Both the position numbers and the translations under genes were made by a program. DNA of 48,602 nt, from the NCBI GenBank assembly GCA_029554345.1, contig JAKPJF010000163.1, positions 1 to 48,602 of the forward strand, read 5' to 3'. This document shows, in pieces, positions 1 to 48,602 of the stretch. This stretch comes from Spirochaetota bacterium (GTDB lineage Bacteria > Spirochaetota > UBA4802 > JAFGJZ01). Below the pieces are notes generated by a model, which was not told the DNA's origin, made no database searches, and was given only the letters and a program-made list of their open reading frames with translations. Position 1 is the stretch's first letter, and every line of letters starts with the position of its first letter.

Positions 1-4
1 TGTG

Positions 5-88
5 TGCCGAAGGAGGGACTTGAACCCTCATGAAGTTGCCCCCGGCGGATTTTGAGTCCGCTGCGTCTACCAGTTCCACCACTTCGGC
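5..88 (-). tRNA. tRNA-Leu (anticodon CAA)
   Basis: Read on the minus strand, this folds as a class II tRNA. The 7-bp acceptor stem GCCGAAG/CTTCGGC is closed by discriminator A. The anticodon stem GCGGA/TCCGC carries the loop CTCAAAA, giving anticodon CAA (reads UUG). A long variable arm and a T-loop with GGTTCAA follow. The leucine identity fits the long variable arm and the A73 discriminator. The 3' CCA is not encoded (CAC follows the discriminator), so it must be added after transcription. Confidence 0.96.
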
Positions 89-98
89 TTTGTTTTGA

Positions 99-515
99 TT
101 ATTCAGGCTGAGGAATCTTGTCTACTTCTATGTATTTTCCCTTTGCTCGCGCAACGATTTTTCCCATTTCGTTTTCAATCTCAGCTCTGTTTTCTATTAC
201 GCGCTTGTTTTTTTTAACATACCAACCGCGCACATAGAGATTCTCGTTGATAAAAGCAGGTTGAAGATAACGTATAGTAAGCTCTCCTGTCAACGCAACG
301 GTATCCATGTATTTGTTTACCATTATCATTGCTTCATCAAGGATTACAGAAACAATCCCTGCATGAATAATGTTCGGAGCCCCTTCAAGCTCCTGAGTTG
401 CCTGGAATTCTCCGTAAACAGTCTTGGTATCTTCATCGAAACCAAGCTCTAGCCTCAAACCGCGGGAGTTTTCCTGTCCGCATCCGAAACACGTTTTATC
501 TTCAAATTCTATCAT
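99..515 (-). CDS. PaaI/hotdog-fold acyl-CoA thioesterase
   Basis: A 138-residue protein of the 4HBT hotdog superfamily, expected to hydrolyse acyl-CoA thioesters in the cytosol; the substrate cannot be told. It opens with the CFGCGxxNxxGL signature seen in one PaaI-like subgroup. The central helix motif is [13 protein letters not shown], where the Asp-Glu of LDEA is the usual active-site region. [13 protein letters not shown] strand follows, as in the family. Length is typical. There is no Shine-Dalgarno sequence before the ATG. Instead a TTGACA sits 36 bases upstream on the same strand, so the message may be leaderless. The gene stands alone beside tRNA-Leu. The fold is sure, the substrate is not. 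Confidence 0.85.
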
Positions 516-521
516 AGAGCC

Positions 522-551
522 ATCAAACCCAATTTATCAAACCCTTGTCAA
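522..551 (-). promoter_or_regulatory. Candidate sigma70 promoter giving a leaderless thioesterase mRNA
   Basis: On the minus strand TTGACA (551-546), an 18-base spacer and TTTGAT (527-522) place the expected +1 at 515, the A of the thioesterase ATG. No ribosome-binding site is visible. The -10 matches consensus at 4 of 6 positions, so this is inference from spacing. Confidence 0.5.
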
Positions 552-754
552 GGCTTTTTTACTTGACACAGATCGGGCCGAATACCCTTTTTCCATTAAA
601 ATAATCTATTAAAAAATGCTTAACACAAGAATTATTAACAAAGATTATTTAACACAGCAGAAATACAAAAGAATAAATAGTGTTCAGTTCCTTCATCATA
701 TTTTAAGCTCATGTAAAATAAGGTTTCTTTAAAGCCTGTTTTCATTTCCTGATA

Positions 755-782
755 TTGACCTCCCGCCTGTATTGATTATGTT
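755..782 (+). promoter_or_regulatory. Candidate sigma70 promoter of amtB
   Basis: TTGACC (755-760), a 16-base spacer and TATGTT (777-782) lie just before a strong GAAGGAGGT ribosome-binding site (796-806 region). The predicted leader is about 22 bases. The remainder of the 296-base gap between the thioesterase and amtB (516-811) is AT-rich with no gene. I found no sigma54-type TGGC-N8-TTGC element there. Confidence 0.5.
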
Positions 783-811
783 AAGTATATCAACTGAAGA
801 AGGAGGTAAAC

Positions 812-2215
812 ATGAATAGAAAATTTAAAACTCTAATCTCTTTGTTTCTATTCGCACTATTTACAGGCGGAATTCTTTTTGCACAGGATGCCGCAAGCGA
901 AGCTCCGGCAATTAATATTGCCCAAGTCGGCATGGATACCATGTGGGTAATGATTGCCGCATTTCTTGTTTTCTTTATGAATCTTGGTTTCGCTATGGTA
1001 GAAACCGGACTCACTCGTTCAAAGAACTCTGTAAACATTCTCGCAAAGAATTTTATAGTTTTCGCAATCGCATCAATTTCTTTCTACGTAATCGGTTTCG
1101 GACTTATGTTCGGTAACGGAAGCGGATTTATCGGAAAAGAAGGTCTCTTTTTTATCGGCGGCGCTGATACAAGCCCTCTTACAGGAGACGCATATCAGGG
1201 AGCCTACAGCGCATTAAGCTGGACCGGTGTACCTTTATTCGCTAAATTCTTTTTCCAGCTTGTTTTTGCAGCTACAGCAGCAACTATAGTTTCAGGAGCA
1301 GTTGCAGAAAGAATTAAATTCCATTCATTTATCGTATTCTCTTTTGTTCTTGTCGCAATAATGTATCCTATAACAGGTCATTGGATATGGGGCGGCGGCT
1401 GGCTCGCAGCAAAAGGATTCTGGGATTTTGCCGGTTCAACAGTAGTTCATTCCGTAGGCGGATGGGCAGCTCTTGCAGGTGTAATTCTTCTCGGCGCTCG
1501 TACAGGAAAATATAAAGAAGACGGCTCAACAAATCCGATCTTCGGTCATAATATGGGTCTTGCAACTCTTGGAGCACTTGTTCTTTGGTTTGGTTGGTTC
1601 GGATTCAATCCGGGATCAACAATGGCAGTTGGCGACGGTTCTGCCATCGCTCACGTTGCTCTTACAACTAATACTTCAGCAGTATTCGCAATAGCAACAG
1701 CAACTATAGCATCATGGTTAATTCAGAAAAAACCTGATCTTTCAATGATTCTAAACGGTGCACTTGCAGGACTCGTTGCAATTACCGCTCCTTGCGCTTT
1801 TGTATCCGTACCTGCAGCTGCTGCAATCGGTTCAATAGCCGGAGTTTTGGTAGTATGCGCAGTATACTTTTTCGATAAACTTAAGATTGACGATCCTGTC
1901 GGAGCTCTTTCAGTCCACCTTGTAAACGGTATTTTCGGAACTCTCGCTGTCGGCCTCTGGGCAAAAGACGGAATCACAGGCGCTGCAACCGGAAACGGTC
2001 TTTTCAACGGCGGCGGATTTTCACTTTTCCTCACTCAGCTTACAGGCGTTGCAGCAGTAGGCGGATTTACTTTTATTGCTTCTTTCATCATCTGGTTTAT
2101 AATTAAAAAGACTTTGGGAATGAGAGTAAGCAAACGTGAAGAAATCGTAGGTCTTGACATAGGCGAACATGGAATGAAAGCTTATCCTGATTTCCAGGGC
2201 TTCCTTACGAAGTAA
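812..2215 (+). CDS. amtB: Ammonium transporter AmtB
   Basis: A 467-residue Amt/MEP/Rh-family channel that conducts ammonia/ammonium across the inner membrane. Residues 1-24 form a signal peptide ending LFA|QD, as in Gram-negative AmtB. About eleven hydrophobic helices follow. The twin histidines of the pore are visible as H213 in [13 protein letters not shown] and H369 in [11 protein letters not shown]. The C-terminal cytosolic tail ends in a [15 protein letters not shown]-type motif, which contacts PII in the family. The start has a strong GGAGG site. A PII gene follows after 12 bases, the classical amtB-glnK operon, so the two should act together to gate ammonium uptake. Confidence 0.97.
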
Positions 2216-2227
2216 AAAGGAGGAAAT

Positions 2228-2569
2228 ATGAAACTTATAATAGCAGTTATTCAGCCGGAAAAACTTACAGATGTTAAAAACTCTCTTACGAGAGCCGGCA
2301 TCGGGAAAATGACCGTAACTAGCGCAATCGGTTGCGGTCAGCAGGGCGGTTATACCGAAAACTACCGCGGTGTAATCACAGAAATCAATCTTCTTGATAA
2401 AGTCAGGATAGAAATAGCTGTAAATGAAAATTTTGTAAAACCAGCTATTAACGCGATAATTCAGGGAGCAAGAACAGGAAACATCGGAGACGGAAAAATC
2501 TTTGTTGTTCCTATGGAAGAATGTATCCGTGTCAGAACCGGAGAAACCGGTCACGAAGCGATCGGCTAA
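2228..2569 (+). CDS. glnK: Nitrogen regulatory protein PII (GlnK/GlnB family)
   Basis: A 113-residue trimeric PII signal protein that senses 2-oxoglutarate and ATP/ADP and blocks AmtB through its T-loop. Family signatures are present: the T-loop start [15 protein letters not shown] at 58-63, and the C-terminal [14 protein letters not shown] block. Aligned to E. coli GlnB, position 51 (the uridylylated tyrosine) is Thr, while Tyr46 is kept. Uridylylation at Tyr51 is therefore not possible, and regulation probably rests on ligand binding alone. It is 12 bases downstream of amtB with its own AAGGAGG site, and a strong hairpin terminator follows. The choice of glnK rather than glnB rests on linkage to amtB. 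Confidence 0.95.
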
Positions 2570-2580
2570 AATCTTTCAGG

Positions 2581-2612
2581 AAAAAGCGGAATTCATTTCC
2601 GCTTTTTCTTTT
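2581..2612. terminator. Bidirectional rho-independent terminator between glnK and the flippase gene
   Basis: An 11-bp perfect stem (2581-2591 with 2597-2607), flanked by A and T tracts, ends the amtB-glnK operon. In the other direction it lies inside the last codons of the minus-strand gene and encodes its Lys-rich tail, so it serves both converging transcripts. Confidence 0.9.
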
Positions 2613-3606
2613 TTTCTTCAGGTGTTGTTTCCTTTTTTAATAGACCTGCATACAGCAAAAATCCGATACCGATAAATGACCAGGAAAGAGCTCTGGCTCT
2701 TCTTATAAAGCCGATTGATACTCCGACAGATGGTCCATAACCGAAATACGAACAAGCCGCCGCATAAGATCCTTCGCTGATTACCAGATTTAAAGGAATA
2801 AAGGGAAGTATAATCGAAACAACAAGTCCGAAAAGATAAATAAACAAAGCATTAATGAATGATAGATTTGAAACTGAGATGAATTTCATTATAAAATAAA
2901 CTTCGAATGCCCCTGACAGCATAACCGGGAGATAATGCATTATTATCGAAATATAAAAATGATTGAGATTATCCTTGCTTGAAAAAATATGAGAAAATTC
3001 TTTATCAATCTTTTTTAGTGAAGAACGTCTCTTCCGTGTAATAAATTTTTTTTGAACAAATTGAGGAAGAGAATTAACTACATGAATCAAAAAATTTTTC
3101 TTTTTACTTATATATGATATTCCGTAAAAAATCCCGCCGATTATCACAACAGCAGCTGCAATTACAGCCCAGAAAGGGATTCCAAGCAAAAATGCCGCGA
3201 GAACAACGCCCGTCAATATTATCAGAAGATTACCGATTGAATGTACAATACGGTCAAGAAAAACGGAAGCAAGACCGGTATTCAAAGGAACAGTGTCCTT
3301 TATATACAATGCCTTAATCGGATCACCTGCTGCTCCTGCCGCGGCATTTATGACGGTTGTAGAATCTCCGGCAATACGCGCTATCAAAAGCTTAAAGAAG
3401 CCTTTAAGCCCCAGAGGATACATTATCAGCACACGCCAGCCGTAAGTCAGAAAGACATGATTCAAAAAATAAATGAACATTAGGAGAAAAAAGCCCAGAC
3501 CGACCGATAAAATGTCTGCAACAAGCTTATCGACTCCGAATACCGAAATCATCAGAACCAGCAAAAGAATTCCGATTGCCAGAAATATTTTTCTTGTTTT
3601 CTTCAT
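2593..3606 (-). CDS. LPG-synthase-TM / AglD-like flippase-family membrane protein
   Basis: About 337 residues with roughly eight hydrophobic helices, resembling the UPF0104 / lysylphosphatidylglycerol synthetase transmembrane domain (flippase-like) family. The block ARIAGDSTTVINAAAGAAGDPIKALYIK and a later LPFIPLNLVISEGSYAAA segment match the conserved glycine/proline-rich loops of that family. A soluble lysyl-transferase domain is absent. I chose the ATG at 3606 because MKKTRKIFLAIG looks like a normal membrane start. Longer starts (ATG 3636, TTG 3690) have no ribosome site either and would run into the divergent neighbour. That neighbour makes a CDP-alcohol phospholipid, so the pair may make and flip a lipid head group. 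The substrate is inference. Confidence 0.75.
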   Translation of the reverse strand: MKKTRKIFLAIGILLLVLMISVFGVDKLVADILSVGLGFFLLMFIYFLNHVFLTYGWRVLIMYPLGLKGFFKLLIARIAGDSTTVINAAAGAAGDPIKALYIKDTVPLNTGLASVFLDRIVHSIGNLLIILTGVVLAAFLLGIPFWAVIAAAVVIIGGIFYGISYISKKKNFLIHVVNSLPQFVQKKFITRKRRSSLKKIDKEFSHIFSSKDNLNHFYISIIMHYLPVMLSGAFEVYFIMKFISVSNLSFINALFIYLFGLVVSIILPFIPLNLVISEGSYAAACSYFGYGPSVGVSIGFIRRARALSWSFIGIGFLLYAGLLKKETTPEEKKKKRK

Positions 3607-3670
3607 AGTAATTGGGATTATGACCCGGTTATCCATCAAAGAGTCAATATATTTTCGGGTGAACATCAAA

Positions 3671-4756
3671 ATGCAAACAGCGTTAATCAAATCATCGGCA
3701 TCTACTGTAAGATTGAAAATGTTCGGTCAGTATTTAATAGAAAGAAATATCCGCATTTTATATCATGCCGGTTTTAAAAAAATTTATCTCAAGTTTACAG
3801 CTTCAGATAAAGAACTTTTTGAGAACAAAATCAAAAGAAAACTTTCATCTCTCAAGAATTTATCCATATCATTTACGGATAAAAATCCGAAAGAAGCATT
3901 TTTAGAACTAACTACAAATCAATTTATGTATCTCAATGCATTTTCTGAAAAATCAAACTTTATTAAAATTTCCCAAAATACATTTCTCAAACCGGATTCT
4001 TTTTACGAAATCAATGACCGTAAAACTTTAATCACCTCTGAGAAATATATTTCCAGGCATATCCGGCGTCAATCCGGAGGAATTGTCGCTCAGACAATAA
4101 ACAAGAGAATATCTATCCCTTTAAGCCGTCTACTTGCACACGCCGGAATTCATCCAAACGTGATAACCCTGACAAATTATACCCTGGGTCTGTTCGGAGT
4201 TTATCTTTTATTAGACTCATCACATACTGCAAACATTGCCGCCGGTCTCATTATTCAGGCTGTTTCTATTATTGACGGATGCGACGGAGAAGTTGCAAGA
4301 ATGAAGATCCGTTTTTCAAAACTAGGCGGGATTCTCGACACAGTCTGCGATCACACCCTCGCAATTTTAATTATAGCAGCGGCAACCCGAAGAGTTTATA
4401 TGGCTTTTGACATCGAATTATTTATTATCATTTTTTCGATGATTACGCTCGGAGTAATTGCGATCATTGGATGGAATACAGTCTATCTTGTAAAATACAG
4501 CAGCTCGTATTCATTTTCAGCATTCAGCAAAGAATTTCTTTCACCGCTTTCAAAAACAAGTTTTCTTGCTAAACTTATATCTATTTTACAATATTTCGTC
4601 AGAAAGGAAGTATATTCTTTATCTATTATGTTTTTCTGCTTTTTTAACGGAATAGTTTATTATACTTTTCTTTTTGCTATTTTCGGTTCGGTCGGATTTT
4701 TTTTGGTAAACATTCTATGTCTTAAATATTTTCCATCATTACGAAAGAGAGTATAA
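3671..4756 (+). CDS. CDP-alcohol phosphatidyltransferase with degenerate nucleotidyltransferase-like N-terminal domain
   Basis: The C-terminal half is an integral-membrane CDP-alcohol phosphatidyltransferase. The active-site signature reads DGCDGEVAR, then LGGILDTVCDH, giving the D-x2-D-G-x2-A-R-x8/9-G-x3-D-x3-D pattern with all aspartates present. The N-terminal ~130 residues contain GQYLIERNIRILYHAGFKKIYL, which looks like the LIER-helix of sugar-phosphate nucleotidyltransferases. The glycine-rich GxGTRLxPxT-PK loop of an active enzyme is missing, so this domain is probably inactive. The layout recalls the bifunctional cytidylyltransferase / di-myo-inositol-phosphate synthase architecture. 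I chose ATG 3671 (GGGTGA eight bases upstream); longer readings overlap the divergent flippase. The acceptor alcohol is unknown. Confidence 0.8.
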   Translation: MQTALIKSSASTVRLKMFGQYLIERNIRILYHAGFKKIYLKFTASDKELFENKIKRKLSSLKNLSISFTDKNPKEAFLELTTNQFMYLNAFSEKSNFIKISQNTFLKPDSFYEINDRKTLITSEKYISRHIRRQSGGIVAQTINKRISIPLSRLLAHAGIHPNVITLTNYTLGLFGVYLLLDSSHTANIAAGLIIQAVSIIDGCDGEVARMKIRFSKLGGILDTVCDHTLAILIIAAATRRVYMAFDIELFIIIFSMITLGVIAIIGWNTVYLVKYSSSYSFSAFSKEFLSPLSKTSFLAKLISILQYFVRKEVYSLSIMFFCFFNGIVYYTFLFAIFGSVGFFLVNILCLKYFPSLRKRV

Positions 4757-4767
4757 TATCCGTAATT

Positions 4768-5649
4768 TCAGTTTAAATTGATTTCTTCTTCCGCTTCGGC
4801 AAATTTGCGGGCAAGATCAGCCTTGTATTCAATAAGAGAGAAGGAAGTGGTAATAAAAAATTTATCATATCTGTACTTCATAAGCTCAACATATGCTGCA
4901 TATGATTCGCGGTACCTGCGTAATTTATATGCAGCTTCTGCAAAGTAAAAATAGTAAGACTTATCAAAATCTTTTGCCTTATTGATTTTTTTCATGGTCA
5001 TATAACTAAGATAGATTTTTTCGCGGTAAAAAAATATTTTGGACATTCCAAGCAAAGCATTAGGATTATCCGGCTCTTTATTTACGGCAATTGAATAGTA
5101 TTTCTCAGCCATTGAATGTCTTCCGCTCAAAAAATACAGATCCCCGATGATTACAAGAGGTTCCGTATCTATTTTATTCAATCTTGCCGCTTTCTTGTAA
5201 TAAAACAAAGCTTTATCGTATTGAAACGAAAGCTCATAAATTATACCTTTCTGTATGTAGAAAAAATAATATTGCGGGATCTGTTGAAGAGCTTTGTCGA
5301 TGTTCATATGAGCTCTTGGAAAATTTCTAAGATGATAATAGCATACGGAAAGATTATGGCGGAAAGGAATGAACAGCGGTGATTTTTTTAGACAATCCTC
5401 AAGAAATACAGCGGCCTTATCAAAATGTCCCTGCATCATCAAATCATAAGCCGAATTATTGGCTTTTGCAGCTGGAGAATCTCCTGTACACCAAAGCATG
5501 TCTCCCTTTCTTAATATTTTCTCTGAAGGGAATTCCTCGACATAATCCATTGCAATATCATCAAGAAGTTTTCTTAAAACATCCGGATGATAATCGTCAT
5601 AAGAAATCAAAAATCCGGGGAGGAAAAAAAGAATAATTATTTTTTTCAT
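4768..5649 (-). CDS. Exported TPR-repeat protein
   Basis: About 293 residues. MKKIIILFFLPGFLIS at the start is a signal peptide or anchor. The rest is helical, with at least four to five tetratricopeptide repeats (for example AFxLEDCLKKSP, HMNIDKALQQIPQYYF, KALFYYKKAARLNK, AEKYYSIAVNKEPDNPNAL). TPRs are protein-binding scaffolds, so it probably acts in the periplasm. The start at 5649 is preferred because it gives the signal peptide and lies two bases after the stop of the upstream ABC ATPase, which suggests translational coupling. A longer in-frame reading to 5760 would lie inside that gene. No enzymatic domain is seen. Confidence 0.8.
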   Translation of the reverse strand: MKKIIILFFLPGFLISYDDYHPDVLRKLLDDIAMDYVEEFPSEKILRKGDMLWCTGDSPAAKANNSAYDLMMQGHFDKAAVFLEDCLKKSPLFIPFRHNLSVCYYHLRNFPRAHMNIDKALQQIPQYYFFYIQKGIIYELSFQYDKALFYYKKAARLNKIDTEPLVIIGDLYFLSGRHSMAEKYYSIAVNKEPDNPNALLGMSKIFFYREKIYLSYMTMKKINKAKDFDKSYYFYFAEAAYKLRRYRESYAAYVELMKYRYDKFFITTSFSLIEYKADLARKFAEAEEEINLN

Positions 5650-5651
5650 CG

Positions 5652-6596
5652 TCACTGATAAAGATGACAGAAAACCTTCGCTCCGTCTATCGTTTTTTCG
5701 CAAGGCGCAATCTCTGAACAAATATTCATTTTGCGCGGACATCTCGGATGAAAAGCGCATCCGGACGGCGGATTTTCAGGAGAAGGAATGTCTCCTTCGA
5801 TTGCAGCGAAAGAACCGTTAATCTTTGATGTGTCGAACGAAGAATCAAGAAGAGATTGTGTATATGGATGCAAAGCCCTTTCAAAGATATGATTAACAGA
5901 AGCGTATTCCACTATCTTTCCGAGATAAAAAACAGCCACAGAATCACACAAAAATCTGATGACAGAGAGATTATGCGAAATCATTATCGAGGTCATTTCT
6001 GAATTTTCTCTTAGATCAGAAAGAAGATTGAGAATCTGAGCCTGAACAGATACATCAAGAGATGAAACAGGTTCGTCAAAAATTGTAAATTTAGGTTTCA
6101 ATATTATTGCTCTGGCAATATTGATTCTCTGTCTCTGACCACCGGAAAGTTCGTGAGGATAACGCTTCAAGTATTCTGCAGACAAACCAACCTGTTCAAA
6201 AGCCGTTACAGTTTTATCCGTAATCTCTGTCTTTGTAAGATCGTGAAATATTCTGGCAGGCTCGGAGACGATATCTCCGCAGCGCATCTTCGGATTCAAA
6301 GATCCGAGAGAATCTTGAAGAACAATGCTCATATTCTTTCTGAAAAGCCTTAATTCTTCTTTTTTAAGAGAAGCAATATCTGTTCCGTCTATTTCGATTC
6401 TCCCTTCAACGGGATTGTTAAGTCCCATCAGAGAAAGAGCTAAAGTCGATTTTCCGCATCCGCTTTCCCCCACTACCCCTAAGGATTCGCCTCTCCTTAT
6501 TCCGAAACTGACTCCGTCAAGAGCTCGTACTGTCCGCACCTTACCGAACAAACTGCTTTTATGATAATACTTTTTTAATGAATCTACTTTAACCAT
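5652..6596 (-). CDS. Oligopeptide/dipeptide ABC transporter ATP-binding protein (OppF-type)
   Basis: A 314-residue ABC ATPase of the Opp/Dpp subfamily, expected to power peptide (or nickel/sugar-type) import at the inner membrane. Visible motifs are Walker A GESGCGKST (43-51), the signature LSGGQRQR, Walker B with FTIFDEP, and the switch-region ISHNLSVIRF. It ends with the Opp-specific Cys-rich tail (GCAFHPRCPRKMNIC). The partner OppD and the permeases and binding protein are not next to it in this window; the downstream gene is a TPR protein. The ATG has no ribosome-binding site and a promoter-like TTGACT lies 34 bases upstream, so it may be leaderless. The family call is firm, the cargo is unknown. 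Confidence 0.92.
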   Translation of the reverse strand: MVKVDSLKKYYHKSSLFGKVRTVRALDGVSFGIRRGESLGVVGESGCGKSTLALSLMGLNNPVEGRIEIDGTDIASLKKEELRLFRKNMSIVLQDSLGSLNPKMRCGDIVSEPARIFHDLTKTEITDKTVTAFEQVGLSAEYLKRYPHELSGGQRQRINIARAIILKPKFTIFDEPVSSLDVSVQAQILNLLSDLRENSEMTSIMISHNLSVIRFLCDSVAVFYLGKIVEYASVNHIFERALHPYTQSLLDSSFDTSKINGSFAAIEGDIPSPENPPSGCAFHPRCPRKMNICSEIAPCEKTIDGAKVFCHLYQ

Positions 6597-6602
6597 AAAG
6601 AA

Positions 6603-6630
6603 ATAATTCTTTCATGCATAAAAGAGTCAA
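6603..6630 (-). promoter_or_regulatory. Candidate leaderless promoter of the OppF-type gene
   Basis: On the minus strand TTGACT (6630-6625), a 16-base spacer and AATTAT (6608-6603) predict a start of transcription at 6596, the A of the ATG. No Shine-Dalgarno sequence is present. Confidence 0.45.
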
Positions 6631-6717
6631 ACAGATTTTATCTTTACAAATCTCTTCTTACGGAATTCTTAAACGTTTTAAAATCATGTTTGGTAATACT
6701 TTCAGGATAAACAAGAA

Positions 6718-6732
6718 TTGGCACATTGCCAA
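6718..6732. promoter_or_regulatory. Perfect inverted repeat TTGGCA-N3-TGCCAA
   Basis: A 6-bp perfect inverted repeat with a 3-base centre lies in the 286-base divergent gap (6597-6882) between the OppF-type gene and sppA. It is large enough to be a dimeric repressor site for either gene. I see no coding sequence in the gap. It is not a sigma54 promoter, as the TGGC and TTGC parts are wrongly spaced. Confidence 0.35.
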
Positions 6733-6882
6733 AAAATGTTTGCATTATCATTTACTTGCGATGAAAATGCCGATATATAGAATTGCTTATAAGTGTTTCT
6801 GATTAAATGCTTTATTTATTATCCGTTTAATGTAACTTTTTATTAAAATTAAATTCAAATCAAGATAAGACTGGTATTATTT

Positions 6883-7842
6883 ATGAAAAAAATTCTCGCA
6901 GCAATTATTTTATTATCAGCTACAGGCTGTATTTCAATTTCAACAGCAAGACATCTTCAGCCTTACCGAGAAAATATTATAAGAAACGGCAATGATTCAA
7001 AAATACTGGTCATTCACATAGACGGCATAATTTCTGATTCTGTTTCAAGCGGAAATCCGTTTAATTCATCCGACAAAATACCTCTGACTGCCAGCATAAA
7101 AGAACAGCTTGACTGCGCTGAAAGAGACAAAAACATAAAAGCACTGATACTTATGATAGATTCTCCCGGCGGAGAAGTCACTACATGCGACATCATTCAT
7201 CATGAAATTACACTATTCAAGAAACGCACTTCTATACCGGTAACTGTACTAATGGGTTCAGTGGCAGCTTCCGGAGGATATTACCTCTCTATGACCGGAG
7301 ACAAAGTTATGGCTCATCCGACAACAATTACTGGCAGTATCGGAGTACTTATTTCAAAGCTGAGCATGAAGCAACTGATGGGAAAAATAGGAATCGAAGA
7401 CGAAACGGTTAAGTCAGGCGCAAACAAAACCATGGGCAGTTTCTTCAAGAACATGAATGATGAAGAAAAATATCTTTTTCAGCAAATTGTCGACGCTATG
7501 TATGAAGGATTTCTAAAGGTAATTCTTGATTCACGTAAAGATCTTAAAGAACAGGAACTGCGGAAAGTTGCGGACGGACGTATTTTTATCGCAAAAGATG
7601 CCCTCAAATACGGACTTATTGATGAAATCGGATACTTTAACGATGCTGTAGCTTCAGCCGAAAAATCAGCAGGAATTGAAGGCGCTAAAATAATCACTTA
7701 TGTACGGCCCGACTCCTACCGTCCTAACGTTTATGCCGGAGCAGCAATAACGAACGAAGGAACCATTAATGTTTTATCAATTGATATGGATTGGTTTACT
7801 TCTAAATACGGCACTCGCTTCATGTATCTCTGGAAGGATTAA
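6883..7842 (+). CDS. sppA: Signal peptide peptidase SppA (lipoprotein form)
   Basis: A 319-residue S49 serine peptidase of the short SppA type, which degrades cleaved signal peptides and membrane peptides at the inner membrane. The N-terminus MKKILAAIILLSATGC ends in a relaxed lipobox with lipidated Cys16. The nucleophile is S130 in GSVAASGGYY. The general-base lysine is K182 in VKSGANK, 52 residues later, the same spacing as Ser147/Lys199 in Bacillus SppA. MIDSPGGEV is the conserved strand before it. Length matches the 36-kDa class. The ATG at 6883 has no clear ribosome site, but it gives the signal sequence. Confidence 0.93.
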   Translation: MKKILAAIILLSATGCISISTARHLQPYRENIIRNGNDSKILVIHIDGIISDSVSSGNPFNSSDKIPLTASIKEQLDCAERDKNIKALILMIDSPGGEVTTCDIIHHEITLFKKRTSIPVTVLMGSVAASGGYYLSMTGDKVMAHPTTITGSIGVLISKLSMKQLMGKIGIEDETVKSGANKTMGSFFKNMNDEEKYLFQQIVDAMYEGFLKVILDSRKDLKEQELRKVADGRIFIAKDALKYGLIDEIGYFNDAVASAEKSAGIEGAKIITYVRPDSYRPNVYAGAAITNEGTINVLSIDMDWFTSKYGTRFMYLWKD

Positions 7843-7846
7843 TTAG

Positions 7847-8131
7847 TTACTTTGAATTCGTTTCTCTTTCAAGATTTTCGAGAAAATCAAATGCCTCAGC
7901 ATTTGATTTTCCGCACATTTCAAAGGAAGGCTTAAGACCGGAACACACATTCGGTCTTTCGGTTTTACCGAAAAGCATACACATATTATTCTCATCAAGC
8001 TGAATGCACCTTTCCCCTGCTTCTTTGCCATTCGGCATTCCCGGAATCGGCGATGATATTGAAACGGCAATACAACAGGCAGCACAGCCCGGACGGCATT
8101 CAGCCACGCTCTTTGTTATGATTTTATTCAT
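7847..8131 (-). CDS. YkgJ-family cysteine-cluster protein
   Basis: About 94 residues of the YkgJ/CxxCxxxCC zinc- or Fe-S-cluster family. The N-terminal cluster is [12 protein letters not shown]. Later cysteines lie in [12 protein letters not shown] and VCSGLKP, with a last one at EMCGKS, the typical order of this family. Its biochemical role is not established. I prefer ATG 8131 over an in-frame TTG nine bases earlier. It converges on sppA with only four bases between the stop codons, and its 3' end contains a perfect 12-bp hairpin that may act as the sppA terminator. Confidence 0.85.
7883..7910. terminator. 12-bp perfect hairpin inside the 3' end of the ykgJ-like gene; possible sppA terminator
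   Basis: AAAATCAAATGC (7883-7894) pairs perfectly with 7899-7910 around a CTCA loop, with A and T tracts at the ends. It lies 40 bases after the sppA stop, within the coding sequence of the convergent gene, where it encodes part of NAEAFDFLE. Function as a terminator is inference. Confidence 0.5.
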
Positions 8132-8223
8132 ATAAGTCAAAATTTACGGAAAAACAGCAATAACAGTCAAGATTCTTTTCTGCAATTTTGATACTCTAAT
8201 TTAATAATCATCAGGAGAAACAA

Positions 8224-9339
8224 ATGGAAACATCCGTAAAAACAAAAAAATTCAAGCATGTAATTCTTGAAGGAAATCATTATGAAATAGGGAAAAAGCA
8301 AGGCAAAGAACTGCTTACAGTTCCGGAATTCGTAAAATGGTACACCTCTCCCCCTTCCGGCAAAGGAAAACTTAGCGACAAGGATTATGCCGAAGCAGTT
8401 AATTTTTTCGATAAATACTGTCCTGGAATAAACACAGAAATAGAAGGAATGTCTGAAGTTCTAAAAGTTCATCCGCGTGAAATAGTATATTATGCTTTCA
8501 CTCATACACCGAAAGGCAACTGCAGTCATTTCGCTCTTCTTCCGGAAATAACTGAAAACGGTCATACCATGGTCGGCAGAAGTTACGAATGGAACGACAC
8601 ACAGGATGACTTCAGACTATGTACGACAAAGGTAAAAGGAAAAGCCGCTCACCTGGGTTTTTCATGCATAATGCTGGGGCGCATTGACGGAATCAATGAA
8701 CATGGTCTTTCAGTAACAATGAGCGCAGGGGCTCCTATGCGCGAAATATCCGCCGAAGGAATTAAGTTCTGGGCATTAATTAGAACAATTCTCGAAAACT
8801 GCAAGACTACAGAAGAAGCCATTGAAACTGTTATGACTACTCCGGTTTCATTTTATCTTAATCTGATAATCGCCGATAAAACCGGAAGGGCAGCTCTTGC
8901 AGAAATCGCATGCGGGAAAAAAGAAATTCATCACATAAACATAGAATCAAAGAAACAATACATTCATTCAACCAATCATTTCACGCTTAATGGAATGGCT
9001 CAAGAAACAACAAGAAGAATGAAACATTCCATTAAGCGCTATGACGCGATTGATAAACGGATAAATAAATCTATTCCAAAAGTATCGTATTCAGACATTA
9101 AAGAAATTCTTTCTGACAAAATGCCCGAAGGTGTTGCCTGCCATCATTATTCAGAAACGTTAGGAACATTATGGTCGCTGATTTTCGATCTAGACGAATG
9201 CAGAGCAGATATATGCTTCGGCTCGCCTCAAGTGAATGAATGGCACAGTTTTGATCTGTCAAGTGAACAGAATGAAACACATTATGAAGCCAAACTTCCT
9301 GATGAACTAGCCGATCCTTCAATCTGGAGTAATATATAA
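8224..9339 (+). CDS. C45-family autoproteolytic acyltransferase/hydrolase
   Basis: A 371-residue Ntn-hydrolase of the peptidase C45 (acyl-CoA:6-aminopenicillanate acyltransferase-like) family. Such proteins cleave themselves before a cysteine that then becomes the nucleophile. The likely site is Asn99-Cys100 in KGNCSHFALLP. Around it are the family blocks MVGRSYEW, GRIDGINEHGLSVTMS and, further on, NLIIADKTGRAALAEIA. The N-terminal EGNHYEIGKKQGKEL is the usual opening of the alpha chain. Members hydrolyse or transfer acyl groups on amides such as carcinine, ceramide-like or peptide substrates; the substrate here is unknown. AGGAG precedes the ATG. No signal peptide is seen, so it should be cytosolic. 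It is monocistronic. Confidence 0.88.
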   Translation: METSVKTKKFKHVILEGNHYEIGKKQGKELLTVPEFVKWYTSPPSGKGKLSDKDYAEAVNFFDKYCPGINTEIEGMSEVLKVHPREIVYYAFTHTPKGNCSHFALLPEITENGHTMVGRSYEWNDTQDDFRLCTTKVKGKAAHLGFSCIMLGRIDGINEHGLSVTMSAGAPMREISAEGIKFWALIRTILENCKTTEEAIETVMTTPVSFYLNLIIADKTGRAALAEIACGKKEIHHINIESKKQYIHSTNHFTLNGMAQETTRRMKHSIKRYDAIDKRINKSIPKVSYSDIKEILSDKMPEGVACHHYSETLGTLWSLIFDLDECRADICFGSPQVNEWHSFDLSSEQNETHYEAKLPDELADPSIWSNI

Positions 9340-9482
9340 CTGACCAAAATAATGGACATTCTCAAGAAGACTAAAGTCTAACAGAATCAGCAAAGTACAG
9401 TATTTCTAACTGTGCTTTGCTGCAACTATTACTTCTCTGCTCTGATATTAAAATTCTAATCAAACATCAATTTCTTTTTGCC

Positions 9483-9509
9483 TTGACAAAAATCGCTCAT
9501 TGTTAGTAC
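9483..9509 (+). promoter_or_regulatory. Candidate promoter of the feo operon
   Basis: TTGACA (9483-9488) is a perfect -35. The -10 is weak: TAGTAC at 9504-9509 gives a 15-base spacer. A weak -10 would suit a regulated promoter. It overlaps the first arm of the palindromic operator array at 9501-9548. Confidence 0.45.
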
Positions 9510-9548
9510 TGGCTAACATATATGTTAGGCTTATCTAATATTATTAGA
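9501..9548 (+). promoter_or_regulatory. Array of palindromic half-sites upstream of feoA: candidate metal-repressor operator
   Basis: Half-sites alternate in this stretch: TGTTAG (9501), CTAACA (9513), TGTTAG (9523), CTAATA (9535), TATTAG (9542). The unit TGTTAG-N6-CTAAYA is therefore repeated with a 22-base period. Two perfect palindromes result: CTAACATA/TATGTTAG (9513-9528) and TCTAATA-T-TATTAGA (9534-9548). The second has the 7-1-7 geometry of a Fur box, and the TTAG/CTAA elements resemble DtxR/IdeR-type sites. It sits at and after the predicted -10 of an iron-uptake operon, so iron-dependent repression is the natural reading. The regulator is not in this window. Confidence 0.65.
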
Positions 9549-9570
9549 CTTAACATATTCAGGAGGCATA

Positions 9571-9813
9571 ATGGAACTGAAAATCAAGGATTTTTCAGTC
9601 GGAGAATCGGGAGAAATCACCGGATATGAATCATCCGATTCTTCATACAGAAAAAAACTATTATCTATGGGCCTCACCAAAGGAACGGTTATAACGGTTT
9701 CCAAAACTGCTCCTCTCGGTGATCCTGTCGAACTCACAGTGAGAGGCTATAAACTTTCTCTCCGCAAAGCGGAAGCGGACGTTCTTGAATTGAGGAGGCG
9801 TGAAAATGACTGA
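9571..9813 (+). CDS. feoA: Ferrous iron transport protein FeoA
   Basis: An 80-residue SH3-like protein of the FeoA family, a cytosolic accessory of the FeoB ferrous-iron transporter. The core LLSMGLTKGTVITVSKTAPLGDPVELTVRGYKLSLRKAEA carries the family pattern: MGL-x-G, the APLGDP turn, then the final RGY-x-LSLRKxEA strand. AGGAGG lies just before the ATG. Its stop overlaps the feoB start by eight bases, so the two are translationally coupled, and the whole unit lies behind the palindromic operator array. Confidence 0.96.
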   Translation: MELKIKDFSVGESGEITGYESSDSSYRKKLLSMGLTKGTVITVSKTAPLGDPVELTVRGYKLSLRKAEADVLELRRREND

Positions 9814-12172
9814 TAAAAAAACAGGCGGAAAAGTAATCGCCATTGCAGGAAATCCCAACTGCGGAAAAACAACTCTATTCAATTCGCTTACAGGCGCGAA
9901 TCAAAGAATTGGAAACTGGCCGGGAGTTACCGTTGAAAAAAAAGAAGGAACTATGAGAACTTCTTCCGGCGAAATTACGGTAGTCGATCTCCCCGGAATT
10001 TATTCTCTCTCTGCATCTTCAGAAGATGAAAAAGCCGCACGGGACTATCTTCTGTCATTTGAAGCAGATCTTGTAGTCAATATAATTGACGGAACGAATT
10101 TTGAAAGAAATCTTTTTCTGACAACATATCTTCTCGAAATGAACATTCCGGTAATTGCGGTTATCAACATGATGGACATAGTCAGCAGAAAAAAAATGAC
10201 TATTGACACCGATCATCTTTCTAAACACCTCGGCATACCTGTAATCGCAATGACTGCCACGGACAAAAAAGATGTAAAATCATTAGCTGAATTCATCACC
10301 GGAAACATAGGAAAAATCAAACCTTCTTCATTCCGTATTTCTTATCCGGAAGAAATGGAAAGCCTGATTACAAAAACGGAAACATTCTTTAAAAACAAAA
10401 CAGCTTCAAGATTCAAGGCAGTAGGTTTTCTGGAAGGATCTTTTTCTTCAGGCGACATTAAAACTGAATTATTAACGGATTTGACAGATCACAAATTGAG
10501 AATTGAGAAAAAACTCGGCGAAAAAATAGACATGATAAGCGCTGACAGCAGGTACGCTTACATTCACGGAATATCATCCGATGTAATCAAGAAAACAGGA
10601 ATAAGTTATTCCTTTACTTCAAAACTCGACTCTATCGCACTTAACCGGTTTTTAGGAATTCCGCTTTTTTTGTTCGCAATGTATCTTCTCTTCTGGTTTG
10701 CAATCAGTGTGGGCGGAGCATTTATTGATTTTTTTGACTTAACTTTCGGCGCAGTTTTCGTAGACGGCGTCGCGCAGCTTCTTGGAAAAGCAGGAGCATC
10801 GGACATCCTCATCACTTTTCTCGCCAAAGGCATCGGCGGCGGCATTCAGACCGTAGCGACATTTGTTCCGATTCTTTTTGCCATGTTCTTCGGTCTTTCG
10901 ATTCTTGAAGATTCCGGCTATATGGCAAGAGCGGCGTTTGTCGTTGACCGTTTCATGAGATTTCTCGGACTACCCGGAAAAGCATTTGTATCAATGATTG
11001 TCGGTTTCGGATGCACCGTTCCTGCAATAATGTCCACCCGAACTCTTGAATCTAAAAAAGACAGAATGTTAACAATTTTCATGAGTCCTTTCATGTCGTG
11101 CGGAGCAAGGCTTCCCGTATATGTTCTTTTCGGTGCCGCATTCTTTCCTGCATCATCGGGAGTGATGGTATTTTCTCTATATTTAACCGGAATAATTCTA
11201 TCAGTTCTTACTGGATTCCTTCTCACCAAAACAATCATGAAAGGTGAAGCATCGCATTTTATAATGGAGCTTCCGCCGTATCATCTTCCGCGTTTGAAGC
11301 ATATATTGATTCACACATGGAACAGACTTAAACTCTTCGTACTCCGTGCCGGATCTGCAATTATTACAATAGTAATAATTCTCTCGTTTCTTAATTCAAT
11401 AGGAACAGACGGCAGTTTCGGAAACGAAGATACAGATAAATCCGTACTTTCTTCAATAAGCAAAAAGATTACACCTGTATTCTCTCCTATGGGAATTGAA
11501 GAGGATAACTGGCCTGCAACAGTCGGAATTTTTACCGGAATCTTTGCAAAGGAAGCAGTAGTCGGAACACTTAATTCGCTGTATTCCGCGAATTCTTCGG
11601 CAGCGACCGAACAAGCTTCAGAGGAAACTCCTGAGAATATTGCCGGCTCATCTGAAAATTCTGAAGAACTAATTGACTCCGCTCAGGAAGAAGAGAAAAG
11701 TTTTTCACTGACTGAGTCTCTAAAAGAATCACTCTCAACAATTCCTGAAAATCTTTCCGGAGTTTTCGATTCTTTTTCAGACCCTCTTGGTTTAGGAGCA
11801 ATTGACTCAACAGGCGACGAAAAAGCCGCCGCAGAAGAACTTGAGGCTGATGAAGGAATTTTCGCCTCCATGCGCATTAATTTCAGCAAGGGAAGCATGC
11901 AGGCTTATGCCTATCTTCTTTTCGTACTGATTTACTTTCCATGTGTTGCCGCTTTCGGGGCAATTAAAAGAGAAACAAGTCTCAAGTTTGCTTTCGGAGT
12001 TGCAGCATATCTTACAGTTCTCGCATGGATTGTTGCGGTTCTTTTCTATCAGATAACTACCGGATACAGCTTGTTCTGGATTATTTTCGCTTCGATTGCA
12101 TGCCTTCTGTTAATTATAACTTTCAAGCTCATACTTCCAAAATTCAAAGAAGTCGAGGAGGATAAACAATGA
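9806..12172 (+). CDS. feoB: Ferrous iron transporter FeoB
   Basis: A 788-residue inner-membrane ferrous-iron transporter with an N-terminal GTPase. The G motifs are G1 GNPNCGKTT (15-23), G2 region NWPGVTVEKKEG, G3 DLPGIY and G4 NMMD. A FeoB-helical region follows, then two gate domains with GFGCTVPAIMSTRTLESKKDR and MSPFMSCGARLPVYVLF, both with the conserved cysteines. An unusual acidic, low-complexity insert (about residues 591-690, rich in Ser/Glu/Ala) splits the C-terminal membrane region. I prefer ATG 9806 to GTG 9800, because the GAGGAGG site is eight bases away. It is followed by a Cys-rich small protein whose start overlaps the feoB stop. Confidence 0.97.
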   Translation: MTDKKTGGKVIAIAGNPNCGKTTLFNSLTGANQRIGNWPGVTVEKKEGTMRTSSGEITVVDLPGIYSLSASSEDEKAARDYLLSFEADLVVNIIDGTNFERNLFLTTYLLEMNIPVIAVINMMDIVSRKKMTIDTDHLSKHLGIPVIAMTATDKKDVKSLAEFITGNIGKIKPSSFRISYPEEMESLITKTETFFKNKTASRFKAVGFLEGSFSSGDIKTELLTDLTDHKLRIEKKLGEKIDMISADSRYAYIHGISSDVIKKTGISYSFTSKLDSIALNRFLGIPLFLFAMYLLFWFAISVGGAFIDFFDLTFGAVFVDGVAQLLGKAGASDILITFLAKGIGGGIQTVATFVPILFAMFFGLSILEDSGYMARAAFVVDRFMRFLGLPGKAFVSMIVGFGCTVPAIMSTRTLESKKDRMLTIFMSPFMSCGARLPVYVLFGAAFFPASSGVMVFSLYLTGIILSVLTGFLLTKTIMKGEASHFIMELPPYHLPRLKHILIHTWNRLKLFVLRAGSAIITIVIILSFLNSIGTDGSFGNEDTDKSVLSSISKKITPVFSPMGIEEDNWPATVGIFTGIFAKEAVVGTLNSLYSANSSAATEQASEETPENIAGSSENSEELIDSAQEEEKSFSLTESLKESLSTIPENLSGVFDSFSDPLGLGAIDSTGDEKAAAEELEADEGIFASMRINFSKGSMQAYAYLLFVLIYFPCVAAFGAIKRETSLKFAFGVAAYLTVLAWIVAVLFYQITTGYSLFWIIFASIACLLLIITFKLILPKFKEVEEDKQ

Positions 12173-12330
12173 ATGCTGAAATTCTGATCATGATAGTACT
12201 TTTTTCAGCGGCCACGATTCTTCTTCTTATTAAAATATTCGGAAAGAAAAAAGACTCGGCGAAATGCGCGTGTTCTCACTGCTCTTGCGGAAAGAACTCA
12301 TGCGATGACAATAAATTAAAGGAGAATTAA
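12169..12330 (+). CDS. FeoB-associated Cys-rich membrane protein (53 residues)
   Basis: A 53-residue protein starting with ATG overlapping the feoB stop (ATGA type), with GAGGAGGA seven bases upstream. Residues 5-24 are a single hydrophobic helix, followed by a basic KKK patch. The tail then has six cysteines spaced C-A-C-S-H-C-S-C-G-K-N-S-C. This matches the small FeoB-associated Cys-rich membrane protein family found after feoB in many anaerobes, thought to take the place of FeoC. It may hold an Fe-S cluster or bind iron leaving FeoB; that role is inference. Two bases separate it from the barrel gene downstream, so all four genes look like one operon. Confidence 0.88.
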   Translation: MNAEILIMIVLFSAATILLLIKIFGKKKDSAKCACSHCSCGKNSCDDNKLKEN

Positions 12331-12331
12331 A

Positions 12332-13612
12332 ATGAGAAAGATCATTATGACGGCAGCTGCCGCGGTTTTCAGCACGTCAGTTTTTGCTGAAGCACAAAAA
12401 CCTGTAGAAGTTTCATTTTCTGCAGAAGGAATATTTTACGGTACAACTTATAAATCCACGGTAAAAAATGAAAATGGATCTTATTCCGCAATTCAGTTCG
12501 CACCTTCCATTTCAATTAAAAAAGGAATCGTTGAAGGAGTTTTGTCGCTTGAATATAATGGCCTTTACGGTGTTAATCCGTCTGAAAACGCTGATACTTC
12601 CGAGGATGTCGGACTAGGCGGAGGGAAAATACGTCTTGAAGTAGCTGAAGCTTATTTTAAAACTTCCATTCAGTCTCTTCCGGGTCTTTCAATAAAAGCG
12701 GGAATTGCTGAACTCGACTACGGTATGGTATTCGGAGATAATGCTCCGCTTGCCGGTTTTTCTTATGAATCGGAAAAAACCGGATTCAACGCCTTCTATG
12801 TTAAAACCTATGAAGGAGATTATAACAAAAACAGCGATGACTCTTCTATTTTCTGGTTTGACGGTTTCATAAACCTGGGTGAATCAAAATTAAAACCGGG
12901 TTTTTTCGTAACAAGAACAAAGGCAAATTCAGACGGGCAGTTCCGCGACAGCACGGGCTATATCGGAGCTATTAATGCAAATCTGGTTTTTGGATCTGCC
13001 GGAGTTGATTTTACAGGTGCATTCGCTTCCGGAAAAGACAAAGTCGAAGATATAAAATACAGAGGTTACGCATTTGATGCCGCTCCGTATTTTACTCCCA
13101 TAGAAGGTATTAAAATCGGCGCATTTTTCACTGCCGTATCAGGCGATAATTCAACAACGGCTGACAAAAATGAATCTTTTCTTTTTTCAACAATAGACGG
13201 AACAGGAGCCGGTATCAATAACTTCAGACTTTATATCGTCGAAGACGGCGGCTCTTTCAGTTCAATAACAGATGTAACAAATGCTGGAAAGTACGGTATT
13301 GATACAGACGGAGACGGAGAATCAGATCTCGCACCTGGATACTATGCCGCCGGATTATCTTTCGAAGGCAGTTACGGAGATTTTTCTGCAAAACTTCAAG
13401 GCGCTTATGTTTCAGCAATGAAAGCTCCTTCTGGATGGAGTAAAAGAATGGGTGTTGAGATAGATGCAAACATTAGTTACTCTCTAAGTCCTGAATCATC
13501 AATTTTTACCGAAGGGGCTTTTCTTTCAAGCAGCAAGTTTTACGAATTCGGCGGAGTTCAGGATAAACAGAATTCATACTACGGAATTCTCGGAATGACA
13601 TACACGCTTTAA
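12332..13612 (+). CDS. Outer-membrane beta-barrel protein in the feo operon
   Basis: A 426-residue protein with a signal peptide (MRKIIMTAAAAVFSTSVFAEA, cleavage likely after SVFA). The rest is rich in alternating hydrophobic/polar, Gly- and Tyr-rich segments. It ends in SYYGILGMTYTL, an aromatic C-terminal beta-signal-like strand, so an outer-membrane barrel is likely. No family name can be given. A DTDGDGESDL loop (about residue 329) is a calcium-binding-type DxDxDG loop. It begins one base after the Cys-rich peptide gene with AAAGGAG upstream, and a strong terminator follows. Co-transcription with feoAB suggests an outer-membrane route for metal or substrate entry, which is inference from context. 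Confidence 0.78.
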   Translation: MRKIIMTAAAAVFSTSVFAEAQKPVEVSFSAEGIFYGTTYKSTVKNENGSYSAIQFAPSISIKKGIVEGVLSLEYNGLYGVNPSENADTSEDVGLGGGKIRLEVAEAYFKTSIQSLPGLSIKAGIAELDYGMVFGDNAPLAGFSYESEKTGFNAFYVKTYEGDYNKNSDDSSIFWFDGFINLGESKLKPGFFVTRTKANSDGQFRDSTGYIGAINANLVFGSAGVDFTGAFASGKDKVEDIKYRGYAFDAAPYFTPIEGIKIGAFFTAVSGDNSTTADKNESFLFSTIDGTGAGINNFRLYIVEDGGSFSSITDVTNAGKYGIDTDGDGESDLAPGYYAAGLSFEGSYGDFSAKLQGAYVSAMKAPSGWSKRMGVEIDANISYSLSPESSIFTEGAFLSSSKFYEFGGVQDKQNSYYGILGMTYTL

Positions 13613-13649
13613 TCCCAACGTAATCCAATAACATTACTCATATTTTTTG

Positions 13650-13676
13650 CTGCCGGTATTACCGGCAGTTTTTTTT
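13650..13676 (+). terminator. Rho-independent terminator of the feo operon
   Basis: CTGCCGGT (13650-13657) pairs with ACCGGCAG (13661-13668) around ATT, followed by eight T. It closes the feoA-feoB-Cys-rich-barrel operon. Confidence 0.95.
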
Positions 13677-13752
13677 AACAATGAAATAGACTTGCCTGAA
13701 TCTTCAAAAATTTAACATTATCCTGATATAACTCATCCGCTGGAGGAAATTT

Positions 13753-14220
13753 ATGCAGTTACAAGGATACCGAGAATTAATCAGTAGTTTTCTTGATCTG
13801 ATGAAAAGATATAAAGATATATCTTCTATCCGAATAGATGAAGACAAATGGACTTTAAAAGAAATGATCGGTCATCTTATAGATTCTGCTTCAAACAATC
13901 ATCAGCGTTTTATACGTCTTCAAACAGATAAAGAAATAACTTTTCCATATTATGACGCAGAAGACTGGTCAAAAATTTCAAAAGTTAATGACCTTGACGA
14001 TGAATTTCTTTTTTCGTTCTGGAAGCATTACAATGATTTCATCATACATCTTATCGAAAACATTGATCCGGAAAACTTAAATAATGAATGGAAAACATCC
14101 GAAGGAAACAAATCACTCGGATTTCTCGTGGATGATTATTTTTCACACATGAAAATTCACTATGCAATGTATATAGAAAGAGCTGATGAAATAATTTCAA
14201 AAATAATCAAAAAGAATTGA
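13753..14220 (+). CDS. DinB/YfiT-like metal-dependent four-helix protein
   Basis: A 155-residue member of the DinB superfamily. The family triad of metal-binding histidines is visible as H41 in MIGHLIDSASNNHQRF and H132/H136 in SHMKIHY. The WTLKEMIGHLIDSA block is typical of the YfiT-like subgroup. Some members are thiol-S-transferases (bacillithiol or mycothiol dependent), but no function can be assigned here. GGAGGA precedes the ATG. It may be co-transcribed with the isochorismatase-like gene 75 bases on, although that gene has its own strong ribosome site. Confidence 0.85.
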   Translation: MQLQGYRELISSFLDLMKRYKDISSIRIDEDKWTLKEMIGHLIDSASNNHQRFIRLQTDKEITFPYYDAEDWSKISKVNDLDDEFLFSFWKHYNDFIIHLIENIDPENLNNEWKTSEGNKSLGFLVDDYFSHMKIHYAMYIERADEIISKIIKKN

Positions 14221-14295
14221 TAAAAACAGCCCTCTTGCAGGAAAGTCCATTAATTTCATAATTAAAAGACATAAAGCTTTTAGAAGGGGGAAATT

Positions 14296-14985
14296 ATGAA
14301 AAAGATACTAAAAATATTCTTTATTTTACTCGGAGTCTTGGTCATCTCAGGGGCGTCTCTGTTTTTGTATGTCGGAAGCTGGATAAAAAAAACTTCTGCA
14401 GTAACAACAGGTGATAAGATTTCAGATTACGGAAAAGAAAAAGAAGCTTTGCTTGTCATTGATCTTCAGAATGATATCACGCTTCCTGACGGAAAAATAG
14501 CCACAAACACAGCTCAGTCTGATGAAGCTATAGAAAATATCAACAGAATAATCAGCACGAAAAGAGCTGAAACTGTCTATATTCTTCACGAATTTGAAAG
14601 TGATAATCCGATTATCATGTTTATCACAAAAAACGCATTGCGTCACGGAGAAGAAGGCGCTAAAATCGACAAACGGATTAAAATTGAAGGCAACAATTTT
14701 TTTACCAAACATATCTCGGATTCATTTTCAAATAAAGATCTTAATGATTTTCTTGTTAAAAATAAAATCAACCATCTCTATATTGCCGGTGCCGATGCTG
14801 AATACTGCGTCGACAAAACCATAAAGGGAGCGCTCAACAGAAAGTATAAAATCTCTGTAATAAAAGATGCTGTTGTTACAAAAACCGACGAAGGCAGAAA
14901 CAACAAGATACTGGATTTCTCATGTCTCGGTGTTGAAATACTGACAACCGAAGAAGCCTTAAAAAAACTCATTAAAGAACAATAA
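14296..14985 (+). CDS. Membrane-anchored isochorismatase-family hydrolase
   Basis: A 229-residue cysteine hydrolase of the isochorismatase-like family. Residues 5-26 form a membrane anchor or uncleaved signal. The catalytic triad is visible: D56 in LLVIDLQND, K138 in FFTKHISDSF and C171 in AGADAEYCVD. The family includes nicotinamidases and amide hydrolases, and the substrate is not predictable. The hydrophobic N-terminus is unusual for this normally cytosolic family and implies a periplasm-facing or membrane-tethered enzyme. GAAGGGGG lies before the ATG. A GNAT gene follows eight bases after the stop. Confidence 0.88.
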   Translation: MKKILKIFFILLGVLVISGASLFLYVGSWIKKTSAVTTGDKISDYGKEKEALLVIDLQNDITLPDGKIATNTAQSDEAIENINRIISTKRAETVYILHEFESDNPIIMFITKNALRHGEEGAKIDKRIKIEGNNFFTKHISDSFSNKDLNDFLVKNKINHLYIAGADAEYCVDKTIKGALNRKYKISVIKDAVVTKTDEGRNNKILDFSCLGVEILTTEEALKKLIKEQ

Positions 14986-14993
14986 GATTCAGG

Positions 14994-15794
14994 ATGAGAA
15001 TTTCGATCAGCAAAATAAATAACGCTGAACTCGATAATATCAGAATTCTACAGCCGGAAGGCTGGTCAGATATCTTGACTGTCTTTAAATTTTACTGCAC
15101 ATCTGATTTCTGTTTTCCTTTCGTGCTTAACATAAATAATGAAATAGCAGGAAGCGGATGTGCAATCATTCTTGATAGAACAGCATGGCTTGGTCATATC
15201 ATAGTTCATCCTAAGTACAGAAGAAACGGTTTCGGATCAATGATCGTATCCCACCTGATAAATTTCCTTAAAGAAAAGAATATTCAGACAGTTTCTTTAA
15301 TTGCTTCCGATGAAGGATTTTCAATGTATCAAAAATACGGATTTGTAAAAACCGAAGAGTATCTGAGCTTTGAAAGAAATTCTGAAAATAAATTACAAAC
15401 CCCTGACTGCGGAATTATTCCTTTTAACGAAAAATACCGGGATGAAATCTATTCTCTCGATGCAACAGCAAGCGGTGAAAATAGAACAAAAGTTCTTCAG
15501 AATCAGCTTTCAGAAAGCTTTATTTGTACCAGAAACGGATCCCTATCCGGATATTTCATTCCTTCTCTTGGAGAAGGCCTGATTACAGCCATTAATGCTG
15601 AAACAGGAATCTCTCTTTTAAAATACAAGAATCCCAAAAGAATTACTGTCCCGGAAACTAATACTCCAGCAATAAATTATGCATTATCTCAAGGCTTTGA
15701 GAAACGTGAAAGATTACATCGAATGGTTTTCGGCAAACATCTAAACCGCCGCCCGGAATATATTTATTCAAGAATATCCGGTTATTTCGGATAG
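14994..15794 (+). CDS. GNAT-family N-acetyltransferase
   Basis: A 266-residue protein whose N-terminal ~130 residues form a GNAT domain. The acetyl-CoA motif is HPKYRRNGFGSMIV (72-85; R-R-N-G-F-G), preceded by the AWLGHIIV strand and followed by GFSMYQKYGFVKTEEYLSF. Residues ~140-266 resemble the second, weaker half found in YitH-type acetyltransferases. It is likely translated from the same transcript as the isochorismatase-like gene. The ribosome site is weak (AGG). The substrate is unknown. Confidence 0.82.
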   Translation: MRISISKINNAELDNIRILQPEGWSDILTVFKFYCTSDFCFPFVLNINNEIAGSGCAIILDRTAWLGHIIVHPKYRRNGFGSMIVSHLINFLKEKNIQTVSLIASDEGFSMYQKYGFVKTEEYLSFERNSENKLQTPDCGIIPFNEKYRDEIYSLDATASGENRTKVLQNQLSESFICTRNGSLSGYFIPSLGEGLITAINAETGISLLKYKNPKRITVPETNTPAINYALSQGFEKRERLHRMVFGKHLNRRPEYIYSRISGYFG

Positions 15795-15815
15795 TTATCC
15801 AAATTCTTAAAGTAA

Positions 15816-15844
15816 TTGACATGAAGCCGAATTTCTATTAAATT
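15816..15844 (+). promoter_or_regulatory. Candidate promoter of the flagellin-like/chaperone operon
   Basis: TTGACA (15816-15821), a 17-base spacer and TAAATT (15839-15844) lie 33 bases before the ATG at 15877, with GGGAGGG as ribosome site between. This makes the following two genes an independent unit. Confidence 0.65.
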
Positions 15845-15876
15845 ATCTTGTTCATGTTGTTTTCAGGGAGGGAACC

Positions 15877-16491
15877 ATGAAGATAGAAGGTGTGCATCTG
15901 CAGAATGATGCCGCGGTTAGGGCAAACCGCAGTACATCCCGTCAGATTAGAATTGAACAACCTCAAAGAGCCGAACAGCCGATGATGTCGTCCGGAAGGA
16001 GCATTATGGACGCTTTCATGATCATCCAAAAGGCTCAGGCAATAGTAAGCCAGGCTCTTTCAGTATCGTCAAGATTGATGAATATGGCTTCGGAAACGAT
16101 TATAACCGGTGATACCAGCAGACAGGAGATTAACACAGAAATTTCAGACATCGGCAATCAGCTTGGTCAGTTCGGTCCAAAAATTACCATTCCGCCATTC
16201 AATCCGCAGACTCAGGACAATCTTGCTCTTGCAAAAGAAGACATTTCAACTATGCGGGAAATGCTTCAGTCAAAACTTGACTTTGATAAAATGTCCGAAA
16301 TTAATAACAACCTGGCGGAAACAAATCAGAATTTAGCTGCAAACGCAAATTATTATGAACAGCAGATTCCTGTAAATGAGAACATCGACAAATCAATGGA
16401 TTACGCAATATCGTTCATAAAAAGCAGTCCTGTTTCGGCATTAACGGCACAGGGTAATATCAACCAGGCAAATTTAAATTCACTCATATAG
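15877..16491 (+). CDS. Short flagellin-like secreted-protein candidate
   Basis: A 204-residue, fully helical protein without Cys, Trp, signal peptide or membrane segment; I cannot assign it to a named family. Residues ~45-98 (MDAFMIIQKAQAIVSQALSV, then SRLMNMASETI and SRQEINTEISDIGNQL) resemble the D1 segment of flagellins, in which an AxxI...L-x-R-L-x-x-A stretch is followed by an EI-x-x-I-x-x-L helix. The end (ISFIKSSPVSALTAQGNINQ, then ANLNSLI) resembles the flagellin C-terminal D0 helix. The N-terminal D0 part is absent: residues 1-40 are basic and polar. The next gene encodes a chaperone-like protein, so export through the flagellar type III apparatus is plausible. That is inference. Confidence 0.55.
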   Translation: MKIEGVHLQNDAAVRANRSTSRQIRIEQPQRAEQPMMSSGRSIMDAFMIIQKAQAIVSQALSVSSRLMNMASETIITGDTSRQEINTEISDIGNQLGQFGPKITIPPFNPQTQDNLALAKEDISTMREMLQSKLDFDKMSEINNNLAETNQNLAANANYYEQQIPVNENIDKSMDYAISFIKSSPVSALTAQGNINQANLNSLI

Positions 16492-16499
16492 GAGCAATC

Positions 16500-16904
16500 A
16501 TGCAGGTTTTTGACGGATTTATAGCGGCAATAGCATCGGAACTTAAAATCAAGTTCCACAAAACTGAGGAAGGACATTACTCCACAAAAATTGACTTTGA
16601 CAACAACAGAGCTCAGGAAGTTTTAATCTCTCTTGCAAAAGATGAATCAGGAGACAGAGTTATTCACTATTATTCGGCAATTGCTGGACTAAAAGAAGAT
16701 TCTGCCGAGCTTTATAAATTCGCACTGAAAACGAACGCAACTCTAGAATACGGAGCGATTGCTCTTACTGGCAAATCGCTTATCTTAAGAAGTTCCATGC
16801 TGTTAAAAAACTGCGAACCGGAACGTTTCATCAAATCTCTTTTCTATATCGCCGCAAAAGCTGACGAACTTGAAGAAGAACTTACCGGTAGAGATAAAAA
16901 CTAA
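16500..16904 (+). CDS. CesT/YbjN-like protein, possible type III secretion chaperone
   Basis: A 134-residue acidic protein that looks like the YbjN / Tir-chaperone (CesT) fold. An N-terminal helix (VFDGFIAAIASELKI) is followed by beta strands, then the segment KTNATLEYGAIALTGKSLILRSSML, and a last helix ERFIKSLFYIAAKADELEEEL. The order N-x-x-L-x-x-G-x-x-A-L followed by L-x-L-R is characteristic of both families. Class I chaperones of this fold bind the N-termini of secreted substrates. It lies eight bases after the flagellin-like gene with TAGGAG as ribosome site, so the two are co-transcribed. The chaperone role depends on that neighbour; a plain YbjN-type regulator is the alternative. Confidence 0.6.
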   Translation: MQVFDGFIAAIASELKIKFHKTEEGHYSTKIDFDNNRAQEVLISLAKDESGDRVIHYYSAIAGLKEDSAELYKFALKTNATLEYGAIALTGKSLILRSSMLLKNCEPERFIKSLFYIAAKADELEEELTGRDKN

Positions 16905-16913
16905 AATTTCTTA

Positions 16914-16954
16914 GAAGCATTAATCAATGATGTTTTTCATTTGATTAATGCTTC
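16914..16954 (+). terminator. 14-bp perfect inverted repeat after the chaperone-like gene
   Basis: 16914-16927 and 16941-16954 form a perfect 14-bp stem (GAAGCATTAATCAA and its complement) with a 13-base T-rich loop, ten bases after the stop codon. There is no clear T tract after it, so intrinsic termination is uncertain. Its right arm is also the -35 of the next promoter. Confidence 0.55.
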
Positions 16955-16969
16955 ATTATCTATTACAAT
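16941..16969 (+). promoter_or_regulatory. Candidate leaderless promoter of the hybrid histidine kinase
   Basis: TTGATT (16941-16946), a 17-base spacer and TACAAT (16964-16969, 5 of 6 consensus) predict +1 at 16976, the A of the kinase ATG. The gene has no ribosome-binding site. The -35 lies inside the right arm of the hairpin at 16914-16954. Confidence 0.55.
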
Positions 16970-16975
16970 CATATA

Positions 16976-18700
16976 ATGTTAAGATCAATAGTATTTTCAG
17001 TAATATTTTTTATAATAAGCCATACACCACTCTTCTCAATTGAGAATGATCCCCCTTTTATTTCCGGGGATTTCATTTCTCAAAACACACTACTAGCAGC
17101 ATTAATATTTTGCGCTTCTTTAATCTTGAATGTATGCGCTATTATCATTATACTAAAGCAGAAAAAATCTGAAAAAACGCTCATTGAAAAAACAAATATT
17201 CTCAATGACATTCTATTAAATGTACCTCATTACATTTTCTGGAAAGATGTATCCGGAATATACCGGGGATGCAGCAAAAGTTTTGCGGAAATAACAGGTC
17301 TTAATTCTCCGGAATCAATAATCGGAAAAACAGACAATGAACTTCCGTGGAGAAATGATGACCGGATAGCTTATATAAAAATGGACGAAGCTGTTGTTAC
17401 CAGCGGAAAACCGATAATCAACATAGAAGAACCTCTCAGAAGTTCAGACGGAAACATATCAACAATTTTAATTTCTAAAATACCGTTGAAAACTTCATCT
17501 GGAAAAATTACCGGAGTTCTTGGTCTTGCTTTGGATATAACTGAAAGAAAAAATCTTGAGCAGCAGTTAAACCAATCCGAGAAAATGGACATTTTAGCAC
17601 AGCTTTCAGGGGGTATTGCTCATGATTTCAACAATATGCTTGGCGGAATAATGGGCAATGCTGACATGCTTTTGACTCAGCTGCCGCAAAATTCGCCCTA
17701 TAAGGAATATGTTAATCTAATTATAGACGGATCAGAAAAAGCTTCAGAACTTGTCGGGAAGCTTATGGCTTTTTCACGTAAAACAGATTCGGCAAAAATC
17801 AAAACAGATTTAAATGATTCTTTAAAAGACATATCAACGACTCTCAGCCGTATTTCTAGAAATAATATCGTAATCAACACAAACTTTAAATCAAATGATC
17901 CTTACGTCCTTGCAGACTCTCCTTCATTGCAGAGCATATTATTGAATATCTGTGTAAATTCAAAAGAATCAATGCCTGAAGGCGGAAGTATTTCAATATC
18001 AACAGAAAATGTATTTCTAGATGAGACTTATATTAAAACATGTGTTCACAAAGTTACACCGGGAGATTACATAGAGGTTGATATAAGCGACACTGGAAGC
18101 GGCATAGATAAAAACATAATCGATAAAATATTTGATCCATTCTTTTCAACAAAAACTGATTCTAATCATCAAGGACTCGGACTTTCAACAGTATTCGGAA
18201 ATGTCAAAAATCTAAACGGTACCATAAACGTCTTCAGCGAAAAAGGAAAAGGAACATCTTTTCGAATTTATTTTCCTGTTCTTAAAACTGATGTCGGAAA
18301 AATATCTGCTGAAACCGACAATCTTATATACGGAAACGATTGTCTGCTTCTTATAGATGATGAAGATATTATCCGTAAAACCGCCTATGAACAGCTTCTT
18401 TATCTAGGCTACAGCGCATTAATGTCAGATGAAGGTCTACGAGGAATAAATATTTACCGTGCAGAAAAAAACAGAATTGCAGCTGTAATTCTTGATTTAA
18501 TAATGCCCAATCAGAACGGAATCGATGTTTATAAAAAACTTCTCGAAATAAACCCGGAAGTTAAAGTTCTGTTTACATCCGGATTTTCAAGAGATGCTTC
18601 ACTTGACGAACTTCTTATGTCAAAAAATACGGGATTTATCAAAAAACCTTTCAGACTGTCGCCTCTCAGCAAAGCAATAGCAAAACTCCTTCAGAAGTAA
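16976..18700 (+). CDS. Membrane PAS hybrid histidine kinase with C-terminal receiver
   Basis: A 574-residue sensor kinase. An N-terminal signal-like helix and a second helix (~39-60) anchor it. A PAS domain (~75-195) contains FWKDVSGIYRGCSKSFAEITG. The HisKA domain has the phospho-acceptor H216 in GGIAHDFNNML. The ATPase domain has the N box with N328 (ICVNSKESM), DTGSGI (372-377) and GLGLS (400-404). The receiver domain has an acidic pocket (IDDED) and phospho-acceptor D507 in ILDLIMPNQNG, then K553-P in IKKPF. No separate response regulator gene is adjacent, so output must go through a distant partner. The signal is unknown. No Shine-Dalgarno sequence is visible. Confidence 0.93.
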   Translation: MLRSIVFSVIFFIISHTPLFSIENDPPFISGDFISQNTLLAALIFCASLILNVCAIIIILKQKKSEKTLIEKTNILNDILLNVPHYIFWKDVSGIYRGCSKSFAEITGLNSPESIIGKTDNELPWRNDDRIAYIKMDEAVVTSGKPIINIEEPLRSSDGNISTILISKIPLKTSSGKITGVLGLALDITERKNLEQQLNQSEKMDILAQLSGGIAHDFNNMLGGIMGNADMLLTQLPQNSPYKEYVNLIIDGSEKASELVGKLMAFSRKTDSAKIKTDLNDSLKDISTTLSRISRNNIVINTNFKSNDPYVLADSPSLQSILLNICVNSKESMPEGGSISISTENVFLDETYIKTCVHKVTPGDYIEVDISDTGSGIDKNIIDKIFDPFFSTKTDSNHQGLGLSTVFGNVKNLNGTINVFSEKGKGTSFRIYFPVLKTDVGKISAETDNLIYGNDCLLLIDDEDIIRKTAYEQLLYLGYSALMSDEGLRGINIYRAEKNRIAAVILDLIMPNQNGIDVYKKLLEINPEVKVLFTSGFSRDASLDELLMSKNTGFIKKPFRLSPLSKAIAKLLQK

Positions 18701-18701
18701 A

Positions 18702-18965
18702 TCATCCAAGAAGAATAGACTCCGCTGCATTTTTTGATAAACCTTCTATCTTCAATATTTTCTTTTTTGATTTCTCGCCTTTGATTACTGAAATTCTGCT
18801 CTTGGCAATTTTCAATGTTTCAGAAAACAATCGAATACACTCGGCATTTGCTTTGCCGTCAACAGGAGGTGAATTTAAATATGCTTTTAAACCCTTTTCA
18901 GTTTTTACTATTATGCTTTTTGATGATTTCGGCTGAACGCTTACTTCTATAAGTGCAAATTCCAT
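18702..18965 (-). CDS. UPF0235/DUF167 (YggU-like) protein
   Basis: An 87-residue protein of the YggU/DUF167 family. The core SPPVDGKANAECIRLFSETLKIAKSRISVIKGEKSKKKILKIEG carries the signature P-P-x-D-G-K-A-N and the V-x-x-G-x-x-S-R/K-x-K pattern. Length is normal for the family. Its function is not established. It converges on the kinase gene with one base between the stop codons. A modest AGAAG precedes the ATG. Confidence 0.9.
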   Translation of the reverse strand: MEFALIEVSVQPKSSKSIIVKTEKGLKAYLNSPPVDGKANAECIRLFSETLKIAKSRISVIKGEKSKKKILKIEGLSKNAAESILLG

Positions 18966-19006
18966 ACTTCTGTCAATTAACTAAATTAATCCCGGAATAT
19001 CAATAC

Positions 19007-19029
19007 AAAAAAGGCCGCACATGGCGGCC
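19007..19029 (-). terminator. Rho-independent terminator of the small exported protein gene
   Basis: On the minus strand GGCCGC (19029-19024) pairs with GCGGCC (19018-19013) around a 5-base loop, followed by six T (19012-19007). It ends the gene at 19038-19295. Confidence 0.9.
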
Positions 19030-19037
19030 GAAACACA

Positions 19038-19295
19038 TTACTGTGAAAGCTTGCCGTCTTTTATGACAACATCCTTACTTCCGCTTACTTTTATTTTAGA
19101 ACCTGTATCTTTGATCTTAATTTCAGCACCGTCAGGAGCTCCGCCCATCTGAGTAGTACTGCCGTTGATAGAAGTATGAGTAGTTCCTACTGTTTTAACT
19201 TCGATATCATATTTCTTGGAATCCTTATTAACAAGATTCGCAGAGAAAAGAGACACCGTCAAAAGAAATGCGCAGACCGAAAATAATACTTTCAT
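19038..19295 (-). CDS. Small exported protein of unknown function
   Basis: An 85-residue protein starting MKVLFSVCAFLLTVSLFSANL, a signal peptide with likely cleavage after FSA. The mature part is polar, Lys/Gly/Thr-rich and beta-like, with a pattern of short strands (GAEIKIKDTGSKIKVSGSKDVVIKDGKL). No domain is recognised. The ATG at 19295 is supported by AAGGGGGA upstream; a longer in-frame start at 19343 lacks a ribosome site. It has its own terminator and is probably monocistronic and periplasmic. Confidence 0.72.
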   Translation of the reverse strand: MKVLFSVCAFLLTVSLFSANLVNKDSKKYDIEVKTVGTTHTSINGSTTQMGGAPDGAEIKIKDTGSKIKVSGSKDVVIKDGKLSQ

Positions 19296-19359
19296 AAATT
19301 CCCCCTTTTGTATATTTATAAAGTATCCTCTTAATAAAAACAAGAAAATTATGAATATA

Positions 19360-20160
19360 CTAATCTGTTTTTAGACTAACATATTCATGTACAAATGTTA
19401 TTACTTCTGCAATTTTAGTGTCTCGCGGAAGAAATTCCGAAAACCTTTCAATAGTTCTTCGCCTTTTAATTGTTCTAAAAGATTCACGGTAATTTAAATC
19501 AAAAACCCAAGCCAGATGAATCAGCTTCATATCATTATAATTTTTCCGTAAACTATTAGAAATTGTCTTTTTCTCATAAATCAAATCAACAATTTCAGAA
19601 TTAAACCCGCTTGTATCAGGAAGATCAAGTTCAAGAGCTTCATTTTTAATTTTTGCCCGCGACAAATGATAATTGCAGAACAATTCAAGAATATCGATTT
19701 TATCTGCATCACGTGTAATATTTACAAATCTTCGCAATTGAGGATCTGTTTCATCGGGAATATTCTGACGGTTATGAAGCCTTGTGCAATTAACTACAAT
19801 TCTTCGGATTTCAGTATCAACTCCTTCAAGGACATCTGAATTCACAAGAATTTCATAACCGAACTCGGCATGATTAACCGATTTTGAATCAAGAAATGTT
19901 TTAAATTTTATAAATTGATCAAATCTTCCTATATCATGAAATAGTGCGCATAGGTAAGAGACTTTCTTATCATTATCCGAAAAAGTTTCCTGATTAGAAA
20001 TTCTTTTTGCTATTCCGCAGACTCTCATTGAGTGATGGAGTTTCAGGAGCATATTTTCTATGATAAAGGAGTTGTCCTGCATCTTTCCGGCAGAATGAAG
20101 TTTTCTTTCTACATATTCGGCAAATGCCTTCCGGCATATATCAATCTGATTCGACAACAC
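19360..20160 (-). CDS. HD-domain phosphohydrolase
   Basis: A 266-residue HD-superfamily metal-dependent phosphohydrolase. The motif order is visible: H of LHHSMRVCGIAKRI, the HD doublet in CALFHDIGRFDQF, H of VNHAEFGYEIL and CTRLHNRQNIP, and D of TRDADKIDILEL. These ligate a one- or two-metal centre that cleaves phosphate esters, often in nucleotides. The substrate is not predictable. It starts with GTG, supported by AGGGAG five bases upstream. It is divergent from the LEA14-like lipoprotein. Confidence 0.88.
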   Translation of the reverse strand: MLSNQIDICRKAFAEYVERKLHSAGKMQDNSFIIENMLLKLHHSMRVCGIAKRISNQETFSDNDKKVSYLCALFHDIGRFDQFIKFKTFLDSKSVNHAEFGYEILVNSDVLEGVDTEIRRIVVNCTRLHNRQNIPDETDPQLRRFVNITRDADKIDILELFCNYHLSRAKIKNEALELDLPDTSGFNSEIVDLIYEKKTISNSLRKNYNDMKLIHLAWVFDLNYRESFRTIKRRRTIERFSEFLPRDTKIAEVITFVHEYVSLKTD

Positions 20161-20232
20161 GACAAACTCCCTTAATAACTATTTTTAATTCAGGTTTCAA
20201 TTATGTTTTATGATATATTCTGTAAATTATAT

Positions 20233-20260
20233 TTGACTGAACGGTTTAAAATTATATAAA
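20233..20260 (+). promoter_or_regulatory. Candidate promoter of the LEA14-like lipoprotein
   Basis: TTGACT (20233-20238), a 16-base spacer and TATAAA (20255-20260) lie 38 bases before the ATG at 20298, with CCGGAGA as the ribosome site. Confidence 0.65.
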
Positions 20261-20297
20261 TCAAATATTCGTTAATCCTGATTTTACCGGAGATAGT

Positions 20298-21254
20298 ATG
20301 AAATATTTCTCAAAATTATCCGTTCTTCTTATAACCACCGCAATATTTTCTTCTTGTTTCACAGTGAACGGTGAGGCAAAAAAACGCCCGTTAGCTAAAA
20401 TCGACAAAGTTTCTATCGACTCGGTATCTCTTTCGTCAATTACTCTCAAAATAGATATGTCTATCAACAATCCATATATACTGAGTGTAGATATTAACAA
20501 GGCGATAATGGAAACCTATGTTGAGAATGAGCGTCTTGTATACACCGTCAACAATTCTCCTTTGAATATTCGAGGCGGAGAAACAATGAAGACCTCATTC
20601 AAAGTTAAACTTAAATGGGCGGAACTTGACAAAGCATCTACCAATTACATGGACAAAGACGATCTAACAGTAAAAATAATAACTGTTGTCGACATCAAAC
20701 TTCCTGATATCCCCGGTCTTCCTGAAACAGTCATGCTTTCATACACAACTGAAAAAATAATTCCGGCACTTAAACCTGAGGTTTCATTCAAAAATTTCAG
20801 TCTTGTATTTCCTACAAAAGAGGCTGTTTCAAAGGCATTAGTAAAAGCAAAAAAATCACCTCTCGCTCTTGTACGTATTTTGGGATTATTCGCGGGAAAG
20901 CAGAATGAAGAAGCCGCAAAAGATTTAACTGATCTGGATCTTTTAATATCCCTCAATTTTGATGTAATTATAGAAAATAAATCCAGGGGTAAAGTTAATA
21001 TCGATTCCATTCATTATAATGTAAAATATAACAACATTTCATTTATATCCGGTCAAACGGATCTTCTTCTCAATGAAGGACAGATATCAAAAGCCAGAAT
21101 GGGGAATGATTTTAACACGAGGTCTTTTCATAAAGCGCTGATTTCTCTTTTTGATGAAAAGAAAAGAGACTTCAAGGTTGAAGGATATGCAATAATGATA
21201 TTTCCGCCGGAAATATCAAAGGAGCCTGTCAGGCTTAATTTCGGAAAGGATTAA
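20298..21254 (+). CDS. LEA14/WHy-domain lipoprotein
   Basis: A 318-residue protein. MKYFSKLSVLLITTAIFSSC ends in a lipobox, with Cys20 lipidated. Two tandem LEA type 2 (WHy)-like domains follow. The first (~38-150) has the typical IDKVSIDSVSLSSITLKIDM then SINNPYILSVDINK pattern, in which an N-P in a beta sandwich follows an alternating strand. The second (~225-315) repeats it (LLISLNFDVIIENKSRGKVN). Bacterial LEA14-like lipoproteins are linked to envelope stress in some species, but the role here is unknown. The 3' end overlaps the convergent HAD-phosphatase gene by 39 bases. Confidence 0.75.
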   Translation: MKYFSKLSVLLITTAIFSSCFTVNGEAKKRPLAKIDKVSIDSVSLSSITLKIDMSINNPYILSVDINKAIMETYVENERLVYTVNNSPLNIRGGETMKTSFKVKLKWAELDKASTNYMDKDDLTVKIITVVDIKLPDIPGLPETVMLSYTTEKIIPALKPEVSFKNFSLVFPTKEAVSKALVKAKKSPLALVRILGLFAGKQNEEAAKDLTDLDLLISLNFDVIIENKSRGKVNIDSIHYNVKYNNISFISGQTDLLLNEGQISKARMGNDFNTRSFHKALISLFDEKKRDFKVEGYAIMIFPPEISKEPVRLNFGKD

Positions 21255-21776
21255 TTCAACTGCTTCTTTAAGGGATGGCTTTACCGGATATTCAGTGATT
21301 TCATCCCTGTGACTTTCTCCATGACCGGTGAGAACATAAATACCGCGCCCGCCGAAATTCCGTGCGAATTCTGCATCTGACTTATGATCTCCAATCATAT
21401 AAGATTCGGATAAATCAATTCCGTATTTATCACGCGCGATGTAAGCAAAGTAAGGAGAAGGTTTTCTGCAGCCACAGTTTTCTCCGAAATCATGGGGACA
21501 AACGAATAATTCCCGGATAATAATTCCGTAATCATAAAGTACTCTTAAAACATAATCATTAACGGTTTTTACCTGTTCAGCTGTCGTAACTCCTTTACCT
21601 ATTCCGCTCTGATTTGTTACTATAAATAATTCAAAATGATTCTGAAGTTTTTTAAGGGATTCAAAAGTAAAATCATAAAAGAAGACATCAGAAATATCGC
21701 CGATAAATCCTCTATCATCGATCAATAAACCGTCGCGGTCAAGAAACACTGCCGGACGCAGATCATTTCTTTCCAT
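21216..21776 (-). CDS. HAD-IIIA phosphatase, GmhB-like
   Basis: About 186 residues of the HAD subfamily IIIA, closest in motifs to D-glycero-D-manno-heptose 1,7-bisphosphate phosphatase and histidinol-phosphatase N-domains. Motif I is [13 protein letters not shown], motif II is [10 protein letters not shown], the zinc loop is [16 protein letters not shown] (one His and three Cys), and motif III/IV is [14 protein letters not shown]. Start ATG 21776 is preferred: it has GGAAG upstream and overlaps the hisI stop by 14 bases, so translation is probably coupled. Because it is next to hisI, histidinol-phosphate is a possible substrate as well as heptose-bisphosphate; the sequence does not decide. 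Confidence 0.85.
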
Positions 21777-22140
21777 AAATTTCTTCCGGATCTTTAACTC
21801 TTTTTTGATTAATAACAACCTCACCGTCTTTGACAGAACGGAAAAAACAGCTTTTATATCCTTCATGACACGCAGCTCCGCCGTTTTGCTCGACAAGCAG
21901 AAGAACAGTGTCAAGATCACAATCTATCATAATTTCTATGACGCGCTGAGTATGACCGGATGATTCGCCTTTCATCCATATCTTATTCCGCGATCTGCTG
22001 AAATAACAGGCATAACCTTTTTCAATAGTCATGTTCCATGCTTCTTCGTTCATATACGCAAGCATCAGAACTTCACGAGTCTCGAAATCCTGTGCAATCA
22101 CCGGAATCAATCCTGTTTTTGAAAAATCAGGTTTCATCAT
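21763..22140 (-). CDS. hisI: Phosphoribosyl-AMP cyclohydrolase HisI
   Basis: A 125-residue enzyme for the third step of histidine synthesis, opening the adenine ring of phosphoribosyl-AMP. Signatures are [31 protein letters not shown] (with W and the SGH), and the metal-site DCDLDT...[17 protein letters not shown] with its cysteines. It is the stand-alone form, without a fused HisE domain. The start overlaps the nifS stop in an ATGA, so it is translationally coupled to the Fe-S genes. No other his gene is in the window, which is an unusual setting. Confidence 0.95.
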
Positions 22141-23306
22141 TCCCCCTTATAAAGAGGACTGATGCTCCTGAGAAAAGCAACAGTTTCCTTCAGTTTATCA
22201 ACCGTATAATCAGCATCCGCCATAGTGTTTTCTCTTCCGAAGCTGAAACGGATAGAACCATGAGCTCTTTCCTTATCGTCAGACAGAGCCATAATAACAT
22301 GAGAAGGATCAAGTGAGCCGGTTGAACACGCGCTTCCTGTAGAAACAGAAATTCCATGAAGATCCAGACGAAGAAGAATTGACTCACCTTCAATATACTT
22401 GAAAGTGATGTTAGAAGTTGAAACCTTTCTCTTTGAATTCTTTCCGTTGATAATTATATGCGGAATTTCTTTCTGAACACGGTCTTCAAAATGATCACGT
22501 ATCTTTTCTTCCTGCGCATGATTCTTTTCCATTTCTTTTGACAACGCAGAACATGCCGCGCCGAAAGCCGCAATACCTATTGTGTTTTCTGTACCGGCAC
22601 GGAATCCGCCTTCCTGATGTCCGCCGTGAATCAAAGGAGTGAGTTCTTTTTTTCTTTTAGCGAAATTTTTTACATAAAGAAGTCCGATTCCTTTCGGCGC
22701 GTACATCTTATGAGCCGAAATCGATGCTGAATCAAATGGCAAATCCTTAAAAGAAATAGGAATGCTTCCAGCAGCCTGAACCGCATCTACATGGAAAAAT
22801 ATATTTTTTTCTTTAGCAAGACGGCCTATCTCTTCAACTGGCTGAACAGTTCCAATTTCATTATTGACCCACATCACAGAAATTAAAACCGTTTCTTTTT
22901 TGATTAAATTCTTAATAGTTTCAATTTCAACAACACCGTCCTCATTTACCGGCGCGAGAGAAAGATCGAATCCGTTGCTCTCAAGATATTTCGCAGTTTC
23001 AAGAATCGCCGGATGCTCAATAGCGGAAATAATTATATGAGGTCTGAAATCATATTTCTTATTCATAAACGATTTCAGAATGATATTATTCGATTCTGAA
23101 GCGCATGAGGTAATGATCATGTCTTCTCTGGGGCACCCGAAAAATTCTGAGATGGAATTGATCGAGCTATATAATTTCTCCTTTGCGTCGCGGCCTGTTT
23201 CATGAAGAGAACTCGGATTTCCGTAATACGGCAAAAAATCCGTTATAGCCTTAATCACATCGGGATGCAAAGGTGTAGTTGCATTGTTATCCAGATAGAC
23301 TCTCAT
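22137..23306 (-). CDS. nifS: Cysteine desulfurase NifS/IscS
   Basis: A 389-residue class V PLP enzyme that takes sulfur from cysteine for Fe-S assembly. It has the PLP-stacking H98 (SAIEHPAIL), the PLP lysine K200 in [12 protein letters not shown], and the catalytic mobile-loop cysteine C327 in [17 protein letters not shown]. The N-terminus YLDNNATTP is standard. The long, exposed active-site loop places it in the NifS/IscS (group I) class. It starts one base after nifU ends, in the order iscR-like, nifU, nifS, hisI, gmhB-like. Confidence 0.96.
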
Positions 23307-23307
23307 T

Positions 23308-23946
23308 TTACGCCTCTTTATCAGGATTATATGTTTTCTCTGAATAATATCTCTTCACAAAATTCGCCTGAATCTGCTTTGCGTTTTCCTGACATTTGCC
23401 GCAGACAGTTCCAATCTTCGTTCTTTCCTGAAGAGTTTCCCAGTTAGTAGCGCCTTCGAGAACTTCCATACGGATATCTTCTTCAGACACATTGAGACAT
23501 TGACAGACAATCGGAGACTCAGCTTTCTTTATCGGATTGGTCAGATTGTTTTTCTTATAATAATCGTCGATTGCCGCCTGTAGAGCCTTGTCTCCTAGTA
23601 CCGAACAGTGAATCTTGTTTGCAGGCAGACCGCCGAGATATGCGATTATCTGCTCAGGTGTTACTCTATATGCGTCATCAAGTTTCATTCCGCCGTTTTC
23701 GAGAACAAGTTCAGACAGAGCAGAAGTTGACGCAATCGCCGAAGCGCATCCGAAAGTCTTCCACTTGAAGTCGGCAATTCTTCCATCCTTAACTTTGATT
23801 AAAACCATCATCATATCGCCGCATGCCGGCGAGCCGACCGAACCTTCTCCATCGGCATGATAATCCTCAGGTGCACCCGCAAGCATGTTCTTAGGCGTCA
23901 TAAAATGCTTCTTAACATTTTCATTATATGCCCAGTTTGTATCCAT
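23308..23946 (-). CDS. nifU: NifU-type Fe-S scaffold with BFD-like [2Fe-2S] domain
   Basis: A 212-residue scaffold on which NifS assembles clusters. The IscU-like N-domain (1-~130) has the three cluster cysteines C42 (SPACGD), C67 (FGCASAIAS) and C114 (KIHCSVL), with D44 next to the first. A BFD-like [2Fe-2S] domain (~145-195) has C148-x-C150 and C182-x2-C185. The C-terminal Nfu domain of full NifU is absent, so this is the two-domain form seen in many anaerobes. It lies eight bases after the IscR-like gene and is certainly part of its operon. Confidence 0.94.
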   Translation of the reverse strand: MDTNWAYNENVKKHFMTPKNMLAGAPEDYHADGEGSVGSPACGDMMMVLIKVKDGRIADFKWKTFGCASAIASTSALSELVLENGGMKLDDAYRVTPEQIIAYLGGLPANKIHCSVLGDKALQAAIDDYYKKNNLTNPIKKAESPIVCQCLNVSEEDIRMEVLEGATNWETLQERTKIGTVCGKCQENAKQIQANFVKRYYSEKTYNPDKEA

Positions 23947-23954
23947 AATATCTC

Positions 23955-24353
23955 CTATTTTGAGCAGATGCTCTTTAGTGTTATTTTTTCAAACGAATCC
24001 TTTACTTTACTATTCAAGTTACGCCAGAGTTCATGAGTGAAACATTCTCCAGAAGCCGAACATTCATGCGTATCGACACACTCCGCAATTTTAAAAGAAC
24101 CCTCAAGAGTTTCGATTATCTCAAGAAGATTAACCGAACCGGAATTCTTTGCGAGAACAAAGCCTCCGCCCTTACCCTGAGTGCTTTCAAGAATACCCGA
24201 TCTCTTGAGTTTATTAAAAATATTCTCAAGATACCTTTCTGAAATCTTCTGGCGGGCTGCAATCTCTTTAATAGAAACAGGATTCCCCTCACCGTTTACC
24301 GAAAGATCAATCAGAGCTCTGATAGCATATCTGGACTGAGCTGAAAGTTTCAC
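23955..24353 (-). CDS. iscR: Rrf2-family regulator, IscR-like with [2Fe-2S] ligands
   Basis: A 132-residue winged-helix regulator. I place the start at GTG 24353: it gives the canonical MKLSAQSRYAIRAL opening, with CAGAGG upstream. With that numbering the cluster cysteines are C92, C98 and C104, and H107 follows, exactly the positions of the [2Fe-2S] ligands of E. coli IscR. The helix-turn-helix is VSIKEIAARQKISERYLENIF. It heads the nifU-nifS operon and should sense cluster demand, repressing its own operon when loaded. An inverted repeat overlaps its promoter. The gene symbol is by analogy; SufR-like Rrf2 proteins are the alternative. Confidence 0.9.
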   Translation of the reverse strand: MKLSAQSRYAIRALIDLSVNGEGNPVSIKEIAARQKISERYLENIFNKLKRSGILESTQGKGGGFVLAKNSGSVNLLEIIETLEGSFKIAECVDTHECSASGECFTHELWRNLNSKVKDSFEKITLKSICSK

Positions 24354-24381
24354 TTTTGCCTCTGAGGACAAGATATCTCAA

Positions 24382-24430
24382 TAGTGATTATTGGCAAGAA
24401 AAATATCACTAATTTCGTGATGTTTAACAA
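24382..24430 (-). promoter_or_regulatory. Promoter and candidate Rrf2 operator of the iscR-nifU-nifS operon
   Basis: On the minus strand TTGTTA (24430-24425), a 17-base spacer and GATATT (24407-24402) predict +1 near 24395. The inverted repeat ATCACTA/TAGTGAT (24405-24411 and 24382-24388) spans from the -10 to the early transcript, and a second short pair TCAC-N7-GTGA (24406-24420) overlaps it. Autoregulation by the encoded IscR-like protein is inferred. Confidence 0.55.
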
Positions 24431-24544
24431 GACGGTTACAATTGACGGTATTTCTGTATTATATGGTGGTTTAATAGCGATCAACGATATTGATTTTTAA
24501 GGGAATAATAGGAACGAGGGAGAAAGTTAAGATATAATCACAAT

Positions 24545-24616
24545 TTAATTTTTTGATAACTTTAAATCATCAAAAAATATAAAGAAAAAAATGTTCGTAT
24601 CGATCAGAACTTTCAT
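24545..24616 (-). pseudogene. Truncated PIN-domain toxin (VapC-like remnant)
   Basis: Directly after the antitoxin, an ATG overlaps its stop in the standard ATGA arrangement of toxin-antitoxin pairs. The reading frame begins MKVLIDTNIF, the exact opening of PIN-domain toxins with the first catalytic Asp (D6), but ends at a stop after 23 codons. The remaining ~170 bases up to the iscR-like promoter do not encode the rest of a PIN domain in any frame I can read. The toxin has therefore been deleted or broken, leaving an orphan antitoxin. Confidence 0.8.
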
Positions 24617-24849
24617 ATATTCAACAGATCTTCAGCAGACATTTTATAACCGGCATTCATTTTAAAAGAAGCCTTCCCTTTTAAAATTCCAATTTTCCGG
24701 CTATTTCTTTTGTATTTCTTATAAGGAACAATAACTGCAAGTTTTTCATGCCGTTTTCCGTATTCAATAACAACTTCATCTCCATTTTTCAGGACGTCAA
24801 TAACGGATGAAAAATCAGCCTTAAGATTCGCAACATTTATTGTTTTCAT
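24613..24849 (-). CDS. Phd/YefM-family antitoxin (orphan)
   Basis: A 78-residue type II antitoxin. The N-terminal Phd fold INVANLKADFSSVIDVLKNGDEVVIEYGKRHEKLAVIVPYK is the DNA-binding, autoregulatory part (the xxNLKxxxSxVIxxVxxGxxVxIxxxGKPxAxIVP pattern). The C-terminal MNAGYKMSAEDLLNI would wrap the toxin. The adjoining PIN toxin is reduced to 23 codons, so the pair is no longer functional as an addiction module. The antitoxin may persist as a regulator or be under decay. Confidence 0.88.
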   Translation of the reverse strand: MKTINVANLKADFSSVIDVLKNGDEVVIEYGKRHEKLAVIVPYKKYKRNSRKIGILKGKASFKMNAGYKMSAEDLLNI

Positions 24850-25025
24850 ATCTTCTCATAATTAATAATTAACAAGTTGTCAACCTGGTTTATCAAGCAG
24901 TTTGACAGAAGTTTATTTAAGAGAGAATTAGACAAAGATAAAATTCGCTGACTTCAACAATTGGTTTATTAAAACATATTCTTTATTTTTAACTGACAGT
25001 TTTTGATTAGGTCACAATTTTTATA

Positions 25026-25054
25026 AAAAAATCTGCTCCGAGGAGCAGATTTTT
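25026..25054. terminator. Bidirectional hairpin ATCTGCTCC/GGAGCAGAT with A and T tracts
   Basis: 25031-25039 pairs with 25042-25050, extended by flanking A (25026-25030) and T (25051-25054). It works as an intrinsic terminator shape on both strands. It lies between greA and the antitoxin gene. Confidence 0.8.
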
Positions 25055-25120
25055 CATTAATTATTCTTTATTCATTCTTCAGTATTATTTATTCACTGTT
25101 CATTATTAATTATTAATTGT

Positions 25121-25144
25121 AAAAAACGGCGTTAGCCGTTTTTT
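25121..25144. terminator. Bidirectional hairpin AAAAAACGGC/GCCGTTTTTT
   Basis: A 10-bp perfect stem (25121-25130 with 25135-25144) around GTTA, with T tracts on either strand. It is the first intrinsic terminator reached about 80 bases after the greA stop. Confidence 0.85.
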
Positions 25145-25178
25145 ACCTGCTCCTACAGAAGCGGAAGCCGAGGTGGAT

Positions 25179-25199
25179 TCCAAAGGCTTCGCCTTTGGA
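25179..25199. repeat. Short inverted repeat TCCAAAGGC-TTC-GCCTTTGGA
   Basis: A 9-bp perfect stem with a 3-base loop, 22 bases after the greA stop (minus strand). It has no T tract, so it is not a typical terminator. It could stabilise the 3' end of the greA message or be a dispersed palindromic repeat. Only one copy was noticed in this window. Confidence 0.55.
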
Positions 25200-25220
25200 G
25201 CCTGCCCGGCTCAAGGGCAA

Positions 25221-27917
25221 TTACACTACAAACGTTTCTATCGACAAAATCTTATAAGAAGATTTGATATCACCGTAAACGATATCTGCTGTTTCTCCCT
25301 GTTTCTTTTTCAAGAGAGCTTTTGCAAGTTCTGAACGGTAAGAAAGAATATTCTTCTCATAATCCGCATCCCACGGTCCGAGAATTGCGTATTTAATCTT
25401 TTCAGAGCTGTCAACTTTTTCAAGCTCAACAACGGTTCCCGGCATAACGGTTTCTGTGCTGACCTTAGAAAGATCAATTATCTTTGCCTTCTTAATTTCG
25501 CTATCAAGCTTAGAAATCGATTTCTTAAGAATGGACTGCTTCTCCAGAAGAGAGCTGTAGTCAACATTCTCTCTCATGTCTCCTGAAAGATCGGAAGCTA
25601 TCGAAAGCTCTTTTGTAAGCTGAACCATTTCAACATTAATCATAGCTGAAAGTTCTTCAGTCTTTTTATCGAATCCGCTCTTTAGAACAAATATTTCCTC
25701 TGCATCGACATCAACCTGTTCGGTATCTTTAACATTTGACTGAGGAGCAAAATCATTAAACTTCTCAACAATTGTCTGCCTGATCTTTTCAAGCTGCCAG
25801 TCTTCAAGATAACCGGAATTAGCTGCCATGTCATATAGTTTCGCGCAGATGCCTTTATCATTTTCAGAAATTACTTTTTTTAGAATCTCATTTTCTCCGC
25901 CGAAAACTATATCAAGCACGATGTTTTTCAAACGGACGGACTTCAGTTCGATTCGCTTGAGATCATAAACAAGTCTGAAAAGAGCAAGACTCAAGTCTTT
26001 GACAGAATAATCGAGCCAGTCATAATTCCATGAAGAAGAAAGAATGTTTCTCGCAACCCACAGAAAGAGTTCAGGAAACTCCTTCGCTCCGACAGTGACT
26101 CTTTCAATATATCCATTAATGCATTTGAACTGATGGTCGCGAATAAGAATGTTCATGATATACTTATGAATTCTAACCGGAGTCTCAAATAATATATTCC
26201 CGAATATGGACGACCAGTCATTTCTTTCTTCTCTGATGAGATTGATAAAATCCTTCTTATAATCATAAGAAGAAATCTTTGAAGAAATTAAAGGAAGTTC
26301 TCTGCTCTCTTTTATGAAAGCTATCACTTTTACTTTTATATCATTCAATTCGCTGATTTCCGTAGAGGAATACTTCTCAAAACTTTTCAGAATAAAATAA
26401 GAAAGAATGAGCTTGGTATTCGAACCTTCGCTTGAAGCTGAGATAAAATTATCAATAAAGAGATTTATATCATTTTTCACTTCAGAAAACTGAACATTGT
26501 TAATCAAATCAAGAGCCGCATCAAGCCGGCCGCTGAATGAAGGTGCATTCTTGTATCTTACTAAAAGATCTTCATAATATGTAACAGGTTTATCTCTAAC
26601 AAAAATCTCATCTTTTTTCTGTTCAGAAAATGCGAATTCTGCATCTTTCTTGATAAGATTTTTTGCCTTGGTCCACCATTTTGACCAGTTTTTTTCCTCA
26701 ACATAATCTGGAATCAAATCTTTCTTGATGGTCATAAGGTTAATTCTTTTTCCGTGCGAATTTATCAGCAGACGGAAAAATTCCATAAAGTCGGAAGTGA
26801 AAAGTTTTTTTATCTCTTCAGGATTCTCATGTCTTTGCACATAAAAATGATCTTTCTTCAGCGGTATAAGCGACTGAAGAGCCATTTGAACAGTCATCTT
26901 ATGATTTTCTTTGCCTTTAAAATCCAAAACTATGTCATCCTGATTGATTTCCTTAATCAGACCAAGTCCCCATGTACGGTGCATTACATAGTTTCCGGAA
27001 TCAAAAACAATATTATTCTCAAAAGCATCAAGAGCCGTCTTTATCGGAGTTTGATAATCAGCGAGCTTCGAAATCGCCAAAAACTGCTGAAGCTGAGAAT
27101 GTTCCGAATATTTTTTTTCAAAATGCTTTATGATTTTTTTTCTTGAGTCAAAATCATCTTTTCTGTTTTTGAGTACATGTTTAAGAATATCAATTGAAAC
27201 ATCATCATTGTCTGAATAAAATGAATACAGTCTCTTATACATATCAGCAGCAATTTCTTTTTGCTGTACGTCAGAAAGAAGTCTTTCTATCTTATCAAAA
27301 TAAGGAAGTTCATCCTTTGAAGCTTCAATTATTTTATCCAGAAGTTCTGTAACTTCCGAAAAATTTCCGTCTTTGATATAACCTTCAAAAGCCAGCTTTA
27401 AATATTGAGACGACTTTTGTTTGTCTTCAGATAAAGCAAGTGCCAGTTTTTTTGCCACTTCTGAATCAAATCTGTTTATCTTTATAAGCTCTTCCCAGAT
27501 AGGAACAGCTTCTTTAACTTTTTTCAGTTTTTCATAACTTAATGCGAGAGCACGTAAAGCAGCCCTGTTTTCACCGAATTCAAGAATCCTGTCGGCGATA
27601 TGACCCACAATCGCCCATTTCTGGGCATTAACATAAAGATTAAGAAGTTCCATCAGATGGCTTTTGCTGTCCATTGAATCTTTGCCGAAAGAAATGAGAC
27701 CCAAAAGATACATCGCAATAACAGAGTTCTGATAATTTGCCAGATGTTCCCGGCAATGCTTTACAAGCTCTTCTTCTGCTGATTCGCCTGCGGCAGAATT
27801 ATAAAAATCATCCAGAACTTTAAATCTATTGATGCTGATGTCTTTGGGATTTATTCTTCCCCAAAGTTCCTCTTTAAGAAGTGATTCAAGCCTTTCAATT
27901 ATTTTTTCTTTAGACAT
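25221..27917 (-). CDS. greA: Spirochaete-type long transcript cleavage factor GreA
   Basis: An 898-residue protein, against ~160 for ordinary GreA. The last ~155 residues are GreA. The coiled coil (~740-815) has its acidic tip at SGDMRENVDYS, matching D-x-x-EN-x-(E/D)-Y. The FKBP-like C-domain (~816-898) has MPGTVVELEK, AILGPWDADYEKNILSY and SELAKALLKKKQGET. The N-terminal ~300 residues are helical and TPR-like. Near 303-350 is a short beta segment (YVMHRTWGLGLIKEINQDDI) resembling CarD/RNAP-interaction domains. GreA rescues backtracked RNA polymerase, and the extension is known from Borrelia and Treponema homologues. GGAGAAGAAGGG precedes the ATG. Confidence 0.93.
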   Translation of the reverse strand: MSKEKIIERLESLLKEELWGRINPKDISINRFKVLDDFYNSAAGESAEEELVKHCREHLANYQNSVIAMYLLGLISFGKDSMDSKSHLMELLNLYVNAQKWAIVGHIADRILEFGENRAALRALALSYEKLKKVKEAVPIWEELIKINRFDSEVAKKLALALSEDKQKSSQYLKLAFEGYIKDGNFSEVTELLDKIIEASKDELPYFDKIERLLSDVQQKEIAADMYKRLYSFYSDNDDVSIDILKHVLKNRKDDFDSRKKIIKHFEKKYSEHSQLQQFLAISKLADYQTPIKTALDAFENNIVFDSGNYVMHRTWGLGLIKEINQDDIVLDFKGKENHKMTVQMALQSLIPLKKDHFYVQRHENPEEIKKLFTSDFMEFFRLLINSHGKRINLMTIKKDLIPDYVEEKNWSKWWTKAKNLIKKDAEFAFSEQKKDEIFVRDKPVTYYEDLLVRYKNAPSFSGRLDAALDLINNVQFSEVKNDINLFIDNFISASSEGSNTKLILSYFILKSFEKYSSTEISELNDIKVKVIAFIKESRELPLISSKISSYDYKKDFINLIREERNDWSSIFGNILFETPVRIHKYIMNILIRDHQFKCINGYIERVTVGAKEFPELFLWVARNILSSSWNYDWLDYSVKDLSLALFRLVYDLKRIELKSVRLKNIVLDIVFGGENEILKKVISENDKGICAKLYDMAANSGYLEDWQLEKIRQTIVEKFNDFAPQSNVKDTEQVDVDAEEIFVLKSGFDKKTEELSAMINVEMVQLTKELSIASDLSGDMRENVDYSSLLEKQSILKKSISKLDSEIKKAKIIDLSKVSTETVMPGTVVELEKVDSSEKIKYAILGPWDADYEKNILSYRSELAKALLKKKQGETADIVYGDIKSSYKILSIETFVV

Positions 27918-27978
27918 CCCTTCTTCTCCTTTTCTTCATGTTATAATGCATTGATCATTTTTTCATTGCCGCATAAAA

Positions 27979-28010
27979 CAAAAGAGTACCCTTACATGGA
28001 TACTCTTTTG
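27979..28010 (-). terminator. Terminator of the flaA operon
   Basis: A 10-bp stem CAAAAGAGTA/TACTCTTTTG (27979-27988 with 28001-28010) is followed on the minus strand by TTTTATG. It lies 23 bases after the stop of the second flaA gene. Confidence 0.75.
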
Positions 28011-28032
28011 AACAGATCCATTTGTAATTAAA

Positions 28033-28836
28033 TTACTTCGGACTATCCGCTTTTTTCTCCGGCTCTTTCGAATCATCTTTTATCGAATCAAAGTTTTTCT
28101 CAAGACCCTCGCCGTCAAAGTTTACTTCAAAAGTTTCAGTAAGAACTTTAATCTGGTCAAAAAAGAAAAATGTATTATCCGTCGATGCGTGAGGTGTTGA
28201 TCTCAAAATTATTCTTTCAAGCTTCAGCGTTCTTGTCTGAGGAAAAGTGTCCGTATCCTGAGGAATATATTTCGGAATATCAGCCTTAACCGGCTGCCAT
28301 CCAACGAAGTTAACTGAACCGAATTTCAGAATATGAACATTATCCTTATAATCTTTTACCCATGCTTCAAGTTTATAGTCCTGACCTCTTCCATGTACCC
28401 ATATAGAAAGAGCACGTGAACGGCCTGGCATCTGAAGAGGTTTTTCAGGAATCAAATGAACTGAATTATATCCAGGATACTTGAACTGAAAATTAATTCC
28501 CAATACTTTTGTTTTCTGAAGACCTTTTCCGTTTGCCGCCCATTTTTCAACTGCTAAATCGGCAGGACCGCCTTCAACAGTTTTCAGCTGAACATGCTTA
28601 ACAGGATTTCTTCTTTTCTTGTTGTCGCCTTCTTCCTTAAGCATCTTTGGTGTAGTTTCAACATTCCATTTAACTTCTTCTGTTTCGAAGTCATCAACTA
28701 CAACAGCTCTCACTTCTTCCTGACTGATGTCAGGCTGAACATTTGTTACTATTTTTGAAAAGGAACGGCTCACAGCAAACACAAGAGTTACTGTTAAAAC
28801 TGCAACCGTTATCCTTTTTATTTTTACTATACTCAT
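28033..28836 (-). CDS. flaA: Flagellar filament outer-layer (sheath) protein FlaA
   Basis: A 267-residue FlaA-family protein, the sheath of the spirochaete periplasmic flagellum around the FlaB core. A signal peptide occupies about the first 27 residues (ITVAVLTVTLVFAVSRSFS). The family core is LSIWVHGRGQDYKLEAWVKD, then YKDNVHILKFGSVNFVGWQP and VKADIPKYIPQ, the jelly-roll pattern typical of FlaA. The C-terminus is a charged Lys/Asp/Glu tail. GGCGGAGG precedes the ATG. It is 40 bases after a second FlaA gene, so the two are co-transcribed, as flaA2-flaA1 are in Leptospira and others. Which paralogue is which cannot be settled here. Confidence 0.93.
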   Translation of the reverse strand: MSIVKIKRITVAVLTVTLVFAVSRSFSKIVTNVQPDISQEEVRAVVVDDFETEEVKWNVETTPKMLKEEGDNKKRRNPVKHVQLKTVEGGPADLAVEKWAANGKGLQKTKVLGINFQFKYPGYNSVHLIPEKPLQMPGRSRALSIWVHGRGQDYKLEAWVKDYKDNVHILKFGSVNFVGWQPVKADIPKYIPQDTDTFPQTRTLKLERIILRSTPHASTDNTFFFFDQIKVLTETFEVNFDGEGLEKNFDSIKDDSKEPEKKADSPK

Positions 28837-28876
28837 TTTTTCCTCCGCCTTAGCGCACTTATCTTATTACTGAATA

Positions 28877-29629
28877 TTACCAGTTGTCTCTGATATTAGG
28901 ATCTCCGGTAAACTCAGAAAGATCTGTAATAACTGTCAGGTTATCAAAGTACGAGTAGAACGTACCCGGAACTTCATAAAGATCACTTTCTATGAACAAT
29001 GAAACAAAATGAAGATTTTTATCAAGAAAAGCGTAGCTCGGCGACTGCGGAAGCCAGCCGGGAACAACAACGCTCATTTCTCTCCATCCCCAGAAATCAA
29101 GTTTCCCGATTTTAATTTTATGAATGTGTCCTTTGTAATCTCTAAGTTTAACATAAAGAGTGTGTCTCATCTTTCTTCCTAAAACCCACACTTTTATTTC
29201 CTTAGCCTTACCGCGGATAATGTACTCGTTCGGAGGAAGAATTTCAACACGGTCAAAACCTCTGTCTATAAAATAGGTTTTAACACCAAGAACGTGTTCA
29301 TTCTTGTGTACAATACCGTTATCATCTTCCAAAGGTATATCAACCGGTTCAACAGTTCCATCGTCCTTTATGGTCGATGGTTTTCCCGGATATTTACGTA
29401 TTTTTGTGTCGCCGAGAGGACAAGTCGCAGTGGCTCGCCAGTCTTCACACTCTTCAAAATCATTAAGCCAGTCCTGAACAAGACCGTCCTGTTTCTTTTT
29501 GGTTCCTTCCTTTGTTTCTGCAGCCGTAGTAGTACCTGCTTCCTGAGCAAAGATTTTGTAGTCGCTTACCGCAATAACTAGAAATCCTACCAGAACCGGC
29601 AACAATAAGGATTTTAACTCCTTTCTCAT
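28877..29629 (-). CDS. flaA: FlaA-family flagellar sheath protein (second paralogue)
   Basis: A 250-residue FlaA homologue, exported by a signal peptide (LLLPVLVGFLVIAVSDYKIFA|QE). The conserved core IKVWVLGRKMRHTLYVKLRD, YKGHIHKIKIGKLDFWGWRE and MSVVVPGWLPQ aligns well with the core of the downstream FlaA. It differs at the N-terminus, where a short CEDWRATATC pair of cysteines could form a disulfide. I chose ATG 29629, with AAGGAG nine bases upstream; a TTG nine bases earlier touches that site. It is the first gene of the flaA operon, after a consensus promoter and a ~160-base leader. Confidence 0.92.
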   Translation of the reverse strand: MRKELKSLLLPVLVGFLVIAVSDYKIFAQEAGTTTAAETKEGTKKKQDGLVQDWLNDFEECEDWRATATCPLGDTKIRKYPGKPSTIKDDGTVEPVDIPLEDDNGIVHKNEHVLGVKTYFIDRGFDRVEILPPNEYIIRGKAKEIKVWVLGRKMRHTLYVKLRDYKGHIHKIKIGKLDFWGWREMSVVVPGWLPQSPSYAFLDKNLHFVSLFIESDLYEVPGTFYSYFDNLTVITDLSEFTGDPNIRDNW

Positions 29630-29799
29630 TTGCGACAACTCCTTTTATAAAAATTTAATCACGTAGAATTTCTTCAAGATATCTCACAATACTGAAGAAT
29701 GAAAGTAGTCCATAGGAAGGACACTCTCGTTACTTTATCGGCATTTAAAGCGTAAAAATTAAATATTAATTCGCATTCAGCCAACTCTGATCGAAAATA

Positions 29800-29827
29800 A
29801 TTATAAGTGGAAAAATATAATTGTCAA
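29800..29827 (-). promoter_or_regulatory. Consensus sigma70 promoter of the flaA operon
   Basis: On the minus strand TTGACA (29827-29822), a 16-base spacer and TATAAT (29805-29800) both match consensus perfectly. Transcription would start near 29793, leaving a leader of about 160 bases before the ATG. This is the strongest promoter match in the window. It does not look like a sigma28 flagellar promoter. Confidence 0.85.
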
Positions 29828-29860
29828 CTAATTAATCGAAGAGTAATAAATCGAATTTTT

Positions 29861-30475
29861 TTAATGGTAAAAGCGCATCAATCCCGAAAGAACTCCCATA
29901 ATACTTATATCATCTGACATAATCGGGGAATATGCGGGGTTCTCTGCACGAAGAACAACTTTACTGTCCTTAAGCATTAGTGTTTTCAATGTTGCCTCGC
30001 CTTCAACCAGTGCAGCTACAATATTTCCGTTTTCAGCCCTGTTTTGCTTTTTGATTAAAACTATATCACCGTCAAAAATTCCGGCACCCGTCATTGAATC
30101 GCCTTTAACACTGAGAGCAAAAAACTCTCCCCTTCCGATATAGTCTTTGGGAAACTCAATATATTCTTCAATATTTTCTTCCGCAAAAACCGGCAAACCC
30201 GCGGCAATTCTTCCAACCAAAGGAATTGAAACGGTGTTTTTCTTTTCTTCTGATTTCCCGATTAGAATTTCAATAGCACGCGATTTATTCTGACCGCACC
30301 GGATAAAACCTTTCTTTTCTATTGCCTTCAGGTGATCATATGCACCTTTGGCCGTCATCGAAAATCTTTCGGCAATTTCTCTGACAGTCGGGGGAAGACC
30401 TGTATCGTCGATTATCGTTTTTATATACTGAAAAACTTCATTCTGTTTTTCTGTAAGAACCTGTGTTTTTTTCAT
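29861..30475 (-). CDS. lexA: SOS repressor LexA
   Basis: A 204-residue LexA. The N-terminal winged helix (TEKQNEVFQYI, PPTVREIAERFSM) binds DNA. The self-cleavage site is A92-G93 in GRIAAGLPVFAEE, and the serine-lysine dyad is S127 (VKGDSMTGAGI) and K164 (GEATLKTL). I chose ATG 30475 because it gives the normal MxxLTxKQ start; a GTG at 30496 would fall inside the operator palindrome. The ribosome site is weak. RecA-stimulated autocleavage should derepress SOS genes. The gene is preceded by a palindrome between -35 and start, so it is autoregulated. Confidence 0.95.
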   Translation of the reverse strand: MKKTQVLTEKQNEVFQYIKTIIDDTGLPPTVREIAERFSMTAKGAYDHLKAIEKKGFIRCGQNKSRAIEILIGKSEEKKNTVSIPLVGRIAAGLPVFAEENIEEYIEFPKDYIGRGEFFALSVKGDSMTGAGIFDGDIVLIKKQNRAENGNIVAALVEGEATLKTLMLKDSKVVLRAENPAYSPIMSDDISIMGVLSGLMRFYH

Positions 30476-30486
30476 AGCTTCAATAA

Positions 30487-30509
30487 CTATACGCACGTAT
30501 AGATGTCAA
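30487..30509 (-). promoter_or_regulatory. lexA promoter with candidate LexA operator CTATACG-N2-CGTATAG
   Basis: A perfect 7-bp inverted repeat with a 2-base centre (30487-30502) lies directly after a perfect -35 TTGACA (30509-30504, minus strand) and 12 bases before the lexA ATG. A dimeric repressor here would block the promoter. The motif differs from the boxes known to me in E. coli (CTGT-N8-ACAG), Bacillus (GAAC-N4-GTTC) and Leptospira (TTTG-N5-CAAA). A -10 match is poor. Confidence 0.65.
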
Positions 30510-30513
30510 GCAA

Positions 30514-30876
30514 TTAGCGGAAAGAATCCAGAAGATCCGTTTCTGAAGAAAATACCGAAATAGATTCAGGAATATTAACCAATGACAGAAGACGCTGATT
30601 TTTCTGTGAAAGATTTGCAACAGCAACTTTACCTTTTTTTTCCTTAACCAGATTTGCCAAACGGATCAGCATGCTCAAACCTGAACTGTCAATCTCTTCA
30701 TTTTCCTTGAAATCGGCATATAAATACTTAGCGCCGCCGTCGATTAATGTTTTCAAAACAAGCCAGACTTCACGCGAGACAGCATAATCAACTTCTTTCG
30801 GCATAACAATTTTATATACTGCCGCCGAATCTGAAATACTATCCGCAGGCGAAAGACTGACAATATCTATCTGCAA
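30514..30876 (-). CDS. STAS-domain anti-sigma factor antagonist-like protein (second of pair)
   Basis: A 120-residue single STAS domain. The phospho-site motif is EIDSSGLSMLIRL, with Ser in the position phosphorylated by anti-sigma kinases in SpoIIAA-like proteins. The preceding ADFKENE strand and following GKVAVANLSQKNQRLLSL fit the fold. Such proteins bind an anti-sigma factor or take part in partner-switching complexes. It begins with TTG just after the stop of the first STAS gene, with GGAGG a little far upstream (11 bases). The cognate kinase and phosphatase are not in the window. Confidence 0.86.
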   Translation of the reverse strand: MQIDIVSLSPADSISDSAAVYKIVMPKEVDYAVSREVWLVLKTLIDGGAKYLYADFKENEEIDSSGLSMLIRLANLVKEKKGKVAVANLSQKNQRLLSLVNIPESISVFSSETDLLDSFR

Positions 30877-30877
30877 T

Positions 30878-31258
30878 TTAAAATTTTCCTCCGGTCAGAA
30901 AGGTACGAGCCTCTGAATTATTATCCATAACGAAAAAGAACCGTGAAATATCAAGCGGCTTAAGCATCACTTCAACATTTTCCGAAATATTAGTTATAAC
31001 GAGGGCGCCTTTGACGGATTTTATAAGTTTTGAAGCATTTATTAAAACTGAAATTCCAATGCTGTCTACAAAATCAAGATTTTTCATATCTATAATTATC
31101 TTTCTGGCTCCGCCCTTTACCATTGTTCGGAAGATTCCCCAGAAAGAATCACACAAATGCATCGAACGGAAAAAATCCGCTTCAAAAATAAAAATAGAAC
31201 CGACTGCATCGGCCTCTACATCATTTGAGGTAGAAATCAGTTCAGCAGACAAAATCAT
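30878..31258 (-). CDS. STAS-domain anti-sigma factor antagonist-like protein (first of pair)
   Basis: A 126-residue single STAS domain with the motif NLDFVDSIGISVLINASKL, where the Ser after Asp is the phospho-acceptor position. IIIDMKNLDF and GALVITNISENVEVMLKPL are the usual flanking strand and helix. The start at ATG 31258 has CGGAG upstream; an earlier in-frame start at 31312 lacks support. It is followed by a second, divergent STAS gene (phospho-motif DSSG rather than DSIG). Tandem antagonists may respond to different kinases or form a heteromer. No sigma factor is nearby. Confidence 0.85.
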   Translation of the reverse strand: MILSAELISTSNDVEADAVGSIFIFEADFFRSMHLCDSFWGIFRTMVKGGARKIIIDMKNLDFVDSIGISVLINASKLIKSVKGALVITNISENVEVMLKPLDISRFFFVMDNNSEARTFLTGGKF

Positions 31259-31390
31259 TATCAACTCCGTTTGAAACATGGTAACGCTAACATAAAAAGT
31301 AAAAAAATTCAAGCTATTAATTATGTCTTGATTACAACATATAGTTTAGCATATGAATACCTCTAACTTGTCAGTTGTTTCTTTTACAAA

Positions 31391-32479
31391 TTATCGTTTA
31401 GGCATATACCACGGATCTGCATCGTAACGGTCGGAATTTCCTCCGTCACTGTTTTCATAAACAACAACAAAGGAAAGATCTCCATTATCCGTTAGTGTAG
31501 GTTCTCCTACTCCTGCCGTGTTTCCCGCAGAGACAACAAGCTGACGGCTACCCCAGCTGTTCCAATCACCGGGATTCTGCTGTTTAACCCTGAACACTGC
31601 AAGTTTTCCATCAATGTTTGTTGCGGAGAAATACAAGAAGTAGTCTCCACTACTATCTCTGTACAAATGAGGCTGATGCTCCTGCGAAGCAGTATTTACC
31701 GTACTCAGGTTATCAACAGCAGACCAGCTGGCTCCGTTATCATTGCTGATTGAATAGTATATATCATGACTTCCCAGACCGCCTGGATAATCGTTGCTGT
31801 CAAACATCAAAACAATAGTATTACTTCCGACATTCTCCATATCCGGATTATCCTCGGTATAATCTGAGTGAGGAAAATTCGCAAGGGGCGCTCCTGAACC
31901 GGATGGATTCAAGCCTGTATTATCAACACTCCAAATATCAAGATCATATGTCGTAGGTTTGTTGTTTGAGGTAAAAACAAACTTTTCAAGAACTGCTCCG
32001 CTTTTTCTATAAGAAAACGGAGCTCCTTCGCTAAAAACAGATTTAGAAACTCCGGAATTCGTCCAGTTAGAAAATCTTTCCGACAAAGAGTTTCTATGCG
32101 AATATAAAACATCTCCATGTATCCAAGAGGTTCTTCCTGCCGGATTTGAAACAAGATCCATTCCGTACAAAGGACCGCGCAAATAAGGACCGAACTGATC
32201 AGGATCGAGTCCTGCTAAACTAAAAGAAAGCATATCTCCCGGAACATAAACGCAATACAAATCAAGACCGTCCCGGCTGATATGTATCCCATCTTCCCAT
32301 CCCATGGTTGATAGATTTTGCATGAAAGGCGAATAAAACTCAGAAGGAAGCTCATTGACAACTGCGGCATTTTCCTTTATATTTGTCCATATTTCTTCCT
32401 TTGTCATATCAGAACTTTTATCACTGCCGCAAACGGATAATGCCAATGCAGAAAATAGAATTAATTTATTTTTAATCAT
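31391..32479 (-). CDS. Lipoprotein with beta-propeller (BNR/Asp-box-like) fold
   Basis: A 362-residue lipoprotein: MIKNKLILFSALALSVC has a lipobox-type end (ALSVC) with Cys17. The mature part looks like a beta-propeller, with repeated DIYYSISNDNGASWS-type sialidase Asp boxes (S-x-D-x-G-x-S-W), HQPHLYRDSSGDYFLYFSA, and GEPTLTDNGDLSFVVVYEN repeats. Similar blocks occur in surface proteins carrying PD40/BNR repeats. Catalytic residues of sialidases are not apparent, so a binding or scaffold role is more likely. It has its own promoter. A lone gene with no functional neighbour. Confidence 0.72.
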   Translation of the reverse strand: MIKNKLILFSALALSVCGSDKSSDMTKEEIWTNIKENAAVVNELPSEFYSPFMQNLSTMGWEDGIHISRDGLDLYCVYVPGDMLSFSLAGLDPDQFGPYLRGPLYGMDLVSNPAGRTSWIHGDVLYSHRNSLSERFSNWTNSGVSKSVFSEGAPFSYRKSGAVLEKFVFTSNNKPTTYDLDIWSVDNTGLNPSGSGAPLANFPHSDYTEDNPDMENVGSNTIVLMFDSNDYPGGLGSHDIYYSISNDNGASWSAVDNLSTVNTASQEHQPHLYRDSSGDYFLYFSATNIDGKLAVFRVKQQNPGDWNSWGSRQLVVSAGNTAGVGEPTLTDNGDLSFVVVYENSDGGNSDRYDADPWYMPKR

Positions 32480-32502
32480 ATAATATTTCAGAGCCTCTTC
32501 AT

Positions 32503-32531
32503 AATATATATTAAAAGTGATTTATCAGCAA
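32503..32531 (-). promoter_or_regulatory. Candidate promoter of the beta-propeller lipoprotein gene
   Basis: On the minus strand TTGCTG (32531-32526), a 17-base spacer and TATATT (32508-32503) lie 24 bases before the start codon at 32479. Confidence 0.55.
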
Positions 32532-32570
32532 TAGTATTTATTACCTTTTCCCGAGCATTATTTCTTACAT

Positions 32571-32602
32571 AAAAAACCCCGGCCGAATTTCTCTTGCCGG
32601 GG
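32571..32602 (-). terminator. Rho-independent terminator after the exported protein gene
   Basis: On the minus strand CCCCGGC (32602-32596) pairs with GCCGGGG (32583-32577) around a 12-base loop, followed by six T (32576-32571). It ends the gene at 32632-33312. Confidence 0.93.
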
Positions 32603-32631
32603 CTGACCATACTTAATCAATAATATAGAAA

Positions 32632-33312
32632 TTATCCCTTAGAATTTTTTTCCATGGCTCTTAGTGCCCTGCGGACATTAATAGCAGGAGATAGATTTTT
32701 TATTTTTTGTTCCAGTTTGGGTTCTCTTACAAATTTATTTTTAGTCCAATTGTAAACTGCAGTCTCAACAAAATAATCATTTCCATTCTGATAAGAACAA
32801 AGAATAAAAAGCTCGCGTTCTTTATCCTTATCCGCCTGATCGAAAAATACAGATAAAACTTCCTGTGCTGTATTTTTACCGAAACTCACCGTTCCAAGCA
32901 TCATTTTAACATATTTATGATCCGAATCTTTTGGCATAAGAAGCATGATTTGAACCTTTCCGTCATTGTTCACAATATAAGGAACAATCAAAATTGATCC
33001 TATTGATCCGTCTACCGGTCCGAATACACCGCTTGTGATCCAATGGGTATACTCGCTTTTAGGAGGAAGAATTTGCTTAATATCTGTTTCTCTGTCTCCA
33101 GATTCATTTGTCTCATAATCGTATTTGCTTTGCGGTTTTTTCGCAGGCACTGCGCTTTTATTTTTTGCTTTATCTTCCTTGGAATCTTTCTTTTTATCTC
33201 CTTTGACATCAGCAACTTTTTTCTTCAAACTTTTGATCATGCCGGCATCAACTGAAGATGTTACGGCAAACATTGAAGCAAATACTAAAACCAATATTTT
33301 TAAATACTTCAA
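32632..33312 (-). CDS. Exported protein of unknown function with Lys-rich linker
   Basis: About 226 residues with a signal peptide (KYLKILVLVFASMFAVTSSVDA). A highly charged, Lys/Asp-rich low-complexity linker (~28-70) follows. A compact C-terminal domain (~75-226) contains GPVDGSIGSILIVPYIVNND then GKVQIMLLMPKDSDHKYVKM. I do not recognise a family. The start is TTG 33312, six bases after GAGAGG, giving MKYLKIL; the longer TTG reading touches that site. It has a clear promoter and terminator, so it is a single-gene unit for a periplasmic protein. Confidence 0.75.
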   Translation of the reverse strand: MKYLKILVLVFASMFAVTSSVDAGMIKSLKKKVADVKGDKKKDSKEDKAKNKSAVPAKKPQSKYDYETNESGDRETDIKQILPPKSEYTHWITSGVFGPVDGSIGSILIVPYIVNNDGKVQIMLLMPKDSDHKYVKMMLGTVSFGKNTAQEVLSVFFDQADKDKERELFILCSYQNGNDYFVETAVYNWTKNKFVREPKLEQKIKNLSPAINVRRALRAMEKNSKG

Positions 33313-33334
33313 AACCAACCTCTCTTTTTTAAGC

Positions 33335-33362
33335 AGTATAACCGTTTAAATTAAGAAGTCAA
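33335..33362 (-). promoter_or_regulatory. Promoter of the exported Lys-rich protein gene
   Basis: On the minus strand TTGACT (33362-33357), a 16-base spacer and TATACT (33340-33335) lie 22 bases before the start codon at 33312. Confidence 0.75.
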
Positions 33363-33406
33363 GAATTATGAAACCCAATTTAATATATTAATTTAGGGAT
33401 TTATTC

Positions 33407-34021
33407 TCACACAATTGAAAGAAAAACGGCTGTATAGTGAAGAGCCGCCCCGATGATGCAAAAAACGTGAAATATTTCGTGAAAAACTCTAACGGGTTTT
33501 TTGATCATATAAAATACTGCTCCTGTTGTAAATGCAACACCCTCGCCCAGTAGAAAGAGAAGCTGCGAGGAAGGAATTGTGGAAAGAAGCTTTTTCAGGG
33601 GAATAAGAAGAATCCATCCCATAATCAGATATATTGATGTACTTAGTATCCGCGATTTTCCCGTAACAAAAAACTTAATAATGCCACCGGCGATAACAAG
33701 CGACCACTGAACAGAAAGAATTGAAATCATCCATGCGCCGTCCAGGAATAAATAGCAGATGGGAGTGTATGAACCCGCAATCATGACAAAAATCGCGAAA
33801 TGATCAAGTTTGCGGAAAATTGAAACAGAATTCTCGCTTTTCTTAGTCGCGTGATAAACAGCGCTCGAAGTGAAAAGAAAAGTTATGGCAAATCCGTAAA
33901 TGAGAGATACAGCCTTAAGTTCAGGTGTTTTTGAATAAGCTGCAAGAATTATCGTTCCGGCAAAACTTAATAGCGCGGCACCGAAATGAGTTGCAAAAGA
34001 TACAGTTTCTGATTTTTTCAT
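33407..34021 (-). CDS. Hemolysin III / PAQR-family membrane protein
   Basis: A 204-residue, seven-helix inner-membrane protein of the hemolysin III (YqfA/TrhA-like, PAQR) family. The metal-binding residues of the family are visible: the SSAVYHAT segment, LDHFAIFVMIAGSYTPI, and HEIFHVFCIIGAALHY with its two histidines. Bacterial members affect membrane energetics and fluidity; direct haemolysis is not established. GGAAG lies seven bases before the ATG. It is divergent from metY across 113 bases and no operon partner is seen. Confidence 0.93.
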   Translation of the reverse strand: MKKSETVSFATHFGAALLSFAGTIILAAYSKTPELKAVSLIYGFAITFLFTSSAVYHATKKSENSVSIFRKLDHFAIFVMIAGSYTPICYLFLDGAWMISILSVQWSLVIAGGIIKFFVTGKSRILSTSIYLIMGWILLIPLKKLLSTIPSSQLLFLLGEGVAFTTGAVFYMIKKPVRVFHEIFHVFCIIGAALHYTAVFLSIV

Positions 34022-34134
34022 TATATTACTTCCATTAAAACAGACATGCTGACAAAAATTAAGGTTGCCGATTTAAAAAATATTTGTCGTTATTATATAC
34101 GCATAAAATAATGTTAATAATTTCCGGAGATATT

Positions 34135-35397
34135 ATGAAAAACAAATCTATTGAAACAGTTCTTGTTCACGGCGGATATAATCCTGATGAACACAATAGG
34201 AGCAGAATGGTTCCAATTTATCAAACGTCTGCTTTCTGTTATGACTCCGCTGATCATGCAGCAGAACTTTTTGCAATGGATGCACCAGGTCACATTTATC
34301 AAAGGATAGATAATCCGACCGTTAAAATAGCAGAGGATCGATTAGCTGCTGCCGAAGGAGGTGTCGGAGCAGTTGCTTTTTCTTCCGGAATGGCTGCTGT
34401 TTCTTCTTTTATACTGAATTTTTTAAAGTCAGGTGATTCAATAGCCGCGGCAAACTGCCTTTACGGCGGATCAATGGGTCTTTTTACGGACACTCTTCCT
34501 TCTCTTGGAATTAATACTTATTTCTTCGACCCTCTTAACGGAGCTTCTTTAAAAAATGCAATTACTGATTCAACAAAACTTGTATTCGTAGAAAACCTTG
34601 CAAATCCTTCACTAGTCGTTCCCGATTACCAATCTATTGCAGAAATTTGCGCCAACTCAAAACTGCCGCTAGCAGTTGATAATACAATCGCTACACCTTT
34701 TATAACCAATCCTATTTCATACGGAGCCGATTTTGTAATTCACTCGTGCACAAAATATATGGAAGGACACGGCTCAATTATCGGCGGCGCGGTAGTAGAC
34801 AGCGGAAAATTCGATTGGGATGAAAAACGTTATCCTATGATGTTTGAAGCAGCACCTGGCGGAAAAAGCTTTGTGGATAAATACGGTCAGCTTGCCTTCA
34901 TCATGCGAATGAGAGGAAAAACTCTCATGAATACCGGAGGATGCATGGCTCCTCTTCACGCATGGCTGCTTCTTCATGGCATGGAGTCTCTCCATGTACG
35001 TTATCCGCGTCACTGCGAAAATGCGGAATATCTTGCAAAAAAGCTTATTTCTCATCCCAGAGTTGCATGGGTCAATTATCCTGGATTTGGAGATCATCAT
35101 TCACATCTCAATGCAAAGAAATACTTCAGGAATTACTTCGGCGGAATGTTAGGTTTTGGTCTCAAAGGAGGCTATGAAGCTTGCAGAAAAATGATAGATA
35201 ACATCAAACTCATTTCCCACTGTACCAATATCGGCGATGCGAAAACACTTATGATTCATCCTGCAAGCACAACTCACCGAAACATGCCTGAACAGGATAG
35301 AATAAACGCAGGAATCGGCAACGACTTCATCCGTCTGTCGGTAGGCCTTGAAAATAAAGACGATTTGTTTTCGGCTATAGAAGAAGCTATGAGCTGA
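34135..35397 (+). CDS. metY: O-acetylhomoserine sulfhydrylase-type PLP enzyme (MetY)
   Basis: A 420-residue Cys/Met-metabolism PLP enzyme. Visible residues are Y55/R57 (IYQRIDNPT, phosphate from the neighbour subunit), D182 (VDNTIATP) and PLP lysine K207 in HSCTKYMEGHGSIIGG. The long 420-residue form with ISHCTNIGDAKTL is characteristic of O-acetylhomoserine aminocarboxypropyltransferase, which makes homocysteine with sulfide. Methionine gamma-lyase is the main alternative, but those have a Cys in the CxxP-like active-site position and are shorter (~398). The start at ATG 34135 has CCGGAG. A B12-regulated metE is in the same window. Confidence 0.85.
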   Translation: MKNKSIETVLVHGGYNPDEHNRSRMVPIYQTSAFCYDSADHAAELFAMDAPGHIYQRIDNPTVKIAEDRLAAAEGGVGAVAFSSGMAAVSSFILNFLKSGDSIAAANCLYGGSMGLFTDTLPSLGINTYFFDPLNGASLKNAITDSTKLVFVENLANPSLVVPDYQSIAEICANSKLPLAVDNTIATPFITNPISYGADFVIHSCTKYMEGHGSIIGGAVVDSGKFDWDEKRYPMMFEAAPGGKSFVDKYGQLAFIMRMRGKTLMNTGGCMAPLHAWLLLHGMESLHVRYPRHCENAEYLAKKLISHPRVAWVNYPGFGDHHSHLNAKKYFRNYFGGMLGFGLKGGYEACRKMIDNIKLISHCTNIGDAKTLMIHPASTTHRNMPEQDRINAGIGNDFIRLSVGLENKDDLFSAIEEAMS

Positions 35398-35471
35398 TTC
35401 CTTTTGATAAAGCGCTAATCTTTTTTTTTATTATTCCGATAATCCTACGGGACACTTTCTTTTTCGGCCGA

Positions 35472-35520
35472 CCGGTTTTCGTTTTTCAGTTGGCGTAAAA
35501 CGGAAAGCGGCCGGCTGTTT
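35472..35520 (+). terminator. Long hairpin with T-rich tail after metY
   Basis: 35472-35485 pairs with 35497-35510: 14 positions with one G-G mismatch and one wobble. A T-rich run (35517-35524) follows. It lies 75 bases after the metY stop in the 220-base gap before the fusion gene. The rest of that gap contains TTGACT-N19-CATAAT (35531-35561), a possible promoter for the fusion. Confidence 0.55.
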
Positions 35521-35617
35521 TCTTTTGTTCTTGACTGTTTAAAAACGGTATGAGACATAATTCGAAAATACTCCGGTTTTCTGTTCTCTTTATTTTCTGA
35601 TAAGAGGTGACGGCATA

Positions 35618-37888
35618 ATGAAAAAAACAATTATGATAATCGGCGGCGGATTGCTTCAGCTTCCGGCAATTCAGACTGCAAAAAAAATGGGTCTTCAGGT
35701 AATTGTAACCGATTACAACCCAGAAGCAGTCGGAATGAAGTTTGCCGACATTCCCCTTGTTATAAGCACACGTGACTTTGAAGGAACCGTAAGGGAAGCT
35801 AGACGTCAGAACAAACTGACTCCTATAAACGGAGTTCTCACAGTCGGAACAGATGCCTCTATGACAGTATCAGCTGTAGCAAGTGCGCTTAATCTTCCCG
35901 GAATTAAATTTGAAGACGCTGAAGCTGCGACGAATAAAGTAAAAATGCGAACCCGTTTCAAAGAGCATAAAGTTCCCTCTCCGAAATTCTATCCCGTCTG
36001 GTCTCTCGCAGATGCAAAAAAAGCATGCGACAAACTAAAGTTTCCTGTTGTAATTAAACCATGCGACAATATGGGTGCACGCGGTGTAATGCTTATAAAA
36101 GAAAAAGGCATGATTACCGAAGCTTATCAGAATGCAAAAGATTCCTCTCCTTCGGGAGAATTGATTATAGAAGAATTTATGGACGGTCCGGAACTTTCAA
36201 TAGATGCCGTCATTTATAAAGGTAAAATAACGTTTACTGGAATCGCAGACAGAATTATCGAAGACCAGCCGTTCTTCATAGAAAAAGGCCACACCATGCC
36301 GTCTTTTCTTCCTGAAAATATTATTGAGGAAGCAAAACGTGTAATGACACTCGGAATTAAGGCTCTCAACATTACTCATGGATTCGCAAAAGGCGACATA
36401 AAAGTTACTTCAACCGGCGTAAAAATCGGCGAACTTGCGGCAAGACTTTCCGGCGGATTTATGTCAACATATACTTTTCCGCTTTCCAGCGGAATAGATC
36501 TAATGAAAGCCGCAATAGAGATTGCTCTGGGAGAAGAACCTTCAAACCTGGAACCTTCTAAAAATCTTGTATCAATAGAAAGAGCTATTATTGCCAAACC
36601 CGGAATAGTAAATAGAATAATCGGTCTCGATGAAGCCCGCCAAGTTAAAGGAATCAACGAAATATTTATAAGCGTCAATCTCGGGGATAAAATATCAAAA
36701 CCTAAATCAAATGTTGAAAAAGCCGGGCATATTATCGCTACTGCAAAAACTCTGGAAGAAGCCGAAAGAATAATCGCAGAAGCTAAAAAAATAATTCAGA
36801 TAGAAATATCCGACGAAAGCAATATAAGCATGGAGACTATACGAGCTGTAGCCCGTGAAAAATTCAATAAAGTCTGTTATGCCTGCACGGAATGCGACGG
36901 ATCGAAATGCGCTTCAGGTGTTCCGGGAATGGGAGCCGTAGGACGCGGAGATTCATTCAAACGCAACATAGAAGCAATCAACGAATATAAGATAAACACC
37001 CGCGTCATTCATGATGTTGATGAACCTGATACTACAGCATACTTTCTCGATCATAAACTCAGTTTTCCTGTAATGGCAGCGCCTATCACAGGAACTGTAA
37101 CAAACATGGCGGGAGCAATTGATGAAGAACTCTATGCACGTTCTGTTGTAAAGGGATGCAGAGATGCCGGAACCATCGGATTTGTCGGTGACGGTGCTAC
37201 TCCGTACAAATACAGAATCGGATTAAATGCCGTTGAAAATGCCGGCGGACTTGCGATTCCGATTTTCAAACCGAGAAAAGACAATGATTCAATAATCGAG
37301 AGAATCAAGGCTGCTGAAAGTGCAGGAGCTATAGCAGTTGGAATGGATATTGATGCAGTCGTTTTCAAAACAATGCAGATGAAAAATCAATCCGTCGGAC
37401 CAAAAGGACTGGAAACCCTTCGCGAAATTATTTCGTCAACAGATCTTCCTTTCGTTCTTAAAGGAATTATGCATCCTCGTGATGCCGAGTTTGCAGTAGA
37501 GGCCGGAGCAAAGGCGATCATCGTATCAAATCACGGCGGACGTGTTCTTGACCAGATGCGCGGAACGATGGAAATTCTTCCTGATATAGCAAGGGCTGTA
37601 AAAGGTCATATTCAGATTATGATTGACGGAGGATTCCGCAGCGGAGTTGATGTCATAAAAGCTCTGGCTCTCGGTGCAGAAACTGTTCTTATAGGAAGAC
37701 CGGTTGCCATAGCTGCTGTCGGGATGTACGATAAAGGAGTTTCTTTTTATCTTGAACATATCCGTAAAGAACTTATCACTGCGATGATTCTTTCAGGTTG
37801 TTCTGACATCTCAAAAATCACAGAAGATGTGATTTTTCACAAATCTTTCTCGAAACGAAATAGAACTCTGAGGGTTGTAAATGGCTGA
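35618..37888 (+). CDS. ATP-grasp ligase fused to FMN-dependent alpha-hydroxy-acid dehydrogenase
   Basis: A 756-residue two-domain protein. Residues 1-~395 are an ATP-grasp ligase with a Rossmann-like start (MIIGGGLLQ), FPVVIKPCDNMGARGV, ELIIEEFMDGPELSIDA and GELAARLSGGF. A linker (420-431, C-x2-C-x2-C-x4-C) leads into residues ~435-756, an FMN-dependent alpha-hydroxy-acid oxidase/dehydrogenase. This has K615, the catalytic H639 in SNHGGRVLD and R674 in DGGFRSGVD. The fusion suggests a carboxylate (perhaps a hydroxy acid) is made or used in both active sites, which is inference. GAGGTGA lies eight bases before the ATG. Its stop overlaps the dedA-like start by eight bases. Confidence 0.88.
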   Translation: MKKTIMIIGGGLLQLPAIQTAKKMGLQVIVTDYNPEAVGMKFADIPLVISTRDFEGTVREARRQNKLTPINGVLTVGTDASMTVSAVASALNLPGIKFEDAEAATNKVKMRTRFKEHKVPSPKFYPVWSLADAKKACDKLKFPVVIKPCDNMGARGVMLIKEKGMITEAYQNAKDSSPSGELIIEEFMDGPELSIDAVIYKGKITFTGIADRIIEDQPFFIEKGHTMPSFLPENIIEEAKRVMTLGIKALNITHGFAKGDIKVTSTGVKIGELAARLSGGFMSTYTFPLSSGIDLMKAAIEIALGEEPSNLEPSKNLVSIERAIIAKPGIVNRIIGLDEARQVKGINEIFISVNLGDKISKPKSNVEKAGHIIATAKTLEEAERIIAEAKKIIQIEISDESNISMETIRAVAREKFNKVCYACTECDGSKCASGVPGMGAVGRGDSFKRNIEAINEYKINTRVIHDVDEPDTTAYFLDHKLSFPVMAAPITGTVTNMAGAIDEELYARSVVKGCRDAGTIGFVGDGATPYKYRIGLNAVENAGGLAIPIFKPRKDNDSIIERIKAAESAGAIAVGMDIDAVVFKTMQMKNQSVGPKGLETLREIISSTDLPFVLKGIMHPRDAEFAVEAGAKAIIVSNHGGRVLDQMRGTMEILPDIARAVKGHIQIMIDGGFRSGVDVIKALALGAETVLIGRPVAIAAVGMYDKGVSFYLEHIRKELITAMILSGCSDISKITEDVIFHKSFSKRNRTLRVVNG

Positions 37889-38522
37889 TTTTTTTGCTCC
37901 GGTAATTGACTGGTATATGTCTCACATTAATTATTTTACCGTCACACTGCTGATGACAATTGAATCTTCTTTCATTCCATTTCCGTCAGAAATAGTGATT
38001 CCCCCGGCGGCATGGAAAGCAGCGAATGGTGAACTCAATATTTTTCTTGTGACTCTTTGCGGAATTGCCGGTTCTCTACTCGGTGCTATTTTCAATTACT
38101 ATCTCGCTCTTTTTCTCGGCCGCAAAATCATTTATTCTCTTGCCGACACAAAAATAGCCCATCTTCTTTTGATAAACCGCGAAGGGATTCAGAAAGCAGA
38201 GAATTATTTCATCAAATACGGAAATATTTCCACGTTCATTGGAAGACTCGTTTTCGCAGTCCGTCAGCTGATTTCCATTCCGGCAGGTCTTTCCAGAATG
38301 AAGCTCAAACCTTTCATTTTCTATACCTGTTTGGGTTCTGCAATCTGGAGTTCAATTCTTGCAGCACTTGGATATTTTCTCTATTCACAAAAAGCTCTTC
38401 TCGAAAAGTATTATTCTATTTTGACAAACGTTTTCATTGTGATTGGAGTTTTGCTTGTAACATGGATTATAATTAAAGTTTTCTTTATTAAAAGAAAAAA
38501 CAGCATCTCAACGGAGAGATAA
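37881..38522 (+). CDS. DedA-family membrane protein
   Basis: A 213-residue member of the DedA family, which includes lipid scramblase/undecaprenyl-phosphate recycling proteins of the inner membrane. Family motifs are ESSFIPFPSEIVIPPAAW (E and the PxPSE loop), GAIFNYYLALFLG, and FIGRLVFAVRQLISIPAGLSRM with G-R, R and P-A-G. About five hydrophobic helices are present. It overlaps the fusion gene by eight bases and is translationally coupled to it, but no functional link is evident. A short peptide gene follows 12 bases on. Confidence 0.9.
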   Translation: MADFFAPVIDWYMSHINYFTVTLLMTIESSFIPFPSEIVIPPAAWKAANGELNIFLVTLCGIAGSLLGAIFNYYLALFLGRKIIYSLADTKIAHLLLINREGIQKAENYFIKYGNISTFIGRLVFAVRQLISIPAGLSRMKLKPFIFYTCLGSAIWSSILAALGYFLYSQKALLEKYYSILTNVFIVIGVLLVTWIIIKVFFIKRKNSISTER

Positions 38523-38534
38523 GGAGCTACAAAA

Positions 38535-38618
38535 ATGTCTGCCGATAAACTTCTTTATTCCGGACCTAAATGGCAAGCAGATTTGTTTATTGAAATTCTT
38601 GATCAAAACGGGAGTTAA
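38535..38618 (+). CDS. Possible 27-residue peptide
   Basis: Twelve bases after the dedA-like stop, an ATG with AAGGAG at seven to eight bases upstream opens MSADKLLYSGPKWQADLFIE ending ILDQNGS. It is a plausible small protein of the operon, or the remnant start of a lost gene. The next gene converges with three bases between stop codons, so there is no room for more. No known family. Confidence 0.4.
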   Translation: MSADKLLYSGPKWQADLFIEILDQNGS

Positions 38619-38621
38619 CAA

Positions 38622-39983
38622 TTATTTCCTGTTAAAAAATTTCTGCGCGATGTTATTCTTGAAGAATGCATCGAAACCGTAAATTATAATATTTTTTGAT
38701 GAAGCATAAGCAAGACAATCATCACTGAACATAGGTGCAATTATTACAATTTTATCAATATTATGATACCTCGCCCGTGAAATATAATTATTTATGGCAG
38801 CTTCATTCACCGGCGATGTAATCCTAGTTGAAAAAACTATATATTCACCGAACATATGAGAATCTCTTTTGCTGGAACAATTATAACAGACAAGCCGGTC
38901 ATCTTTAAACAAAACACTTTTGATGTTATAATCGAGATGAGACAACAGACTCTGTGAGAGCGAATCAAACATATTGGAAGGCATTGAAAGAATTTTTGAA
39001 ACTAGTTTATCCTGACCTATATTCTTATAGAAAAACAGTTTATCCTGAGAATCCTTATAATGAGGGCTCGAATCCTTAACTGAATTCCATCTTTTTACTG
39101 CACTCTCTATACTGCCTGCAGACTCTAAAGCCTCGGCATAATAGAAATTAAATTCCGAAAAATACAGGTCATCTTCATTAACTTTCATATCAGCTTCTTC
39201 AAATACGGAAAGCGCCTGCAGGATATTTCCAAGAGACAGATTAATCTTTGCTTTCAAAAGTTCCTTTTCCGTTTCGCCTTCGTCGAGGTCATGTACATTA
39301 TCAACCCTTTCAAGCGCCCTGTCAAACTGCCCTGAAGCAAAATATATTTTGGCAAGATAAAGATTTATTTCTCCGGAGTAATAATTCTTTCTTTCAGCTT
39401 CAAGAAAACGGCTTTCCGCAGACGGATAATCTTTTGCCCTGAATGAAATTACACCAAGAGTAAATGGGAATTCCCCATCGGCAGGATAAAGATCACTTCC
39501 TTCTTTGCATAGTTTCTTAGCTTCGGCAAAATATCCGGATTCAAGCTGCATCTTTATAGCTGTCTTAAGAATTGATGAAGGCATCGCCCACTTTCTGCTC
39601 ATTGTGTTGAACTGTTCCATAGCTTTTTCAACATTGCCTAGAAGAAGATAAATGCGCGCCAGCATTTCTCTTACATCCTGCTCCATTATCTCAGGTGTAT
39701 ATCTGTCATATTTCAGCATATCCTGAAGAGTCATCAAGGCAAGAATAAAGTGCTTTTTATCAAAATTGTATTTTGATAAAAGCCAGTTTGCATCCGTATT
39801 TGTTTTATCAAGATTAAGCACAGCATTCAATATACTAACGGCCTTTTCATCATTTACACTTAGAAGATCTTTAGCTTTTTGAATACGCTTGGGAATCGCA
39901 TGCATCCTAAATAAATGAAACAAATATATTATTCCGAGAAAGAAACCGGCTGTAACAAAAATGATAAGAAGATTTATTTCCAT
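38622..39983 (-). CDS. Membrane-anchored TPR protein with Mrr/restriction-endonuclease-like C-terminal domain
   Basis: A 453-residue protein. A single helix (residues ~4-25, LLIIFVTAGFFLGIIYLFHLF) anchors the N-terminus. Six or more TPR-like units fill ~35-330 (for example DMLKYDRYTPEIMEQ, NVEKAMEQFNTMSRKW, YYSGEINLYLAKIYFASGQF). The C-terminal ~100 residues carry YISRARYHNIDKIVIIAPMF then SDDCLAYASSKNIIIYGFDAFF, similar to the Mrr-type restriction-endonuclease fold (A-x-x-H-x-x-D-x-x-I/V...A-x-x-YA-x-x-x-x-I-x-I-x-x). No clear D-ExK catalytic set is seen, so it may be an inactive DNA- or nucleotide-binding module. It starts one base after the upstream membrane gene. Confidence 0.68.
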   Translation of the reverse strand: MEINLLIIFVTAGFFLGIIYLFHLFRMHAIPKRIQKAKDLLSVNDEKAVSILNAVLNLDKTNTDANWLLSKYNFDKKHFILALMTLQDMLKYDRYTPEIMEQDVREMLARIYLLLGNVEKAMEQFNTMSRKWAMPSSILKTAIKMQLESGYFAEAKKLCKEGSDLYPADGEFPFTLGVISFRAKDYPSAESRFLEAERKNYYSGEINLYLAKIYFASGQFDRALERVDNVHDLDEGETEKELLKAKINLSLGNILQALSVFEEADMKVNEDDLYFSEFNFYYAEALESAGSIESAVKRWNSVKDSSPHYKDSQDKLFFYKNIGQDKLVSKILSMPSNMFDSLSQSLLSHLDYNIKSVLFKDDRLVCYNCSSKRDSHMFGEYIVFSTRITSPVNEAAINNYISRARYHNIDKIVIIAPMFSDDCLAYASSKNIIIYGFDAFFKNNIAQKFFNRK

Positions 39984-39984
39984 A

Positions 39985-40926
39985 TTATCTTATTCTCTTC
40001 AATTGAGTCGAAATTCCTGTTATGGCATTTTTAAGATAATCTTTTGCAGCATTTTCATATATAGGAAAATTCAGTTCCCCTGAAGTGAATAATTCTCCCG
40101 CAAAATAAATCTCGGCAGTATAATCTTCGGTATCATATAAGAATTTATTTTCTGAAAGAGCCGACGAATAGCGTTTTGATGCAATCTGATAATCTGTCTT
40201 GTTTTTAACCTGCAAAAAAGAAAAAAGAATATCTCCGGATTTATCAAAATACCATGGCTCATAATTTCGCGAAATATCTGCAAGAAGAAAAGATACTTTC
40301 TTTGATATGTCCTTATCTGCAGCAGAAAATGTCCCTTTTTTAAGTTTAATTTTTCCGATTTTTACCGCAAATAAAGAAAGATTAAGATCAAACCGTTTGC
40401 AGTAATTCAATACCAATTGAGCATTGGAATAAATGACTGCACTGCTCTTAATCGTATCAGACAATCCCTTGAGAGACAGATGATAATTTATAATGATATT
40501 ATTCATAAATATGCAAATTGACGACTTGAGATAATGGTATGATGCAAAGGAAAATACGAAACCTACAGCAATATAAAGAGGTATCTGTACAGGCCGTTCT
40601 ATGCTGCTTGAAGAAATTCCATCAATCAGAAAAACTGCAAGAGAGTATAATCCAGCACTTGCGATGAACATTCCGTAATTAACAGAACGCTTGTTTAATG
40701 TATTAAAATCCTTTGTAGTATTTTTTTTTACCTTTGTAATGAAAAATAATGTAAAAAGAAAGAATGCTCCTACGAGATATAATATTTCATAAAAACCGGC
40801 ATGAAATATAAAATTCTGCATTGACCCCGTAAAATATAAAATAGCAGTTGAAAGAGCAAAAATAAAAGAAAACAGAAAAAATGATATTATAATACAAGAC
40901 ACATAAAATGTTTTTATACCGCCCAT
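39985..40926 (-). CDS. Membrane protein with possible degenerate GGDEF-like domain
   Basis: About 313 residues. Four to five hydrophobic helices (~1-160) are followed by a soluble domain (~165-313). This has a strand-helix-strand pattern (LNLSLFAVKIGKIKL, EPWYFDKSGDILFSFLQV) recalling a worn GGDEF/nucleotide-cyclase fold, with the catalytic GGDEF replaced around KSGDI. The similarity is weak and I would not claim activity. I chose ATG 40926 because GAGGAG is just upstream; an in-frame ATG at 40965 lacks a ribosome site. The next gene begins one base after its stop, so it and the TPR/Mrr-like protein likely form a complex in the membrane. Confidence 0.6.
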   Translation of the reverse strand: MGGIKTFYVSCIIISFFLFSFIFALSTAILYFTGSMQNFIFHAGFYEILYLVGAFFLFTLFFITKVKKNTTKDFNTLNKRSVNYGMFIASAGLYSLAVFLIDGISSSSIERPVQIPLYIAVGFVFSFASYHYLKSSICIFMNNIIINYHLSLKGLSDTIKSSAVIYSNAQLVLNYCKRFDLNLSLFAVKIGKIKLKKGTFSAADKDISKKVSFLLADISRNYEPWYFDKSGDILFSFLQVKNKTDYQIASKRYSSALSENKFLYDTEDYTAEIYFAGELFTSGELNFPIYENAAKDYLKNAITGISTQLKRIR

Positions 40927-40989
40927 GCTCTCCTCGATAGAACATTTATAATAGTCCAGCAACATGTTTTTTTCAAAGCTTTTTTAACC

Positions 40990-41018
40990 TTGACTCAAAA
41001 AAATAGAACTTATCTGAT
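40990..41018 (+). promoter_or_regulatory. Candidate leaderless promoter of the J-domain protein gene
   Basis: TTGACT (40990-40995), a 17-base spacer and TCTGAT (41013-41018) predict +1 at 41025, the A of the ATG. There is no ribosome-binding site. Confidence 0.5.
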
Positions 41019-41024
41019 AAGCTT

Positions 41025-41489
41025 ATGAACAGCAGTGATGACAAACTGAAACAATACCGGTTCATTTTCGGGCTGTCCGAAAATTATTCCAGAGATGAAC
41101 TCCGTTCCGCGTATGCAACACTTGCAAGACTCAATCATCCTGACAAAAATCCGGGCGCCGACTCTCTCGCCAAGATGGTGATCATTAATGAAGCTTATTC
41201 TTTTCTTAAAAATTCATTCTCTGAAACAACCGCCGCCGTTGAAGAAAAAACTGAAATTGATCCGTCATACACAATCTACAAAACTGGTTTTTCAATAATG
41301 AAACAGGCCTTTGATGAATATTTCGGTGAAACAAGACCGAAAATAAACGTCGGAAACAGAAAACTGCTCGCTGAGAGACTCCGAAACGCTAAAACCAGTT
41401 TTTCAGAGCTGGTTACAAACCACCCCAACAGCAACTGGACAAGCGACGCGATTGACAAGATTTTCAGCATCAACAAATGGCTTGATTAA
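41025..41489 (+). CDS. J-domain (DnaJ-like) protein
   Basis: A 154-residue protein with an N-terminal J domain (~10-70). The HPD triad is H38-P39-D40 in RLNHPDKNPGAD, preceded by the helix II SRDELRSAYATLARL. It should stimulate a DnaK-type Hsp70. The rest (~75-154) is helical with no zinc-finger or substrate domain, so it is a short, specialised J protein rather than full DnaJ. It has no Shine-Dalgarno sequence. tRNA-Gln follows 53 bases downstream. Confidence 0.85.
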   Translation: MNSSDDKLKQYRFIFGLSENYSRDELRSAYATLARLNHPDKNPGADSLAKMVIINEAYSFLKNSFSETTAAVEEKTEIDPSYTIYKTGFSIMKQAFDEYFGETRPKINVGNRKLLAERLRNAKTSFSELVTNHPNSNWTSDAIDKIFSINKWLD

Positions 41490-41542
41490 TTTGCAGGATA
41501 ATTCTTGACAAAGAATACCCCGTTCATAAATTGGTGGCAAAT

Positions 41543-41615
41543 TGCCCTGTGGTGTAATTGGCAACACATCTGATTCTGGATCAGAAATGTCTAGGTTCGA
41601 CCCCTAGCAGGGCAG
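41543..41615 (+). tRNA. tRNA-Gln (anticodon CTG)
   Basis: A standard class I tRNA: acceptor TGCCCTG/CAGGGCA with discriminator G, the D-loop GTGTAATTGGCAACAC, and anticodon stem TCTGA/TCAGA with the loop TTCTGGA (anticodon CTG, reads CAG). The T arm is CTAGGTTCGACCCCTAG. The weak first pair and G73 fit glutamine identity. The CCA end is not encoded. Confidence 0.97.
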
Positions 41616-41635
41616 ATAACTCAAAAAAATTGCTT

Positions 41636-41666
41636 AACAGGACGGCTCATTTTGAACCGTCCTGTT
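41636..41666. terminator. Rho-independent terminator after tRNA-Gln and metE
   Basis: CAGGACGG (41638-41645) pairs with CCGTCCTG (41657-41664), extended by A/T pairs at both ends, with a T-rich run on the plus strand (TGTTTTGTTTAT). It ends the tRNA-Gln transcript. On the minus strand it lies just after metE, with a T run (from the A tract at 41623-41629) some bases further on. Confidence 0.85.
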
Positions 41667-41670
41667 TTGT

Positions 41671-43932
41671 TTATAGCGTTTTTCTGATTTCCATAACAGC
41701 ATCTACCATGTTTTTCAGACTCGGTTTGACCTCTTCCCATTTGCGCGTCTTGAGACCGCAATCCGGATTTATCCAGAGCCTTTCTGCAGGGATCACTTTT
41801 ATGAGCATTTTTATCTGCTGTTCAAGCTCCTCCCTTAAAGGAATTCGCGGAGAATGAATATCATAAACTCCGGGACCGATTTCGTTCTTGTATCCTCTTT
41901 CCGCAAAAACATTCAGGAGCTTGTTTCCGCTTCTTGAAGTCTCAATCGTAATTACGTCGGCATCCATTTTTTCAAGAGTACCGATTATGCTGTTGAAATC
42001 GCTATAGCACATATGCGTGTGAATCTGCGTTTCTTTTTCAGCAGAACTGACAGCACGCTTAAACGATTCAACCGCCCACTTTTCGTAAAGACTTACTTTT
42101 TCTTTTCTAAGAGGATAGCCTTCCTTAAAAGCAGCTTCATCAACCTGAATAATTTTAATTCCGGCAGACTGAAGATCAGAAACTTCCCTGCATATTGCTG
42201 AAGCTATCTGAGAGCAAACAGCTGAACGATCAATATCATTCCGCACGAATGACCAGTTTAATATCGTGACCGGACCGGTAAGCATTCCTTTCATTACTTT
42301 TTTGGTACAGCTCTGCGCATACGAAATAATATCCACAGTCATGGATCTTGGTCTTGATACGTTTCCGTAAATTACCGGTGGTTTTACGCATCTGCTTCCA
42401 TAACTCTGAACCCATCCGTTTTGCGTAAAAACAAAACCTTCCATCTGTTCACCGAAATACTCAACCATATCATTACGCTCAGGTTCACCGTGAACAAGAA
42501 CATCAAGTCCGGCTTCTTCCTGAAATTTTACGCATTCAGAAATATAATTTTTTATTCCTTCTTCATAGTCTTTCTGAGAGATTCTCTTTGCTTTATAATC
42601 ATTTCTCAGTTTTCTGATTTCAGCGGTCTGAGGAAAGCTTCCTATAGTTGTTGTTGGAAGAACCGGCAGATTAAGAATTTTTTTCTGCGCTGATATTCTT
42701 TCATCAAAAGTAAAGGATCTTTCACCTTTGCCTTTATTCGATTCTGTACTTAAAGTATTTTTAAGAAACTCAATTTTTGATTTTAAAATGTCACCGTTTG
42801 TTTTCAGCTTCAATATAGATGAATCCGAGTCAGGATAATCAAAAATAGATGCAGTATCTGATACTTCTCTAAGCTTTTCTTTAGCGAATGACATCCATTC
42901 TTTAATATGCGAATCAAGCTTTTCTTCATACTCAAGAGAATACGGAACATGAAGAAGAGAACAGCTTGTTGAAACTATTATATTTTCTTTCGGAACATAT
43001 TTTTCAATTTCTTTCAGCAAAAGATAATTATGAGAATAATCCGATTTCCAGATATTACGTCCGTCAATAATACCGGCAATGAGTATTTTTCCGTTCAAAT
43101 CGCTGAGACAGTTTAGATTTTCTTTTCCGTAAACAAAATCAAGACCAATCGCATATAAAGGAACATCCTTCAAAACCGCAACAGTTTCTGATGCGTGATC
43201 AAAATAAGTTACAAGAATTATTTTAACATTCGCGCAAACAGAATTAATATCCTGATAAGTCTGTTTAATCAAAGACAAAAATTCCTGTGAAGGATCTTTT
43301 ACTGAAAGAGGTTCATCAAACTGAAGAAATACTTCTTCATCAAGCTCTGAAAGTTTTATTATAAGCTCTTTGTAAAGAGGAATAATCTTTTCGAGCAGTT
43401 TGAAATTATCACTACCATCCGTAGTCTTTGCCAGACCAAGAAAACTCAAAGGTCCGATGATATTGATTTTTGTTTTGATTCCGGCTGATTTGGCTTCCGT
43501 ATACTCGGAAATGATTTTTTGCGGATTGAGGCGGAAGACAGTCTCTGCCGAAAGCTCCGGAACGATGTAGTGGTAGTTTGTATTGAGCCACTTAGTCATT
43601 TCCATAGCTGTAGAACTTTCGTTCCCTCTTGCCATAGCAAAATATCTTTCGAGAGAGCTTGAAATGCCGGCAAACCGTTCAGGAACAGCATTCAGCATAA
43701 CGCACATGTCGAGCATCTGGTCATAATAGCTGAAATCATTACTGCTGATAAAATCGATTCCGGCATCTTTCTGATAATTCCAATGCCGTTTTCTGAGCTG
43801 TGAAGCAATTGCCTCGAGTGAAGAGAATTCGGTTTTTTTATCCCAGAATTCTTCCAGAGCTTTTTTAAGCTCGCGTTTTTCTCCAATGCGCGGGAATCCC
43901 GTCACAAAGGATTTAATCCTTTTAGTCTGCAT
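41671..43932 (-). CDS. metE: Cobalamin-independent methionine synthase MetE
   Basis: A 753-residue zinc enzyme that transfers the methyl group from 5-methyl-tetrahydropteroyl-polyglutamate to homocysteine. The N-terminal opening TGFPRIGEKRELKKALE and the C-terminal block LPTTTIGSFPQT mark the two barrels. Zinc ligands are H and C of HTHMCYSDF (~640) and the late C of NPDCGLKTR (~723). Length matches the family. I chose ATG 43932, with AGGAGG upstream; a longer reading passes through that site. A cobalamin riboswitch lies before it, so it should be repressed when B12 is present, which implies that a B12-dependent MetH exists elsewhere in the genome. Confidence 0.97.
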   Translation of the reverse strand: MQTKRIKSFVTGFPRIGEKRELKKALEEFWDKKTEFSSLEAIASQLRKRHWNYQKDAGIDFISSNDFSYYDQMLDMCVMLNAVPERFAGISSSLERYFAMARGNESSTAMEMTKWLNTNYHYIVPELSAETVFRLNPQKIISEYTEAKSAGIKTKINIIGPLSFLGLAKTTDGSDNFKLLEKIIPLYKELIIKLSELDEEVFLQFDEPLSVKDPSQEFLSLIKQTYQDINSVCANVKIILVTYFDHASETVAVLKDVPLYAIGLDFVYGKENLNCLSDLNGKILIAGIIDGRNIWKSDYSHNYLLLKEIEKYVPKENIIVSTSCSLLHVPYSLEYEEKLDSHIKEWMSFAKEKLREVSDTASIFDYPDSDSSILKLKTNGDILKSKIEFLKNTLSTESNKGKGERSFTFDERISAQKKILNLPVLPTTTIGSFPQTAEIRKLRNDYKAKRISQKDYEEGIKNYISECVKFQEEAGLDVLVHGEPERNDMVEYFGEQMEGFVFTQNGWVQSYGSRCVKPPVIYGNVSRPRSMTVDIISYAQSCTKKVMKGMLTGPVTILNWSFVRNDIDRSAVCSQIASAICREVSDLQSAGIKIIQVDEAAFKEGYPLRKEKVSLYEKWAVESFKRAVSSAEKETQIHTHMCYSDFNSIIGTLEKMDADVITIETSRSGNKLLNVFAERGYKNEIGPGVYDIHSPRIPLREELEQQIKMLIKVIPAERLWINPDCGLKTRKWEEVKPSLKNMVDAVMEIRKTL

Positions 43933-43960
43933 CTTTCCTCCTTTTTGCTGACGCGACAAA

Positions 43961-44060
43961 AACTTGGCAATTGTATGGTAATCGGACTCCGGGGTTAATC
44001 CCCGTTACCGTAGCGCGACTGTGTCCGGTTCTCACGGACTTCCCCATTGCTACAATTGTT
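43961..44060 (-). promoter_or_regulatory. Cobalamin (B12) riboswitch upstream of metE
   Basis: Read on the minus strand, the 194-base leader between the VIT-protein stop and metE holds the cobalamin-aptamer core: ATGGGGAAGTCCGTGAGAAC, then CGGACACAGTCGCGCTACGG, corresponding to the conserved GGGAA-x-x-x-GGTG-x-x-A-x-x-CC core and the CGC-x-ACTG-like junction. The later AGTCCGATTACC matches the AGxC-x-GA-x-ACC element. The aptamer is enclosed by CAATTGT (44058-44052 region) pairing with 43968-43974. A second small stem TTTTTG/CAAAAA lies directly before the GGAGG ribosome site, so control may act on translation. Confidence 0.92.
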
Positions 44061-44126
44061 AAGTCAATCAGAGATGCGCCGCATTCTTTGTCCAGCAATA
44101 ATCCGGGAGAAGACAGCGCGTTAAGA

Positions 44127-47042
44127 TTACTGCTCTAATCTTCTCCGTTTAAGTTTCATCAGACCAAGAACAATAACAAGAACAGAAATTAGGGCTAAAG
44201 CTCCCGGTTCAGGAGAATTATACGTTTCGGCATACTCATTATCAAGAATTTCTTTTTCTTTATTTTCGAGTTCCTTCCATTGAGTATCATTTTCAACCAC
44301 AATGTAAGAAGTGCTTGAAGTGATAATTCCGGATTTTCTTGAACTTTCAATAAGACTTTTGAAAACTTCTCCGTCAGAATTTCCTTTTATTTTATCTTCG
44401 CAATAAAGATCGAATGCTGTTTTTATTATTCCTTCTGCTTTTTCAGCATATAATTTACGGAAATTTCCTTTTGTATCAGTATAGGAAATAGAATCTAATG
44501 CATTTTTTTCAGCGAAATATATTATTGAATCATCACCTGGAAAGACTGAACTCACTCCATTTCCGAATAATACATGGCGAACTCCCTTAGATGATTTCTC
44601 GATTTCAGAAATAAAGATCATTCCATTGGATGTGAGATAAAAACCTTTTGCATCAGGCTGAAGCATGGCTGAAATGCTTTCATACTCCGATAAAATTTCT
44701 TCAGTTGAGGGAGTAACTATCGCAAAAACCGGGTATTCGCTTTCTGATAAATCATATCTGGATGAAATCGTATGAACTGCTTTTTTATAAAAGAAACCTC
44801 CTCTTTTTCCATTTTTAGTAAATGATTCTTTTTCTTTTATTTCATCTTTCAAACTGCTGACTGAAAGTTGTTTTCCTTCATTTACAATGTAATTAACAAA
44901 ACAGATACTTGCGGATTCAATTTCCGGGTTAATCCTTTTAACATAATCAGCCGTCGAAATAATATCATGTTTAGTTATGGTTGAATCTTTTGATATATCC
45001 GCAATTATATAAAGAACAGGTTTGCGGTTTTTAATTTTGATATTTTTCGCAATTGATTCCGGAATATAAAATACAGACCCGTAATCGTTTTCAGTTTTAA
45101 GAAGTTTAGATTCTGATGTTGAGTTTAATTTGACCGTTTCTTCCTGCAAAAAATGATTATCTGAAGTTCCCGTCTGGCATAGAAATTTAATCTTCGAAAA
45201 TGAACCTTTTGGGCAGATAAATTCTAATATACACTCTCTTTTTTCATTCTCCCGAAAAGGAAAAACATCAAATCTCAATTCATTATCAGAAAGATAATAA
45301 ATTACTGCCGGATCCTGTGCGCGTCTTTTAATTTCATTAAAGACCCAGACGGCACTTGTCTTTTCATAAATTCTTCCCTGTTCGAATTTATCTCCGATTT
45401 TAAGTTTAAGTCCTGACACAAAAACACCGTCCGGAATTATAATTTTTCCGCGAAAACCGTCATTGCGGGATGCTCCTGTTAATTCTTTCATTTTTATTTT
45501 TACTGAATGTTTTTCAGTACTTCCTTCAACAGAAGAAAATACTTCATCTACGGATTCTATTAAAGCATCAGAAAGTATTTTCTCTTTGTTAACAATCAAG
45601 GAATCCCTGACATTATACGCACGGCTTCCGAAAACAGCAAAATCGGTTATTCCCTTTATATTTTCTAAAACATTGTAAGCAGAATCTCCGTAAAAAACTT
45701 CGAACATTTCATCCATTCTGTTTTGAGGCAGAGTTTTTTTTGAAACCTGTACCGCAATTGAAGAAAGAACAGGAAGCCCTTTACCTGTTTTATCCCGGTA
45801 CATATTTGATAATGAATCCTTTACCATAAACAAAGGATACTTCAATTCTTCATCCGACTTTTCGTTCAGAACATATTGAGAAGCATTCTGAAGAACTTTA
45901 TATTCAATATATTTTTTTGCCGCATAAAACGACGGCAGAACAAGAATTAAACCAGTCACAAGAGCAGTGGCCTTCATTTTTCCAAATACTTGAGAATATA
46001 AACGGAAGTCTTTAGTTAATTTTGAGATATGAATTATGAGAAGAAATGACGGAGCAAGTATAACAATTCCTATTCCGAACAAAAGAATTAGAAGAAAAGA
46101 AAATGGAATGGCAGGAGCAAGTATTATAAAGAAATACACTACAAACGGAAGAAGAGCAACTCTTACTGCAGATAAACAGATGTTGAATTTTTTATTTGCA
46201 GTTTCAGGAATTGAAACTGCTAACGCGTTAATGAATGTCAGCAGATATATTCCGGGATATTGAAAATTGCCGGGAAAAGGAATTATTAGATTCAACAGAA
46301 GTCCGGCAAACGGCAGAAAGAATCCTGCAACTATTCCTACAATGATATTTCTTTGCAGTTTGTACTTTTCTGTCTTCATTACTACAAATGAAAAAATACG
46401 CACGAAAACAATTAATGAAGAAAGTGAACACACACAGAATATAAAAAAGAAACTTATGCCTATCAGTTTAGAAAACGAAGAATAAAATATTCCGAAAAAT
46501 GCCGAAAGAACTCCTAAAACTCCAAACCAGAACAAAGGGAAAAGAATTCCGGATATCGATACGACAACAATTTCCTTAACCGAACTTTTTTCTATTCTCC
46601 ACATCGATACTGACAACAGGGGAAAAATTACGGCAGAAGCCATACATGCAAACTGAAGATATAACAGATGCTCTTCAATTATAAGTTTGGAAGAAACTCT
46701 GCCTATTATCTCATAAATCTCAAGATAATAGAACGCCATAAAAGTACAGGCTGATAATAAAAGTAATACGTTTAAAGCAACCGGAACATAAGATTTTCTC
46801 TCTTTCTTTAATACTGATTCTCTGAAAATAATTGAAGCAAACAGAAACGGCAGAAACTGCAAAAGAAAACTTACAACAATAACTTTGACATTTAAACTAG
46901 AGAATTCATTTTTTGATGACACATAAAATGAATTTGCATTTACTGCAAAAAGGAATAATTGCGGAAGTAAAAGAAATACTGCCGCAAACAATTTTCCCGA
47001 AATAAATCTTTTTAAATCAATCAATGATATATTCTTTTTCAT
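44127..47042 (-). CDS. PEP-CTERM membrane protein with VIT domain, dedicated exosortase substrate
   Basis: A 971-residue envelope protein. Residues ~15-375 hold about ten hydrophobic helices. Residues ~510-612 resemble a VIT domain (SGLKLKIGDKFEQGRIYEKT, then IKRRAQDPAVIYYL, NELRFDVFPF). A worn von Willebrand-A-like region follows (~674-880; the MIDAS reads D682-I-S-K-D). The C-terminus is a sorting signal: SPEP (944-946 is PEP), a hydrophobic helix (947-961), then KLKRRR. This matches the PEP-CTERM/MSEP-CTERM plan. The exosortase gene lies directly upstream and overlaps it by 26 bases. In Bacteroidota-type XrtK/XrtN systems, exosortase and one such large VIT protein also occur as a pair. Confidence 0.85.
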   Translation of the reverse strand: MKKNISLIDLKRFISGKLFAAVFLLLPQLFLFAVNANSFYVSSKNEFSSLNVKVIVVSFLLQFLPFLFASIIFRESVLKKERKSYVPVALNVLLLLSACTFMAFYYLEIYEIIGRVSSKLIIEEHLLYLQFACMASAVIFPLLSVSMWRIEKSSVKEIVVVSISGILFPLFWFGVLGVLSAFFGIFYSSFSKLIGISFFFIFCVCSLSSLIVFVRIFSFVVMKTEKYKLQRNIIVGIVAGFFLPFAGLLLNLIIPFPGNFQYPGIYLLTFINALAVSIPETANKKFNICLSAVRVALLPFVVYFFIILAPAIPFSFLLILLFGIGIVILAPSFLLIIHISKLTKDFRLYSQVFGKMKATALVTGLILVLPSFYAAKKYIEYKVLQNASQYVLNEKSDEELKYPLFMVKDSLSNMYRDKTGKGLPVLSSIAVQVSKKTLPQNRMDEMFEVFYGDSAYNVLENIKGITDFAVFGSRAYNVRDSLIVNKEKILSDALIESVDEVFSSVEGSTEKHSVKIKMKELTGASRNDGFRGKIIIPDGVFVSGLKLKIGDKFEQGRIYEKTSAVWVFNEIKRRAQDPAVIYYLSDNELRFDVFPFRENEKRECILEFICPKGSFSKIKFLCQTGTSDNHFLQEETVKLNSTSESKLLKTENDYGSVFYIPESIAKNIKIKNRKPVLYIIADISKDSTITKHDIISTADYVKRINPEIESASICFVNYIVNEGKQLSVSSLKDEIKEKESFTKNGKRGGFFYKKAVHTISSRYDLSESEYPVFAIVTPSTEEILSEYESISAMLQPDAKGFYLTSNGMIFISEIEKSSKGVRHVLFGNGVSSVFPGDDSIIYFAEKNALDSISYTDTKGNFRKLYAEKAEGIIKTAFDLYCEDKIKGNSDGEVFKSLIESSRKSGIITSSTSYIVVENDTQWKELENKEKEILDNEYAETYNSPEPGALALISVLVIVLGLMKLKRRRLEQ

Positions 47043-47601
47043 TTGAAACTCTCCCGTATATTTTATAAATAAGAAGCAATGCCGGAATAAAAATCATCAT
47101 TCCGACAGACATGTGAATGATAGAGTGGAACGAACTGCTTATATACTTTCCGGCAAAAGACGAAGCGTATAATGCGGAAACGATTCGAATTGAATTTACT
47201 GCAATGCAGATGATCCATACAGGCAGAGCCAGAAGAATCTGGGATAAAACCGTTTCTATAAATGAAAGCTTTTTGAGTCTCAGATATAAGATCATGGTGA
47301 ATGCTATGACAAAGAAGCTGAAACCGCTGCACGAATCGACTAGACGAATTGTTCCTAAAGAAGTATGAATGACATTAAACCCGCCTTCTTCAGTCATCGG
47401 AGACATAAAATAAACCGAAGAAAGAATTCCTGACGGTACAAGAAACAGACTGCTAACAATGTCCGTATAAATTTTACCTATTGTATTAAGAGTAAAAAAT
47501 AAGGATATCGCCGATATAATTTTTCTGCTTTGGTAAAGATTTCTGATTATGCAAATAACTTTCCATAGAAAATTATCCAAGATAGAATTTTCCCCTCTCA
47601 T
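47017..47601 (-). CDS. Exosortase (small stand-alone, XrtK/XrtN-like)
   Basis: A 194-residue polytopic membrane cysteine peptidase of the exosortase/archaeosortase superfamily. The catalytic set is visible: C91 in LVDSCSGFSF, R139 in AVNSIRIVSALYAS (the N-x-x-R motif) and H163 in SIIHMSVGMMIF (H-x3-G). It cleaves PEP-CTERM-type signals at the inner membrane. At 194 residues it is the minimal form, without extra domains. ATG 47601 is supported by AGGAGG upstream; a longer reading crosses that site. The adjoining PEP-CTERM protein is the obvious substrate. Naming XrtK or XrtN would need a profile search. Confidence 0.88.
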   Translation of the reverse strand: MRGENSILDNFLWKVICIIRNLYQSRKIISAISLFFTLNTIGKIYTDIVSSLFLVPSGILSSVYFMSPMTEEGGFNVIHTSLGTIRLVDSCSGFSFFVIAFTMILYLRLKKLSFIETVLSQILLALPVWIICIAVNSIRIVSALYASSFAGKYISSSFHSIIHMSVGMMIFIPALLLIYKIYGRVSNEKEYIID

Positions 47602-47823
47602 TTCTCCTCCTGAAATTTTGCTGAAAATCAATTTCGGGATTAAAACAAAAGATTAGTGTGAAAAAACTATGAAAAGAGAGTGAAACGGCTATGAAGACTA
47701 TTGATGTTTCGTTAACAATTTTATGATTTTTTGAACTTGACTTGTCTATGCAAAAACAATTAAAAAAAATCTACGTACAATCATTAACTATTACATTATT
47801 TCTTAAAAGGAGATTATATACTA

Positions 47824-48447
47824 ATGTCAAAATACATCTGCCTTTTCTTGATTTTATTTACTCTATTCTCATGCTCTAACCGAGAAAAGAGCGATTCACA
47901 AAATAAAGACCTTTTTTCTAGAGCAGATTTATCCAAAACTGCATATTTAGATATTGAGTTTAATAATCCGGACGAATTGAGAAGCAGTGTTTACAAAAAA
48001 CTGCCTGATTTTAATGCTTTGGTTATTTCTGAATCATGGAGCAATAGGGGAAAATCCGATGAAAACGGCAATATGACGATTCTTCTGCCTTCAAAGAATT
48101 TTTTGACTATGATTGAATGGCTCAAAGAAGTGTATACTATTGATCATATTAATATGAGAGTCTCAGAGTTTGATGTTAACTCATATAAAAAAGATGCAGA
48201 GAAAAAGAATCTCATCGATAAGAATATTGTTTATTCGGAAATATATTTAAATGTTACTAAAAACAAAAATTTAGTTGGATATTTCATTACAGGATGCGAA
48301 AGTGCTAAAACCGCTCTTGGATACAGTTTGCAGACAATAGTCCCGGTAATTATTTTTCTCCTTCCATATGCATTATTCATTATAAGTATTATTCTGATAA
48401 TCAAATTAATTGTACGGAAACAGAAAAGAAAAAATCAAAGTAAATGA
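47824..48447 (+). CDS. Lipoprotein with C-terminal membrane helix, unknown function
   Basis: A 207-residue protein. MSKYICLFLILFTLFSC is a lipoprotein signal, with Cys17 in a relaxed lipobox (LFSC). The middle is soluble and mixed alpha/beta. Residues ~170-200 (IVPVIIFLLPYALFIISIIL) form a single helix, followed by a basic KQKRKNQSK tail. Lipid anchor plus C-terminal helix with basic tail is an odd double attachment. No family is recognised. A GGAG lies 11 bases before the ATG. The gene is divergent from the exosortase operon across 220 bases. Confidence 0.72.
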   Translation: MSKYICLFLILFTLFSCSNREKSDSQNKDLFSRADLSKTAYLDIEFNNPDELRSSVYKKLPDFNALVISESWSNRGKSDENGNMTILLPSKNFLTMIEWLKEVYTIDHINMRVSEFDVNSYKKDAEKKNLIDKNIVYSEIYLNVTKNKNLVGYFITGCESAKTALGYSLQTIVPVIIFLLPYALFIISIILIIKLIVRKQKRKNQSK

Positions 48448-48481
48448 ATTATTAAAGCGGCATCACTGCTGTCCCATTGTT

Positions 48482-48602
48482 TTAGCTCCATATACATCCT
48501 TGAATTTCACAATTCAATTCCTTGTCTGATAAGGGTCGATGCTTAACCGGGCAAATAAGATCACGCAATGATTTTCCGGAAAACATATTCTCTCTGATAA
48601 TG
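48482..48602 (-). CDS. Possible 3' end of a short Cys-containing protein (runs off the window)
   Basis: On the minus strand an open frame ends at TAA (48484-48482). It reads in from the window edge and includes MFSGKSLRDLICPVKHRPLS and then KELNCEIQGCIWS. The late C-x4-C-x-W resembles small zinc-binding tails. Being truncated by the window edge, it could equally be chance. The 34 bases before it (48448-48481) hold nothing else. Confidence 0.25.
   Translation of the reverse strand, partial: IIRENMFSGKSLRDLICPVKHRPLSDKELNCEIQGCIWS

Follow-up and report, generated by a model that had tools for sequence, protein, structure and literature searches.

An XrtK-type exosortase and an MSEP-CTERM protein, encoded by two overlapping genes on a 48,602-nucleotide contig of a Spirochaetota bacterium (the window, i.e. 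the whole stretch of DNA analyzed), probably form a self-contained two-gene module in which XrtK cuts the Glu-Pro signal of a single substrate. Computational analysis showed that the two proteins are paired, single-copy, and co-inherited, and established their catalytic residues and topology. The pair is a known and already named NCBIfam system (XrtK, MSEP-CTERM), of which it represents a divergent branch with SPEP replacing MSEP. The first-pass annotation had described a dedicated pair and compared it with XrtK/XrtN-type systems; the profile matches and adjacency bear this out, the arrangement being that of the named system rather than an unusual one. Literature searches returned no study on the function of exosortase K, XrtK, or MSEP-CTERM, and nothing relevant joining exosortase with XrtN or a VIT domain, or PEP-CTERM with a VIT domain. 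One enzyme with one adjoining substrate offers the least complicated case for finding out how an exosortase acts on a protein C-terminus, which for bacterial exosortases is still an open question.

Table 1. Features of the exosortase–substrate pair in the window
Feature	Position	Strand	Details
XrtK-type exosortase	47017-47601	-	194 aa; catalytic set C91, R139, H163
MSEP-CTERM protein, sole predicted substrate	44127-47042	-	971 aa; TIGR04286 293.4 bits, residues 20-963
Overlap of exosortase and substrate genes	47017-47042	-	26 bases, from coordinates
11 predicted membrane helices	45867-46988	-	residues ~19-392, N-terminus inside; AF2 model and loop charge
VIT beta-sandwich domain	45063-45566	-	residues ~493-660; Pfam PF08487 and Foldseek ITIH1
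vWA-like domain, hybrid-like strands, and tail	44298-45023	-	residues 674-915; MIDAS DxSxS absent
C-terminal sorting signal, SPEP + helix + KRRR	44127-44216	-	residues 943-971 plus stop

The exosortase gene and its surroundings

The three catalytic residues in the 194-aa frame, the gene overlap, and the end of the 971-aa substrate (PEP at residues 944-946, then a helix and KRRR) were all found as the first-pass annotation had given them. The exosortase ATG at 47601 is closely preceded by GGAGGAG and falls at the same place as in the congeneric orthologue; the overlap makes translational coupling of exosortase and substrate probable. Upstream of the pair lies a divergently oriented gene for a DUF4349 protein, and downstream a metE-like gene (41671-43959). 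A cobalamin riboswitch (43956-44071, minus strand; 31.7 bits, gathering score 31.5) sits between the MSEP gene and the metE-like gene, which suggests B12 control of methionine synthase choice. Elsewhere in the window, a 756-aa open frame (35618-37888, plus strand) is an apparent fusion: its first half matches ATP-grasp/L-amino acid ligase models, and its second half an FMN-dependent dehydrogenase model. An 898-aa protein (25221-27917, minus strand) has a GreA/GreB domain confined to its C-terminus (residues 746-894), preceded by a long N-terminal part without a Pfam match.

In a profile search of the protein that the first-pass annotation had called an exosortase, the best NCBIfam model was TIGR04287 (XrtK), at 42.3 bits and thus below the curated cut-off of 55. 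Two further models were narrowly passed, TIGR04178 (23.7 bits, cut-off 23) and PF09721 (26.2 bits, cut-off 25.7); with these exosortase/archaeosortase profiles above cut-off and the conserved Cys, Arg, and His in place, the enzyme is assigned to the superfamily on sequence grounds. The XrtK cut-off was exceeded in just 6 of 393 spirochaetote genomes. Because all 14 paired enzymes match the XrtK model at E 0.01, and because the catalytic residues are invariant (C91, G93, R139, H163, and G167 in 14/14 XrtK sequences aligned), the low score is attributed to divergence of the enzyme. It is accordingly named here as XrtK-type and placed by its sequence in a divergent branch, with a score below the curated cut-off.

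A large membrane-held substrate with a VIT domain

The same kind of search placed the substrate in the MSEP-CTERM family along nearly its full length, with 293.4 bits against a curated cut-off of 150. A multi-helix part was correctly anticipated by the first-pass annotation, but the number of helices before the soluble part is 11, rather than about ten, in both the AF2 model and a positive-inside count. Family median net charge is +2 for inner loops and 0 or -1 for outer loops, being positive for the C-terminus and for all six inner loops; from this alternation the VIT/vWA part is predicted to lie outside, in the periplasm. In the AF2 model, of moderate confidence (pLDDT 71), the 11 helices are followed by the VIT and vWA-like domains, after which come a stretch of helix, a strand that runs back, and finally the C-terminal helix.

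Of the VIT and vWA-like domains proposed earlier, the VIT domain stands, on Pfam and Foldseek evidence, and the vWA domain stands as a predicted fold, with no Pfam vWA model matched by the substrate. PF08487 scored 24.0 bits on the protein alone (E 4.4e-5; gathering score 26.5) and 28.4 bits, above cut-off, in the genome-wide search. Known vWA domains matched the substrate model over about 130-147 residues, the best of them aligning with residues 671-820 at Z 10.9 and an rmsd of 3.4 over 131 residues. In alignments, the full MIDAS motif DxSxS occurred in none of the 14 sequences covering it, and its first Asp was kept in all 14. Absence of the motif makes metal-dependent adhesion unlikely for the substrate. 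The top Foldseek match of the whole model was ITIH1 (6fpy; E 7.8e-10), with agreeing domain order and a global rmsd of 12.8, and the top PDB profile match was ITIH4, which was weak (E 0.054).

One enzyme and one substrate

The C-terminal helix of the substrate spans residues 948-970. Where SPEP precedes it here, other family members have MSEP, MDEP, MAEP, ADEP, or KSEP, such that Glu-Pro alone is invariant (12/12 members); Glu-Pro, helix, and basic end are all present in every member whose sequence extends to the C-terminus. Profile searches of the source genome (3.03 Mb in 214 contigs, 96% complete) gave one exosortase match, one PEP-CTERM match, and one VIT domain; the signal profile of the family itself likewise yielded a single credible match. 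The only further signal match below E 1 (profile A4; C194, E 0.0097) was dismissed as chance, since the 42-aa frame containing it is antisense to a long open reading frame resembling, by eye, a BipA/TypA-type GTPase. The first-pass reading of one enzyme coupled to one protein is thus upheld, with neither a second exosortase nor another PEP-CTERM protein detected in this assembly; a further substrate could be missing from 214 contigs at 96% completeness.

The exosortase itself is small. Its AF2 model (pLDDT 87) has 5 helical elements. A solved fold was sought for XrtK and none was accepted, there being no Foldseek match at E <0.001 and VIA-align Z values of at most 7.2, within the chance range for helical models. 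EpsH, by comparison, has 8 helices (PMC1569441), and the XrtK match to the EpsH profile begins only at profile position 69-70 of 241. Such figures, for an enzyme of ~190 aa in strict pairing with its neighbor, would fit a role of the large protein mainly as a partner that supplies, with its membrane domain, what so small an exosortase lacks; we consider this improbable, since an invariant Glu-Pro with helix and basic end is what is expected of a substrate.

Distribution and inheritance of the pair

MSEP-CTERM proteins above the curated cut-off were found in 14 of the 393 spirochaetote genomes sampled, and at every one of these loci (14/14) an XrtK gene lay directly upstream, overlapping by 4-44 bases with the starts as called. 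XrtN with its VIT protein was found in 5 other genomes of the sample. Dedicated pairs, held by the first-pass annotation to occur mainly in other phyla, do exist as described but are not exceptional in spirochaetes. A single candidate for XrtK without MSEP (genome G374) was dismissed, the match having just 21.5 bits and two stops. No neighbor gene was shared between families across the pair loci.

Pairwise distances of XrtK and MSEP correlate (r 0.85, Mantel p 2e-4), and the two trees agree on groups supported in both, e.g. that of the window with G166 and the fragmentary genome G219. The pair of G207, a genome of the same order as the window, groups with that of G220, which belongs to a family outside this order; the history of the pair is therefore not a plain reflection of the sampled taxonomy, and transfer is possible. 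A search for signs of insertion or loss in the sister genus demonstrated no empty site, as it found metE in G146 only and no convincing match to the neighboring DUF4349 gene, and a search for mobile carriage gave no plasmid match for a relative's MSEP and no PHROGs match.

Between two congeneric genomes, dN/dS was 0.11 for XrtK and 0.19 for MSEP, values which, at the sequence level, indicate purifying selection on both genes. Identity between congeneric genomes (44127-47042 against L046:4667-7582 for MSEP) was 68% for MSEP, 84% for XrtK, and 90% for metE; by part, MSEP reached 84% in the VIT domain, 89% in the tail, and 52-65% in the remainder. The distribution is patchy, the pair not being found in the two other sampled genomes of its own family. 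Together with the lower conservation of MSEP than of its neighbors, this could be taken as the mark of a decaying or non-functional relic, but dN/dS well below 1 in both genes, and in signal and tail, and the lack of internal stops make such decay extremely unlikely.

Proposed mechanism

In the mechanism we propose, XrtK and its only substrate would be co-translated, and the substrate would insert via its 11 helices with the N-terminus in the cytoplasm. The ITIH-like VIT/vWA part would be placed in the periplasm, and the C-terminal helix would dip back into the membrane. XrtK would then recognize the Glu-Pro signal at the periplasmic membrane edge; C91, assisted by R139 and H163, would attack the bond to form a thioester, and the C-terminal helix would be removed either by hydrolysis or by transfer of the newly formed C-terminus onto an acceptor amine. 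The likely outcome is a VIT/vWA part that has lost its second anchor or is attached by its C-terminus to another envelope component; as 11 N-terminal helices would remain, release from the membrane would not be the purpose. We infer cleavage and its chemistry, the latter from distant family members: for archaeosortase A (ArtA), a thioester at the active-site Cys has been proposed and substrates are lipid-anchored, the amine acceptor being a speculative model of that paper itself (PMC7157517). Loss of biofilm or of surface attachment is seen in exosortase mutants elsewhere (PMC10936215, PMC12188702), which by analogy suggests an envelope or surface role for the pair.

The fate of the new C-terminus can be read in two ways. 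XrtK may simply hydrolyze the C-terminal anchor, activating or unlocking the VIT/vWA part with no acceptor involved. Such proteolytic maturation, to which we give rather less than an even chance, is consistent with a substrate already anchored by 11 helices, for which a new anchor is unneeded, and with the lack of a conserved acceptor gene beside the pair, but the family precedent is transfer, in the lipid anchoring of ArtA substrates (PMC7157517). Alternatively, XrtK may attach the ITIH-like part by its C-terminus to a lipid or to a polymer of the envelope, such that the protein would connect the inner membrane with a further envelope component. Both ITIH matches described above point this way, as does ArtA (PMC7157517), and ITIH heavy chains are covalently carried on polysaccharide (PMC7170535). 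The likeness to ITIH heavy chains makes joining to an acceptor attractive but does not show it: the match is one of fold only, the pair has no linked acceptor pathway, and the vWA-like part lacks MIDAS residues. Transfer is a possible but somewhat doubtful reading.

Comparison with known systems

PEP_integral (TIGR02921) resembles the substrate in being a multi-helix protein with a PEP-CTERM end. One MSEP member matches it weakly (E 0.01), but it exceeds its cut-off in no spirochaetote genome of the sample, where matches are to the VIT region only. We take PEP_integral to be the three-member family of Haft 2006. That three-member integral membrane PEP-CTERM family was described by Haft 2006 (PMC1569441), and PEP-CTERM proteins integral to the membrane have remained an anomaly ever since. 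Another one-enzyme-one-substrate layout was seen in two spirochaetote genomes, in which exosortases of ~500 aa adjoin a Gly-rich PEP-CTERM protein of 91-94 aa (L055:4276-6097, L056:3919-5735). Eight-helix proteins of 277-278 aa are encoded in two spirochaetote genomes (L059:4653-5489, L060:3935-4768), the best match of the L059 protein being archaeosortase A at 47.8 bits (cut-off 75).

ITIH1 (6fpy) shares the order of VIT, vWA, and hybrid domains with the substrate. Unlike the substrate, it is a secreted protein of animals, its MIDAS is functional, and it has neither a membrane domain nor an exosortase (PMC7170535); the DxSxS MIDAS motif expected of an ITIH heavy chain is absent from the substrate. 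ITIH heavy chains have a covalent link to chondroitin sulfate and are transferred to hyaluronan (PMC7170535).

The closest system is XrtK/MSEP-CTERM (TIGR04287/TIGR04286), with which the pair agrees in both proteins, adjacency, gene order, catalytic set, and a full-length substrate match. It departs from this system in the score of its enzyme, which falls under the curated cut-off together with those of several other paired members, and in its signal, which is SPEP in place of MSEP or MDEP.

The XrtN system (TIGR04476/TIGR04477) likewise has an integral-membrane VIT protein with a PEP-type end and a dedicated exosortase, but this exosortase is ~450 aa long, its substrate has fewer predicted N-terminal helices, and the gene order is substrate then enzyme, the reverse of that in the XrtK dyad. 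The substrate described here scored 27.5 bits against an XrtN-system cut-off of 250, placing it outside that system, and its genome gave no XrtN match. Comparison of MSEP and XrtN substrate family profiles nevertheless gave a probability of 99.6%, and matching part by part was colinear (last membrane helices, P 3.7e-6; VIT, 2.4e-16; tail and signal, 1.9e-8), with shuffled and reversed controls at ~0.5. The helix part, taken alone, matched least well (87%), and similar helix composition may account for some of its match. As an added result, profile similarity thus identifies the XrtK and XrtN substrates as homologous in last membrane helices, VIT domain, and tail, with a common origin. In genus g50, XrtK occurs in G220 and XrtN in G100 and G178, family f34 is likewise split between genera, and XrtN dyads are present where sister lineages miss XrtK dyads. 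Mutual exclusion is not claimed, since the two sets (14 and 5 of 393) do not overlap but chance predicts the same. A wider idea, which we regard as unlikely, would unite XrtK/MSEP and XrtN/VIT as the two branches of a single system. Its exosortase would link an ITIH-like protein, retained in the inner membrane, through its C-terminus to a lipid or polymer of the envelope; one protein would then bridge two envelope layers, in a bacterial equivalent of the transfer of heavy chains onto polysaccharide. Because the two substrates are homologous, one experiment would bear on both systems.
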